Positions 1 to 64,000 of a DNA stretch of 64,000 nt are shown here, piece after piece. Source of the stretch: Idiomarina rhizosphaerae (GTDB lineage: Bacteria; Pseudomonadota; Gammaproteobacteria; Enterobacterales; Alteromonadaceae); the NCBI RefSeq assembly GCF_024159085.1, contig NZ_JAMZDE010000005.1, positions 62,001-126,000 of the forward strand, written 5' to 3'. The notes under the pieces are model-generated. The model ran no database searches and had not been told where the DNA came from. It was given only the letters and a program-made list of their open reading frames with translations. Positions within the stretch are counted from its first letter, which is position 1, and every line of letters starts with the position of its first letter. The position numbers and the translations under genes were made by a program.

Positions 1-55
1 TTATCTAATGTAACTATAATCGGTTACTTATCTTTCGAGTTATTTGGACAACCAT

Positions 56-697
56 ATGAAGAAGCATGTTATAGCAGTTATCACCGGCGACATTGTTGAC
101 TCACGAAACTTAAGTTCAGCGCATTATGATGAGCTATTAAAACAGCTTAAGAACGAGCTGACGTCCTTTGAAGCAAGCGACAAGGCTACTTTCGACATCT
201 ACCGGGGCGACTCTTTTCAAATCACGTTTTTTTGTCCCTGGGCGGCATTAAAAGCAGCCATCTTGATTCGCCTTAAGCTCAAATCTAATAATTATAAAAT
301 CGACGTGCGTCAGAGTATCGCGATTGGTAACGTAAAAGATCTAAGAAAGGATGTTAAAACTTCTACTGGGCAAGCCTTTATCTTATCGGGTAAAAATCTT
401 GATGAAATGAGGTCACATCGCCTCGTTTTTAGCTCGGAAAACAAACTGCTGAACCGCCATATTCCTATTGTTGTGAAGTTACTCGACACTCACCTTAGCT
501 CTTTAACATCCATGCAATCTGAAGCGCTCTACTTTTATTTACTGGATGACTCACAAACACACGCCGAGCTGGCAAATAAGCTGAACAAAAGTCGCGCTAA
601 TACAACAAAAATCCTTAATGGCAGTGAATATCTACTTGTTGTTGACTCAATTCACTATTTTGAGACATTGGTTCGTGAGGAGCTAAATCATGATTGA
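56..697 (+). CDS. SatD family protein
   Basis: 213 residues when started at the ATG at 56; an in-frame TTG at 44 is possible but less likely. The protein resembles the SatD family, named from a streptococcal acid-tolerance locus; its biochemical role is not known to me. Visible motifs are GDIVDS (residues 11-16), RGDSF (50-54) and VRQSIAIG (84-91). This order of two Asp-containing strands followed by an R...G strand resembles class III nucleotide cyclase folds, which is my inference. Residues about 160-195 look like a helix-turn-helix. The stop overlaps the start of the DUF3307 gene by 8 bases, so the two are probably translated together. Family assignment is fairly sure, function is not. Confidence 0.75.
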   Translation: MKKHVIAVITGDIVDSRNLSSAHYDELLKQLKNELTSFEASDKATFDIYRGDSFQITFFCPWAALKAAILIRLKLKSNNYKIDVRQSIAIGNVKDLRKDVKTSTGQAFILSGKNLDEMRSHRLVFSSENKLLNRHIPIVVKLLDTHLSSLTSMQSEALYFYLLDDSQTHAELANKLNKSRANTTKILNGSEYLLVVDSIHYFETLVREELNHD

Positions 698-1442
698 GCA
701 TTTTGTCATACTGGCTCTGTTAATTTTGGCTCATGTTGTCGGCGACTTCTATTTGCAAACCAGTCGCAGCATAAAAAGTAAGTCCTCTAAAGGAGCTAAA
801 ACCTCAGTACTGGCAAACATTAGGCACGCAGCGTCTCACACCGTTCTGGCTCTTATCGTTCTATTGTTTGCCTCAAGCTTTGAGCTCGCACTGATATGGG
901 CAAGTTTAGTGATCGGCGGCACTCATTTCATGATTGACCTCATTAAATCACGCCTGTCTAAATGCAAAGGTTCGCTACTCTGTTTTACCGTCGATCAGTT
1001 GCTACACTTACTTGTCATTCTCAGTGTCTGGGCATACCTGTTCGGCTACTTTGCCTTTATCAATCTTGACACACTACGCGAAGCAACCACATTAGAATTT
1101 GTCGCAGTAGTACTGGCTTACCTACTAATTTTAAGGCCAACTTCTATTCTTATTCAGTTCGTACTCAGACCCTGGCGTTTATCAAATAATACCGACAACA
1201 ATAATCAAGACACAGACGAGCCGCTGGACAAAGCGGGTTCTTTAATTGGAATTTTAGAACGATTTATTATTTTGACACTTATTTTAATGAACCAATTTAC
1301 CGCTATTGGATTCGTTATTGCAGCAAAATCAATTCTGCGATTCAAAGAAGAGAGCAAGCACGAATATGTCTTGCTAGGAACCGTAACCAGCCTAGCCATT
1401 GTTTTGATCATAGGCTTAATCACCCAGTCATTATTGAATTAG
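690..1442 (+). CDS. DUF3307 multi-pass membrane protein
   Basis: 250 residues, mostly hydrophobic with about six or seven predicted membrane spans. It matches the DUF3307 family, whose hallmark is an N-terminal H-x-x-G-D-F-x-x-Q type motif, here H15/D19. Further His/Asp pairs spaced i, i+4 occur at H46/H50, H79/D83 and D102/H106, all within or next to predicted helices; such pairs could hold a metal ion in the membrane (inference). The start ATG lies inside the end of the SatD gene. DUF3307 genes beside SatD genes are a recurring arrangement as I recall it. No catalytic role is established. Confidence 0.75.
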   Translation: MIEHFVILALLILAHVVGDFYLQTSRSIKSKSSKGAKTSVLANIRHAASHTVLALIVLLFASSFELALIWASLVIGGTHFMIDLIKSRLSKCKGSLLCFTVDQLLHLLVILSVWAYLFGYFAFINLDTLREATTLEFVAVVLAYLLILRPTSILIQFVLRPWRLSNNTDNNNQDTDEPLDKAGSLIGILERFIILTLILMNQFTAIGFVIAAKSILRFKEESKHEYVLLGTVTSLAIVLIIGLITQSLLN

Positions 1443-1479
1443 CTGCTAGTATTAAATGGAAAATTCACCGAGGTGTTCC

Positions 1480-2394
1480 ATGAGCAATATTCTTAACAAT
1501 GCTGAACAAGGTTGTGACTCGCACGAACAACCGTCGTCTGCAATAGAAGTTATTATTGAACCTCGCGACAGCGACTTAGGCGGCTTTTATGTCCGCCGCG
1601 CATTACCTACTCGCCAAAAGCGTATGATCGGACCATGGATTTTCTTTGATGAAATGGGTCCAGCCGACTTCTAGCCAGGAGAAGGCGTCAATGTCGCACC
1701 CCACCCGCATATTGGGTTATCCACTGTCACTTACTTATTCGATGGCGAAATGCTGCATCGGGATTCAATTGGCAGTTATCAGGTAATTAAGCCCGGCGAT
1801 ATCAACCTGATGGTCGCAGGCAGGGGCGTTACACACTCAGAAAGAGAGCGCCCGGAAATTACCGCCCGTGAACACAGGCTGCATGGCTTGCAACTCTGGT
1901 TAGCTTTGCCTGAACAGTACGAACAGATAGAGCCCGCCTTTTATCATATTCCGTCAGCCGATATTCCGTCCGCTAATGTGAATGAGGTTTCGGTTCGCGT
2001 CATGATAGGTGAAGCTTATGGCGTAAAGTCACCTGTACCCACCTTGTCTGAAACTTTGTACGTGGAAGCCCAATTGGACTCTGCCCAAGAACTAACGTTA
2101 CCGACAACAGAAGAGTTAGCTGTTTATATCGTTTCTGGTCGCTTAAATTCAGAAGGTAAAGAACTAGCGGCAAGAACATTGGCTGTATTAAAAACTGAAG
2201 CGCACCCCGTTATTACAGCTCAGGAACCATCACATATTGTCATTATTGGCGGCAATGCATTGGGCAATAGATTTATTAACTGGAATTTTGTGTCGTCTAA
2301 TAAAGAACGTATAGAGCAGGCAAGAAAAGATTGGCAGAATCAACGCTTTGATAAAGTTGTTGGCGATGAAGATGAGTTTATTCCTTTGCCTTAA
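1480..2394 (+). pseudogene. Pirin family protein, interrupted by an in-frame TAG
   Basis: Reading through, this would be a bicupin pirin of 304 codons. Codon 65 (bases 1672-1674) is TAG, directly after the family motif GPADF, and the frame continues perfectly as PGEGVNVAPHPHIG. The metal-ligand pattern of pirins is otherwise intact: HPH in the first cupin strand and THSERE further on (equivalent to His56, His58, His101 and Glu103 of human pirin). An ATG at 1480 has a good ribosome binding site (GAGGTG); an ATG at 1456 is less likely. Pirins are iron-binding proteins, some with quercetinase activity. Either the gene is inactivated, the stop is suppressed or read through, or the base is a sequencing error; a restart near 1750 would lose two metal ligands. 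Confidence 0.85.
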
Positions 2395-2444
2395 TGGCTC
2401 CCAAAAGCGAAATCAGTACCTTTATTCAGCAGGAGAATGACATT

Positions 2445-3074
2445 ATGCAGTCTACTACAAGCAGTTTCACTATGCGGACATTACTCTTTACCGGCTTCCT
2501 TTCAATAACGGTGGCCTCTCCGTTGTCCCTTGCCAAAGATATCGATACGGAGAATAAAAGCTGCTCTTACAGCGAAACTGAAATGTTAGAACTTTCTCCC
2601 AGAGAATTTGATCAAAACTTTGAAAAAGGCTGGCCGGTTCTTGTTGAAAACGGTGACTGTCTGGATGTCGCGGCTGACCTTATTCATACTTACTACACCG
2701 AAAATGAAGTTTCCTCAGGCGCATTAAAAACTTTAATCTGGCACGAAGGGCAACTTCGCGCGGAAGTGGGGCAGTATCAACAAGCAATTAGCTTAATGGA
2801 GCAAACCAAAAAGCCGCCACAAAGAGATATAGCAGGCTGAAACCACTACGTTGACGCCACCATCGCTTTTTTGCAGTCAGATATGGAAAATTTAAAAACG
2901 CACAGACAAAGGCTGGCCACAGTTCCTAAACCCGAAGGTTTTAATCCGACAGATGCAGACGGAAACCCTATTGAAATACAGTGGCCACCAAATTTAGCGG
3001 TAGTTGATAACTTCATTCGTTGCTTTGATCAGCCTTATGCGAAAGTTTACGCTGGATGTGCTACTGAAAAATAG
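2445..3074 (+). pseudogene. Exported hypothetical protein, interrupted by an in-frame TGA
   Basis: I do not recognise the family. The start at 2445 has AGGAG nine bases upstream and gives a signal peptide (hydrophobic stretch from about residue 12, cleavage probably after SLA near residue 30). Codon 132 (bases 2838-2840) is TGA, and the same frame stays open afterwards for 77 codons with ordinary composition, beginning NHYVDATIAFLQ. A Trp codon (TGG) mutated to TGA is the simplest explanation. The region near residues 90-130 has helical, TPR-like character (weak). It lies 50 bases after the pirin gene, which carries a similar lesion. Confidence 0.65.
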
Positions 3075-3093
3075 ACTTAGTACGTTACCGGGT

Positions 3094-3768
3094 TTAATAG
3101 TGAATGATCATAAACTCACAGTTTTCAGGTAATACTTTATTGTCGCTTTTCGTAATAACTATTTTGTCTGCGGATTTCATTCCCGCATAGGTTTCTACAG
3201 ACACTTTAGAAAGCCTCAGTGTTACGGGGCTTTCCAGTCTGTCGAAATTAGCATGAATGGTGTCAGGTAATATCGACTGATAGCTTCCTTTGTACGAGGT
3301 TATCTCTTCTTTTTCTACGTCAATATTTACTCGCTTATTATTGTTAAACTCAAGGATCATACGCTGATTATTACAGGTTTGGTGGTTACCGCGAAGAACC
3401 GGTGGAAGCCTTAAGTCAGGAGCATTACCTCGCACGTATAACCCAACATTACGCCCTTTATAATAATGCTTCTGTTGATAAAATTTTTGATAGGTTACAG
3501 GTTCAAGGTTTTGCTGCTGAATAACCTGCTCAAGTTTAGCGAAAAACTCAGGGCTTTCATTGGCGGGGTTTGTCGCCACAACCACATCTGGGAATTCTTC
3601 CGGAACCATCACGCCTGAAGTTGCTTTAACTTTGAAGCCATTTTCAGACAATGCAGAAATTAATTCCTGACGCTCTTTCTGCGGCAACCGCTCTGTTGTG
3701 AGAAATACAGTAGGTGAACTGCAGCCAACTAATAAAAAAAGCACCGCTATTATAATAATTTCTTTCAT
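3094..3768 (-). CDS. Putative outer-membrane or periplasmic lipoprotein
   Basis: 224 residues. The start at 3768 is chosen because it gives a clean lipoprotein signal (short N-terminus, hydrophobic core, lipobox LVGC with Cys16) and has AGGGATG upstream; a longer version from 3807 would bury the signal. After the lipobox, residues about 30-75 alternate helix and strand with a segment that resembles small cell-envelope sensing or LytR-C-like folds, but the match is weak. The remainder is strand-rich and contains two Cys residues that could form a disulfide (near residues 130 and 219). Function unknown. Divergent from the M16 peptidase gene. Confidence 0.65.
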   Translation of the reverse strand: MKEIIIIAVLFLLVGCSSPTVFLTTERLPQKERQELISALSENGFKVKATSGVMVPEEFPDVVVATNPANESPEFFAKLEQVIQQQNLEPVTYQKFYQQKHYYKGRNVGLYVRGNAPDLRLPPVLRGNHQTCNNQRMILEFNNNKRVNIDVEKEEITSYKGSYQSILPDTIHANFDRLESPVTLRLSKVSVETYAGMKSADKIVITKSDNKVLPENCEFMIIHY

Positions 3769-3906
3769 TTTGACATCCCTGTACCAAAAGTATGCTTTAA
3801 CTCTCACAATCTGTTACATATTAGTCAACAAATAATTAAAGGTTACCCTCAACAAGAAGGGTAGTCCTCGTTATTATATTGTGGTCATTTTTTAAGGGAT
3901 ATTCTT

Positions 3907-6783
3907 ATGAAAAAGTTATTACTCGCAAGTGCTATTAGTTCTGCTCTTTTAGCCGCAGGCTGCAGTCAGCCAGTTACCGAAACCAGCACCTCACAAAACG
4001 CCGTTGCCGGCGAAGTCATTAAAAGCCCAAACGATGAGCGCCAGTATCGCGTCGTGACTTTGGATAATAATATTGAAATTATGTTGGTTTCTGATCCGAA
4101 TACAGATAAGTCGGCTGCCGCTTTAAGTGTTGGCGTTGGTTTACTGCAGGACCCGGAAGCTCAACAGGGGCTGGCACATTATCTGGAGCACATGTTGTTT
4201 CTGGGAACCGAAAAGTATCCCGATACCAACGAATACAGCGAGTTTATGAGTAATAACGGTGGTAGTCAGAATGCCTCTACCTGGCTGGATGTCACCAACT
4301 ACATGTTTAAAATTAATAATAGCGCCTATGATGAAGCTTTAGACCGATTTTCTGACTTTTTTAAAGCGCCCAAACTATACCCTGAGTATGCAGACAAAGA
4401 GCGCAATGCTGTGAACGCAGAGTGGTCAATGCGCCGTGAAATGGACTTTTTTGGGCAGTTTAAATTAGGCCGCTTATTGTTGGGTGAACACCCTTCCAAC
4501 CGTTTCCTTATTGGCAACCTCGACAGCCTGAGTGACAAAGAGAACAGCGAGCTGCATAAAGAAACCGTCGATTTTTACAACCGTTTTTACTCTGCCAACA
4601 TTATGAAAGTTGCCATGATAAGCGACCGCTCGTTAGAAGAGATGGAAGCCTTAGCTCGTAAACACTTTGCCGGCATTGAAGACGACGGTATTGAAGAGCC
4701 CGAAGTCGCGGCTCAAATTAACTTCGATGACGTTGGCAAGAAGCGTATCCACTATGTACCAAATGAAGACGTTAAGCAGCTAAAACTGGAATTCATTATT
4801 GATGACAACCAGGAGCAGTTTGCGGTTAAACCCAACCGTTATGTCAGTTACTTGCTTGGTTCAGAAATGCCTGGCACGCCAGCACAACAACTAAAAGACG
4901 CAGGCCTTATTGCTAGCTTAAATGCATCGGCACAACCCACTTTTTACGGGAACTACGGTGTTCTGGCCATTGATGTTGAGCTCACTAATGCCGGCATGAA
5001 ACAGCGTGAAGAGATTGTCGCGCTTATTATGCAGTACATCGATAAAGTTCGCGCTGAGGGCGTTGATGAAAGTTACTTTAAAGAAATAAAAACTAGCCTG
5101 AATAACCGTTTTCGCTTCTTAGAAAAAAGCGATGAGTTCAGCTACGTTTCTTCTCTGGCTGAAACAATGCAGAATTTCCCTGCCGAATATGCTATCAGCG
5201 CCCCCTATGAGTACCGTGAATTTGATCCTGAAGCCATCCGCTCGGTACTGTCACAACTAACACCGGAAAGATTGCGTGTTTGGTATATTAGTCAGGACGA
5301 ACCGCACGACAGCGAGCTCGATTTCTATGAAGGCAAATACAAGGTTGTTGACATACCGCAAGAAGAAATCGCGAGCTGGGATAACGAACCGAAAATGGCC
5401 ATTAACCTGCCGAAAGTGAATACCTTGTTGCCAGAGAGTTTTGCCATTAAGCAGAACGACGCTTTTGATAAACCCAAAGTGGTTATCGAAGAGGAAGGCA
5501 TTCAGGTCTGGCAATATCCAAGCCAGTTATACAGCGACCAGCCGCGCGGTGTGTTTTATATTCAAATAAACAACGACGCACCTATTAAAAGTATAAAAGC
5601 GGACGTTTTAACTGCTTTATGGCGCGATTTATACAATATGAATGTTAGCGCTCTGGACACCGAGGCGAATATTGCGGGTATGAACCTGAACCTTAATGAT
5701 GGCACCGGCCTGTCACTAACGGTGTCCGGCTTTACCGATAAGCAGCCTCAGTTGCTTGAACGAGCTATCGATAATTTGAGCTTCAACGTAGAAGAGCAGG
5801 CCTTTAAACAGGCTGTTGATCGCTATATCAGAGAACTGCAGAACAAAGGCCAGCAATTTCCTATTTATCAAAGTTTTGACGCCTACGGGCAGTTGATTCG
5901 TGAAGGAGGCTTTAATCAAACGGACTTAATTGAAACAGCGAAAGAATTAACTCCGGCAGACTTGTCTGACTTTATGAATACCTTACTCGGTAATAATGCG
6001 ATACGCGTATTTGCCTTTGGTAATTATGACCGAGGTGACCTGGAGGAGTCGGTTAAAAACATTCAGGCCAGTTTACCCGAAGACCGTAAGGTTACTGACT
6101 TTAAAATGGCTAAATTCTGGAAGCCTGAAACCGGAAAATCCATTGTATTACGTCGTGACCTGGACGTTGCTGACGTAGCGGTGGTCGATGCGCACATTCA
6201 CCCTCAGCCAGGCTTTGCCGCGTTAGCGGCAGGAACGGTTCTGCAAAGTCACTTCCGTACCGTAGCCTTTGATACCCTGCGTACAGAAGAGCAACTGGCC
6301 TATGCTGTGGGCTCATTCGCACCGAGCCTGGATAATTACGCAGGTTTTGGTCTGTATATTCAGACGCCGGTTAAAAGCGTTGCCGATATGCAGGAGCGCT
6401 TTGATAGCTTCAAGGAAGAATATTGGGAAGACTTACAGAAAATGACGCCAGAAGAGTTCAATCAAATCAAACAGAGTACCTTGATTACATTGAACGAAAA
6501 GCCTAAGAACTTGATGGAAGAAGTTTCTCCATTCCTGGCTGATTTGAGTTTGCAGCGCTTCGAATTCGACAGCAAAGAGCAGTTAATTGATGCTGTTGAA
6601 AACGTAAGCCTTGCGGACGCCAAAGCGTTTTACCAGCAAACCATGTTAAATCCCGATGCGGCGCGTATTTCGGTGCAACTGCGTGGTACCAAGTTTGCTG
6701 AACAACCCTACGCGGAATTGCCAAACCAGAAAGTTATTTCCGATTTGGCAGAATTTCATCAGGAGATGGAAAAGCAGCAGTAA
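3907..6783 (+). CDS. M16 (pitrilysin/insulinase) family metallopeptidase lipoprotein
   Basis: 958 residues, the usual length of the four-domain pitrilysin group. A lipobox AAGC gives Cys19 as lipidation site, so the enzyme is probably membrane anchored facing the periplasm. The inverted zinc motif HxxEH is HYLEH at residues 91-95, with the distal zinc ligand E172 in NAEW, 77 residues after H95 as in E. coli pitrilysin. The C-terminal half carries the R...Y substrate-binding type region (RTEEQLAYAVG near 790-800). Such enzymes degrade oligopeptides and small proteins. It faces an M1 aminopeptidase lipoprotein and shares a hairpin with it. The start has AAGGGAT upstream. Confidence 0.95.
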   Translation: MKKLLLASAISSALLAAGCSQPVTETSTSQNAVAGEVIKSPNDERQYRVVTLDNNIEIMLVSDPNTDKSAAALSVGVGLLQDPEAQQGLAHYLEHMLFLGTEKYPDTNEYSEFMSNNGGSQNASTWLDVTNYMFKINNSAYDEALDRFSDFFKAPKLYPEYADKERNAVNAEWSMRREMDFFGQFKLGRLLLGEHPSNRFLIGNLDSLSDKENSELHKETVDFYNRFYSANIMKVAMISDRSLEEMEALARKHFAGIEDDGIEEPEVAAQINFDDVGKKRIHYVPNEDVKQLKLEFIIDDNQEQFAVKPNRYVSYLLGSEMPGTPAQQLKDAGLIASLNASAQPTFYGNYGVLAIDVELTNAGMKQREEIVALIMQYIDKVRAEGVDESYFKEIKTSLNNRFRFLEKSDEFSYVSSLAETMQNFPAEYAISAPYEYREFDPEAIRSVLSQLTPERLRVWYISQDEPHDSELDFYEGKYKVVDIPQEEIASWDNEPKMAINLPKVNTLLPESFAIKQNDAFDKPKVVIEEEGIQVWQYPSQLYSDQPRGVFYIQINNDAPIKSIKADVLTALWRDLYNMNVSALDTEANIAGMNLNLNDGTGLSLTVSGFTDKQPQLLERAIDNLSFNVEEQAFKQAVDRYIRELQNKGQQFPIYQSFDAYGQLIREGGFNQTDLIETAKELTPADLSDFMNTLLGNNAIRVFAFGNYDRGDLEESVKNIQASLPEDRKVTDFKMAKFWKPETGKSIVLRRDLDVADVAVVDAHIHPQPGFAALAAGTVLQSHFRTVAFDTLRTEEQLAYAVGSFAPSLDNYAGFGLYIQTPVKSVADMQERFDSFKEEYWEDLQKMTPEEFNQIKQSTLITLNEKPKNLMEEVSPFLADLSLQRFEFDSKEQLIDAVENVSLADAKAFYQQTMLNPDAARISVQLRGTKFAEQPYAELPNQKVISDLAEFHQEMEKQQ

Positions 6784-6794
6784 CGCCTAGTATT

Positions 6795-6820
6795 GAGCAA
6801 CCTCATTATTGAGGTTGCTC
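6795..6820. terminator. Shared hairpin between convergent peptidase genes
   Basis: A perfect 11-base inverted repeat, GAGCAACCTCA and TGAGGTTGCTC with a 4-base loop, lies just after the M16 stop and overlaps the last codons of the M1 gene. The rightward T-tract is short (TTT), so it may be an imperfect intrinsic terminator for both directions. Confidence 0.6.
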
Positions 6821-8494
6821 TTTCGCGTAAGCATCTAAATAATCTTCCTGCTTCAAAATCTTATGCAACGGGTCTAATACATAATGTGCATCGGTTGTAG
6901 GTAACGCAACCTGAATAGGAGTTTTCCCAACAACAACTGTCGATATGGTGTCACCAACTTGCACTTCTACAGGTAATTTAAAGGCTGCTTCGTTAAAAGT
7001 CTGCCAATGCAGGCTTAACTTATTCCCTTCTTGCTCGGCAACCAGCTCTGGTAACTTCGCTGTATAAAGGTAGTGTTCAAAAAACCATGTAAAGTCCTCG
7101 CCTGTTTGCTCATTAACAGCATCAATGAAGTCTTGTGAGTCCGCAAAATGCGGTTCAAAGTTTCCAGGTTTCGGGTCAGTAGTTTGGTAAACCAGTTCTC
7201 TCGTTGCTGCAAAGAAATCATCGTCGCCAATCAAGTTTCTTAAAGTATGCAATATCCATGCGCCTTTTTGATAGATATCGCTACCCGGCCCTCTGTCAGC
7301 TTTATAAACATCATCTTCTGACATCGGTTTATTCGATACAACCGGATGCTCGTTTCGTATACCTATGCGTGAGTCATACATCATACTGTGATAGACAAAG
7401 TCTCCATGCAAATATTGCCCATATAATGGTTGCATGTAAGCGCCGAAACCTTCATGCAGCCACATGTGATCCCAGTCGGTGTTAGTAACTTGATTTCCAA
7501 ACCACTCATGAGCCAACTCATGATGAAGTAACCAGTCGAAATTGTATTTTCCAGCTTTGTATTCTTGCCCATACGCATTAATGGTTTGATGTTCCATCCC
7601 CAAATGCGGAGTTTCCACGACACCCATTTTTTCAGCGTAGAATGGATAGGGACCAATGACGTCTTCGTAGAAGTCTAACTGCTCAGAGAACTCATTGAAC
7701 AATTTTTCCGCTTCAGCTTTTTTACCTTCTAAATAGTAAAAAACCAACGGATACTCATGTCCATAACGACTTTGGTATGTGTCCTTAAGAACCTCATAAG
7801 GGCCAACATTTAACGCAATACCATAGTTATTCTGTGGCTGCTCACTACGCCAGTGGTACTGCGACCAACCCTCACCCTCACTGCTTTCAATTAACTTTCC
7901 GTTACTGGCGGCAACCAGGCCTTTCGGCACCCGAATAACAATATCGGTTTGCTTAGCCTCGAACGTTGGGTGGTCAATACAGGGCCAAATCAAATCACAG
8001 CCTTCTCCCTGCACAGCAGTGGCTATCCAGGGTTTACCATTTTCAGTTTCGTCCCAAACGTAGCCGCCATCCCAGGGAGGGTTTATTGCGACATGAGGTT
8101 GTCCTTTATATTCAATAGTGACTCTTAACTTATCACCAGCAGCTATTGGTTGCTCAAGGCTAAAGCGAATTTCACCGAGTTCGTGAGTGTAGTCATTTGT
8201 TTTAAGACTATTAATAGAGAGTGCTGAGATTTGGTAGTTATTGTCAAAATCGATAAGGAAGTCTGACTGTCTCTCAGTAACAGAGAGCACCAGTTCAGTT
8301 TTACCTTTAACTTCACGTTTTTCCGGGTTTATATCGAAAAATAAATGCGCTTTTTCAAGGTTAATGTGTTGATGTTCTGGTTTTAGTGCCCCACCCGTTT
8401 CCAACGTTTCAGTCAGAGTATCCTTAGGTTCAACGCCAGCGCACCCGCCGACAATTAATGGGACAAAGGCCGTCGCCAAAAGTGCTTTTTTCAT
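6806..8494 (-). CDS. M1 family metallopeptidase lipoprotein
   Basis: 562 residues. N-terminal lipobox GGC with Cys18. The gluzincin motif HEXXH is HELAH at residues 325-329 and the third zinc ligand is E348, exactly the family spacing. The substrate-binding motif reads GMEHQ rather than the GAMEN of classical aminopeptidase N; the M1 group with GMEH is known in marine bacteria and in leukotriene A4 hydrolase-like enzymes. The length covers the N-terminal beta domain and catalytic domain but lacks the long helical C-terminal domain of PepN. It probably removes residues from peptides in the periplasm or at the cell surface, complementing the convergent M16 peptidase. Confidence 0.93.
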   Translation of the reverse strand: MKKALLATAFVPLIVGGCAGVEPKDTLTETLETGGALKPEHQHINLEKAHLFFDINPEKREVKGKTELVLSVTERQSDFLIDFDNNYQISALSINSLKTNDYTHELGEIRFSLEQPIAAGDKLRVTIEYKGQPHVAINPPWDGGYVWDETENGKPWIATAVQGEGCDLIWPCIDHPTFEAKQTDIVIRVPKGLVAASNGKLIESSEGEGWSQYHWRSEQPQNNYGIALNVGPYEVLKDTYQSRYGHEYPLVFYYLEGKKAEAEKLFNEFSEQLDFYEDVIGPYPFYAEKMGVVETPHLGMEHQTINAYGQEYKAGKYNFDWLLHHELAHEWFGNQVTNTDWDHMWLHEGFGAYMQPLYGQYLHGDFVYHSMMYDSRIGIRNEHPVVSNKPMSEDDVYKADRGPGSDIYQKGAWILHTLRNLIGDDDFFAATRELVYQTTDPKPGNFEPHFADSQDFIDAVNEQTGEDFTWFFEHYLYTAKLPELVAEQEGNKLSLHWQTFNEAAFKLPVEVQVGDTISTVVVGKTPIQVALPTTDAHYVLDPLHKILKQEDYLDAYAKEQPQ

Positions 8495-8621
8495 ATTTTT
8501 CTCCCCAGTTGTTTATTAACTGAGCATGCCTTTATTATTAAAAACACTAAAGCACTTTTGCGACCAATGGTTTGTTTCAAACGTTTGTCTGAATTTAAAG
8601 GAAATAACGAGCTTAATTAAA

Positions 8622-9989
<1,368 letters not shown>

Positions 9990-10036
9990 TTAAAACAATA
10001 TAACTATTAACGTATATCGTTGGTTTTAGATCGCTT

Positions 10037-11239
10037 CTATTTCAGTACCGCTCTATTACGCCCAGCCTTTTTCGCAGAATAAAGGTTCTCATCTGCACGT
10101 TTCAAAATGCTATCCGCAGTATCATCAGGTTCCTTTAAAGTCGCACCTAAACTGATAGTGACTTTGACCGTTTTACTCTGCTCTTTTTTACCCCGCGCTT
10201 CTTTGCCTTTTGTCTTACTCTCCGGCCGCGAAGGCTCTCTCAATTTAAGCGGATAATTAGCGACCTTGCTACGAACGCTTTCCAGCGAACTTTTTAGCTT
10301 TTCTTCATCGTTGTGGAAAAACACTAAGGTAAATTCCTCACCGCCATAGCGGTAGGCCTTAAACCCGCCATGATCTTTTAAAATACTGCCTAACAGCCGC
10401 AACACCTGATCACCAACCTCGTGTCCATAGCGGTCATTAAATTTTTTAAAATGATCAACGTCGAGCATGCAAACGGCACTGCGTTTGCGTAAGTGTTGCA
10501 ACTGACTCATTAACGCGCGCCGTTGCGGCAGCCCCGTTAGTTCATCAATGTAGGCCAGCTTCAACATTTGGTCGGCCAGCGCCAGCAATAAGCCAGCGCT
10601 GGCTGCCAAAGCTGCCCAGGTAGAGGCTTGCTGATACTGTACAGCCAACAAAAAGACCATAAGAGAAAGCCAGGCCGCCCAATGACTCCAGGCAAAAGCG
10701 GAAGCGCTTTTATAAAGCAAATAAGTTGCCCAGACGCCGCCCATGGCGACTGTCCAAATGAGCAGCCCAATAGCAAACGAACTTTGTTGCCAGTCAGGTA
10801 AAGTCAAAACCTCCGCGGGGTTCAATAAAGCGAGAACCTGGGCAACTGGCGGCAGCAATAGCGATAAAGGCAGTATTACCAAAGCAACAAATATCAGTAT
10901 GCCTTTTCCGGTTAGTAGTACTGGCTTTTTCAGGAGGGTCAGGAGCAAGGCACTAAGCGATAACCACACAGGAAGTGCATCGTACAGCTGGGAAACCTCT
11001 TTCTGCGCCAGCGGTTGCTGTAAACCGAGCTGAATCGTAGCGTAGATACCACCAACCCATGCGCACCAATAAAACCATTGCCATTGCCGAAAGAAAGCGG
11101 CAACCAAAAACACCGTCCCTAACGCGGCTGAGACAGTTCCGGGAACTGAAAGCGAGACAGACATAAGCCACTCAGGAAAAAACCAAACCATAAGAGCCCA
11201 GATAATTGCCGGTAACGCTGCAAAAAAGGTCAAGTTCAA
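10037..11239 (-). CDS. Membrane diguanylate cyclase (GGDEF)
   Basis: 400 residues. The first about 225 residues form seven or eight hydrophobic helices of a membrane sensor that I cannot name; the C-terminal domain is a GGDEF domain with an active-site GGEEF at residues 299-303, so it should make cyclic di-GMP. No RxxD inhibitory site is seen at the usual place before it. A lysine/arginine-rich insert near residues 330-350 is unusual. The start codon is TTG at 11239, overlapping the TGA stop of the yaiI gene as TTGA, with GCAGGGAG before it, so the two are coupled. Confidence 0.9.
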
Positions 11240-11679
11240 CTCCCTGCTAATAAACGATCTAAATGATCCGCAAAGTTCTTGCGATCCACATTCGACAACG
11301 GCGGTGGACCACCAGACTGGATACCACTGCTGCGCATGGTGTCCATAAAATCTCTTATGTTCAGCCGCTGTCGAATATTATCGGGAGTGAAGAGCTCCCC
11401 CCGGGGGCTTAATGCCTTAGCGCCTTTGTCTATCACTTCAGACGCCAGCGGAATATCACTGGTTATAATTAAGTCACCAGCTTCACAGCGCCGGACTATT
11501 TCATGGTCTGCCACATCGAAACCACTGCCTACCTGCACCATATGAATAAATTTCGATTTAGGTGTTTGAATGCGTTGATTAGCCACTAAGTAGAGGTGCA
11601 GTTGTTTTCGTTGTGCCGCGCGAAAGAGAATTTCCCTTATTGCCACAGGGCAGGCATCGGCATCAATAAATAAAGTCAT
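11236..11679 (-). CDS. yaiI: YaiI/YqxD family (UPF0178) protein
   Basis: 147 residues beginning [11 protein letters not shown], the typical N-terminus of the UPF0178 family; this start at 11679 is preferred over 11697. The Asp-rich start (DADACP) and the ITSDIPLA motif in the middle resemble PIN-like nuclease folds, which is a family-level suggestion rather than a proven activity. It is followed without a gap by a diguanylate cyclase gene. Family is secure, function unknown. Confidence 0.9.
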
Positions 11680-11806
11680 TGCTAATAGTCCACGCATCTA
11701 TATTAGAGTAAAAGGTTATAAGCCCAATGCCTTGTAATGTATTCCGTACGCTATTATTTAATGGTTATCAGCAAAGCTTATCAATAATTGCTTCAGGAGG
11801 CACTCT

Positions 11807-12436
11807 ATGACATTACGTATTGGCGATACTGCACCCAATTTTACCATTGATACCACACAGGGTTCGATAAAATTCCATGACTGGGCGAAAGGCTCGTGGG
11901 TATTTTTCTTCAGCCACCCGGCAGATTATACACCGGTTTGCACTACGGAAATGGGTCGCACAGCACAACTGGCACCAGAGTTTGAAAAGCGCAACGTGAA
12001 ACCTCTGGGGCTATCTACCGATACCGTGGAAGCTCACAAAGGCTGGATTAACGATGTTAATGACACTCAAAATACCGTACTTGAGTTTCCTATTGTTGCC
12101 GACAAAGATTTAGAAGTCGCTCAGCTTTACGACATGATCCATCCAAACGAAAGCGCTACAGCAACAGTACGTTCGGTTTTTATTATCGATCCGAACCAAA
12201 AAATTCGTTTAATCATGACGTACCCAATGACTGTCGGGCGCAACTTCAATGAGATTATACGCGTGATTGATGCTTTACAAACGACTGATCGTGACGAAGT
12301 GGCCTGCCCGGCAGATTGGATGCCCGGAGATTCTGTCATTATTCGTCCGACAGTCAGCGACGAAGATGCAAAAGAGAAGTTCCCCCAAGGCTGGAAAACC
12401 ATACGTCCGTATTTGCGGTTGACCGATATTAAGTAA
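11807..12436 (+). CDS. 1-Cys peroxiredoxin (Prx6 type)
   Basis: 209 residues, the normal length of Prx6-group peroxiredoxins. The peroxidatic cysteine is C45 in the motif PADYTPVCTTE, with no separate resolving cysteine in the usual AhpC position. It reduces hydrogen peroxide and organic hydroperoxides in the cytoplasm using an external thiol. The start has a strong AGGAGG site. It is followed by a hairpin that probably ends transcription. Confidence 0.95.
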   Translation: MTLRIGDTAPNFTIDTTQGSIKFHDWAKGSWVFFFSHPADYTPVCTTEMGRTAQLAPEFEKRNVKPLGLSTDTVEAHKGWINDVNDTQNTVLEFPIVADKDLEVAQLYDMIHPNESATATVRSVFIIDPNQKIRLIMTYPMTVGRNFNEIIRVIDALQTTDRDEVACPADWMPGDSVIIRPTVSDEDAKEKFPQGWKTIRPYLRLTDIK

Positions 12437-12450
12437 TGCAAAAAGCAGAT

Positions 12451-12480
12451 ATGCTGAGTGTAATATGACGCTCAGCATTT
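12451..12480 (+). terminator. Probable terminator after the peroxiredoxin gene
   Basis: Inverted repeat ATGCTGAGTG / CGCTCAGCAT (12451-12460 and 12469-12478, one G-U pair) followed by a short T run. The weak T-tract lowers confidence. Confidence 0.45.
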
Positions 12481-12493
12481 ACTGTTGACCGGC

Positions 12494-12521
12494 TAAAGTA
12501 AGCCTGCTTAGCTTCCGATAA
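12494..12521 (+). promoter_or_regulatory. Sigma-28 (FliA)-like promoter of the chemoreceptor gene
   Basis: TAAAGT at 12494-12499 and TCCGATAA at 12514-12521 match the flagellar sigma factor consensus (TAAA, about 15 bases, GCCGATAA) except for one base in the -10 and one extra spacer base. It lies 43 bases before the chemoreceptor start. Chemoreceptor genes are often FliA-dependent. Confidence 0.6.
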
Positions 12522-12564
12522 TGGGTAACACGACATCGGTCGCAAGCTATCTAGAGGCACAATT

Positions 12565-14205
12565 ATGAGCTGGTTTAACAACCTTACATTTCGGTACAAA
12601 TTAATACTTCCTATTGCACTACTGGCTTTAGTGCTTATTGGTATTGCTACAGTCAGTACCGTGAATTTTAAATCCGTTGCTAACAGCGTTGATGAAATAG
12701 CCAGTGAACACTTACCCGGCCTTAATTACTTATTGCAAGCCGATCGCGACCTACATCAGGCTCTGGTAGCAGAGAGAACCTTACTTTCAGTTCCACCCGA
12801 CTCGTCAAGAAAACAAACACTTGTCGACACAGTCAATGAGAACCTACAGCAAGCTTCTCAACGAGTTGACCGTTTTTTGGCTCTCACTTCAAGCGCCGAA
12901 GAGCGTCAGATGGTTGCTGATTACAAAAGTAAAAATGAGACCTGGGTCGCGACTAATAAGCGAGTAATAGAGCTTCATGGCCAAAACCGGGTTGAAGAAG
13001 CCATTAGTTTAAGTGAGCAGCAAAGCGGCCCTCAGTTCGAGACCATGCGTGACGTTCTTGACCAACTAGAGCAACGCAAAGAGGAAGCTGCACTCAGTCA
13101 GTCTGACATTATTGACGAAGTCATCAGTCAAAGTAACTGGACAGAGATGGTTGTTCTGACCATAGGTTTAATTATCTGCGTATTGTTGGCGTTATTCTTT
13201 CCACCGCTAATTACCAGACCATTGAACTTAATGCTTGAACGTTTTGAAGATATGGCCAAAGGCGAAGGGGATTTAACCGCACGCGTTAATCTGGACAGAA
13301 CAGATGAACTGGGTCGGGTAGCCGACGCTTTTAACGCTTTTGTCGAAAAGCTGCAGCGCATTATTACCAAAATTAATGAAATGACTGAACAACTGGCAAC
13401 ATCGTCTGAAGAACTTTCCAGCATTTCAGAAGAGTCTAACGAAAGCATCAGAAAGCAACACGAAGCGGTTGAGCAGGTCGCAACGGCTATCCATGAAATG
13501 TCGACCACAGTAGATGAAATAGCCAAAAGTGCCAATGACGCAGCGACTTCTGCGAAAACAGCTGACGATCATACCAAGCAAGGTCGAGATGTCGTTAAGT
13601 CGACAGTCGATGCTATTCAGAATTTAGCTAACCACGTAAATCAAACATCTCAAACCATTTCTAAGGTAGCGGAAGATAGCGACAACATAGGTAAAGTATT
13701 AGACGTTATCGGTAGCATAGCTGAACAAACCAACTTGCTTGCGTTAAACGCGGCTATTGAATCTGCACGCGCGGGTGAACATGGAAGAGGCTTCTCTGTT
13801 GTCGCTGACGAAGTCAGAACCTTAGCCAGTCGCACGCAAAAATCAACTCAAGAAATTCAGGAAATGATTGAGCGTTTACAAGCGGCAACTCATGAAGCAG
13901 TGCGCTCAATGAATACCGGTAAGGAAGAGGCAGACCACACTGTTGCAAGAGCAAGAAATGCTGACGAGTCACTCCAGGCAATAACCTCGGCGGTAGCTGA
14001 AATTAATGACATGAACAGTCACATTGCCAGCGCGGCTGATGAGCAAAGCTCAGTTACAGAGGAAATTAACCAGAACATTAATACTATTAGTAGTATTTCA
14101 GATCAGTCCGCGCAAAGTTCGGCGCAGGTAAAAGAGTCCAGTGAAAATTTGGCGGAGCTATCTGCCAACCTGCAACAGGAGCTCCGTCAGTTCCGAATCC
14201 GCTAA
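12565..14205 (+). CDS. Methyl-accepting chemotaxis protein
   Basis: 546 residues. TM1 at about 13-33, a periplasmic four-helix-bundle-like sensor to about 190, TM2 at about 194-214, then HAMP (about 215-268) and the cytoplasmic signalling coiled coil. The kinase-binding hairpin tip is conserved (EQTN at 387-390, then [15 protein letters not shown]). It has no C-terminal pentapeptide for CheR/CheB docking. The ligand is unknown. A sigma-28-like promoter precedes it, consistent with flagellar co-regulation. Its stop overlaps by a few bases the stop of the convergent GGDEF-EAL gene. Confidence 0.95.
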
Positions 14206-16502
14206 CGTTCGTTCTCGAAAGATTGCTGGCGTTCTGCCCATTTGAGCAGTTCGCCCAGCGGCTTCGGTTTACTGAATAAGAAACCCTGCATAAAGTGGCA
14301 GCCATGCTCCGTTAAATAAGCACACTCTTCTTCTTTTTCTACACCTTCAGCGACAGTTTCAATACCTATGCTTGCAACCATGCTCAGAATACCGCAGGTA
14401 ATAGCGGCGTTATGCGAGTTCTCATGAATATTTTCAATAAAGCTGCGATCAATTTTGAGCTTATTTACCGGCAACATATTTAAATAACGCAAGCTGGCAA
14501 AGCCACTACCAAAATCGTCAATAGCCACATCCAAACCGAGATCTCGCAATTGTTGCAATAATTCAGCAATACGCTGAGTGTCATTAACTAATACATTCTC
14601 TGTTATTTCGACGGTGACCTCACCGGGTTTAATATCAAACTGTTCGAGTATCGCTTTCGTTTTACTGACAAAATCTTCGCGATAAAACTGGATAGGCGAA
14701 AAGTTTACGGAGACAGATTTTATGCCGTACCGCTTAAGCTGCTGCAGATCGTGACAAGCTTGTTTTAGCACCCATTCGCTAATTGGAATGATTTGCCCTG
14801 TGCGCTCAGCAACAGGGATAAAGTCTGCAGGAGATACATAGCCTTTGGTTGGATGTTGCCAGCGAATGAGCGCTTCGGCTCCGGCAACTTTACCTTTGTC
14901 GGTCATAATGGGTTGATAGAATAGCTCAAACTGCTCGTGCGCCAGCGCTTCCTGAATTTTGGTCCGCAATGCCACTTTGTAGCCTAAGCCTTCATCAAGG
15001 TTTGCGGAATACCAGTAAACAGAGTTACCTCCTCGCTTTTTCGCTTCATACATAGCGACATCGGCACGTTGAGTAAGCTCCATAGGGTGTTTAAACTCAA
15101 TATCATTTGCTGAAACACCAATTGCTGCCGATAAAGAAACCTCAACTTCACCAATCCGAAAGGGCTGTTCAAATACCGCTAAAACTTCAGCGCATAACGC
15201 ATTAACTTGCTCAACAGCACTCATATCCTGAATAACGGCGACAAACTCATCGCCACCAAAACGGCAAAGTAAGTTAGGTTCCGAAACGACCTGTTGCAGG
15301 CGTTGCGCCGTTTCAATTAAGACCTCGTCTCCAAGGTAGTGCCCCAGGCTATCATTTATAGGCTTAAAGCCATCTAAATCGATAAAGAGGACGAATATTG
15401 CCGCGTCAGTCTTATTTTCCTGCAGCTGTTGTAGTCGCTGCTCCATTGCACTGCGGTTTACCAGGTGCGTTAAGCTGTCGTGAGAAGTGAAAAATTCTAA
15501 CGCTTCTTCTCGCTGAATTCGTTCGGTAATATCCTTAGCAATGCCGTGTACGCCGGTAATCTCGCCATCGATAATAATCGGAATATTGGTTATCGCTAAG
15601 TCATGAAGCTGACCTGTCTGGTCTTTTACTTTTATCTCGTAGGACTGCGGAATGCCGGCTTTAGCCGCTTCAAAGTGCTCTGCGGTTCGTTTCTGGTCAC
15701 TTTCAGGCACTGCCAGTTCGTAGTGTTTACCCAGTAAATCCTCTTCTTTAAGCAATAAAAGTTCGCAAACCGAGCGATTAACACTAGTAAAGTTGCCTTC
15801 TAAATCAAGCATAAACACGGCATCAGGGTTGTGCGTAAAAAGTGAACTTTGACTCTGCTCAAGACGAGCTTGTCTCCTTCTTTGCTCCTCCTGCTCAATG
15901 ATGAGAGCCACCAGATCGCGATTACGGACAATAATCTCAAGTTCCGGTCCTAAAGGCACTCTCGGCTCTGAAAAGTAAATTGCGAAAGTTCCAATAACGT
16001 CACTGTCCGAGGTTGCAAAAATAGGGTGGGACCAGCACGCCACTAAACCCTGCTGTTCAAGGAGAGACAGGAACTCATTGAAGCGCTGATCCTTTCTCAT
16101 ATCAGCAACCAGCACGGGCTCACCGAGCGCTGCCGCTGTACCACAGGCTCCAACACCATCGGCTATGGCTAAGCCGTCTAAGGCTTGGTTATAGGACTTG
16201 GGCAGGGAAACTGAAGCGGCGGTTGATAAGGTTTGTGTTTTTTTATCAACCGCCATAATGGCGCACATGGCACCATCAATTTGGGACTCAATAAGCCGAC
16301 AGATGCCCAGCAGACGGCTTTCAATATCCCGATGCCGGGCTAGCGAGTTAAACGCTTCATAATGTGACTGAATTAAGTAATTTGTGCCTTGGTATTTCTT
16401 TTCCGCTCTTTTGCGGATCACTACGACAAAAATTGTCGTAGCAATCAGAACAATAGCTATGCCTGTCGCCAACAGACTGTATTCGGGGAGGCTATCCTGC
16501 AT
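14202..16502 (-). CDS. GAF-PAS-GGDEF-EAL cyclic di-GMP protein
   Basis: 766 residues. One N-terminal transmembrane helix (about 8-28), a GAF domain (about 50-200), a PAS/PAC domain (about 215-335), a GGDEF domain with intact GGDEF at 416-420, and a C-terminal EAL domain with EAL at 543-545. The EAL domain keeps the usual catalytic landmarks (NFSPIQF, TENVL, DDFGSG, K of [12 protein letters not shown]), so phosphodiesterase activity is likely; whether the GGDEF is a cyclase or a GTP-binding regulator is open. No RxxD site is visible. It is convergent with the chemoreceptor gene. Confidence 0.93.
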
Positions 16503-16529
16503 TGGCTCGCTGCATATTTACCGCCTGTT

Positions 16530-17033
16530 TTATTTAACCCGCTGCACTCGCATACGGCGATTTGAACCTTCACGGCCAAAGAAAAATGAATTTAATGCGC
16601 CGCGTTCAATATAATATGTGTCATCTTCGTCCCAGGGAAAGTAACCGCCGCTGTCGGTCTGTTTCCAAATCTGGCCATTACTAAGTTCAATACGCCACTT
16701 GTCATAAGGCCCCTGTTCTTTCGCTGCGACTTCAACCTCAATTCGGTCAAGCTGGCCTTCTTCTTTGTCTTTATGCTCCATGCCAAACGCTCGTTCTAAA
16801 GAAGAGTTACCACGGCGCTCAGCCTTGGATTTCTGTTTTTCAGCCTGCGCTTTTCCTCTGGCTTTTCCTTCTGCTTGTTTCGACTCACCCTGAGACTGCT
16901 TAGCAATATTGTCATAACATACCAGTCGCTCCAGCGAGTCTTCAATCCCTGCACATTGTTGCAACGCCTCTTGTTGTGCATTAACACTGCCCGCCGCCAA
17001 CAATAAGGTTGCCCCTAGTAATGTTTTGTACAT
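16530..17033 (-). CDS. Exported hypothetical protein
   Basis: 167 residues with a signal peptide (cleavage probably after VNA, residue 19). The mature N-terminus has the pattern C-x(n)-IEDSLERLVCYDNIA, a two-cysteine motif shared by several small periplasmic proteins including VasI-like ones, then a Lys/Glu/Gln-rich linker (about 45-80) and a compact C-terminal strand domain containing KWRIELSNGQIWKQTD. No type VI secretion genes are nearby, so a VasI role is not supported. Function unknown. Confidence 0.7.
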   Translation of the reverse strand: MYKTLLGATLLLAAGSVNAQQEALQQCAGIEDSLERLVCYDNIAKQSQGESKQAEGKARGKAQAEKQKSKAERRGNSSLERAFGMEHKDKEEGQLDRIEVEVAAKEQGPYDKWRIELSNGQIWKQTDSGGYFPWDEDDTYYIERGALNSFFFGREGSNRRMRVQRVK

Positions 17034-17051
17034 ACATCATTCCTGTTTTGT

Positions 17052-17555
17052 TTAATAACGTAATGTAAGAGTATCGCCTTTTTGCGTTAACTCAAATTCC
17101 TTCAACGCACTCATGCCCAAAAGTATGACATCACCGTCCATCCCGGGAGTGATAGAAGCAGCGACATTCGTCAGCTGAATTTCACCCAGCCCTAACCTGT
17201 CAATTTCTGTCCTATAAGTTATAACACGTCCGTTAGCTGTTTGAGACATACCTTGCCGTCCTTTACGCAAACCCAGTTTTTTAGCCAAGTTTTCAGGAAC
17301 AGCCACCAGTGTTGCCCCGGTATCCAGCAAGAAAGTCACAGGCTGACCATTCACATCACCCTGAGCAACATAGTGACCCATCCGGTTTTGCTCCAGCACA
17401 ACGGTGACTTGCCCGTTATCGACATGGCTTTGCACCTGAGAGTTCGGGTTAAACTGTTGCTGCAACTGGTCTTCAAAAAACCAGACCAACATGACAATGG
17501 CCAGCCCCCAGGCAATAAACATAAAGGGCTTGCCGAATGAAGTCGTACGCGCCAA
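17052..17555 (-). CDS. Membrane-anchored retropepsin-like aspartic protease
   Basis: 167 residues. One transmembrane helix near residues 10-28, then a retropepsin-like domain with the catalytic motif LLDTGAT (Asp near residue 78) and a later LLGMSAL segment. It belongs to the single-domain clan AA aspartic protease group (TIGR02281 type) found in proteobacteria; natural substrates are not established. Located 11 bases after ferrochelatase on the same strand, so probably co-transcribed. Confidence 0.85.
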   Translation of the reverse strand: MARTTSFGKPFMFIAWGLAIVMLVWFFEDQLQQQFNPNSQVQSHVDNGQVTVVLEQNRMGHYVAQGDVNGQPVTFLLDTGATLVAVPENLAKKLGLRKGRQGMSQTANGRVITYRTEIDRLGLGEIQLTNVAASITPGMDGDVILLGMSALKEFELTQKGDTLTLRY

Positions 17556-17566
17556 GTCAGTCTCCT

Positions 17567-18661
17567 TTAATCATCATAGGGCAAACTCTGCTTTTTTACC
17601 TGGTCGGCTCTTTGCTGTCGCTGTTCAGTTACTTCTTCAACTGACCAGCCTTGCAGATTATTTTCAATAAGTTGACTTAACGCATCAATATGCCCGCTCT
17701 CAGCATTCAGAGCTGAAATGTATTCGTACCGCTCGCCGCCACTTTCCATAAAGTATTCACGGTTTTCTTCGCCAATTTCTTCTACGGTTTCTAAACAATC
17801 GGAAGAGAAGCCAGGGCAAAATACCTGCACCGACTTAACTCCTTTGCCAGGAAGCGCTTTCATTGTCATGTCGGTATAAGGCTGCAACCACTCTTCACGG
17901 CCAAAACGTGACTGAAAAGTCGTCAGATACTCATCCTTTCCAAGTCCCAGTCGCTCAGCCAGTAGGCGCGATGTTTTGTAGCATTCGCAATGGTAAGGGT
18001 CGCCATTTTTCAAATAACGCAACGGAATTCCATGATAAGAGAACAACAACTTATCTGCGCGTCCATGAGCGTCCCAGTGTTTTTCAATACGCTGTGCAGC
18101 TGCCTCGATAAAAGGTGAAAAATCGTGATAGTGGGTAATAAAGCGAAGTTCAGGTAACCAACGGCGTTTGGTAAAGTCTTTGGCCAGCGCATCGAAAGTT
18201 GAGGCAGTAGTCGATGCCGAGTACTGTGGGTACAAAGGCAACACCAGCAGTTTACGAACGCCTTTTTGCATCATTTTCTCAACTACATCGCCAAGAGCCG
18301 GGTTCCCGTAACGCATGGCAAAATCCACAACAATGTTGTCACCCCAGGTTTGTTTCAGCTTTGCTTCAATAGCCGAAGCCTGGTCTTGTGTATGAAATAA
18401 CAAAGGGGAGCCACGATCAGTCCAGACGGTCTTATAAGCTTCGGCTGAACGTTTAGGACGAAAGCGCAAAATAACCCCATTCAAAATTAAAAACCAAAGT
18501 AAACGCGGCACTTCAACCACTCGTGGGTCGGATAAAAACTCTTTTAGATAGGGCTTGAGCGCTTTTTTTGTTGGGGCCTCTGGAGTTCCTAGATTAGTAA
18601 CCAAGACACCAATTTTGTCCGCCTGCCCATGAGAAAAGCCCGGGCTTCCTTGATATTTCAT
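17567..18661 (-). CDS. hemH: Ferrochelatase
   Basis: 364 residues. Inserts ferrous iron into protoporphyrin IX, the last step of haem synthesis. Signature VLVTNLGTPEAPT at the N-terminus, catalytic His210 in SYHGIP, and the GFSSDCLETVEEI segment near the C-terminus. Slightly longer than E. coli HemH because of a charged C-terminal tail rich in Gln and Arg. hemB is found elsewhere in this window. Confidence 0.97.
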   Translation of the reverse strand: MKYQGSPGFSHGQADKIGVLVTNLGTPEAPTKKALKPYLKEFLSDPRVVEVPRLLWFLILNGVILRFRPKRSAEAYKTVWTDRGSPLLFHTQDQASAIEAKLKQTWGDNIVVDFAMRYGNPALGDVVEKMMQKGVRKLLVLPLYPQYSASTTASTFDALAKDFTKRRWLPELRFITHYHDFSPFIEAAAQRIEKHWDAHGRADKLLFSYHGIPLRYLKNGDPYHCECYKTSRLLAERLGLGKDEYLTTFQSRFGREEWLQPYTDMTMKALPGKGVKSVQVFCPGFSSDCLETVEEIGEENREYFMESGGERYEYISALNAESGHIDALSQLIENNLQGWSVEEVTEQRQQRADQVKKQSLPYDD

Positions 18662-18795
18662 TTTGAGTTACCTTTTAACAACACGATGTAAGTGCAAATT
18701 TTACGTAAGTTTTAACGGCTTCGATCCCTATTTGCAAAAAAATCACGCTACACTGAGCCGATGAATGCTATCGAAAATAATATGTTGACGCGCCA

Positions 18796-19380
18796 ATGAC
18801 AGAAAACTCGAAGACGCAACAATGGTATCAGAAACTGGCCAGTTCCCCCCATGCGTTGATACTTCTATTTTTTCTGTCTGCCCTGGAGGCAACGATACTT
18901 CCCATAGCCTTAGAGTTGGTTTTGGTGCCTTACATGGTACTAGAACGCAAGCGCATATGGCTGGTTTCAACTGTTGCTTTAGCGGGGTTCTTAGCCGGGG
19001 CTATTGGTGGTTATTACATTGGTTTTGCCTTATTTGATAGCGCTGGCGAATGGTTTATCAACTACCTGTCCATTCAGGAATACTATAAAGAATTTCAGGA
19101 AACTCTGAGCGAAGACGGTTTTATTGCCATTTTTCTGGTAGGCGTTACTCCCGTTCCTTTCCAGGTCGCCATGTTAGCTGCAGGCGCAGGGGACTATCCA
19201 CTTTCATTGTTTTTACTAGCGGCAGGTGCAGCGCGTGCTTTACGTTATTATGTATTAGCACTTATCGTTTTGTGGTTAGGGCCTTATACTGAACGCCTAT
19301 GGGGTAAATACGCAGGTCCTGTCGGTTGGTCCATTCTCATTGTGGCGGGAACTATGTTATTACTAATACAATTTTTGTAA
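18796..19380 (+). CDS. VTT domain (YqaA/DedA-related) membrane protein
   Basis: 194 residues, about five hydrophobic helices. The segment GVTPVPFQVAMLAAGAG corresponds to the conserved core of the VTT/SNARE-associated family (DedA superfamily), in the shorter YqaA branch. DedA proteins are implicated in membrane lipid or proton-dependent homeostasis; the substrate here is unknown. Fifteen bases upstream of the CNNM gene, so likely co-transcribed. Confidence 0.85.
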   Translation: MTENSKTQQWYQKLASSPHALILLFFLSALEATILPIALELVLVPYMVLERKRIWLVSTVALAGFLAGAIGGYYIGFALFDSAGEWFINYLSIQEYYKEFQETLSEDGFIAIFLVGVTPVPFQVAMLAAGAGDYPLSLFLLAAGAARALRYYVLALIVLWLGPYTERLWGKYAGPVGWSILIVAGTMLLLIQFL

Positions 19381-19395
19381 GTATTTAAGGTAACA

Positions 19396-20442
19396 ATGTT
19401 CCTACTCATTCTTTTTGCCATTATCGCTATTGGCGTTTCATTTATTTGCTCGGTTTTAGAAGCAGCTCTTTTATCGGTTACGCCAAGTTATGTTGCGCAA
19501 CTAAAAGAGACCAGACCTAAAACTCACCAGCAGTTACGTAAGCTAAAAGATTCTATTGATAAACCCCTTGCAGCGATATTAACGCTGAATACAATAGCCC
19601 ATACCGCTGGCGCGGCAGGTGTTGGCGCTCAGGTTGGAGTTGTTTTCGGCGACGGCTACCTGGGTGTCGCTTCGGCCGTTATGACACTGCTTATTCTGGT
19701 ACTTTCGGAAATCATACCTAAAACGATTGGTGCCAAGTTCTGGCGTAGCATAGCTCCTGTGCTTCCTCCTGTACTGAACTTTATGATTTTATCCCTAAAG
19801 CCGTTTATCTGGCTTTCCGATCAAATCACAAAACGTATCGGTAGCGGAGAAGCCGACATTGACGTTCGCTCCGAAATTAAAGCCATGGCGACTATTGGCC
19901 ACGAAGAAGAAGCGTTAGATGACGACGAGCGCCGGGTCATTCTGAACATTCTCGACTTACATGAAATTCGGGTACGTCAGGTTATGACTCCCAGAACAGT
20001 CTGTGAATCTATCCGACCCGACTTGAGCATGACCGAGGTTAGCGAAAGAATTAGAAAGCTGCCCTTTTCCCGATACCCGGTTATTGATAATGATGAGGAG
20101 CCACAAGGTATCGTTTTTCGTAGCGATGTTCTTGATGCTGACGAATCAGACTCGCTAAAAGACATTGTACGACCGGTTGAGATCGTCACAGAAACCGTCA
20201 GTGTCGAGGCTCTAATGAGCCACCTGCTTAAAGAGCGTCAGCATATGGCTTTAGTTTATGATGAACACGGCAGCTGGCTGGGACTCATTACTCTGGAAGA
20301 TATTATCGAAACCATACTGGGCACCCCTATTATGGATGAAACCGATAACATAGCCAGTTTACGACGTTATGCTCGTCAACGCTGGGACAAAAGGCTCAAG
20401 CGCGACCCAAAGCAAGCGCAGAGCCAACAAGGTAATGATTAA
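19396..20442 (+). CDS. CNNM/HlyC-CorC family protein with CBS pair
   Basis: 348 residues: DUF21 (CNNM) membrane domain at about 1-150 with four helices, then two CBS domains at about 195-310. The final CorC/HlyC FAD-binding-like domain of longer relatives is absent, as in a recognised short subgroup. Homologues take part in magnesium or cobalt transport. The last 84 bases overlap the antisense end of the TSUP gene. Confidence 0.9.
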   Translation: MFLLILFAIIAIGVSFICSVLEAALLSVTPSYVAQLKETRPKTHQQLRKLKDSIDKPLAAILTLNTIAHTAGAAGVGAQVGVVFGDGYLGVASAVMTLLILVLSEIIPKTIGAKFWRSIAPVLPPVLNFMILSLKPFIWLSDQITKRIGSGEADIDVRSEIKAMATIGHEEEALDDDERRVILNILDLHEIRVRQVMTPRTVCESIRPDLSMTEVSERIRKLPFSRYPVIDNDEEPQGIVFRSDVLDADESDSLKDIVRPVEIVTETVSVEALMSHLLKERQHMALVYDEHGSWLGLITLEDIIETILGTPIMDETDNIASLRRYARQRWDKRLKRDPKQAQSQQGND

Positions 20443-21117
20443 ACGAAATAGCTGATCAAAGCGCTGGTCAGTAATTTTTTTCAGCCAGTGCAGGCCAATC
20501 CAGGTGCCGGCAAAGCCTGCAGCTATCATTGCCAATACCAGCGGTAACCAGTCCTGAAACACAAACCCGGCCATGCCGAACACCAGCGCTTTAGGCGCGT
20601 GTTGCATGGTCATTACTGCGGAAAAAGTGGCGACGGTTTGCATTCGCTGGCTAAACCGGGCTTTTACAAAAGCGGCAACCAGTGGTCCTGAAGCACCAAC
20701 AAAAAGAGAAATAAAGCCGGTAACCAAGCCACCACCGACCAAACCGGCACGCCCGCGGAAACTCTGTGGCAACTTAGGCCCCCAGGTTAACCAGATTAAA
20801 AATAGTGCGATGGTAATTTGTAGAAAATGTGTCGGAAGCTGAACCAGTAATAAACTGCCGATAAAGGTGCCTAACAAACCAAAAGGCACAAACCAGGCAA
20901 CGGTTGGCCAATGGATGTGCTTCCAGGACAACCCGGTTCGGCCCACATTAGACCCCATTTGCACTAATCCATGTACCGGAATAACCGCGCTACCGGGTAA
21001 TACCAGAGCCATCACACCAATCAATACCGCCCCTCCGCCAGCGCCTGCCACGGCTGTTAATAACGAGGTTGCGGCTGATAAGAGTACCAGGCCATAAAAC
21101 AAGGCTTCGTTAATCAT
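20359..21117 (-). CDS. TSUP (TauE/SafE) family anion exporter
   Basis: 252 residues, about eight membrane helices in two repeats. The first repeat contains the glycine-rich AVAGAGGGAVLIG and the second GLVGGGLVTGFISLFVGASGPL, the family signature. TSUP proteins transport sulfite, sulfonates or other organosulfur anions; substrate not predictable here. It converges on the CNNM gene with an 84-base overlap in which both reading frames look genuine. Confidence 0.88.
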   Translation of the reverse strand: MINEALFYGLVLLSAATSLLTAVAGAGGGAVLIGVMALVLPGSAVIPVHGLVQMGSNVGRTGLSWKHIHWPTVAWFVPFGLLGTFIGSLLLVQLPTHFLQITIALFLIWLTWGPKLPQSFRGRAGLVGGGLVTGFISLFVGASGPLVAAFVKARFSQRMQTVATFSAVMTMQHAPKALVFGMAGFVFQDWLPLVLAMIAAGFAGTWIGLHWLKKITDQRFDQLFRLIITLLALRLLWVALEPFVPALTSITS

Positions 21118-21146
21118 GTTTTCTTACTGCTCCCTAAGTCCCTGAT

Positions 21147-21176
21147 TTGCACTGTTCGGGATCAAAACGGTATAAT
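21147..21176 (+). promoter_or_regulatory. Sigma-70 promoter of trhO with GC-rich discriminator
   Basis: TTGCAC at 21147-21152, an 18-base spacer and a perfect TATAAT at 21171-21176, followed by CCGCGCG. A GC-rich discriminator is typical of promoters lowered by ppGpp. The leader of about 80 bases contains a repeated GCGATTT and a hairpin TCCGGA/TCCGGA at 21222-21240. Confidence 0.65.
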
Positions 21177-21262
21177 CCGCGCGATTTTTACGCGAATTGC
21201 TAACGCGATTTAAATAAGGGCTCCGGATTTACGTTCCGGACCGCTGAAAAAGGTAACATGAT

Positions 21263-22186
21263 ATGTATATTTGTGCGGCATTGTATAAATTTGTTGAGCT
21301 AAATGACTATAAAGAGCTCCGCGAACCTCTGTATCAGACGCTTATTGCAAACGATGTAAAAGGCACTTTGCTGTTAGCTCGGGAAGGGATTAATGGCACC
21401 ATTTGCGGTACCCGAGAAGCCATTGACAACGTTTTGAATTACCTACGTTCCGACGAACGTTTTGCTGACATTGAACACAAAGAATCCCCTAGTGACGGAC
21501 AAGCGTTTTATCGCACCAAAGTAAAACTGAAAAAAGAAATTGTCACCCTGGGCGTTGACTGGGTTGACCCTAAAAGCTCGGCCGGTACTTATGTAGACCC
21601 GGAAAAATGGAACGACCTGATAGCTGACCCGGAAGTGCTGGTTATTGATACCCGCAACGAATATGAATACGCCGTAGGAACCTTTGAAGGCGCCGTTAAC
21701 CCTAAGACCGATACTTTCCGCGAGTTTCCGGAGTACGTGAAGCAACATCTGGATCCGGAAAAACATAAAAAAGTTGCGATGTTCTGCACCGGCGGTATCC
21801 GCTGCGAAAAGTCGACCGCTTATTTAAAAGAACAGGGCTTTGATGAGGTTTACCACTTAAAAGGCGGAATTCTTAAATATCTGGAAATGATGCCGGAAGA
21901 CAACAGTCGCTGGAATGGTGAGTGCTTTGTTTTTGACCAGCGGGTTACCGTTAAGCACGGTCTGGAGCAAGGCGAATACGACCAGTGTTATGCCTGTCGC
22001 ATGCCCATTACTGCTGAGGAAATGCAGTCAGAGCATTACCAAAAAGGTGTCAGTTGTCCGCATTGCTACGACAAAACCTCGGCCGAACAGAAAGAACGCT
22101 TCGCCGAACGTGAGCGTCAGATTCAATTAGCTAAAGCCCGCGGTGAAAAACACATCCGCGACGGCAAACTTGAAAGCCTGAGTTGA
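21263..22186 (+). CDS. trhO: tRNA uridine(34) hydroxylase, rhodanese type
   Basis: 307 residues, the YceA/TrhO family. N-terminal acylphosphatase-like domain (about 1-100), a rhodanese domain with the active-site loop CTGGIRCEK (about residue 175-183), and a C-terminal zinc-type Cys cluster (CYACRMP and CPHCYD). The enzyme hydroxylates U34 of certain tRNAs, the first step toward 5-methoxy- or carboxymethoxyuridine. The promoter with a stringent-type discriminator fits a translation-related gene. The start has AAGGT upstream. Confidence 0.95.
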
Positions 22187-22226
22187 TTTAACTCACAACG
22201 TCCCCTTACTCCTTATGTAAGCATAA

Positions 22227-22255
22227 GCTGACAGTTATCGAGTTTAACTGTCAGC
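22227..22255 (+). terminator. Hairpin after trhO
   Basis: Perfect 11-base stem GCTGACAGTTA / TAACTGTCAGC with a 7-base loop, 40 bases after the trhO stop. No proper T-tract follows, so it may stabilise or process the transcript rather than terminate it. Confidence 0.45.
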
Positions 22256-22284
22256 GTTATCGATTTTCATCGCTTTCTTTAACC

Positions 22285-22313
22285 CTATGATTCAACTATG
22301 GTTAAGGTATAAC
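22285..22313 (+). promoter_or_regulatory. dps promoter region with 11-base-spaced CTAT elements
   Basis: CTAT, CTAT and GTAT occur at 22285, 22296 and 22307, each 11 bases apart, ending in a TATAAC that could be the -10 box. The spacing is that of OxyR half-sites, although the full consensus is not met. Confidence 0.3.
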
Positions 22314-22332
22314 GATGACAAAGGAGGGTTTT

Positions 22333-22809
22333 ATGAAACAGTTAAGCGTTATTGGTCTAGATCAGAAAAAGGCAGAAAAACTTGGCGACAAGCTAAATGA
22401 GCTGCTCTCAAACTACCAAGTTTTTTACATGAATGTTCGTGGTTTCCATTGGAATATTAAAGGCGAACGTTTTTTCGAATTGCACGCTAAGTTTGAAGAA
22501 ACCTACGATGACTTACTGCTGAAAATTGATGAAATTGCAGAGCGTATTCTAACTCTGGGTCAACGTCCTCAGCATGCTTACTCGACTTACATCAAGAACA
22601 GCGAAATTGAAGAAGTTAAAGACGTTCACGATGGTCGTGCCTGTGTCGCCAATATTTTGGACAGCTATCAGACGACCATCCGTCTACAGCGTGAAATTCT
22701 CGAAATTTCTGACGAAGCTGGAGATGAAGGTACCAATGCACTGATGAGCGACTACATTAAAGAGCAAGAAAAAACGGCGTGGATGCTGACCTCTTATTTA
22801 GGTAACTAA
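22333..22809 (+). CDS. dps: Dps family ferritin-like DNA-protection protein
   Basis: 158 residues from the ATG at 22333, which has a perfect AAGGAGG site; an upstream in-frame ATG at 22315 would contain that site and is rejected. Ferroxidase-type residues of Dps are visible in GFHWNIKG (His) and HAKFEETYDDL. Dps forms a 12-subunit shell that oxidises and stores iron and protects DNA under peroxide or starvation stress. Followed by a clear intrinsic terminator. Confidence 0.93.
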   Translation: MKQLSVIGLDQKKAEKLGDKLNELLSNYQVFYMNVRGFHWNIKGERFFELHAKFEETYDDLLLKIDEIAERILTLGQRPQHAYSTYIKNSEIEEVKDVHDGRACVANILDSYQTTIRLQREILEISDEAGDEGTNALMSDYIKEQEKTAWMLTSYLGN

Positions 22810-22851
22810 TGACTGATTCATTTGGTCAAAAACGTTAAGAGAGACGGGAGA

Positions 22852-22885
22852 GACCGGGTGGTTTTACACACTCGGTCTTTTTTTG
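22852..22885 (+). terminator. Intrinsic terminator of dps
   Basis: GACCGGGTG / CACTCGGTC stem (22852-22860 and 22869-22877, one G-U pair), 8-base loop, then seven T residues. Confidence 0.9.
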
Positions 22886-22978
22886 TCTAGAAAAAGCTTA
22901 CTGCTTGTTTCCTAAACAGAGTTTTTCTTGCCCCAAAAGCCTAAGCTACTTATGCTTGAAATAAGCTAGGAGGCGTAT

Positions 22979-23374
22979 ATGGGTAAGTTTCGGATTTTAA
23001 TTGTTGAAGACGATACCGTTTTACGTGAACTATTGGAGTTTTTATTACAGCGGGAAGGTTATGAAACTCAATGCTGTAATGACGGCTCCGCAGCTCAAGA
23101 ATGGTTACAGACATATACTCCCGACTTGGTGCTGCTGGACTTGCAGTTACCCATAGTATCAGGGGCACAATTGATTCAATGGCTTCGCGATCGAGAGTCC
23201 AGCTACCAGCTACCCATCTTGGTATTAACCAGCCTGCAAGAGGACGATGATATTGCCAATGCTTTGGATTCGGGAGCCAACGATTACATGGTTAAGCCTT
23301 TTCAACCAAAAGAATTGCAGGCCCGGATCCGTAAACTGCTTAATATCCGAAGTCAGAAAAGGAATTTCTCATGA
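22979..23374 (+). CDS. Stand-alone response regulator receiver protein
   Basis: 131 residues, only a CheY-like receiver domain. Acidic pocket E10/D11/D12, phosphorylation site D54 in LLDLQLP, T84-S85 switch residue and K106 in DYMVKPF are all in place; the NDYMVKPFQPKEL ending is OmpR-like but no DNA-binding domain follows. The start has TAGGAGG. The stop overlaps the YaiO gene by ATGA. As first gene of the operon it may switch the downstream synthase by protein contact; no histidine kinase is in the window near it. Confidence 0.92.
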   Translation: MGKFRILIVEDDTVLRELLEFLLQREGYETQCCNDGSAAQEWLQTYTPDLVLLDLQLPIVSGAQLIQWLRDRESSYQLPILVLTSLQEDDDIANALDSGANDYMVKPFQPKELQARIRKLLNIRSQKRNFS

Positions 23375-24123
23375 AGCGCAGTATGATTACCGGATTGAGC
23401 CTCCTGTTAAGTACAGCCCTGCCAGCCCAGCCTTATGATGAGGCACTGGAAGCAGGTTTTGGTTTCGATAGTCTGTCCGGAAATTATGACAATTGGCAAA
23501 ATGCTTACGTTCAGTACGAACAATCTCTATCGAACAAAACGCTAGGCTATTTACGTTTTAACCAAACTCGCCGCTTTGACCTTAGTGATAATGAACTTTT
23601 GGCCGGTTTTTATACCGACCTTAATGAAAACTGGCAATTATTCGGAGAGCTTGGTGGTTCAGGAACCTCCCGTGTACGTCCTGAACTGCAGGGGCAGATC
23701 ATACTGAGTCGGGCACTTAGCAACGGCTACCTAATTAGCGCAGGTACTCACAGAAGCCATTGGCCAACAAGCACCAGCCAGGGCTATAGCCTCCAGTTAG
23801 AACGCTATTTTGCTCAATGGCGGTGGTCTTACCGAATTCGTCAGGATCACCTTTTAGGCGGTGATTCAGCACTGTCTCATGCCGCAACCCTTAGCTATTT
23901 TTATGATGAATGGAGCACCGTAACGCTGGCGCTCAACCAAGGTGAGGAAGCAGAAAAAGTTGCCCCTCAGCGGGTTTTAATAACCGATGTCAAAGGTATC
24001 AGCGTTTACGGCTTACATCAGCTATCAACTGCCTGGGGACTTCGCTGGGCACTAAGCTTTAATCAGCAAGGTGATTTTTATGACCGCAGGGGGGTATTGC
24101 TTGGACTTCGCTATCGATTCTGA
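23371..24123 (+). CDS. YaiO-type outer-membrane beta-barrel protein
   Basis: 250 residues with a signal peptide (cleavage probably after LPA near residue 19). The rest alternates short amphipathic strands and turns and ends in YRF, an outer-membrane barrel signature; the pattern fits the YaiO family. In E. coli yaiO lies beside a GT2 glycosyltransferase gene (yaiP) and a deacetylase gene (yaiS). Here it lies beside a GT2 synthase and may be the export pore. Overlaps its neighbours at both ends. Confidence 0.8.
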   Translation: MKRSMITGLSLLLSTALPAQPYDEALEAGFGFDSLSGNYDNWQNAYVQYEQSLSNKTLGYLRFNQTRRFDLSDNELLAGFYTDLNENWQLFGELGGSGTSRVRPELQGQIILSRALSNGYLISAGTHRSHWPTSTSQGYSLQLERYFAQWRWSYRIRQDHLLGGDSALSHAATLSYFYDEWSTVTLALNQGEEAEKVAPQRVLITDVKGISVYGLHQLSTAWGLRWALSFNQQGDFYDRRGVLLGLRYRF

Positions 24124-25195
24124 GCAGCTCCTTCAATGGATGCACACGGCTCTCCTTGTTATTGCCGTTTTGATCCTATTGGTATGGTCATGGCTGTTCA
24201 TCTTGCGGATTATTCATCAGGGGCATGACAAAAAACGAAAGGCATTACAACATCATTGGCGCCAATTTCTATTCGAGTTTTGTGCAAACCCTCAAGCAGA
24301 ATTACCCGATCAATCCCAAATAAAACAGCTCTGGCGAGATACTCAGGCTTTTCTATGGTTTATACAGTTGTGGTCATTAATGCATCGTTACGTTCGCGGC
24401 GATGCTGACGATGGTCTTGAGCGTTTAGCTCACCATATTCGCTTAGAGCGTCAGGCACTTGAGTTGATGCGCGGTCAGGACGTGAGAACCTTGATAGCAA
24501 CCGCTATCGCCATGGGCGATTTACAAAAACTTTCTCCTGCAACAATAAAACGTTTAAAAGAGCTCACCCGACACTCCAGCAGTATGGTTGTTCTTACCGC
24601 GCTACGTGCTTTAATGCGAAATGATCAAACAGTAGCAGTCCCAATACTACTTGAATTGAAGAACTTCGTTGCTTCAGAACGTTTAGTCACTATAGCTAAA
24701 GAATGCGACTCGCGTTATCTGATTCAACAAGCTCAGCAAACTTTACTTCAGACCACACCTGAACATGCCGTTTACCTGCTTAAGGTGTTGCAGGGGGTCG
24801 ATGTACCCTTGTCAGCCAGCGAAGCCAAACAATTGGTCAATCACTTTAAATCACAACCCGAAGCTATCGCGCAACTAATACCACTGTTGGATCACCCACA
24901 CCATCTGCCTCTCGTTCGACGCTTGACGCATTCCGCTGAACTTGGAGTCAGGGTTCAGGCTACCCGAATGCTAGGAGAACTGGCACGCAACAAACAAGAT
25001 TTAGAACGTTTGTGGCAACTGCTTCAAGATTCCGCATGGTGGGTTCGTTATCGCGCCGCTCAAGGCGTTTTCTTGCACCCGGAGTTTTCACCAACCTATC
25101 TTAAAGAACAACTGACCGAACTGGCCGACCCATTTGCCAGAAACATGTTGATGCAAGTGGCGAATGAAATGAATTTGGAGATAACTGATGCTTGA
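24080..25195 (+). CDS. Membrane-anchored HEAT-repeat protein
   Basis: 371 residues from the ATG at 24080, which has AAGGTG just upstream; GTG at 24071 is also possible. A single transmembrane helix lies near residues 20-42, followed by a basic segment and then, from about residue 120 to the end, repeated helical pairs with HEAT character (for example SSMVVLTALRALMRN and LGVRVQATRMLGELARN and WWVRYRAAQGVF). It probably works as a cytoplasmic scaffold linking the receiver protein to the synthase (inference). Overlaps the YaiO gene by 44 bases and the GT2 gene by 8. Confidence 0.8.
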   Translation: MTAGGYCLDFAIDSEQLLQWMHTALLVIAVLILLVWSWLFILRIIHQGHDKKRKALQHHWRQFLFEFCANPQAELPDQSQIKQLWRDTQAFLWFIQLWSLMHRYVRGDADDGLERLAHHIRLERQALELMRGQDVRTLIATAIAMGDLQKLSPATIKRLKELTRHSSSMVVLTALRALMRNDQTVAVPILLELKNFVASERLVTIAKECDSRYLIQQAQQTLLQTTPEHAVYLLKVLQGVDVPLSASEAKQLVNHFKSQPEAIAQLIPLLDHPHHLPLVRRLTHSAELGVRVQATRMLGELARNKQDLERLWQLLQDSAWWVRYRAAQGVFLHPEFSPTYLKEQLTELADPFARNMLMQVANEMNLEITDA

Positions 25196-26597
25196 TAAGT
25201 GGCAACCATGGATTGAAATTACACAACTGAGTTTTATTGGTTATTTCGTCGCGTTAACCGCAGTTTATCTTGTACTCAACATCATCAGTTTTGTTGTTAT
25301 TCGACAGTACATGCGCCGTTACGATAACCAGCTACTACCGATGAGTTTCGGTCCTCTGCTACCGCCAGTCTCAGTCATCGTTCCTGCATATAATGAAGCA
25401 ATTGGGATTGTTTCATCGATTAAAAGCATCCTGCAACTAGAATATCCGAAATATGAAATCATCGTCATTAACGATGGTTCAAGCGATGAGACTATGACAA
25501 AACTTATCGAAGCATTTGACCTACAAATTTATCATGAGGCCTACCGAAATCAGTTGGCCACTCAGCCAATCCGACAAGTATACCGGTCAAAAAAATACCC
25601 ACAGCTTAGAGCTATTAATAAAGACAATGGCGGAAAGGCCGACGCCCTCAATGCAGGGATAAATGCATCGCGTAATCCCTTGTTTTGTGCGGTTGATGCC
25701 GACTCAATTTTGCAACGCGATAGTTTAGACAAAATTGTCCACCCTTTTATCGACGAACCAGAAACGATTGCCGTTGGAGGTTCCATTCGAGTCGCTAATG
25801 GTTCAACGATTCGCCAAGGGCTATTAACCAAAGTGAGCCTGCCGAAATCCTGGCTAGCCCGGCTACAGATTGTCGAGTATTTACGAGCCTTTTTATTCGG
25901 TAGAATGGGCTGGTCACCACTTAACGGGATGCTTATTATCTCGGGCGCATTTGGCGTGTTCCGTAAGCAGCGAGTTATTGAATGCGGCGGATATCAAGCC
26001 AATACTGTGGGCGAAGATATGGAACTGGTTATTAGACTTCACCAGCACATGAATAAAGCGAAACTTCCTTACCGTATCGCCTTCATACCCGATCCCGTAT
26101 GCTGGACCGAGGCGCCCGAAGATTTAAATACGTTAAAGAATCAACGCATTCGGTGGCAGCGCGGTTTAATGGAGAGCTTAACAACCAATATTGGTCTTCT
26201 GCTTTCACCAAGAGGCAAAGCTGCCGGCTGGATAGCTTACCCTTTTATGCTCTTGTTCGAGGGGATTGGCCCAATCATTGAGGTATTGGCTTACCTACTC
26301 ACCGCTTATTTCTTTTTCGCCGGTTTGGTCGATCTAGACTTTACTCTGGCTTTTTTGCTTGCCGCTTTTGGTTTAGGAGTTTTTATTTCCATATTTTCCC
26401 TTATTTTAGAAGAGTTGACCTTCAGAACCTACCAATCAAAAAAAGAACTCATGTGGCTTATTTTCACCGCAGTACTGGAAAACTTCGGTTATCGACAATT
26501 AAACAGTTGGTGGCGGTTACGCGGATTATTCCAATTTGTCCGAGGCCGCAGACATAATTGGGGAGCAATGAAACGAGTTGGCCGGCTAGGGCAGTAA
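25188..26597 (+). CDS. Processive-type family 2 glycosyltransferase, membrane bound
   Basis: 469 residues. N-terminal transmembrane helix (about 12-35), GT2 domain with the four synthase landmarks: D96 in NDGSSD, D170-A-D172, E276-D277 and QRIRW at 319-323, and several C-terminal membrane helices from about 345. This is the architecture of PgaC, hyaluronan synthase and related enzymes that polymerise and extrude a polysaccharide. The sugar cannot be told from sequence. Last gene of the receiver-YaiO-HEAT-GT2 operon and followed by a terminator. No deacetylase, PilZ or BcsB partner is nearby. Confidence 0.9.
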   Translation: MLDKWQPWIEITQLSFIGYFVALTAVYLVLNIISFVVIRQYMRRYDNQLLPMSFGPLLPPVSVIVPAYNEAIGIVSSIKSILQLEYPKYEIIVINDGSSDETMTKLIEAFDLQIYHEAYRNQLATQPIRQVYRSKKYPQLRAINKDNGGKADALNAGINASRNPLFCAVDADSILQRDSLDKIVHPFIDEPETIAVGGSIRVANGSTIRQGLLTKVSLPKSWLARLQIVEYLRAFLFGRMGWSPLNGMLIISGAFGVFRKQRVIECGGYQANTVGEDMELVIRLHQHMNKAKLPYRIAFIPDPVCWTEAPEDLNTLKNQRIRWQRGLMESLTTNIGLLLSPRGKAAGWIAYPFMLLFEGIGPIIEVLAYLLTAYFFFAGLVDLDFTLAFLLAAFGLGVFISIFSLILEELTFRTYQSKKELMWLIFTAVLENFGYRQLNSWWRLRGLFQFVRGRRHNWGAMKRVGRLGQ

Positions 26598-26604
26598 ATA
26601 CCAC

Positions 26605-26635
26605 ATAAAAAAGCCCCTTAGAAGGGGCGTTTTTA
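26605..26635. terminator. Bidirectional intrinsic terminator
   Basis: GCCCCTT / AAGGGGC hairpin (26613-26628) flanked by A residues on the left and T residues on the right. It can end the glycosyltransferase operon and the convergent TonB receptor gene. Confidence 0.85.
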
Positions 26636-26656
26636 TACGGCGAGTTAATACAACGC

Positions 26657-29113
26657 CTAGAAGGTATAGTTCAGCCGAGCGTAGTAGTACCCCCCATTAA
26701 TGCCAAACGGGAAGGTTTCCCAGCCATATTTAAAGCCCGCATCAGAAAATGGCGAACCTGCACTGCCCCATTCGTCCGGATAAGTATCAAACAGGTTATT
26801 CGCACCAATACGAACGTTTAAACTGTCAGTAAAGTCGTAGCCGATAGAAAGATCAGTCAGCCACTTACCACCCCACTCATGACGCACACCGGTAAAGGCT
26901 TGCCCTTCAACAGGCCCAAAATAATTAAAGGCTAAATTCACATTCCAGGCATCACGAGTCCAGTCACCACTTAACGTTGCTTTCTCACTGGGTTGTCCCT
27001 CTTCAAGACGCAGGACTTGAGTGTCGTTGAAGATCTGTTCACCCGGAATTAATGAAGAGACCGAATTCACCTGCTCTACATCGGTATTCATAAAGCTCAT
27101 TGCGGCAGTTAAATTTAAATTGCCATCCATAAATTCAGTCGGGTAAGAGGCAATCACATCCAGACCTGTGGTTTTGGTATCAACAGAGTTAGTGAAGAAT
27201 TGCGCTGCCCCCAGATTATTGTCTGCCAAAATTTGACCAAACTCTGCGCCTACATCAGCTGTCAGTGACTCCGACAAAACAATGCGATCATCAATATTGA
27301 TTTGATAAAAATCCATGGTCAGATCGAAACCGTTGTTGAAACGCTTTATAAGACCCAGGCTTATGCTTTCAGACGTTTCTTCTTCCAGCTCGTTAATACC
27401 AAATTGACGTGCCACTTCGTCATCATTGGCAATGGTTCCGGTTTCAACCAACGTGCCATTAACGATGTTAGTTGATACCTGGCTGTAATAAATTTGCTGC
27501 ACGCCTGGAGCCCGGAATCCGGTCGATACTGTGCCACGCACAGAGAGGTCACTGTTGATATCATATCGGGCAGACAGTTTACCGGAAATATTATCACCGG
27601 CGATGTCATAATCTTCGTAGCGTAAAGCCCCGGCTAACAAGAAGTCCGGCGTTACATAGTATTCTGCATCGACATAAGCCCCATAACTGTCACGGTCAGC
27701 GTCTACCGCCTGGCTCGGACTAAAACCCGGGAAACCTTGTATGCCGGCTTCTGCGGGGTCGCCAGATGGGGTTAGGATTTCAATGCTGGGATCATTGGCT
27801 CTGCCATAGGACCAGGATACCGGGTCACCGGGGTTAATTTGATAGCCGTCACGGCGCATCTCTAACCCCACCGCCAGATAAAGCAGCTCATTTGCGATAT
27901 CAACCGTACCATTAAAATCTAAATTGAATGTCGTCTGCTCAAAGACCAGTTCACCATCAAAAGCTTCTGTTGGCGTTTCGCCATAAATACCGCCGTCCGG
28001 GCTCGGTTCGTAGTACCAACTTACATTTGCTGAGTTGGACGAATTAAAGCCAAATTCATTTTTCCCGTAAACCACACTGGCATCCCACAGCCAGGCGTTA
28101 GGCAGATCTCCGCGAATGCCAACAGCCAACGATTGATCATCCGCTTCGGTCTCTAGTTTCGGCAGAAAACCATCGGGGTAAATGGCTTCTATGGTTCTCG
28201 GGTGTCCGCGTCCGCGGAAAAAACCTGAAGAACCACCGTCACGGCTGGAGATACCACCAAAAGCATAAAGCTCTGTCGTTGCACTAAAGTTATAACCGGA
28301 GTTAAACCAGGCGTATAAGTTCTCCGAATCGGCATCACCAATATGCAGACGAACCACAGGGTCACCGCTGGGCGATGACCAGTCCCCTATGAGCGATGCT
28401 TCAGCTGGAGACGCCCGGTTCGTCATTCCCCGGTCACGGTACTCCAGAGTGCCGTTGAAAAAGCCGTTGTCTGACTCAACACCAAAATTAACGCCAATAG
28501 TATTAACTTCGCCATCACCCTCATAAGTTTGACCTATTTCAGCGGAGACACTGCCGCCTTCGGAGCTTTTCAGCGTGATATTAATGACCCCGGCAATAGC
28601 ATCAGAACCGTATTGAGCCGCCGCACCGTCTCGCAGAATTTCGACACGCGCAACAGCGGTAATTGGAATGGCGTTAATGTCATAACCTGCCGAGCCTTTA
28701 CCAATGGTCTCCTGAACGTTCACCAGAGCTTGTTGATGCCTGCGTTTACCGTTAACCAGAACCAGAACCTGATCCGGATTGAGCCCGCGCAGTGTCGCCG
28801 GGCGAATGATGTCAGAACCGTCAGAAATGGTTGTGCTGGAAAAGTTAAAAGAAGGCGCACTCATTTGCAGAGCTTTACCGAGTTCGGTCGCTCCTGTATT
28901 TACGAGTTGCTCTGCGGAAATAATATCAATTGGCGAAGCCGACTCTGTCGCCGTTCTGCCATTGACCCGTGAACCCAAGGTGACAATGCGCTCCATAGAT
29001 TCATCAGACTCTGCATTAGCATCTGCTTGTTGCGCAAAACCGGTACCCGGGATTGCTAACGCTGCTGACATTGAAATGGCCAAATACCCAAGTTTAAAAG
29101 ATGCTCTGCTCAT
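26657..29113 (-). CDS. TonB-dependent outer-membrane receptor, substrate unknown
   Basis: 818 residues. Signal peptide ending FAQ near residue 28, a TonB-box-like stretch (MERIVTLGSR), the plug domain at about 55-175 (LRGLNPDQVLVLVNGKRRH, RVEILRDGAAAQYGSDAIAGVINI) and a 22-strand-type barrel ending in aromatic F. The plug wording is typical of the large Alteromonadales/sphingomonad receptor group for sugars, peptides or other organic substrates. No linked transporter or enzyme gives the ligand, and no Fur-box was found. The 179-base upstream region is AT-rich without a regulatory site I can name. Confidence 0.93.
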   Translation of the reverse strand: MSRASFKLGYLAISMSAALAIPGTGFAQQADANAESDESMERIVTLGSRVNGRTATESASPIDIISAEQLVNTGATELGKALQMSAPSFNFSSTTISDGSDIIRPATLRGLNPDQVLVLVNGKRRHQQALVNVQETIGKGSAGYDINAIPITAVARVEILRDGAAAQYGSDAIAGVINITLKSSEGGSVSAEIGQTYEGDGEVNTIGVNFGVESDNGFFNGTLEYRDRGMTNRASPAEASLIGDWSSPSGDPVVRLHIGDADSENLYAWFNSGYNFSATTELYAFGGISSRDGGSSGFFRGRGHPRTIEAIYPDGFLPKLETEADDQSLAVGIRGDLPNAWLWDASVVYGKNEFGFNSSNSANVSWYYEPSPDGGIYGETPTEAFDGELVFEQTTFNLDFNGTVDIANELLYLAVGLEMRRDGYQINPGDPVSWSYGRANDPSIEILTPSGDPAEAGIQGFPGFSPSQAVDADRDSYGAYVDAEYYVTPDFLLAGALRYEDYDIAGDNISGKLSARYDINSDLSVRGTVSTGFRAPGVQQIYYSQVSTNIVNGTLVETGTIANDDEVARQFGINELEEETSESISLGLIKRFNNGFDLTMDFYQINIDDRIVLSESLTADVGAEFGQILADNNLGAAQFFTNSVDTKTTGLDVIASYPTEFMDGNLNLTAAMSFMNTDVEQVNSVSSLIPGEQIFNDTQVLRLEEGQPSEKATLSGDWTRDAWNVNLAFNYFGPVEGQAFTGVRHEWGGKWLTDLSIGYDFTDSLNVRIGANNLFDTYPDEWGSAGSPFSDAGFKYGWETFPFGINGGYYYARLNYTF

Positions 29114-29292
29114 AGTTCTGCCTTACTTTTGTTGTTTTTTTGTTTTAAACGCGACCAGCTTTTTAACAACTACAGCCATTTCATTGGCTTGTGAATATGC
29201 CATATGATATAAATCAATATTTGTAAGGAAACTTGCGGATCTGACAGAGTGCTTTATATTGATAGTTGTAAACACAACAAAAGGAAGACTTT

Positions 29293-29490
29293 ATGACTCG
29301 TATCGTAGGTATTGTTCTATTAGTTGTTGGCGCTATTTTATTGTATTTCTCATATGAGGCCTCACAATCAATTGCCTCTAGCGTATCAGAAGTGGCTACA
29401 AATCAGCCAACCGATAACACCATTTGGTATTTAGTGGGCGGTGTTGCTGCGGTCATTGTCGGACTTTACGCGGTTATCCGCGGTAAGTAG
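29293..29490 (+). CDS. DUF3185 small membrane protein
   Basis: 65 residues, two transmembrane helices (about 4-20 and 44-62) joined by a polar loop, matching the DUF3185 family. AAGGAAG precedes the start. No function is known. It is monocistronic between the TonB receptor and the thiamine operon. Confidence 0.8.
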   Translation: MTRIVGIVLLVVGAILLYFSYEASQSIASSVSEVATNQPTDNTIWYLVGGVAAVIVGLYAVIRGK

Positions 29491-29505
29491 AATGAGCTAG
29501 CCCGG

Positions 29506-30831
29506 TTAGCCAGACGTGTCACCTGATACGTCTGGCAATCTTAAGGCTGTAAGAGTCGCGAGTACGCCAATAGCTCCCAGTACCCATAAAACAGCGGCAA
29601 CGCCATAAGCAGCATCAACCCAGCCCAGTAACAGCCCCGCTAAAAGCACGACACCCATCACAGTATTGGATACCGCCGTAAGTTGCGCTCTATTATCTTG
29701 CGTTGCCATATCAACCAGATAGGTTTTTCTGCCTACTCGTGCCCCATGATGTGCAACCGCCGAACTAAACAATAGTAGCCCCGCCACCCACGGTGCACCT
29801 AATGCTGTTGGGAGCCAGTAATAAAGTGCCAGGGCGGCTCCCATTACCAGGGTCGACATAACGGAAGCTGCCGCCATCACATGATGACTGGCAGAATCGG
29901 ACCAACGCCCCCAAAAGCGCCCTGCTAGTAAGCCTGCGAGCCCACTGGCTAGCATTAAACTGCCCAGGCTGGTCAGTTCTGACTCACCTTGACGCTGAAT
30001 CAAAACAACAATATAAGGAATAGCAAAAGCGGCGGCGACCAGTAACGCCCGCGAAATGACAAAGTGTCCAAACTGACGATCCTGCCACAGCAAAGACATT
30101 GATTTGAACGCTTCGGTCAGCGCGTTACCGCCGCCCTCGGTTGCACCAGCAACCTCAGGAATGCCCGCATAAAGTAAAGCCGCGGCAAACCAGAGCACAA
30201 CACCGGTACCCAATAGTCCAACAAATAATGAGCGCTGACCTTCCATATCCGGTGCAAATATAATAACCAGTGCGGTTAACAGCGTCAGTAATCCGGCGGC
30301 GGAAGCTGCTACACCGGACATTCGTCCACGACGCGTTTTAGACACCGTTTTACCGGTGACATCTTTATTCGCCACGGAACAGATGCCTCGCGACAAACTA
30401 AATATTGCCAGTAAAACAACCACAGACCAGCCCAGTGCAGATTCATCTAAAGTTGCTACCGCAAACAGCATCGCCAGCAACGAGACAGCCTGACCAATGC
30501 TGCCTGCAACCCAGAACCATTTGCGTACCGGCTGTTCACGGAGCTTTTGAGCAACAAAGAGCTGGGGTAATAAAGCAAGGGACTCCCGTAAAGGCACTAA
30601 AGCGCTAATAAACATCGCCGGGGCGCCCAGCGAACTCAACATCCACGGCAACACAAGGCGCGCGCTGACTAAGCTGTCACCCAGTTTGGTCAGAGTTAAC
30701 GACAACAACATCAAAACGAATGAACGCGGTTGCTCGTTACAGGCAGACTCAGGAATATCCTTACAGACGCGAGCATCTTCGTCTTCAGCCAAGTAGCCGT
30801 AAACGCGTTCAGTCAATTTTTTATCAGTCAT
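29506..30831 (-). CDS. MFS transporter, last gene of the thiamine operon
   Basis: 441 residues, about 12 membrane helices after a charged cytoplasmic N-terminus of about 30 residues. Major facilitator fold; I cannot assign a subfamily. It starts 15 bases after the ThiK-like kinase gene on the same strand, so it is probably transcribed from the TPP-riboswitch promoter, which suggests transport of thiamine, a precursor or a degradation product. A 9-base inverted repeat (GCCAGACGT / ACGTCTGGC) covers its 3' end near 29509-29537. Confidence 0.82.
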   Translation of the reverse strand: MTDKKLTERVYGYLAEDEDARVCKDIPESACNEQPRSFVLMLLSLTLTKLGDSLVSARLVLPWMLSSLGAPAMFISALVPLRESLALLPQLFVAQKLREQPVRKWFWVAGSIGQAVSLLAMLFAVATLDESALGWSVVVLLAIFSLSRGICSVANKDVTGKTVSKTRRGRMSGVAASAAGLLTLLTALVIIFAPDMEGQRSLFVGLLGTGVVLWFAAALLYAGIPEVAGATEGGGNALTEAFKSMSLLWQDRQFGHFVISRALLVAAAFAIPYIVVLIQRQGESELTSLGSLMLASGLAGLLAGRFWGRWSDSASHHVMAAASVMSTLVMGAALALYYWLPTALGAPWVAGLLLFSSAVAHHGARVGRKTYLVDMATQDNRAQLTAVSNTVMGVVLLAGLLLGWVDAAYGVAAVLWVLGAIGVLATLTALRLPDVSGDTSG

Positions 30832-30846
30832 GGCAATGTGTTCGCT

Positions 30847-31590
30847 TTAAGAAAGGTGTCGAAATAGATGCTGCCATACTTTATTCAGCCATTCCACAAA
30901 CTCACACCATTGTGCCAAACGTTGCCGATCAATTTGATAATGGGTTATTTTTTCGTACTCAGTTATTAAGCGAACCGCCACGTCGTCACTGAGTTCGTTC
31001 ACCACAATTGCGCTGGCAATATCAAACAGGGGGTGGCCAATACCCGCGTATTCCCAGTCGATAACCCGGATAGGATCCATCATTAGAATATGATTCATGG
31101 ATAAATCGTTATGGCATAACACCGGATAACTGAGCCAGTCCTCTAACAGGGGTCGCATAGGTGATAATTTTTGGCTCATTTGCGCAGCAACGACCGAATT
31201 GACCGAACGCAGCTGTTGCAAATAGTGCTCGATCCGCTCAGCCATAGACCAGGCCGGAATATCAACTCGTGTATCGTGGATTTTCGACAGCGTTTCAGCC
31301 AGTACAGTGGCTTTAATTAAAGGCGACAGCGTAACTTGCTGTAAAGACGGAGCCTGATAGTAAGGCTGTAAAAGCCAGCACTGGTCAACATCGTAGTCTA
31401 AAACTTCGGGAGCAAGAGCCTTCTGCGCCAGTTGTTTTTGTATGGATACTTCAAGTTCACGATCAACCGCGAATACCTGTTCATAGCGCCAACGTTTTAA
31501 CACATAATCTTCAGTATCTGTTTGCAGTCGCAACGTCTGATTCGACTGCCCGGACGCAAGCATCTGTATTTCACGGGGCCGACCAATCAC
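30847..31590 (-). CDS. ThiK-like aminoglycoside-phosphotransferase family kinase
   Basis: 247 residues. APH/choline-kinase fold: nucleotide loop near SGQSNQTLRL (12-21), catalytic loop CHNDLSMNHIL (HxDxxxxN) and metal site VIDWEYAG. The last motif is shared with E. coli thiamine kinase ThiK. Placed in a TPP-riboswitch operon directly after a PnuC-type transporter, it most likely phosphorylates imported thiamine to thiamine monophosphate. Starts inside the end of the pnuC-like gene (ATGA overlap). Confidence 0.82.
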   Translation of the reverse strand: MIGRPREIQMLASGQSNQTLRLQTDTEDYVLKRWRYEQVFAVDRELEVSIQKQLAQKALAPEVLDYDVDQCWLLQPYYQAPSLQQVTLSPLIKATVLAETLSKIHDTRVDIPAWSMAERIEHYLQQLRSVNSVVAAQMSQKLSPMRPLLEDWLSYPVLCHNDLSMNHILMMDPIRVIDWEYAGIGHPLFDIASAIVVNELSDDVAVRLITEYEKITHYQIDRQRLAQWCEFVEWLNKVWQHLFRHLS

Positions 31591-32213
31591 CCGGCTTCAC
31601 TCGCAGATTTCAGCGAAATGTCATGACGCCAGCGCCACATGGCATAAACCACCAGTATTAGATAAACCACAAACAACAAGGCGGTGGCGACAAAGCCTTT
31701 GCTGGCGTACAAATAAACGTAAACACTGTCTATAATCAGCCAGTACCACCAGGTTTCATACGCTTTTTTGGTGACCAACCATGTGGCCAGCAAACTGAAT
31801 ATTGTTGTATAAGTATCGAGCCATACGGCATCTGCGTCGGTATAAACCGAAAGCAAATAAGCAATACCGGCTGCCAGGGGAACCAACCAAGCCCATTGTA
31901 AAAGATGCCAGCGTAGCGGGTATTTCGCGCCGTCCGGGCTCTCCTTTGCTGCACTTTGCTGACGCTGCCATTGCCACCAGCCATAGCCTGCCAAAGCAAT
32001 ATAAATAGTCTGCAGCAAGGACTCCATGTATAGCCTGCCTTGCCAGAACAACACAGCGTAAATAGTACAGCTGACCGCAGCAGCAGCCCAGCACCACTGG
32101 CGCTGATGCGCCGCCAGCACTAAATACCCCAAAGCCATGACTAAAGCCGTCAGCTCCCATGGGGAACTGACCATCAGCTGCTCAAGCCAGGATTCAAGCA
32201 AAGACTCAGGCAT
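31587..32213 (-). CDS. pnuT: PnuC family transporter, probable thiamine importer PnuT
   Basis: 208 residues, about seven membrane helices. The family motifs YGWWQW (about residue 75) and WWYWLIIDSVYVYLY (about 150-165) are clear. PnuC proteins carry vitamin substrates by facilitated diffusion; those under TPP riboswitches are called PnuT and carry thiamine. The neighbouring kinase would trap the substrate by phosphorylation, the usual partner scheme. Overlaps the YkoF-like gene by 8 bases and the kinase gene by 4. Confidence 0.9.
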   Translation of the reverse strand: MPESLLESWLEQLMVSSPWELTALVMALGYLVLAAHQRQWCWAAAAVSCTIYAVLFWQGRLYMESLLQTIYIALAGYGWWQWQRQQSAAKESPDGAKYPLRWHLLQWAWLVPLAAGIAYLLSVYTDADAVWLDTYTTIFSLLATWLVTKKAYETWWYWLIIDSVYVYLYASKGFVATALLFVVYLILVVYAMWRWRHDISLKSASEAG

Positions 32214-32463
32214 TATCCGGCCTCAGGTCTTTATTAATAAACTTACATACCAGAACATTAGAGGGCACGTTCTGAAAAAGCAGTTCCATTTCGTCGCCTA
32301 AAATTCGCATAACATCCTGCATTTCCCCAAACACTTGGGTACTCATGGTGTTGGTCAGAACCGTTAGTTCTGAATGCTGGTTTAAACGCTCAATAAAATC
32401 TTTAATGGTATCCAGATAATTTTCAGCCAATGGATACAGCGACATTTCTACTGAAACTCGCAT
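32206..32463 (-). CDS. YkoF-like thiamine/HMP-binding protein, single domain
   Basis: 85 residues. It matches one repeat of YkoF, the Bacillus protein that binds thiamine and its pyrimidine part: MSLYPLAENY, then TNTMSTQVFGE (about 37-47). Bacillus YkoF has two such repeats; this one is half the size and would have to dimerise. No signal peptide, so cytoplasmic. The ribosome site AAGGGGG sits just before the start, 11 bases after the TonB receptor stop. Role in the operon could be a binding buffer or sensor (inference). Confidence 0.75.
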   Translation of the reverse strand: MRVSVEMSLYPLAENYLDTIKDFIERLNQHSELTVLTNTMSTQVFGEMQDVMRILGDEMELLFQNVPSNVLVCKFINKDLRPDNA

Positions 32464-32474
32464 ATTAAGCCCCC

Positions 32475-34604
32475 TTAAAACGATTTACTGACAGTAATGC
32501 CAAAGCGACGTGGCTCACCGTATTGGACGTAAGTTTCCGGCACATATTCCTCACGCGGATCATTACCAAAATAGAAACCTCGAATTTCATAATCTTCGTC
32601 TGTTAAGTTACGTCCCCACAGACTGATTCGCCAATCCTGATAATGATAGTTTAGCGCAAGATGCAGCACAGCCATGCTGTCCGCTTTCTGATTATGCGAA
32701 TCGGAGAAATAGAACTCATCTTTTGCATCAGCCTGAATCACCCACTGGAAGTTCTCACCTAACCAACCCTCAAAACCAATATTCAACTGATAGTTGGGGG
32801 CTTGAGCCTGCTCCCGCCCGGTCATATCGGTGCCATCTTCGGTGACGAAGCCTTCAATTTCAGTTTTTAACCAGCTAGCCGAAGCAAAAACCGCCAACCA
32901 GTCCGTAAACTGGTTACGAATTTCCGCTTCCAGACCGTAACCTGTGCCTTCAGCGGCGTTCTCAATGTAACCTACAAAAGACTGATCACGGTTTACCCAA
33001 CCCTTGAGCTGAACGTCGTCACGCCAATGGTAAAATGCGCTGACTCTTGAGGTTAACCGCCCATCGGCACTGCTGCCTTTAACGCCAAATTCGGTACTCC
33101 AGAGCGTTTCCGGAGCAAAGGTTGAGCGGTCTAGTAAGTAATTTTCTAATTCTTCCAGCCCCTGATCTTCAGCTTTTCCTAAGGCTTCACCATTAACGCC
33201 GCCGGCTTTGTATCCGCGAGCCAGAGTCGCGTACAGATAGCTGTCGTCAGACGCCTGATAGCGGACACTGAAATTACCTCCCACCATGGTGTCTTCAGGC
33301 TCAGCAGTAATACCGCGGCTGTCCAGGTAGTCATTGTCGTAACGTTCTACCCGCAAGCCCGTTATGGTACTGACACGGTCACTCCAGTGCTGAGTGAACT
33401 CACCATAAATGGCGAGGTGGTTGCTGTCGTAATCACTGTTGAAAATACTTGGCTGGCCTAAGTCCCAGTTAAAATAGTCACGTGTCAGCTGTACCGACTT
33501 GTCGTAATAGTACAAACCTACAACCCATTCACTGTCGATGCCAAACAGGCTTTCGGGTTCATCGGAGACCCAACGAACTTCGGCGGTTTTGTCGTCACGG
33601 TCGCGGAAGTACGCGTCAAAAGCTGAGTATTCCCAGCCCGGAGCGATACCTTCATAGGTCCAGTCTTCGTCATAAGCGTAGCCGGTGTCTGCATCCAGGT
33701 AGTTAACAGACATTTCCACACGGCTGTTGTCAAAACCCAGGTAACTGAGCTGCAGGCGCAATGCCTGACTTTTTAAGCGATCAAAACCGGGCTCGTCGGA
33801 CAAGGTTTCGCGGGTATTATCGAGACTAAACGCATCGTAGCCATTGTCGACATCGTTATAATGCAGAACCGTTTGCAGCAGCCAGTCTTTACTGAGCTCG
33901 GTATCCAACTTGAAGCGGGCAGAGAGTTCGTCGCGCTGTTCCGTGTCGTCGCGTTCAAGATAGGTATTTTCAATGTAACCGTCTTGCTGAAACTGACTGA
34001 TCGAGAAGCGAGCGTTACCTAACACCCCAAGGTTTCCACCCATAGCAAGGCCGCCCATCGCTTCGGAATAGTTTCCTGCCGACAACTGAAACTGGCCGTT
34101 AAAGTCGCTGCTCGGTGCGGTGCTATCCAGCAACAATAAACCGGCCATAGCGTTCACACCAAAACGTCCACTTTGCGGACCGCGAAACACTTCCACGTGA
34201 TCGATATCGAAAAGCGACGCGGCACTGCCTAACCCGCTGTAATCAATACCATCAATTATCAAACCGACCGAGGGCGTTACAGGATCAACAAACTGAGAGC
34301 GCTCGCCAATACCACGAATTTGAATAAAACGAGCAGTGGAAGTACCACCTGAGAAATTCACGTTGGCCAAACTATTCAAAGTGTCTTGTAAATGCTGGGA
34401 ATGACGCTGTTGCATCGCATCTTTATCGATAATTGAAACACTGCTGGTGGTTTCATTTAGGGTGCGGCGGTGAAAGTCACCACTCACTTCAATAATTTCA
34501 ATGTCTTTTGTATCTTGTGTATCTTCTGCTGCAAAGGCAAAAGCGGGAACACTGGATAGCGCCGCAGTAATGCTGACGGCTAAATATGAATTGATTATTT
34601 TCAT
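32475..34604 (-). CDS. TonB-dependent receptor for thiamine (OMR type)
   Basis: 709 residues. Signal peptide ending FAFA near residue 25, a TonB-box-like IEIIEVSG, plug domain about 50-170 with RGIGERSQFVDPVTPSVGLIIDGIDY, and a barrel ending SKSF. It is the first gene after a TPP riboswitch, which is strong evidence that it brings thiamine or thiamine phosphates across the outer membrane. GAGGAA lies eight bases before the start. It heads the five-gene thiamine salvage operon. Confidence 0.93.
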   Translation of the reverse strand: MKIINSYLAVSITAALSSVPAFAFAAEDTQDTKDIEIIEVSGDFHRRTLNETTSSVSIIDKDAMQQRHSQHLQDTLNSLANVNFSGGTSTARFIQIRGIGERSQFVDPVTPSVGLIIDGIDYSGLGSAASLFDIDHVEVFRGPQSGRFGVNAMAGLLLLDSTAPSSDFNGQFQLSAGNYSEAMGGLAMGGNLGVLGNARFSISQFQQDGYIENTYLERDDTEQRDELSARFKLDTELSKDWLLQTVLHYNDVDNGYDAFSLDNTRETLSDEPGFDRLKSQALRLQLSYLGFDNSRVEMSVNYLDADTGYAYDEDWTYEGIAPGWEYSAFDAYFRDRDDKTAEVRWVSDEPESLFGIDSEWVVGLYYYDKSVQLTRDYFNWDLGQPSIFNSDYDSNHLAIYGEFTQHWSDRVSTITGLRVERYDNDYLDSRGITAEPEDTMVGGNFSVRYQASDDSYLYATLARGYKAGGVNGEALGKAEDQGLEELENYLLDRSTFAPETLWSTEFGVKGSSADGRLTSRVSAFYHWRDDVQLKGWVNRDQSFVGYIENAAEGTGYGLEAEIRNQFTDWLAVFASASWLKTEIEGFVTEDGTDMTGREQAQAPNYQLNIGFEGWLGENFQWVIQADAKDEFYFSDSHNQKADSMAVLHLALNYHYQDWRISLWGRNLTDEDYEIRGFYFGNDPREEYVPETYVQYGEPRRFGITVSKSF

Positions 34605-34665
34605 GGATCATTTCCTCAAAACAAAGTCAGAAACGATCCGGTAAGGCTGTATTAGACGGGTTTTC

Positions 34666-34746
34666 TACCATCCCTACGCCAGTATTAACCGGATCAGGTT
34701 TTAAGGGTTCGCTTTCGCATCTCAGCCGTTGCCGGCACCCCTTGGT
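34666..34746 (-). ncRNA. TPP riboswitch (THI element)
   Basis: Read on the minus strand, the conserved blocks are in order: GGGGTGCCGG (P1 region), CTGAGATG at 34718-34725, GAACCC, ACCTGATC at 34692-34699, then TTAATACTGGCGTAGGGA ending near 34671. All match the thiamine pyrophosphate aptamer. No intrinsic terminator with a T-tract is visible before the TonB receptor gene, so regulation is probably at translation start. Confidence 0.97.
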
Positions 34747-34757
34747 AAAGCGGCGTC

Positions 34758-34785
34758 AGTATAACGCAGCTTGTTAGTTAAACAA
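34758..34785 (-). promoter_or_regulatory. Promoter of the thiamine operon
   Basis: On the minus strand TTGTTT (34785-34780), 16-base spacer and TATACT (34763-34758) place the transcript start about ten bases before the riboswitch. Confidence 0.55.
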
Positions 34786-34802
34786 ATTTACTTTCAGTGC
34801 AA

Positions 34803-35504
34803 TTAAATAAAGGACAGAGCGTCGCCGTAAAGGTTTTCTAACGGTACGTCTTTAGCGACAAAATCGTCGCGAATAACGCGTATCATTTCAAAGCGGCCAG
34901 CCATGTAAATTTCACACTCAGGCAGGCTTTGCTCACGAGCCATAACCGCGTGGTGCACTAAACCAATAGAATAAGCCCAGTTATTATCCGCGTCTTCGAC
35001 CACCGGATGATAATCAAAGTGCTCATATTGGCTTGCTAAGTGTTCCAGTTCGTCATGCAAATACAGGTCGCTTAAGCTTTTTGCGCCCCAGTAAAGGGTC
35101 AGAGGCCGCTCTGGCGACAAACGTAAGTGCTGCTGCAAAATAGAATAGGTGTAAGAGAAACCGGTGCCACCAGCAATTAACACTGCCGGCTTAGTGTTTT
35201 CCTGACGGTAAAAAGCAACGCCATCCGGCGCGTCAATTTCTAATTCCCCGTCGGCACGCACTTTATCCAACACTTCCATTGCATAGCTATTGTCCGGCGT
35301 GGCGCCCACATGAAGTAACCACTCACTTTTATTGGACGGGCACGAGGCAATACTGAAAGGCCGCTTATCGCGTTCACCCATCACCACCATAAGGTACTGG
35401 CCTGCTTTAAACTCAACCGGCTGCGGCAGTTGCAAACGCACTTCCCACACAGCATCCGCCAACTGGCGCGAAATTTCAGCTTTACAGGTCATTTGTTGAC
35501 TCAT
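34803..35504 (-). CDS. fre: NAD(P)H-flavin reductase
   Basis: 233 residues, length of E. coli Fre. Ferredoxin-reductase-like fold with the flavin-binding motif RPFSIAS and the NAD-binding motif IAGGTGFSYTYSIL. It reduces free flavins with NAD(P)H. Its ATG follows the ubiD stop without a gap (TGAATG), the same ubiD-fre pairing as in E. coli; the reduced FMN could feed prenyl-FMN formation for UbiD (inference). Confidence 0.95.
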   Translation of the reverse strand: MSQQMTCKAEISRQLADAVWEVRLQLPQPVEFKAGQYLMVVMGERDKRPFSIASCPSNKSEWLLHVGATPDNSYAMEVLDKVRADGELEIDAPDGVAFYRQENTKPAVLIAGGTGFSYTYSILQQHLRLSPERPLTLYWGAKSLSDLYLHDELEHLASQYEHFDYHPVVEDADNNWAYSIGLVHHAVMAREQSLPECEIYMAGRFEMIRVIRDDFVAKDVPLENLYGDALSFI

Positions 35505-36977
35505 TCACGACTCCATAATATTCAGTTCGTCCCACAGCTCGTCAACACGCTGTTTTACCTCGTCGCTCATGACAATAGGTTCGCCCCACTCACGGTCAGT
35601 TTCACCCGGCCATTTATTGGTGGCGTCCATTCCCATCTTCGAGCCCAGTCCTGAAACCGGTGAAGCAAAATCAAGATAATCAATCGGCGTATTTTCGACC
35701 AGGGTCGTATCACGTGCCGGATCCATCCGGGTTGTCATAGCCCAGATAACATCTTTCCAGTCACGCGCATTCACGTCGTCGTCGCACACAATCACAAACT
35801 TGGTGTACATAAACTGACGTAAGAAAGACCAGACACCCATCATCACACGCTTCGCATGACCCGGGTACTGCTTCTTCATAGTGACTACGGCCAAACGGTA
35901 CGAACAGCCTTCCGGTGGCAAATAAAAATCGACAATTTCTGGGAATTGTTTTTGCAGCAACGGAATAAAAACTTCATTTAAAGCAACGCCCAGCACAGCA
36001 GGTTCGTCCGGTGGACGTCCGGTATAGGTGCTGTGGTAAATCGGATCTTTACGATGGGTAACATGAGTCACGGTAAACACCGGAAACTCATCCACTTCGT
36101 TATAGTAACCGGTATGGTCGCCATAAGGGCCTTCAGGTGCCATCTCGCCCGGCTCTATATAACCTTCAAGAATGACTTCAGCGTGCGCCGGTACTTGTAA
36201 GTCATTACTGAGGCACTGCGTTACTTCGGTTTTGCTGTCGCGCAGCAAACCGGCAAAGGCGTATTCCGACAAGCTATCCGGCACCGGTGTTACGGCACCT
36301 AAAATAGTCGCAGGGTCGGCACCCAAAGCAACTGACACCGGGAACTTCTCGCCCGGATGCTGCTGACACCACTCCTGGAAATCCAGCGCGCCGCCGCGAT
36401 GCGACAACCAGCGCATAATGAGCTTATTCGGACCTAGGAGTTGCTGGCGGTAAATGCCTAAGTTCTGGCGTTCTTTATGCGGACCGCGAGTAACCGTAAG
36501 ACCCCAGGTTACCAAAGGCGCAACGTCGCCCGGCCAGCAGTGCTGAATCGGCAGCTTGGTTAAGTCAACGTCATCGCCGCTCATAACCACTTGCTGACAC
36601 GGAGCCTTTTTAATGCTTTTTGGCGACATGCTCAGCACTTTTTTGTACTTAGGCAATAAATTCAACGCGTCGCGAAAGCCTTTAGGAGGCTCCGGCTCTT
36701 TTAAAAAGGCCAGCAATTTGCCCACATCCCGCAAAGCGGTTACCGACTCCTGACCCATACCTAAAGCCACCCGGTCAGGTGTACCAAACAGGTTAGCTAA
36801 TACCGGCATATCATGGCCTTTTACGTTTTCAAACAATAAGGCCGGGCCTTGTGCTTTTAACGTACGGTCTGATATTTCGGTAATTTCGAGGTAGGGGTCT
36901 ATTTCTTGTTGGATGCGCTTAAGTTCACCGCGCTCCTCCAGGAGCGCGATGAAGTCACGCAGATCTTGATATTTCAT
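35505..36977 (-). CDS. ubiD: 3-octaprenyl-4-hydroxybenzoate carboxy-lyase
   Basis: 490 residues, close to E. coli UbiD (497). Prenyl-FMN-dependent decarboxylase of ubiquinone synthesis. Family segments include [11 protein letters not shown], the catalytic E[10 protein letters not shown] region ([13 protein letters not shown]) and the C-terminal [11 protein letters not shown]. Starts right after rho, with fre following. Confidence 0.96.
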
Positions 36978-36984
36978 ACGCCAC

Positions 36985-38253
36985 TTAGCTGTTGCGCTGA
37001 CGTTTCATCGATTCGAAGAATTCGTCATTGGTTTTGGTCATCTGCAGACGATCAATCAGGAACTCCATGGCTTCAACTTCGCCCATTGGATGCATGATTT
37101 TACGCAGGATCCACATTTTCTGAAGCTCGTCCGGCGTGGTCAGCAACTCTTCGCGACGCGTACCTGAACGGTTGAAATCAATGGCAGGGAACACACGGCG
37201 TTCAGCCAATTTACGATTCAGGTGCAGCTCCATGTTACCGGTACCTTTAAACTCTTCGTAGATGACTTCGTCCATCTTCGAACCGGTATCAATAAGCGCG
37301 GTTGCAATAATGGTTAAACTACCACCTTCTTCTACATTACGCGCAGCACCAAAGAAACGCTTAGGTTTGTGCAATGCGTTGGCATCAACACCACCGGTTA
37401 ACACTTTACCCGAGCTTGGAATAACAGTGTTATAAGCACGAGCTAAACGAGTAATTGAGTCCAGCAAAATCACCACGTCTTTTTTGTGCTCAACCAGACG
37501 TTTGGCTTTTTCAATAACCATTTCAGCCACCTGAACGTGACGGCTGGCAGGCTCATCAAAGGTTGAAGCAACCACTTCGCCATGCACCAGACGGTGCATT
37601 TCGGTAACTTCTTCCGGACGCTCATCAATCAACAGAACGATCAGTTCAGCATCAGGGTGATTCGCCGCGATAGAAGTCGCAATATTTTGCAGCAACAAGG
37701 TTTTACCGGCTTTCGGTGGTGCGACAATAAGACCACGCTGGCCTTTACCAATTGGCGCTGATAAATCCAGTACCCGTGCAGTGATATCTTCTTTACTGCC
37801 ATTACCACGCTCTAAATGAAAACGCTCTTCCGCGTGTAGCGGCGTTAAGTTTTCAAATAAGATTTTATTGCGGGAGTTTTCAGGCTTGTCGAAGTTAACT
37901 TCACGAATTTTCAGCAGGGCAAAATAACGTTCGCTGTCTTTCGGTGGGCGAATTTTCCCGCCGATAGTGTCACCCGTACGCAGGTTAAAGCGACGAATCT
38001 GGCTTGGTGATACGTAAATATCGTCCGGTCCAGCCAAGTAAGACGAGTCGGCTGAACGCAAGAAGCCAAAGCCATCCTGCAAAATTTCCAGCACACCGCC
38101 GCCGTGAATGTCTTCACCACTTTTAGCGTGAGCTTTTAAGATAGCAAAAATAATGTCTTGCTTACGTAAGCGGGCCATATTCTCAAGGCCCATTGAGTCC
38201 GCGAGCTGAACCAGCTCGTTTACGGGTTTATCTTTAAGTTCTGTTAGATTCAT
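36985..38253 (-). CDS. rho: Transcription termination factor Rho
   Basis: 422 residues (E. coli 419). N-terminal helical domain, RNA-binding cold-shock-like domain (GFGFLRS near 60), Walker [12 protein letters not shown] near 180, and Q/R-loop region with [16 protein letters not shown]. Hexameric RNA helicase that terminates transcription. A leader of about 200 bases follows the terminator of trxA; rho leaders often carry autoregulation, but I see no specific element. Confidence 0.98.
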
Positions 38254-38465
38254 AGGAGGGTTTTCGAGTTATCGATTGAACACAAAGCCTTTTTTAATTT
38301 GACTCTAGAAAGTAAAACAATTGGAACATTCGGAATTCGCGAAGTGCGAAACCAGAAACAGACGTTTCATTTAAAAACAGGCTAACCGGTGGAGTTGGTG
38401 AACCCGTATGAACAGTTAATGAGCAGAAGTTATCACCAAAAAAGCGATTCGTCCAGTTTTCTCAA

Positions 38466-38495
38466 CAAAAACGGCGCATAACACGCCGTTTTTTT
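38466..38495. terminator. Intrinsic terminator of trxA, symmetric
   Basis: ACGGCG / CGCCGT stem (38471-38476 and 38484-38489) flanked by A5 on the left and T7 on the right. On the minus strand it ends the trxA transcript before rho. Confidence 0.85.
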
Positions 38496-38503
38496 GATAA
38501 TCA

Positions 38504-38830
38504 TTAAATGTGCTGGTCTAAAAATTCAGTCAATTGAGCGCGTGATAATGCGCCCACTTTAGTTCCGACAACTTCGCCGCCTTTAAACAACAATAACGTT
38601 GGAATGCCACGAATATTGTATTTAGGTGGGGTTTGTTCATTATGGTCGACGTTCAGCTTACCAATAACTAATTTGTCAGCGTATTCGCTGGAAATGTCAT
38701 CAAGAATAGGTGCTACCATTTTACAAGGCCCACACCATTCAGCCCAAAAGTCGACTAATACGGGTTTATCGGAATTTATGACATCAGCATCAAAACTGTC
38801 ATCACTTAGCTGAACTATTACGTCACTCAT
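38504..38830 (-). CDS. trxA: Thioredoxin 1
   Basis: 108 residues, redox motif WCGPC with Cys33 and Cys36, cis-proline in GIPTLLLF. General cytoplasmic disulfide reductase. Divergent from rhlB and upstream of rho, the conserved gammaproteobacterial order. Confidence 0.98.
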
Positions 38831-38921
38831 GGTACTCTCCGCTACTTTCTTCGCGTGGAAATATTAGAATAGTATTATTTCTGTTTTTGAATACAAGCGC
38901 AAACTGATATGCTTATAACTT

Positions 38922-40199
38922 ATGACTAAAAAACATCTTACAGAAACTCGCTTTGCTGATTTGGCGCTTCACCCCAAAATCCAGCAAGCAATATCCAGTG
39001 CCGGATTTGAGTATTGTACTCCAATTCAGGCGTTAAGTCTGCCCGTTGCTCTGTCTAACCGCGATGTTGCTGGTCAGGCTCAGACAGGTACAGGCAAAAC
39101 CTTGGCATTTCTGCTGGCTACTTTCAACCGCTTAATGCAGAACGAATCGTCCGAAAAAACCGAATCGGGCCCACGCGCATTGATTATGGCACCGACTCGG
39201 GAGCTCGCTATTCAGATAGCACACGATGCTGATGCCCTCATTGAGCATTGCGGTTTGAAAATGGGCGTTATATACGGCGGCGAAGGCTACGAAGGTCAAA
39301 AAGAACAACTGGCGGCACAACCCGACATACTGGTCGGCACCACGGGTCGTCTTATCGACTTTTATAAGCAGGGTCTATTTAGCCTTAACGATATTGAAGT
39401 TGTGGTGCTGGACGAAGCCGACCGCATGTTCGATCTTGGCTTTATTGATGACATTCGCTATTTATTGCAAAAAATGCCGGATCCATCCAAGCGCCTGAAC
39501 CTGCTGTTCTCTGCAACATTGTCTTATCGTGTGCAGGAACTGGCTTACGAGCATATGAATGCACCGACTAAACTCGAAGTGGAACCGTTACAAAAAACCG
39601 CCACACGGGTAACTGAAGAACTGTTTTACCCTTCTAAACCCGAAAAGTTTCCGTTGCTACTAACATTAATTGAAGAAGACTGGCCGGATAAAGCCATTGT
39701 TTTCGCCAACACCAAGCACGGTTGCGAGAAAGTGCATGGCTGGTTGGTCGCGAACGAGCACCGTGCGGGCCTGTTGACTGGCGATGTTCCGCAGAAAAAG
39801 CGCTTACGCATTCTGGAAGACTTCGCCGAAGGAAAGCTCGACTTTTTAGTTGCTACCGATGTCGCTGCACGTGGTCTGCATATCCCCGAAGTCACTCATG
39901 TCTATAACTTCGACTTACCGGATGACTGCGAAGACTATGTGCACCGGATAGGCCGCACAGGTCGTGCAGGAGCCAGTGGCGCTGCAATAAGCCTGGCGTG
40001 CGAAGAGTACGTATACAACTTACCGGCTATTGAAGACTATATTGGTCACACCATTCCGGTCACCAAATACGATGGCGATGCTTTGCTTTCTGATTTACGA
40101 CGTCCACGTCCAATTCAGCGCCGTCGTCGTCATAACTCAGGCGGAGGCAAGGGTAAACCTCGCGGCCGTCGCTCGGGACCTCCGCGCAACGCGTCATAA
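38922..40199 (+). CDS. rhlB: ATP-dependent RNA helicase RhlB
   Basis: 425 residues. DEAD-box helicase of the RNA degradosome. Q motif (TPIQALSLP), Walker [13 protein letters not shown] in [13 protein letters not shown] in FSATLS, and [10 protein letters not shown] are all present. The C-terminal tail (about 395-425) is very Arg/Gly-rich, as in RhlB. Next to gppA as in E. coli. Confidence 0.97.
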
Positions 40200-40200
40200 T

Positions 40201-43919
<3,719 letters not shown>

Positions 43920-43927
<8 letters not shown>

Positions 43928-44711
43928 TGTTCTCTCCCAGCCCAAAAAACCGTTCCGTATTAGCATAGGTCAGCTCGGCTAAATGCTGTACCGACACCTC
44001 AAGATAATTAGCCAGAGCTTCCCCAATTACCGGTAAAAGCGCAGGCTCATTCATTTTAGGGCGCGGCTTCAGCCCCCGAGGTAATAAAAACGGTGCATCC
44101 GTTTCAAGCACCAGCCTGCTCAGAGGCAGATACGGCAAAGCTGACACCAGTTCCTGGTTACGTCGCTCATCACAGATCCAGCCGGTAATGCCAAACCAAT
44201 GCCCCCGCTCAGCATAACGGTTGAGCGCTTCAACGCCACCGGTAAAGCAATGAGTTAAGCAGGGCGTTGAGTCATTACAATACTGGTTTAACAGTTCTAT
44301 TTGACGGTCAATTGCATCGCGTTCATGTAAATACAGCGGAAGGTTTAGCTCATTAGCCAACTCAATTTGAGCAACGAATACCTCTTCCTGCGCATCGCGG
44401 GGAGAAAAGTTCCGGTTAAAATCCAGACCACATTCACCAATAGCGACAACATAGGGCAGCCCGGACAATTCGCGCAACTGCTCTTTGTAGTTTGCCGGCG
44501 CTTCGCCGGCGTCGTGTGGGTGAATACCCACGCTCATCAGCAACTTCTCAGGAAACTGCTGACACAATTTAGCGGCTTGTTCTGCCTCTTCAATAGAGGT
44601 CGATATAATCAGCTGCTTTTGCACATTGGCCTGCTCGGCACGAGCCATAACCCCGTCCAGATCGTTCAACAACCGTTTGTTGGTTAAATTCACACCGGCA
44701 TCAAACCACAT
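43920..44711 (-). CDS. tatD: TatD family metal-dependent deoxyribonuclease
   Basis: 263 residues, TIM-barrel hydrolase. Features include [30 protein letters not shown] and LETDAPFL, the standard metal ligands; the first H-x-H motif of TatD is replaced by DAGVNLTN, which is normal in this family branch. Acts as 3'-5' exonuclease in DNA repair; not needed for Tat transport despite its name. Fourth tat gene. Confidence 0.95.
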
Positions 44712-45435
44712 CGTCGTCTTCCTGCTGGGTGGGTGTATACCAACGGCTAACTTGTAAACCTAACTCAAACAACAACCACATAGGTATTGCTAGTAAAGTT
44801 TGTGAAATAACATCGGGAGGGGTTAGCAACATACCAATAGCAAACGCACCAACAATAATATAAGGCCGTTTTTTAGCCAATGATTCGCGAGTGCAGGTGC
44901 CGGTCCAGATCAACAACATAATGGCAACCGGCGTTTCAAAGGCAATACCAAAGGCAACGAAAATCGCCAGAATAAAGTCCAGATAACGGGAAATGTCGGT
45001 TGCAACCGTGACACCCTCCGGCGCTGCACTGCTAAAAAATGCCATGGCAAGAGGCAGAACCACAAAATAGGCAAAGGCGATACCGGCATAAAACAGCAAA
45101 GTGCTGGTAGCCAAAAGCGGAATCACCAGACGCTTCTCGCGACCATATAAACCCGGCGCTATAAAGCCCCATATTTGCCACAGTAAATAGGGAACGGTGA
45201 GAGCCAGCGCCACAACCAGAGTTAACTTAAAAGGCGTGAAAAAAGGCGCGGCAACGTCTGTGGCTATCATTTGCGAGCCAGCAGGCATGTTCATCAGCAG
45301 CGGCTGGGCGACAAAGTGGTAAATGTCATTGGCAAAGTAAGCGAGCGCAGCGAACACAACCAGAATAACCAATACCGAGCGTAATAGTCGGCTTCTGAGC
45401 TCCAGCAAATGATTTAATAAAGGGGAGTCACTCAT
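44701..45435 (-). CDS. tatC: Sec-independent translocase subunit TatC
   Basis: 244 residues starting at [14 protein letters not shown] (45435); the longer open frame to 45519 lies inside tatB and is rejected. Six membrane helices. Recognises twin-arginine signal peptides. Key features [12 protein letters not shown] at the N-terminus and GIAFETPV (conserved FE) near residue 165. Overlaps tatB by ATGAGTGA and tatD by 11 bases. Confidence 0.97.
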
Positions 45436-45778
45436 TACCTTTACCCACGTCGGTTCCGGGCTTTTCTTTAGGTTCAGAATCTGGCTTAGAGTATGGTCGC
45501 TGAACCTCTTCTGCTGCACTTCTTAATTCAACTAGCGAGCGTTGCAGTTCCGGACTTAAGTTTTCAAGATCCTGACTCTCTGCTTGCTTCAAGTGTTCGT
45601 GCAGCTCTTTTATACGCAGCTCGTGGTCAAGCTCATTCTGTACTTTTTGAGAGTACTGCTTAATACCCGATAAGGTTCTCTGAAAGCCACGGATAGCCGA
45701 AGGCAGGCGCTCGGGACCAAGTACCAGAAGGCCTACTATGGCAATCAGCAATAACTCCCAGAAACCAATATCGAACAT
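45428..45778 (-). CDS. tatB: Sec-independent translocase subunit TatB
   Basis: 116 residues. N-terminal membrane helix with the conserved E8 and GPERLP hinge (about 21-26), amphipathic helix, then a charged tail. Forms the substrate receptor with TatC. Begins right after the tatA stop. Confidence 0.96.
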
Positions 45779-46000
45779 TTAAGATTTCCCGGATTTATCC
45801 GAATTGGACTTATCGTCATGTTCTTCTTTGTGCTGCAAAGAGTCGTCTTTATCTTTGCTGTCATTCTCGTCACCCATAGACTTTTTAAAGCCTTTTACCG
45901 CATTACCTAAGTCTGAACCCAGGCTACGCAGACGCTTGGTGCCAAACAGTAATACAACAATGACCAACAAGATGAGTAACTGCCAAGGTGATACACCCAT
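45779..46000 (-). CDS. tatA: Sec-independent translocase subunit TatA
   Basis: 73 residues. N-terminal helix, [14 protein letters not shown] hinge and amphipathic helix, then a Lys/Asp-rich tail of about 30 residues. Builds the variable-size translocation pore. Lies 20 bases after ubiB. Confidence 0.96.
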
Positions 46001-46020
46001 GTTATTTCCTACCGTTTAAG

Positions 46021-47685
46021 TTAAACAAATTCACTATTCGTTGTTTTCGGACGAGTCCGCCAGGCCATAATGCCCAGCAGCGCCGTGACAATACCCGCAC
46101 CAACAGTCACTTCTGAAAGCTCAGTCTGATTCCAGAGCAATGTCGTACAAATTAAGCCGCTGCCAGTTAACACAGTCCAGAACAACGAAGTCGATGCTTG
46201 TCTTTGAGTTAATAACTGCTGCTTGCGTAACTCTCGCTCGCGCTCGTCAATATTATGTTGTTGGCGAAGGTTTTCATACAACATCATTGGCATTTCCGGC
46301 AGTTTTTCCGCCCAGTACGGCGCATTCTCTTTTACCGACCGCACAATTGCACGCCAGCCAAGCTGCTCCTTCATCCAACGTTCAAGGAAGGGTTTAGCGG
46401 TTTTCCATAGGTCCAGTTCCGGGTACAACTGGCGCCCCAAACCTTCAATGTACAACAGAGTTTTCTGCAGTAATACCAACTGCGGCTGCACTTCCATTTC
46501 AAAGCGTCGCGCCGTATTAAATAAGTTAATCAGCACATGTCCGAATGAAATTTCCGCCAACGGCTTCTCAAAAATAGGCTCACAAACCGTTCTTATGGCA
46601 GATTCAAACTCTTCAATATTGGTATGCTTCGGGACCCAGCCTGAGTCAACATGCAGCTCCGCAACTTTACGATAGTCGCGGTTAAAAAACGCCAGAAAGT
46701 TCTCGGCCAAATAGCGTTTGTCGTCGCGGTTCAGGGTTCCGACAATACCAAAATCAATACCGATGTAGCGCGGGTTCAATGGATCGTCTTTCGCCACAAA
46801 AATGTTACCCGGGTGCATGTCGGCATGAAAAAAGCTGTCGCGGAACACCTGGGTGAAAAAGACTTCAACGCCCCGCTCGGCCAGTTTCTTCATATCTACG
46901 CCGCGGGCTTTCAGGGTGGCAATATCACTCACGGGAATGCCATCAATGCGCTCCATTACCATCACGTTATGGCGACTGTAGTCACTGTAAACCACGGGAA
47001 TATAAAGCATGTCGGAGTTTTCGAAGTTGCGCTTGAGCTGTATCGCGTTACCGGCTTCGCGCATTAAGTCCAGCTCATCCAGCAAGGTTTTGCGATACTC
47101 TTTAACCACTTCTTTAGGTTTTAAACGCCGCCCGTCGGGCAAATGATGCGCGGCTACAGAGGCCAGGGTTTCCATCAATTCTAAATCCGCATTAATGGTC
47201 TCACGGATATCCGGGCGAATAACCTTTATGACAATATCCGTTAACTCACCGTCTCTGGTTTTCAGCTTTCCGGTGTGCACCTGAGCAATTGACGCTGAGG
47301 CTAAAGGCGTTGTGTCAAAATCCGTAAAACAGTCATTGATGCTCTGCAAGCCTAAGGACTTTTCGATAATACGCTGTGCGGCATGACCATCGAAAGGAGG
47401 CACTTTGTCCTGCAGGCGTGCCAGTTCAATTGCAATATCAGGCGGCAGTAAGTCGCGGCGGGTCGAGAGCATTTGACCAAACTTAACCCACACTGGCCCA
47501 AGCTCTTCCAGCGCCAGTCTTAAACGTACACCGGCAGGCTTGTCTTTATGCTTATTGGGCAACCAGAAAAAAGCATGGCGGCCTAAACGAATGGTCCAGG
47601 GCAACCAACGCGCAGGGATGAGATCATCTAACCCGTAACTCAGTAGTGTTTTGGTAATTTTGTAAAAGCGACGCGTCCGCATCAT
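46021..47685 (-). CDS. ubiB: Ubiquinone synthesis ATPase/kinase-like protein UbiB
   Basis: 554 residues (E. coli 546). Atypical protein-kinase-like fold: the KxGQ motif in [12 protein letters not shown] (about 63-66), A-rich loop [11 protein letters not shown], catalytic-type [11 protein letters not shown] and GIDFGIVG. Two C-terminal membrane helices (about 500-545). Supports ubiquinone synthesis in the membrane. Start overlaps the ubiJ stop by one base (TAATG). Confidence 0.97.
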
Positions 47686-48290
47686 TAACCCTTCTTCTCA
47701 CGACACTGGCGTTCAAGGCGCTCGATTTGAGCCCGCAGCTGTTGTAAATCGGTTTTAAACTGATCAAATTCAGCTCTTACCGGTAATAATTTTTTCTCTT
47801 CAGTCAACACACCATGCACCCAGCGCTGCTGCTGTTGCCAATGTGTTTTTACCTGCTCGCGGCTGCGTCGCCACAGCTTACCCAGCCAGTAGGCCGGCGC
47901 GTCACCAACGGTTTTCGCCAGTTCGGCTTCCCAGTCTACGTTCAACGACTTAAACAAGCTAACCACTTGTTGCGCCAGCATGGGGTCACCATCAATATCC
48001 AGTAAGTCCGCTTTTATCAGCCTCGTGAGGTTAGCGGTATCCTGCAACTCAGGCAGTACACCCATTTCTGTTGCAATACGGCAGTCTACTTCGCTGTCAT
48101 CGGAGGTACTAAGCTGAACACCGTGAGCATCGACACTCACAGTGACTTCAAAGGGCAGCTCCTTCAGGTGAAAACGCAGGCGCTTGCCGTCCAGCCGCTG
48201 CAAGCGCTCCGCCGATTCCGGGTCACGGTGCAGCACATTGTTTGCTAACTTCTCGACCAACAAAATTGGAATAAGCGGTAATAACGTCAT
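47685..48290 (-). CDS. ubiJ: Ubiquinone accessory factor UbiJ
   Basis: 201 residues. SCP2 lipid-binding domain in the first about 110 residues and a C-terminal coiled coil (about 165-198), the layout of E. coli UbiJ, which holds polyprenyl intermediates for the Ubi metabolon. Between ubiE and ubiB with one-base overlaps on both sides. Confidence 0.95.
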
Positions 48291-49045
48291 CAGAACTTAT
48301 ACCCTCGGTGCAGTGCGACTACGCCACCAGTCATGTTCTGGTAGTCAACTTTCTCATAGCCAGCAGCTTCCATCATTGACTTCAGTGTTTCCTGGTCCGG
48401 GTGCATACGGATAGATTCCGCCAAATACTGGTAGCTGTCAGAGTCGTTAGCAACAACCTGCCCCATTTTTGGCAAAATGTTGAACGAATAAAAGTCGTAC
48501 ACCTGATTCAACGTAGCCGATACCGGCTTAGAAAACTCAAGAATTAATACCCGACCGCCAGGTTTCAGCACCCGCAGCATAGAACGCAGAGCCTTGTCTT
48601 TGTCAGTGACATTACGCAAGCCAAAAGCAATGGTAATAACATCAAAGGTATTGTCATCAAACGGAAGTTCTTCCGCGTCAGCCTGCACGTAACGAACATT
48701 GCCAATAATGCCTCTGTCACGCAGCTTGTCTCGACCCACTTTCAGCATGGCGTCGTTAATATCGGCCAGCACAACTTCGCCCTCAGCACCGACACGACGT
48801 GAGAACTGAGCCGTTAAGTCGCCGGTTCCACCGGCAATGTCCAATACCTTCATACCACGGCGCACACCACTGCAGTCAATGGTATAACGCTTCCATAAAC
48901 GATGAATGCCAAACGACATTAAGTCGTTCATAACATCGTATTTTGCCGCTACCGACTGAAAGACATCAGCGACCAGGTTTTTTTTCTGATTACGGGCTAC
49001 TTTTTGGTACCCGAAATCAATGGATTCTTCGTTTTTATCGTTCAT
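48290..49045 (-). CDS. ubiE: Ubiquinone/menaquinone C-methyltransferase
   Basis: 251 residues as in E. coli. SAM-binding motif [12 protein letters not shown] (about 67-78), UbiE signature [16 protein letters not shown]. Methylates the quinone ring with S-adenosylmethionine. First gene of the nine-gene leftward run to hemB. Confidence 0.98.
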
Positions 49046-49086
49046 TTAACTATCCCGAACTGATTTTGTACTAGTGTACTTGATGA

Positions 49087-51168
49087 TCACACCTGAGCAT
49101 AGTGATCGCGACGCGGTAACCAACGCTCAATTAGCGCTTCTGCGCTTTGCGGATAATGCTCTAATACGTGCTGAGCAATATTCTGGGCTTCTGGTATTAA
49201 CGCCTCATCGCGCTCTAAGTCAGCCACTTTTAATTCGGCTAACCCGGTCTGTCGGTGACCCAACAATTCACCCGGCCCACGAATTTCCAGGTCGCGCTGT
49301 GCAATCACGAAGCCGTCGTTACTTTCGCGTAAAACACCCAGCCTCTGTTGCGCCGTTTGCGATAACGGACTGTGATACAGCAGCACGCAATGACTGGCAA
49401 CCGAACCCCGACCAACGCGCCCGCGCAATTGGTGCAGCTGCGCTAAACCTAACCGCTCCGGGTTCTCAATGATCATGAGCGACGCATTGGGAACATCCAC
49501 TCCAACCTCTATGACCGTCGTTGCGACCAATAAGTCAATATCACCCGCTTTAAACGCCTGCATGACCTGCTCTTTCTGCTCATGTTTAAGCCGGCCATGC
49601 ACCAGTCCGATATTTAAGCCCGGCAACTGCTCCTGCAAGTCGTTGGCGGTGTCTTCTGCCGCCTGACATTCAAGTACGTCGGACTCTTCAATAAGGGTAC
49701 AGACCCAATACGCCTGACGGCCTTCAGTGGCACAAACCTCGCGCACTCGATCCACAATTTGCTCCCGCCGGGTGTCCGGAATGGCAACCGTAGTGACCGG
49801 TGTGCGACCGGGTGGAAGTTCATCAATTACCGAGGTGGCAAGATCGGCATAGGCGGTCATAGCCAAAGTTCGCGGAATGGGTGTTGCAGTCATAATCAGC
49901 TGATGAGGGTGCACACCCGCCTGAACGCCTTTTTCGCGTAATTGTAACCGTTGGTGCACACCGAAACGGTGCTGCTCATCAATAATAACTAATGCCAGAC
50001 GCTGATATTCAACATCCGCCTGAAACAACGCATGGGTACCAACCAGTAAATGAATTTCACCCTGCTTTAACTGTGTCAGCAACTCCCGACGGGACTTACC
50101 TTTCGATTTGCCACTCAACCAACCGACATTGACGCCCAGCGGCATCAGCCACTGGCTAAAAGTAATGGCATGCTGCTCAGACAAAAGCTCGGTTGGTGCC
50201 ATTAGAGCCACCTGGTATCCGGCTTCAATGGCTGCCAGAGCACTGAGCGCAGCGACCAGTGTTTTGCCTGAGCCGACATCGCCCTGCACTAACCGCATCA
50301 TTGGTTGGCCTTGAGCCATATCGTCGGTAATTTCTTTCACCACTCTTGCCTGCGCACCAGTGGGTGAGAACGGCAATTGCTTTAAAAATGCCTCTTGTAA
50401 AGCACCATTGCCTGTTATGGTAAAGCCCGCCTGAGCCTGTCGCGCCTGGCGTAGCTGCAACAAGCTGAGCTGATGAGCAATAAGCTCTTCCGATGCCAGC
50501 CGCTGCTGCGCCGGATGTTCGCCTTGCTCCAGCAGTGCCAGGGGAACATCCACCGGCGGCCGGTGCAGAGTCAAAATAGCCTGCTCGAGAGAAAGTTGAT
50601 GGGGTCTTAAATTTTCAGGCAGAAGTTCAGGTAAAGAACCGGGCTGAAGATACGCCAGTGCCTGTTCGATGATTTTACGCAAAATTCCCTGAGTCACGCC
50701 TTCCGTCGTGGGGTAGACCGGCGTAAGAGTTTCCTGCATATTCAATGGCTCGCCAGCTTTGACCGTTCGATACTCGGGGTGAATCATCTCCCAGCCGGTC
50801 ATGCCCCGGCGCACTTCGCCAAAGGCTAATAACTGAGTGCCTTGTGCGAATTGCTTTAACTGAGCCGCACTAAATTGAAAAAAGCGCAGACTGATACTGC
50901 CGGTTTCATCACTGGCCTGACAAATCAGCATACGCTTACGGCCGTACTTGATATCGGCGTGCCGCACCGTGACCAGAACATTGGTAGCCACACCCGCACG
51001 TAAATTTGCAACGTCAGTTACCTGAGTACGGTCTTCGTATCGCAGCGGTAGATGCAACAGTGCATCACTGACAGAGGCTAAGCCCAGCTTGCGCAGCTTA
51101 ACCGCAACCTTTTCGCCCACACCTTTAAGTACCGTCAGTGGAATGTGCTGCAGTCCTTTTACCGCCAC
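49087..51168 (-). CDS. recG: ATP-dependent DNA helicase RecG
   Basis: 693 residues. N-terminal wedge/OB domain (about 60-160), helicase core with Walker A QGDVGSGKT near 285, DEQH in IIDEQHRFG, TATPIPRT, and the C-terminal QLRGRVGRG and TRG-type motif GPGELLGHRQTG. Remodels stalled replication forks and Holliday junctions. Follows trmH by nine bases, the same trmH-recG order as in E. coli. Confidence 0.98.
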   Translation of the reverse strand: MAVKGLQHIPLTVLKGVGEKVAVKLRKLGLASVSDALLHLPLRYEDRTQVTDVANLRAGVATNVLVTVRHADIKYGRKRMLICQASDETGSISLRFFQFSAAQLKQFAQGTQLLAFGEVRRGMTGWEMIHPEYRTVKAGEPLNMQETLTPVYPTTEGVTQGILRKIIEQALAYLQPGSLPELLPENLRPHQLSLEQAILTLHRPPVDVPLALLEQGEHPAQQRLASEELIAHQLSLLQLRQARQAQAGFTITGNGALQEAFLKQLPFSPTGAQARVVKEITDDMAQGQPMMRLVQGDVGSGKTLVAALSALAAIEAGYQVALMAPTELLSEQHAITFSQWLMPLGVNVGWLSGKSKGKSRRELLTQLKQGEIHLLVGTHALFQADVEYQRLALVIIDEQHRFGVHQRLQLREKGVQAGVHPHQLIMTATPIPRTLAMTAYADLATSVIDELPPGRTPVTTVAIPDTRREQIVDRVREVCATEGRQAYWVCTLIEESDVLECQAAEDTANDLQEQLPGLNIGLVHGRLKHEQKEQVMQAFKAGDIDLLVATTVIEVGVDVPNASLMIIENPERLGLAQLHQLRGRVGRGSVASHCVLLYHSPLSQTAQQRLGVLRESNDGFVIAQRDLEIRGPGELLGHRQTGLAELKVADLERDEALIPEAQNIAQHVLEHYPQSAEALIERWLPRRDHYAQV

Positions 51169-51177
51169 TTTTGCTCC

Positions 51178-51858
51178 TTATCTTGCGCGCATCGCCAGCC
51201 ACCAGGCTTCATCAGCGACAATCTGTCCATTTTCGTCCAGCTCGGGATAAGGCATATTCTTACGTTTACAAGCCTTGGCATAAATTGGATGACCACCTTC
51301 AAATAACACCCTGTGCCGCTCTTCGGCGCTGATATGTGTTTTATCGTACAAGCCCGCCTGCTCCCGTTGTCGCTGCGCTTCATACAACATCACAGCGCCA
51401 GCCACAGAGACATTCAGTGACTGTACCATGCCTACCATAGGAATCATTACGTGATGATCAGCAATATCCAAAGCTTCATCGGTAACGCCGTATTTTTCCT
51501 GCCCCAGCAGAATTGCGGTTGGTTTGGTGTAATCCACTTCACGAAAATCCACCGAATGCTCCGAAAGGTGAGTCACTACAACTTGCATGCCCCGACCTTG
51601 AGTTGCCTCCAGCGCTTCACCAACAGTTTTATGATTATGGATTTTCACCCAATTTTGACTGCCCAACGCCGTACCACCCGACAAACGTGCCTTTTTGGTC
51701 AGCCATATCGCGTGCATTTCATGCACGCCTATCGCATCCGCTGAGCGAACCACCGCAGACAAATTATGGTTTTTATGCACGTTCTCCATAACAACGGTCA
51801 GGTCTGGCTGGCGCTTGTCCAACATTTGGTTAATTCGTTGATATCGTTCAGGACTCAT
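51178..51858 (-). CDS. trmH: tRNA (guanosine(18)-2'-O)-methyltransferase
   Basis: 226 residues. SpoU/TrmH class knotted methyltransferase: motif 1 NVHKNHNLSAVVRSAD (Arg in VRSAD), motif 2 ILLGQEKYGVTDE, motif 3 MIPMVGMVQSLNVSVAGAVMLYE. Methylates G18 of tRNA. In E. coli it directly follows spoT; here spoT is separated from it by about 4.7 kb of other genes. Confidence 0.96.
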   Translation of the reverse strand: MSPERYQRINQMLDKRQPDLTVVMENVHKNHNLSAVVRSADAIGVHEMHAIWLTKKARLSGGTALGSQNWVKIHNHKTVGEALEATQGRGMQVVVTHLSEHSVDFREVDYTKPTAILLGQEKYGVTDEALDIADHHVMIPMVGMVQSLNVSVAGAVMLYEAQRQREQAGLYDKTHISAEERHRVLFEGGHPIYAKACKRKNMPYPELDENGQIVADEAWWLAMRAR

Positions 51859-51954
51859 TGCTTTTTTATGAAAATAGGACTAGATATAAGCAGTATACCC
51901 GAGAGATTCGGTCAGAACTAACCCTATGCTTCACTCAGGATAATAAGAACAACA

Positions 51955-53163
51955 ATGTCGTACTCCTACATTGCACGGCAACCTATTTTAACCAGAGACC
52001 AAAAAGTTTTTGGTTATGAATTGCTGTTCCGCAACAGTACTGAAAACAGTTTTCCGAATATTGATCCTAACGAGGCCACCTCCAAACTGCTTTTGCAGCA
52101 GCATTTATTGGGTGACATTCAGACGCTTTGTATGGGAAAGCAGGCGTTTATCAATTTTCATGCCCGTACTTTGTTAAATGACTTCCCTTCCTTTCTCAAC
52201 GCCCGCACCGTGTGGGTAGAGCTGCTGGAAACCGTAGGCGTTGATGCGCCTTTATTAGAAGCATGCAGCGCCACTCGCGCAAAAGGTTACCGAATTGCAT
52301 TGGATGATCACGATTTTGCCGGGCAATGGGAGCCTCTCATTCCCATGATCAACATGGTAAAAGTTGATATCCAGGAGCAAGGTTTAGAGCTTGACGAAAA
52401 AATTCGCTTCTTTAAAGAAAAGGGCGTTCCACTGCTCGCGGAGCGGGTTGAAACCCGGGGCGAGTTCGAACGTTGTCTGGAGCTAGGCTTTGATTATTTT
52501 CAGGGCTTTTTCTTCGAAAAACCGCAAATAGTCCAGCAAAAATCTCTCGCGCCTAACCGCATTAGTATGCTGACATTGTTATCTGAAGCACATAAAAAAG
52601 ATCTAGACTTAGATACCATACGACAGGCTATTGAACAGGACTTATCACTTACTTACAGCTTGCTTAAACTGGTCAACAGCGCTCTATACGGCGGTCGCAA
52701 GAAGATTGAAAACATCCAGCACGCGCTGGTTTATTTGGGTACGACCGAAATTCGCCGTTTTATCACTTTGGTTGTTTTAGCTAATGTATCAGCGGGGCAG
52801 CCTGAGGAGCTCACAATTAAGTCGGTAACCCGCGCCCGGTTTATGGAGTTAGTAGCCGTCGAAATTCTGAGTGAGAAGCATCATTCCAGTGCCTTTTTAA
52901 CAGGCATGCTCTCTTTACTGGATATTATACTGGGGCTGTCGATGGACGATGTGCTTAAACAGCTTCCGCTTTCTAAAGACATTACCAAAGCACTCAAAAA
53001 CCGCGAGGGTGTATGGGGTTATCTGCTGCAAATGACTGAGCTTTATGAGCGCGGCGAATGGGAAGCTCTGGATAAGCACCCGCTAAAACAAAAATTAAAC
53101 GGCACCGATATTGGCCAGCTTTATATCGATGCCAGTCAATGGTGCCGTTTAGCTCTATTCTAA
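51955..53163 (+). CDS. EAL-HDOD domain signalling protein
   Basis: 402 residues. N-terminal EAL-like domain (about 1-200) beginning IARQPILTRDQKVFGYELLFR with E22 in the EAL position, but reading ELL and DDHDF instead of EAL and DDFG; C-terminal HDOD domain (about 200-395). This YuxH/CdgJ-type architecture is widespread in gammaproteobacteria; the EAL part is usually inactive and proteins of this kind affect motility in Vibrio. It stands between trmH and the GNAT/nitrilase gene, divergent from trmH. Confidence 0.9.
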   Translation: MSYSYIARQPILTRDQKVFGYELLFRNSTENSFPNIDPNEATSKLLLQQHLLGDIQTLCMGKQAFINFHARTLLNDFPSFLNARTVWVELLETVGVDAPLLEACSATRAKGYRIALDDHDFAGQWEPLIPMINMVKVDIQEQGLELDEKIRFFKEKGVPLLAERVETRGEFERCLELGFDYFQGFFFEKPQIVQQKSLAPNRISMLTLLSEAHKKDLDLDTIRQAIEQDLSLTYSLLKLVNSALYGGRKKIENIQHALVYLGTTEIRRFITLVVLANVSAGQPEELTIKSVTRARFMELVAVEILSEKHHSSAFLTGMLSLLDIILGLSMDDVLKQLPLSKDITKALKNREGVWGYLLQMTELYERGEWEALDKHPLKQKLNGTDIGQLYIDASQWCRLALF

Positions 53164-53168
53164 ATGCC

Positions 53169-54698
53169 CTAGCTCATCCGTTTACGAGATACTTCATAGA
53201 TATCCGTACGACGATCCTTTTTATTCGTCACCGAGCCTTCATGATGCAAATAACGCAGTTCATCCAGATTTAAATCTGAAAACATCAGCATTTCCGTGTT
53301 CGGCGTGGTCTCCGACATAATCGCGTCGTGCGGGAAGGCAAAATCCGAAGGAGAGAATACTGCCGACTGCGCATATTGCACATCGAGACTTTCCACTTCC
53401 GGCAAGTTACCGACACTGCCACAAATCACGACGTAACACTCGTTCTCTACCGCACGAGCCTGAGCGCAATGCCTAACACGCAGGTAGGCGTTACGGGTAT
53501 CTGTCCAGAACGGTACAAACAGAATTTCTAATCCCTCGTCCGCCATTATGCGACCCAGCTCAGGGAATTCCACGTCATAGCAAATTAAAATGCCAATGCG
53601 TCCGGCATCAGTATCGAAGACTTTGACTTCGTTGCCGCCTTCAATGACCCAGTCGCGCTTTTCGTGCGGGGTAATATGCAATTTGTACTGCTCTTCTACC
53701 GAGCCATCGCGACGACACAAATACGAGACGTTATAAATACTATCTCCGTCCTGCACCGGCATCGATCCCGTAATAATATTGACGTTATAGCTGACTGCCA
53801 TTTGCGACATTTCACGCTTAAACAGATCGGTGTACCCAGCCAGAAAGCGAATTGCATCCATTTGCTGGCTCTGGTCAGTTAACCCCATTAACGGCGCATT
53901 GAAAAACTCCGGAAAGACGGCAAAGTCACTTTGATAACCCGACAGAGCATCAACAAAGTATTCCACCTGCTTCAGCAGTTCTTCTACCGACTCCACCGAG
54001 CGCATTTGCCACTGCACGGCACCCACACGCACATTCTGAATACGGGTTGTCAGAATATTGTCTGAAGGCTCGTACAGAAAGTTATTCCACTCCAGTAAAG
54101 TGGCAAAGCCGCGTGACTTTTTATCTTCCGGAAGGTACTTACCCAACAGACGTTTTACGCTAAAGTCATTCGCCAGCTGAAAGGTCAGGATCGGGTCATA
54201 AATTTCACGCCGCTGCACTTTGTCCAGATACTGACTTGGCGTCAGTTCATTTGCATATTTGTGGTAATTGACAATACGGCCACCAGCCAGAATGGCGCGC
54301 AGGTTGGCCTGCCGACACAGCTCTTTACGTGCATCGTACAAGCGACGCCCCAAACGATAACCGCGGTATTCCGGGTGGATTAATACATCCAGCCCATAGA
54401 GCGCGTCACCTTTTTTATTGTTAAGAATCGCTTCTCTGTGGCCAATTAAATCGTCATAGGCGTGAGGGTTAGAAAACTTGGTGTAGGCCACCTTAACCGT
54501 TAAGGCGACACCGACAATGCGGCCATTATCTTCCAGACAAAACTGACCTTCGGGAAAGTCTTTTATCAGTTTTTCTATGGTGAACTGGCTCCAGGAGCCG
54601 CCTATGTCTGTGTAAACAGCATCCATTAATTCTTTTAACTGTTCGTAATCTTCCAGCCGCAAATTTCGTATTTGCAAATGCAGTTCATCGGGGCTCAT
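53169..54698 (-). CDS. GNAT acetyltransferase / carbon-nitrogen hydrolase fusion
   Basis: 509 residues. Residues about 1-200 form a GNAT domain (acetyl-CoA loop HPEYRGYRLGRRLY), residues about 225-490 a nitrilase-superfamily amidase with the E-K-C triad E264 (VFPEFF), K339 (YKLHI) and C373 (LICYDVEF). This two-domain type is common in marine gammaproteobacteria; its substrate is not established. The stop is five bases from the stop of the EAL-HDOD gene. Confidence 0.92.
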   Translation of the reverse strand: MSPDELHLQIRNLRLEDYEQLKELMDAVYTDIGGSWSQFTIEKLIKDFPEGQFCLEDNGRIVGVALTVKVAYTKFSNPHAYDDLIGHREAILNNKKGDALYGLDVLIHPEYRGYRLGRRLYDARKELCRQANLRAILAGGRIVNYHKYANELTPSQYLDKVQRREIYDPILTFQLANDFSVKRLLGKYLPEDKKSRGFATLLEWNNFLYEPSDNILTTRIQNVRVGAVQWQMRSVESVEELLKQVEYFVDALSGYQSDFAVFPEFFNAPLMGLTDQSQQMDAIRFLAGYTDLFKREMSQMAVSYNVNIITGSMPVQDGDSIYNVSYLCRRDGSVEEQYKLHITPHEKRDWVIEGGNEVKVFDTDAGRIGILICYDVEFPELGRIMADEGLEILFVPFWTDTRNAYLRVRHCAQARAVENECYVVICGSVGNLPEVESLDVQYAQSAVFSPSDFAFPHDAIMSETTPNTEMLMFSDLNLDELRYLHHEGSVTNKKDRRTDIYEVSRKRMS

Positions 54699-54820
54699 TA
54701 TCTCTATCCTGATCTAAAACAACTTTACCGACAGTCTACACGTAATTGGAATAAGGTTGCATCAGGATAATTAGCTGTATAAACTTCTGGACGTCCAAAT
54801 AAAAATAAAAAGGCTGACAC

Positions 54821-56161
54821 ATGACCAATGCTTCGCCACAACCGGCTAGCGCTAAAGCGCTGTTACCTCTGGCTTTATTCTTGATCCTGTTCTTAGGAAC
54901 CGGATTGTATTTTCAAAGCGAAGGGGTCGAATACGCGTTTTACCAATTACCCAGCCCGGTTGCGATTCTGCCGGCAATAGTTCTTGGCATTTTACTGAGC
55001 AAGCAGGAATTTGAAGAACGCATCGAAACCTTCGTTGGCGGTGTCGGCGACAATAACATTATTACCATGTGCCTCATTTACTTACTGGCGGGTGCGTTTT
55101 CGACAGTGGCAGAAGCAACCGGCGGTGTCGATGCTATGGTGGCACTGGGGCTAAATGTTATTCCGGCTTCTTTCTTGCTGCCCGGCTTGTTTATTATTGC
55201 CGGGGTTATCTCAACCGCAATGGGCACCTCCATGGGAACACTGGCAGCGCTGGCTCCGGTGGTTCTGGGCATTGGTGAAGCAACCGACATTAGCTTACCG
55301 CTGCTGGCCGGGGTACTTGTTAGTGGTGCCATGTTTGGCGATAACTTATCCATTATTTCAGACACCACCATTGCCGCAACTCGTACACAGGGCTGTACCA
55401 TGCGGGACAAGTTTCGCGCGAACTTAAAAATAGCCATACCAGCAGCTATCTTTACCGTGATTTGGTTAGTGACATACGATACCAGCCAGGTGCCTTTAGA
55501 AATTCCAGAGGCCAACCTATGGCTGTCACTACCTTATTTCATTATTATTGTTTTAGCGGTTATGGGGCTTAATGTCTTTGCCGTACTCGGGCTAGGCATT
55601 GTCTTAGCCGCCGCTTTTGGCATGTTCACTGTCAACTACGAATGGGTAGCTTTTAGTCAGGATATCTACGAAGGTTTTGGCAGTATGCAGGAAATCTTCC
55701 TGCTGTCGCTACTCATAGGCGGCTTGTCAGCGTTAATTCGTCAGCAAGGGGGACTCGCCTTCTTAGCAGGTTTTGTCGAAAGCGCAGCGAATAAGGTCAG
55801 TAAACACAAGCAGCGTGCATCGGCCATTGGTGTGGCAGCCCTGACAGCTCTGACAAATTTATGCGTCGCCAACAACACCGTTAGCATCTTATTGGCTGGC
55901 GAAGTTAGTAAACGTCTGGCTAAAGTGGGAAATTTAGCGCCGCGCCAAAGCGCCAGCTTATTGGATATTTTTGCCTGCGTCGTGCAGGGAGCTTTGCCTT
56001 ACGGGGCACAGGCATTGCTAATGGGAGCCAGCTTTAAAATCTCGCCGCTATCGGTCAGTCTGCATACGGGGTATTGCTTTATTCTGGCAGCAGTGGCTAT
56101 TGCTATTATCATCTGGCGTCGCCCTCTGGAAGACAGAGAGCCGACACCAGAAACAGCTTAA
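54821..56161 (+). CDS. NhaC family Na+/H+ antiporter
   Basis: 446 residues, about 11-12 membrane helices. Conserved family stretches include GAFSTVAEATGGVDA, GTSMGTLAALAPV, GAMFGDNLSIISDTTIAATRTQG and the C-terminal NNTVSILLAGEV. Exchanges sodium for protons, or a related organic cation pair, across the inner membrane, in line with a marine, sodium-based lifestyle. Ends one base before ridA's convergent stop. Confidence 0.93.
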   Translation: MTNASPQPASAKALLPLALFLILFLGTGLYFQSEGVEYAFYQLPSPVAILPAIVLGILLSKQEFEERIETFVGGVGDNNIITMCLIYLLAGAFSTVAEATGGVDAMVALGLNVIPASFLLPGLFIIAGVISTAMGTSMGTLAALAPVVLGIGEATDISLPLLAGVLVSGAMFGDNLSIISDTTIAATRTQGCTMRDKFRANLKIAIPAAIFTVIWLVTYDTSQVPLEIPEANLWLSLPYFIIIVLAVMGLNVFAVLGLGIVLAAAFGMFTVNYEWVAFSQDIYEGFGSMQEIFLLSLLIGGLSALIRQQGGLAFLAGFVESAANKVSKHKQRASAIGVAALTALTNLCVANNTVSILLAGEVSKRLAKVGNLAPRQSASLLDIFACVVQGALPYGAQALLMGASFKISPLSVSLHTGYCFILAAVAIAIIIWRRPLEDREPTPETA

Positions 56162-56554
56162 TTAATAGGTACTGGGCAGTTCCATAATGCCGTCAATTTC
56201 AATTTGCGCGCCTTTCGGCAACTGTTTTACGCCGATAGCCGCGCGAGCCGGATACGGCTCTCTGAAATGCTTCGCCATAACTTCATTTACAATGGCGAAC
56301 TGCCCCAAGTCGGTCAGATAAATCTGTACCTTTATCATGTCCTGCAGTTCGCCGCCGGATGCTTCACAAACAGCCGTCAGGTTTTTAAACACCTGCTCGG
56401 CCTGAGCAGTGAAATCCTCGCTGACCAGCTCCATACTTTCAGGCACCAGAGGAATTTGTCCGGAAAGATACACCGTCGTACCAATTTTTACCGCCTGTGA
56501 ATAAGTGCCGATAGCTGCTGGCGCTTTATCCGTTGAAATAATCACTTTAGACAT
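56162..56554 (-). CDS. ridA: Reactive enamine/imine deaminase RidA
   Basis: 130 residues, YjgF/RidA fold with the signature [12 protein letters not shown], the catalytic Arg in [12 protein letters not shown] (about residue 107) and a C-terminal [10 protein letters not shown]. Hydrolyses reactive imines from PLP enzymes such as threonine dehydratase. One base after spoT on the same strand, so co-transcribed. Confidence 0.97.
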
Positions 56555-56555
56555 A

Positions 56556-58661
56556 TTACTTCCTTAAGCGCGTCACGCGCTGAACATCCGGCATCTTACG
56601 AATATGACGTATCACATCCGCTAAATGCTTACGGTTTTTTATCGTTAAAGCCACATCAATAAAATAAATGTTGGCATCAATTTCTTCGGTCTGCAGACCA
56701 TCAATATTACAGCCCGTGGTTGCAATAGCCGAGGTTAACTTAGCCAGCACGCCCTGATTATTGACAATTTCGATACGAATTTCAGAAATAAACTCGGCTT
56801 CGGGTTTGTTATCCCACTCAACCGGAAAGTAGCGCCCCGGGTCATCTTCGTGTCCACGAACGTTTTTACACTCGCGTCGATGAATGACCAAACCTTTACC
56901 CGGGCTCACATGAGCAATGATGTCGTCGCCCGGAATAGGCCGACAGCATTTGGCAAAACTGACCAGCAGACCTTCGGCGCCCTTAATCGAGAGGCTTTTC
57001 TGTGATGCGTTGTCATCTTTTATTGGCTGTAAGTCACCCAATAGACGCTTCGCAATGGCCACCGACATCATATTGCCCAGGCCAATTTGTTTCAGCAAAT
57101 TCTCGCGGCTATCAATTTTTGTTTCCTGCAATACCCGCTTAAATTCCGACTCTGGTATTTCGTCGTAACTGACTTGCCCGAGCGCTGAGCGAAGTAAACG
57201 TTCACCTAGTTGTTGCGCTTCGTCAGCTTCCTGACTTTTCAGGTACTGACGAATTTTCGCCCGTGCTTTACCCGTTACCACAAAGTTTAGCCAGGCAATG
57301 TTCGGCCGCGAGTTAGGTGCTGTTTTTATTTCAACCGTTTGTCCGGTTTCCAGCGGTTTACTCAACGAATAAGTACGATGGTTAACTCTCGCACCTATAC
57401 AGGTGTTACCAACGTCGGTATGCACCGCGTACGCAAAATCTACCGCCGTAGCGCCCTGAGGCAATTCGGTAATCCGGCCATCCGGACTGAACACGTATAT
57501 TTCATCAGGGAATAAGTCGGACTTTACGCTTTCAATAAATTCAAAAGAGTTACCAGCGCTTTGTTGCAACTCTAACAAGCTTTGCATCCACTTACGCGCA
57601 CGTACCTGAGCCGTGGTACTGGAGTCATCTGATTGTTTGTACATCCAGTGTGCCGCGACACCGCGATCAGCCATCAGATCCATCTCTTCGGTACGAATCT
57701 GAATTTCTACCGGCACCCCGTGAGGGCCTTTTAAAGAGGTATGCAGCGACTGGTAACCGTTCGACTTCGGAATAGCGATATAATCTTTAAACCGAGTTTC
57801 AATGGGCTTATACAAATTGTGCAACGCCCCAAGAACCCGGTAACAGGTATCGACACTGTCCACAATGACGCGGAAAGCGTAAATGTCCATGACCTGTTCA
57901 AACTTCACTTCTTTGGCCTGCATTTTTCGATAAATGCTGTGCAGATGCTTTTCGCGGCCAGACACCCGCGCCTGAATATTGTTACCGTCCAGGCGCGAAC
58001 TGATTTCGCTTTGCACACGCTCTGTAAACTCGCGACGGTTACCGCGGGCACGTTTTACTTCTGACTCAAGCAATTTTCCACGCCAGGGGTACAGCGCCCA
58101 GAAGCCCAGTTGCTCCAGCTCATTTTTAATATCGTGCATACCCAGCCGGTGCGCCAGCGGAGCATAAATTTCTAAGGTTTCACGGGCAATACGGCGGCGT
58201 TTGTCGGGGCGCAGATGCTGAATAGTGCGCATGTTATGAGTGCGGTCAGCCAGTTTAATCAGAATAACCCGAATATCCTGCACCATCGCCATAATCATCT
58301 TACGATAGTTTTCGGCCTGGGCTTCTTCTTTGGAGTTAAACTGCAACTTATCCAGTTTAGACACACCCTCCACTAAACTGGCAACGGTTGCCCCAAAACG
58401 CTCGGCCAGATCTTCCCGGCTGGTTTCAGTATCTTCAATAACGTCATGGAGTAAAGCCGCCATTAAGGTTTCGCAATCCAGTCTCATGTCGGCAAGCAGG
58501 CTTGCAACCGCAACCGGGTGCGTAATGTAAGGCTCGCCGCTGCTGCGTTTTTGCGAACTGTGGGCTTCGTTTGCTACAACAAAGGCATCACGAATACGTT
58601 CCACCTGCTCGGACGGAAGATACTCACTAACCTGAGCCTTTAAGCCTTCAAATAAGTACAC
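56556..58661 (-). CDS. spoT: Bifunctional (p)ppGpp synthase/hydrolase SpoT
   Basis: 701 residues (E. coli 702). HD hydrolase domain with HDVIEDT (about 70-76), synthetase domain with the [11 protein letters not shown] and QSLHTS region, TGS domain ([13 protein letters not shown] near 390) and C-terminal ACT domain. Controls ppGpp in starvation. Downstream of rpoZ after a hairpin, upstream of ridA. Confidence 0.98.
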
Positions 58662-58727
58662 CAGTTAACTCCCCGGGTAATACCGGACTATGAATATACT
58701 TTCAGAATAAGGGGATTTGACGGAATT

Positions 58728-58751
58728 GCCAACGGCATTGATGCCGTTGGC
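58728..58751 (-). other. Perfect hairpin between rpoZ and spoT
   Basis: GCCAACGGCA / TGCCGTTGGC, a 10-base stem with a TTGA-type loop (58728-58751), lies in the 102 bases between rpoZ and spoT. There is no T-tract on the minus strand after it, so it may attenuate, process or stabilise the mRNA rather than terminate it. Confidence 0.6.
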
Positions 58752-58763
58752 GAACAGAAACTT

Positions 58764-59033
58764 TTATTCGATACCGCGCAGCGCATCTACCGCACGCAGT
58801 TCTTCAGCGTCTTGCTGCTTTTGAGCCGCCTGATCTTCAATATCAAGGCGTTCGTTGTCGATAAGGCCTTGCTCTATTTCACGCAAAGCAATAACAGTTG
58901 GTTTTTCGTTTTTTGTTTCAACTAATGGCTCTTTACCATTGGCCAACTGACGCGCGCGGCGTGAGGCTAACAAAATCAAATCAAAACGGTTACCAACACG
59001 GTCTACAGCATCTTCTACAGTTACGCGAGCCAT
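58764..59033 (-). CDS. rpoZ: RNA polymerase omega subunit
   Basis: 89 residues, beginning [29 protein letters not shown]-like as in E. coli omega (91). Assists RNA polymerase assembly and forms part of a ppGpp site. Between gmk and spoT, the conserved order. Confidence 0.98.
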
Positions 59034-59101
59034 GGTTTACTCCCAATAAAGCGTGAGTCGTATTTTTCGAAAGGCTAAGAATTATACGGAATTAAGGTCT
59101 A

Positions 59102-59734
59102 TTATCCAAGCAATTCCTTCAATACGCTTGAATATCTTATTTGCTGATGCGGCATTTTTTGTCGCTGAGCTAAAACGATATGCTCCAGCGATGCCAGGCT
59201 GTTGTTGAAGTCATCATTTACCAGTAGGTAGTCAAACTCATGATAATGCGACATTTCTGCCTGAGCTTTTGCCATGCGCTCGGCAATAACTTCGTCGGAA
59301 TCCTGTCCGCGAACACGCAAACGTTCTTCCAGAATTTCCAGACTGGGCGGAACAATAAAAACCGAACGCACTTCCGGGTGATGCTCACGAACTTGCTGAG
59401 CGCCCTGCCAGTCAATATCCAGGAAGACGTCTTTGCCTTCAGCCAACAAAGACTCTACGGCTTTACGGGAGGTGCCGTAATAGTTGCCAAACACACGCGC
59501 CCATTCGTAAAACTCACCGGCATCAATACGTTGTTCAAATTCTTCAGTACTGAGGAAGTGGTAATGGACACCCTGGACTTCTCCCGGGCGCGGAGCACGT
59601 GTGGTAGATGATACAGACACCTGCATGGACTGATCAGGGTGCTTTTCCAACAAAGCCCGAATCAGGCTCGACTTGCCTGCGCCACTGGGGGCCGCAATGA
59701 TAAACAAATTCCCTAACACCGGAGACGCGGTCAT
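59102..59734 (-). CDS. gmk: Guanylate kinase
   Basis: 210 residues from the ATG at 59734; the open frame to 59797 is not supported. P-loop [11 protein letters not shown] (about 13-23), GMP-binding [19 protein letters not shown]. Phosphorylates GMP to GDP. GAGAA lies seven bases upstream. First gene of gmk-rpoZ-spoT-ridA. Confidence 0.97.
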
Positions 59735-59810
59735 AACGGGTTCTCTTTTTAAGAAACGGACGATCACTGTTGGCGCGAAATAATAACACGGTTTCACACC
59801 GCGATGAAAA

Positions 59811-61058
59811 TTGAGTAAAGTATGGCTTTTAAGGACTCGTGGTATTACTTTGCAGACTCAATCGGCGCCTGTCGCAAAACCGTCTAAATTTCCCCTGCTG
59901 TTCGGCTTGCTCGTACTGGTATTACTGGGGCTTAATCTGCGCCCTTTGCTGACATCTGTAGGGCCGCTGACCGATGAGCTACAAACCATCACAGGTCTGT
60001 CTTTCAGTCAGGTATCGTTGTTAACCACATTGCCCATTCTAATGATTGGTTTAATGGCCTTATTTGCCGGACGCGTGACGACCGCTTTAGGCTACAGGCA
60101 AGGTATTGGACTGGGCTTGCTGATTCTTTGCGCAGGCCTTACCGCCCGGCTGTTTGAGCCGACCAGCACCAGCATGATTACCAGTGCTTTAGTCGGCGGA
60201 GTTGGCATAGCGTTACTGCATATCGTTATTCCGGAACTGACCAAACAACAGTATTTGAATCGTTTGGGGTTGGTCACTGGCCTTTGGTCTGCGGCACTCA
60301 TGGGCGGCGCCGCGCTAGGTGCTGTTGCTACCCCATGGGCTGCAAATTTATTACCAGAGCGCTTTCAGGCACTAGGCAGCTGGTCTCTATTAGCGATGAT
60401 AGTGCTGATTATTTGGTACTTACCATTTAACCGCACACCGGTTGCCAGTATTCCTCCCCGGCATCTGTTACTGCGGGCTCACCGTTACCCTCGCGCATGG
60501 TTACTGGGCATTTATTTCGCCTTAGTGAACGCCGGTTATGCCGGCTTTATTGCGTGGATAGCGCCATTTTATGGTGAGTTCGGTTGGCCGGCACAAAAAG
60601 CAGGAAATTTACTGGCACTGTTTTCTCTGGTTCAGGTTATCGGAGCTTTGCTGCTGCCGGCTCTATCGCGAACACAAGACCGACGGTTATGGCTAACAGC
60701 CGCAGTACTTATTCAAATGGCTGGCTTTGCGGGGTTAAGTTGGTTTCCGACCGAAGCTCCCTGGCTGTGGTCTGCACTTTGTGGCTTTGGCTTAGGTGGT
60801 GCCTTCCCGCTATGCATTGTTATGGCGCTGGATCATATCGATAACCCTGTGCAGGCAGGACGTCTGGTTTCTTTTATGCAAGGTATTGGTTTTATGTTTG
60901 CCAGCCTGATGCCGCTTTTAACCGGATGGTTCAGAGACGTTTCCGGCAATTACAGTTTAGGCTGGCAGTTACATATTATTCTCGGCATTCTCATTTTGCT
61001 GATAACCTGGCAATTTAATCCTGACAGCTACCGTGGCCTATTTAACTTGCGGGAATGA
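59811..61058 (+). CDS. CynX/NimT-type MFS transporter
   Basis: 415 residues, 12 membrane helices. [15 protein letters not shown] near the N-terminus is typical of the cyanate/nitroimidazole (CynX/NimT/YeaN) branch of the major facilitator family. The start codon is uncertain: TTG at 59811 without a clear ribosome site, or TTG at 59850 after AAGGA. Substrate unknown. It converges on the TetR gene with a 17-base overlap. Confidence 0.85.
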
Positions 61059-61632
61059 TTCTCGCAATTATATCCTCAGCTAAACTTTCCAGCTGCTGTC
61101 GAGAAATTTCTCGTCTGGCCATGGTGCGCAAACCAATAATATTGGTTTGTAATAAAAGGCCGAGACGTTCAGGAGACTGCGAACTACCAATTTCTCCGCG
61201 TTGCTGCGCCTGCTGAAACGCCTCTGTAAAGAGCTGTTCAAATTTATCAAGATAACTTTGTACCGGCTCGCTAAACGCTTTGTCTTCAGGCGTAAATTCC
61301 AGCAAAGTTTTTACCAGCATACAGGCCTGCGTTGGCGCACAAGTCGCTGTCATTACCGCAATATTACGGAGGTACAGACTTACTCCCTGCAGCACCGAAG
61401 ATTTTTGCGCTAAGGCTTGCTTAAACTCTTCCTCTGCGAGAGATGAGTATTCTTCAAGGGTCTCTTTAAAAAGGGCTTCTTTATTGCCAAATGCAGCATA
61501 AATACTTCCTGGCCTCATATCCATTTCTTCCTCTATGTCTTTCATAGAGGTTGCGTGGTACCCCTTGCGCCAGAAAAGCTTCAGCGCATTGTTAAGCGCT
61601 GTTTCCCGGTGAAATTTAGGCGTTCTGGGCAT
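61042..61632 (-). CDS. TetR family transcriptional regulator
   Basis: 196 residues. N-terminal DNA-binding domain with helix-turn-helix TSMKDIEEEMDMRPGSIYAAFGNKEALF (shown in parts: TSMKDIEEEMDM then GSIYAAFGNK, about 28-55), then an all-helical ligand domain. The C-terminal part contains ATCAPTQACMLVKTL, a two-Cys segment seen in the YxaF/AcuR-like group. It is divergent from the photoactive yellow protein gene and convergent with the MFS gene, so either could be its target. Confidence 0.9.
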   Translation of the reverse strand: MPRTPKFHRETALNNALKLFWRKGYHATSMKDIEEEMDMRPGSIYAAFGNKEALFKETLEEYSSLAEEEFKQALAQKSSVLQGVSLYLRNIAVMTATCAPTQACMLVKTLLEFTPEDKAFSEPVQSYLDKFEQLFTEAFQQAQQRGEIGSSQSPERLGLLLQTNIIGLRTMARREISRQQLESLAEDIIARIIPAS

Positions 61633-61690
61633 TATTTTTATCCTTAATTATTTACCTGAGGGCAAGTATAGACCTGCTTGTTGTTAATTT

Positions 61691-61704
61691 CACTTTAAGA
61701 AGTG
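61691..61704. promoter_or_regulatory. Possible TetR operator
   Basis: Inverted repeat CACTT-TAAG-AAGTG in the 143-base region between the divergent TetR and photoactive yellow protein genes. Short arms; suggestive only. Confidence 0.3.
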
Positions 61705-61775
61705 TTAAGAAAACATGATCTAAATGTCTCGGGACCAACTATTAACCCATACATTTCGTACTTAGAGGAAATACA

Positions 61776-62153
61776 ATGGAAATTGTTCAATTCGGTTCTG
61801 ATGATATCGAAAACACATTAGCTAAAATGTCAGATGACAAGTTAAACGACATTGCCTTTGGTGCTATTCAGTTAGATTCCAGCGGTAAAATTATTCAATA
61901 CAACGCCGCCGAAGGCGACATTACCGGTCGTGACCCGGGCGCTGTAGTTGGTAAAAACTTCTTTAACGAAGTTGCGCCATGCACCAACAGTCCTGAGTTT
62001 AAAGGACGCTTCGACGAAGGCGTTAAAAACGGCAATTTAAACACCATGTTTGAATATGTTTTTGACTACGAAATGCAACCGACCAAGGTTAAAGTTCATA
62101 TGAAGAAAGCTTTAACCGGCGACACCTACTGGGTATTCGTTAAGCGACTATAA
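61776..62153 (+). CDS. pyp: Photoactive yellow protein
   Basis: 125 residues, no gaps against the classical Halorhodospira halophila protein as I remember it. All chromophore-pocket residues are present with the same numbers: Y42, E46, T50, R52 and the chromophore-bearing C69 in APCTNSPEF. The protein is a PAS-fold blue-light sensor carrying p-coumaric acid as a thioester. The start has GAGGAA. The adjacent ligase gene supplies the activated chromophore. In I. loihiensis this photoreceptor has been reported to affect biofilm formation. Confidence 0.99.
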
Positions 62154-62154
62154 A

Positions 62155-63423
62155 GTGACAGACTCGCTTCAGCAGCACCTTATTGTTACTGTCATCGGCG
62201 ATATTATCGCCGATGAACTTGCGCGTATGCGTCCAGCTGAAAGTGAGTACTGGAAACGTCGCCAATGGCATGAAGACGACACGTTAATAGCAAGACACAA
62301 GTCAACCAAAGACAGTGGTGAGGATGGAGTTGCAGTTGATTCGCTGGAAAGGCTGGCGTTAGCCGGCCGGGTAGTTCAGTTCTTTCATATGGGCGACAGC
62401 GGAGTTGAAGATTACCTTCTGCGCCGTAACAGTCTGGCCGAATGGGCTAAAATTGTTCTGAAATCGCGGCAAGTTCACACCCAAAACGTAACAGTTACAA
62501 CTTCTGGCAGCACCGGGCAGCCCAAAGCCTGCGAGCATTCATGGAGTACATTGGTTGAGGAAGTAAGGGAGTTTGTCCGTATCTTTGACAACGATTATGA
62601 GTTACCTCCAGCTCGTATTGTCGCTTTAGTGCCCAGCCATCATATTTATGGCTTTTTATTTACTATATTGCTGCCGCATCTTGTTGATGCCCCAGTTCTG
62701 CGCGGCTTTAAAGCTTATAGCCATGTTCGCAACGGTGGCTTACGTGCCGGAGATGTTGTTGTCGGTTTCCCTGAATTACTCACTCAGTTATCGTCAGAGA
62801 TGCCACCATTACCGCCCGGAGTACTTTTTATCAGCTCTGCCGGACCATGCCCGGCCAGCACCTTGCACCAGTTATATGCCATAGGTGCAGCACGCACTGT
62901 CGAAATTTATGGTAGCTCAGAGACTGCCGGTATGGGTTACCGAAGTAAACCCGAAAACAACTACCGTTTGTTATCCCGCTGGCGCAGGAATGCAGAAAAC
63001 CATCAGCAGTTAATTGATAGACAAGTAAAAGTTATTTACGAAATACCAGATAATACCCAATGGCATACAGAGGATGAATTCCAAATCACCGGACGAGTCG
63101 ACACGGCAGTTTCGATACGTGGGATCAATGTGTTCCCGGCTCATATTGCTGAGTGTCTACGCCGACATCCGGCGGTCGCCGATGCAACGGTACGTCCGAT
63201 GAGATCCGACGAAGGCTATGGACTGAAAGCCTTTATTGTTTTGCAGGAAAGTATTAGCGAAACGGTAACTGAACAAAGTGTTCAGGCCTGGTTGAGCGAC
63301 AACCTCTGTGCTGCAGAAATACCTGAGCGCATTAGCTTTGGGAACCAGTTACCTATAAATTCCATGGGTAAGGCGCAAGACTGGAGTGTCGATAACTCGC
63401 CAACCGGTAAGCCGTTAAATTAA
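62155..63423 (+). CDS. p-Coumarate:CoA ligase for chromophore activation
   Basis: 422 residues from GTG at 62155, one base after the pyp stop, without its own clear ribosome site. ANL adenylating enzyme: P-loop TSGSTGQPK at 116-124, A5 motif YGSSETAG, hinge TGRVDTAVSIRG and catalytic K406 in NSMGKAQDW. Shorter than plant 4-coumarate:CoA ligases, like other bacterial PYP-linked ligases. Its product p-coumaroyl-CoA loads the photoreceptor. The tyrosine ammonia-lyase that makes p-coumarate is not in the window. Confidence 0.92.
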   Translation: MTDSLQQHLIVTVIGDIIADELARMRPAESEYWKRRQWHEDDTLIARHKSTKDSGEDGVAVDSLERLALAGRVVQFFHMGDSGVEDYLLRRNSLAEWAKIVLKSRQVHTQNVTVTTSGSTGQPKACEHSWSTLVEEVREFVRIFDNDYELPPARIVALVPSHHIYGFLFTILLPHLVDAPVLRGFKAYSHVRNGGLRAGDVVVGFPELLTQLSSEMPPLPPGVLFISSAGPCPASTLHQLYAIGAARTVEIYGSSETAGMGYRSKPENNYRLLSRWRRNAENHQQLIDRQVKVIYEIPDNTQWHTEDEFQITGRVDTAVSIRGINVFPAHIAECLRRHPAVADATVRPMRSDEGYGLKAFIVLQESISETVTEQSVQAWLSDNLCAAEIPERISFGNQLPINSMGKAQDWSVDNSPTGKPLN

Positions 63424-64000
63424 ATCAACGCGCGTAGCAACACATCATCAAACCTCAGATCTGTTATTTGTGCGCATTCCAACGCTATTTTATGCTCAAT
63501 TTCGTGCTGCTCTAACAACTGCCGGGTAGCCTTTAGGCAATTCTTGTTTTGCTCTGCTGACAGCGTTGACATGAGTACAACGATAATTCCTTTTCCTAAA
63601 CAACCCGGAGTGTCGTAATCCTGAATGTTCTGGCGGACAATTTTACTGACGATTTTTAAAGTTTCTGCGTTGTTAGCAACGCGCACGACCATTATATAAT
63701 ACTGATGCTCAGAATGAGCCTGATACAAACTAAAGCGCCTTTGCAGAGACTGCAGCATAAGCCGACGATTATAAAAACCGGTGTGCTCGTCGTTGCCACC
63801 GGTTTCCCTGAGTTTGAGCTCCAGTTCTTTATAATCGGTAATATCCTGCGTTGTGCCAAAAATAATTTCACGCCCAGCTTCGTCAATACGATAAATTCCC
63901 GAGCGTCTTAACCACCGAATTTCACCGTCACCCAACATAATGCGATGCTCAACATCTCTCGCGCCGGACTGTTTAACGGCGTTAATGGCTTCTGTTACGG
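63420..64000 (-). CDS. PAS protein with degenerate GGDEF domain, cut by window edge
   Basis: The frame is open to base 64000, so the gene starts outside the window; about 193 codons are visible. The first part is the end of a PAS domain with PAC motif (IRWLRRSGIYRIDEAG then GTTQDITDYKELE). The rest begins DEHTGFYNRRLMLQSL, the usual opening of a GGDEF domain, but the active-site loop reads GCLGKG where GGDEF is expected, and the DxD-type metal residue region is VVRVANN. It should not make cyclic di-GMP. It ends 4 bases inside the ligase gene, convergent to it. Confidence 0.85.
   Translation of the reverse strand, partial: VTEAINAVKQSGARDVEHRIMLGDGEIRWLRRSGIYRIDEAGREIIFGTTQDITDYKELELKLRETGGNDEHTGFYNRRLMLQSLQRRFSLYQAHSEHQYYIMVVRVANNAETLKIVSKIVRQNIQDYDTPGCLGKGIIVVLMSTLSAEQNKNCLKATRQLLEQHEIEHKIALECAQITDLRFDDVLLRALI

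Follow-up and report, generated by a model that had tools for sequence, protein, structure and literature searches.

A putative exopolysaccharide operon in Idiomarina rhizosphaerae, built on a HEAT-repeat protein paired with a GT2 enzyme

In a 64,000-nucleotide stretch of Idiomarina rhizosphaerae DNA (the window), four closely packed genes probably make up an operon for synthase-dependent exopolysaccharide production, of a type that is both distinct and widespread. Judged from sequence, this type would consist of a core of a HEAT-repeat protein and a GT2 enzyme, a receiver acting on the HEAT protein, and a YaiO-family barrel as the exit. The features are:

22979..23374, + strand: lone receiver, 131 aa (PF00072 Response_reg, 105.9 bits, residues 6-118)
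23371..24123, + strand: YaiO-family outer-membrane barrel, 250 aa (TIGR04390, 113.8 bits; cut-off 32)
24071..25195, + strand: HEAT-repeat protein with an N-terminal membrane helix (HEAT_2, 49.9 bits; cut-off 27.7)
25188..26597, + strand: GT2 of a HEAT-associated clade, 469 aa, with processive-type motifs (Glyco_tranf_2_3, 83.7 bits)
26610..26640, + strand: GC stem and T run 3' of the GT2 gene, terminator-like by eye
22811..26651, no strand: operon-bearing stretch, absent in 14/19 genomes of the genus

A preliminary description of this DNA had reported the four open reading frames between 22979 and 26597 in this tight order, and both the layout and the motifs it named are present. The receiver and YaiO genes overlap by 4 bp, the HEAT and GT2 genes by 8 bp, and the YaiO and HEAT genes by 23-53 bp depending on which HEAT start is chosen (GTG 24071, ATG 24080 or TTG 24101). 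The listed GTG is probably too early, since two relatives of the same genus begin with an ATG at MDFAID, aligned with TTG 24101. A chance grouping of the four genes can be excluded because the neighbourhood is conserved among relatives. A defence role was considered and rejected; PADLOC returned three weak matches to the receiver, and nothing for YaiO, HEAT or GT2.

A lack of co-occurrence in other genomes had been named beforehand as grounds for abandoning the idea of a system; instead, the families do travel together elsewhere. The expectation that all four do so held only in part: the HEAT-GT2 core is constant, whereas the receiver (17/25 Pseudomonadota loci) and YaiO are not universal. We defined a HEAT-GT2 module as a HEAT gene directly upstream of a clade GT2, the arrangement found in the window. 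Scores from our own HEAT, YaiO and receiver models are circular in the loci on which those models were trained, and the HEAT-GT2 count given next uses Pfam and position in loci outside the training set. In 28/30 of these, the nearest upstream gene of the GT2 encodes a Pfam HEAT protein, and in the remaining two a HEAT gene lies close by. Near control GT2s (14 of the 17 lower-scoring GT2 rows), no HEAT gene was found in any of 14 loci by our own model. A Pfam HEAT_2 search of all 13 control genomes agreed: its 15 matches, spread over 7 genomes, fall outside the control loci. A Pfam scan of 77 control ORFs also showed no HEAT among the 25 families listed of 66.

The HEAT-GT2 pair occurs in Pseudomonadota, Bacteroidota, Deinococcota, Bacillota and Halobacteria, with loci outside Pseudomonadota sampled by the chance of collections (L081 and L001 are one and the same place, and only L001 was counted). 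Three haloarchaeal loci encode receiver-HEAT-GT2 and two Bacillota loci encode HEAT-GT2; YaiO is missing from both groups. A Pfam check of neighbours placed the Stenotrophomonas protein and three haloarchaeal proteins above the HEAT_2 cut-off. Counting against our reading, the Emticicia neighbour reached 25.0 bits, below the cut-off of 27.7, and the Flavobacterium neighbour matched no Pfam family. Among 12 of 15 plasmid records, a HEAT neighbour was annotated in nine, found by Pfam in Paenibacillus and weak in Emticicia; the Prevotella record had none, and its GT2 is distant (28%) and lies within a much longer protein.

The GT2 enzyme has membrane segments at both ends, judged by hydropathy. 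The landmarks singled out in the preliminary description (D96, D170, D172, E276, D277, Q319, R320, R322 and W323) are invariant across the 12 rows of an alignment that spans bacterial and archaeal relatives. In the tree, calculated without Devosia (L068) because of frameshifts, the GT2s form a separate clade of 44 rows with support of 100/98. Sequence matches among solved structures were confined to short stretches and came from chondroitin, cellulose and heparosan synthases. GT2 enzymes have mixed functions, and the Pfam matches here are generic, as would suit an enzyme that glycosylates a lipid, protein or short oligosaccharide without making a polymer, with YaiO and HEAT serving that path. 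This is distinctly improbable, however, given that the processive-type motifs, QRIRW included, do not vary, that PgaC_IcaA is the top NCBIfam match, and that TPR-barrel proteins adjoin the GT2 in relatives.

That best named model, at 146.4 bits, could also suggest a conventional PNAG (PgaABCD) or cellulose operon whose subunits have diverged, as could the GlmU-like nucleotidyltransferase and GlmS adjoining one haloarchaeal locus. We find this very hard to credit, since the scores fall far below the cut-offs for PgaC (422.3) and CelA (66 bits against 699.1). The GT2 family model gives at least 315 bits in 45 family loci (the lowest being L092, on a long branch), but 137.5 bits for E. coli PgaC, which the tree places beyond the clade, albeit on a long branch. 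No match to the PgaB deacetylase, PgaD or PilZ was found among the four operon proteins.

Compared with known systems, the operon resembles those for PNAG (PgaABCD, HmsHFRS and IcaADBC) in its GT2 synthase, for which PgaC is the nearest named model, and in the TPR-barrel export protein of many relatives. It differs in having a HEAT partner instead of PgaD, no PgaB, and a receiver in the operon. The Bcs cellulose synthase likewise has a membrane GT2 with QxxRW, and the TPR barrel in relatives resembles BcsC, but this operon lacks PilZ and BcsB and qualifies as a cellulose operon by neither CelA nor PilZ. The E. coli yaiO-yaiX-yaiP-yaiS cluster shares the YaiO barrel family and a GT2, but has the deacetylase YaiS and an IS-split acyltransferase. 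The preliminary description was right to set it apart: YaiP scores 67 bits with the family model and lies outside the GT2 clade on a long branch, no HEAT protein or receiver is annotated in the cluster, and the window has no YaiP-kind GT2 beside its YaiO. The xag and sfz stalk clusters are also GT2-based exopolysaccharide clusters, but the portions of the sources consulted describe for sfz a BcsB-like protein and a GT2 whose N-terminal domain is EpsE-like, and those portions do not mention a HEAT repeat; we rejected these clusters as a name for the operon because of their different gene set. The absence of a named system with this four-gene set, claimed earlier, agrees with full-text searches of openly available papers, which turned up no account of this operon. 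The portions consulted of PMC12419801 and PMC6599016 contain nothing bearing on the operon, nor does that of PMC8594841, where no phage showed a growth phenotype with a yaiO mutant.

The HEAT protein was modelled (pLDDT 83) as a long helix at residues 17-72 followed by helical repeats to residue 366, and the folds matched by this model were generic solenoids, importin alpha and designed repeats among them. From hydropathy and Lys/Arg bias, the HEAT proteins have a single N-terminal membrane helix, with the solenoid predicted to be cytoplasmic in 39/44, which favours our reading. Against it, the HEAT partners share just 11-21% identity with that of the window. A W-W-V-R-like motif near the C-terminus, recovered in 28/44 by a loose pattern, is suggestive, although not universal.

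The receiver combines a receiver domain and a phospho-acceptor Asp54, and no output domain was matched in a Pfam search of the 131 aa protein, making it a lone (single-domain) receiver. Lacking a DNA-binding part, it would most likely act through contact with another protein. In support of our reading, the gene is present in all three haloarchaeal loci as well as in the 17 Pseudomonadota loci, whose receivers reach 91-174 bits against the operon-receiver model, compared with at most 87 for other receivers in the loci. It was not found near the other 8/25 Pseudomonadota loci, nor near those of Stenotrophomonas, Deinococcus, Bacillota and Bacteroides, and so cannot be essential. No histidine kinase lies in the window, and the closest HATPase_c lies some 87 kb beyond the receiver on this contig, which counts against our reading; relatives of histidine kinases near 13/43 loci, two of them confirmed as hybrid kinases, count in its favour. 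Lone receivers are frequently relays, and this one might drain or relay phosphate for kinases encoded elsewhere and be only co-transcribed, sharing a polysaccharide synthase operon without acting on HEAT or the synthase. The Mesorhizobium locus, which combines two receivers with a kinase-like gene and an Hpt gene, would fit such a role, as would the replacement of Asp54 by Asn in one operon receiver and by Glu in another (it is conserved in 25/27). We nevertheless think it rather unlikely, because this kind of receiver is specific to the operon and has stayed next to HEAT-GT2 in Bacteroidota, Halobacteria and branches of the proteobacteria.

The YaiO protein was modelled by AlphaFold2 with 14 strands (pLDDT 84.8 in the best model, 60-72 in the remaining four). 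Its gene is present in 23/25 Pseudomonadota loci and was found only in outer-membrane bacteria, though not in all of those; it was not found in L092, L097, L124 or Deinococcus, which counts against our reading. The 23 genes were mostly picked before the TIGR04390 scan, 22 by our own model and L096 by position. Up to 15/23 relatives combine TPR with the YaiO barrel, the plan of PgaA and BcsC, which counts in favour of our reading. The window's YaiO lacks the TPR part, and hence the "complete path" to the outside in the preliminary description remains a guess.

Within the genus the site is patchy. Where the stretch is absent, the TonB-receptor gene directly follows dps; in genome G006 the operon is present at a different place. 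Compared with genome G017, all four genes show purifying selection (dN 0.051-0.088, dS 0.63-1.58). Plain horizontal gain was rejected, as this dS (G000 vs G017) resembles that of the flanking dps (1.41) and as the pattern on the flanking-gene tree requires at least two changes. An ancient operon that was later lost, or exchange by way of the flanking DNA, explains the pattern as well as repeated gain does.

In the mechanism we propose, the inner-membrane GT2 would polymerise a nucleotide sugar and let the chain pass through the membrane segments of the enzyme itself, as its motifs and family suggest. HEAT would be a regular GT2 subunit, its predicted membrane helix holding it beside the synthase and its cytoplasmic solenoid offering a docking surface. 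A histidine kinase, often near the operon in relatives, may phosphorylate the receiver, which would then bind the solenoid and set synthase activity, and YaiO would pass the polymer across the outer membrane. Cellulose, PNAG and alginate synthesis are controlled by c-di-GMP. More tentatively, the operon may represent a cross-domain synthase under direct two-component control, in which docking of the phosphorylated receiver on HEAT gates polymerisation and replaces c-di-GMP, with the same core working in haloarchaea, which have no outer membrane.

If this is true, an exopolysaccharide synthase would be switched post-translationally by phosphorylation, and HEAT proteins would join the synthase subunits as a new class. 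The archaeal three-gene form would offer a small test system in which outer-membrane export is removed from the question. Because such different bacteria share the enzyme-HEAT pair with salt-loving archaea, it seems to be a widespread and little-studied means by which surface sugar polymers are made and controlled, and one characterised example would help to interpret many surface-polymer loci across these groups.

Between the dps and TonB-receptor genes (both named by eye) of the 2.87 Mb genome G000, which holds the window (G000:C5:62001-126000), lie four closely packed ORFs on the + strand:

22315-22809: dps gene, the flank before the operon
22979-23374, + strand: receiver without output domain, 131 aa
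23371-24123, + strand: YaiO barrel, 250 aa
24071-25195, + strand: HEAT protein
25188-26597, + strand: GT2, 469 aa
26657-29113, convergent to the operon: TonB-receptor gene

All four genes are under purifying selection (dN 0.051-0.088, dS 0.63-1.58, compared with G017 of the same genus).

The GT2 landmarks listed in the preliminary description are indeed present, and they are invariant across a 12-row alignment, the other 11 rows of which are bacterial and archaeal and 34-54% identical to the window GT2. The best named family for this protein was PgaC_IcaA, at 146.4 bits far below the cut-off of 422.3. A profile built from 12 relatives detected family GT2 in 17/369 Gammaproteobacteria genomes (E up to 1e-80) and 13/299 phylum-sample genomes (314 bits or more), with G000 included in both counts; in the phylum sample, the next score was 217 bits. 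E. coli PgaC and YaiP scored 137.5 and 67 with this profile. In a 60-row maximum-likelihood tree, a branch with 100/98 support separates the 44 family GT2 rows from the rest, with PgaC and YaiP outside the clade, both on long branches.

The HEAT partner of this GT2 family is nearly constant. We used 30 loci on which no model had been trained (Paenibacillus, 25 Pseudomonadota genomes and four IMG/VR contigs). At each, we took the first upstream ORF of at least 150 aa on the strand of the GT2 gene; this ORF matched HEAT_2 in 28. At one remaining locus (L100), HEAT and YaiO adjoin GT2 on the opposite strand, and the other (L103) has a 91-aa HEAT piece; both HEAT ORFs score above the Pfam cut-off. 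Our own HEAT model, built from loci of the family, matched at 0/14 lower-scoring GT2 control loci. The 13 control genomes contain 15 HEAT_2 matches, none inside the 14 control loci, which strengthens the comparison. In plasmid records, an annotated HEAT neighbour occurs in 9/12 opened loci; the Paenibacillus locus has one by Pfam, the Emticicia neighbour is under the cut-off, and the Prevotella locus has none. The Flavobacterium neighbour resembles HEAT in size and place, yet matched no Pfam family, and this check of GT2-neighbour ORFs weakens the Bacteroidota part of the count.

Eleven HEAT partners aligned with the window HEAT protein are only 11-21% identical to it; if the pair interacts, HEAT and GT2 have held that interaction despite sequence drift. 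A single strong N-terminal hydrophobic stretch is found in 41/44 HEAT proteins, and 39 of the 44 have more Lys/Arg after this stretch than before it. By the positive-inside rule, the solenoid is thus predicted to be cytoplasmic, on the same side as the receiver and the GT2 active site. The window HEAT model (pLDDT 83) has a long helix (17-72) followed by repeats up to residue 366. A W-W-V-R-like motif in a C-terminal repeat (window residue 323) occurs in 28/44 HEAT partners and is a possible docking mark.

The receiver is a specific and common partner of the HEAT-GT2 pair. It lies inside the operon at 17/25 Pseudomonadota and 3/3 haloarchaeal loci, as well as at the Flavobacterium and Emticicia loci, and all four genes occur in the window's order at 15/25 Pseudomonadota loci by model (16/25 when L096 is added for its TPR-barrel gene). 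With the operon-receiver model, 17 untrained receivers scored 91-174 bits, against at most 87 for other receivers in the loci. The window's phospho-acceptor, Asp54, is conserved in 25/27 operon receivers; one has Glu (L086) and one Asn (L066), and these switches may be locked. Receiver-bearing rows occur in the Bacteroidota, Halobacteria and proteobacterial branches of the GT2 tree, so the link is either ancient or arose more than once. By BLAST grouping, 13/43 loci have histidine-kinase relatives nearby, and the two checked are hybrid kinases that both contain PAS, together with CHASE3 in one and MASE1 in the other. The Mesorhizobium row reads ATP-binding protein, two receivers, YaiO, HEAT and GT2, with an Hpt gene opposite. 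No HATPase_c domain was found within the window, the nearest on the contig being about 87 kb beyond the window receiver.

The putative exit gene tracks the cell envelope, with gaps. YaiO is present in 23/25 Pseudomonadota loci (not found in L092 and L097), all 23 matching TIGR04390. Up to 15 of the 23 proteins also carry TPR repeats, the TPR-plus-barrel plan of PgaA and BcsC, and in Bacteroides a 988-aa TPR protein includes YaiO. Our model found no YaiO in three haloarchaeal loci, two Bacillota loci or L124, nor did Pfam in the Deinococcus TPR protein. For the window barrel, structure prediction gives 14 strands (pLDDT 84.8 in the best model, 60-72 in the others), and the predicted fold resembles that of the porin OmpG (TM up to 0.70, normalised to query length). 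In Paenibacillus, Planococcus and Deinococcus, a large protein encoded upstream of HEAT-GT2 takes the place of YaiO:

L062:767-3868: Paenibacillus
L069:1688-3757: Planococcus
L067:1424-3850: Deinococcus

These three share a domain weakly similar to glycoside hydrolase family 2. The Planococcus plasmid also carries a CotH-kinase gene (L069:245-1663), lying two genes upstream of HEAT, and, further down, a QatC defence-type gene (L069:11019-11212).

Neighbouring genes offer some clues to the substrate. One of the three haloarchaeal loci has GlmU-like nucleotidyltransferase and GlmS genes, hinting at UDP-GlcNAc there. Four loci of a lower-scoring GT2 subgroup without the receiver (L103-L106) each have a sugar epimerase-like gene nearby, and three a UDP-sugar dehydrogenase-like gene, which hints at a uronic sugar, perhaps a uronic-acid polymer. 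In Stenotrophomonas and Emticicia, a sulfatase/LTA-synthase-type gene, maybe a polymer modifier, directly follows YaiO (L001:8784-11165, L066:7637-9604).

Within the genus, the operon is an accessory trait. The HEAT gene and family GT2 are carried by 4/19 genomes (G000, G003, G006 and G017), and the HEAT gene by none of 41 further genomes sampled from the family and order. The operon (the 22811-26651 stretch) occupies the window's site in 3/19 genomes and lies elsewhere in G006, while 14/19 have an empty junction, with dps followed directly by the TonB-receptor gene. G005 retains a remnant of the TonB-receptor gene, and G006 shows no trace of it beside dps. The presence pattern at the site implies at least two changes on the flanking-gene tree, where G016 is close to G000, yet has an empty site. 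Operon and flank are alike in divergence; old presence with losses, or exchange via the flanks, explains this as well as repeated gain.

Alongside the observed anatomy, conservation and gene order, we propose that GT2 would make a polymer with HEAT as its subunit, that the phosphorylated receiver would dock onto HEAT, and that YaiO would be the exit of the product. The operon may work like Pga or Bcs, but its four proteins do not qualify as members of either system. With the E. coli yai cluster it has only the barrel family in common; in K-12, the annotation has yaiX, which separates yaiO from yaiP, split by an IS2 element. The xag and sfz clusters differ as well, as far as the accessible parts of their descriptions go, and full-text searching of openly available literature found no description of the operon. 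We file it as a new variant among synthase-dependent polysaccharide systems.
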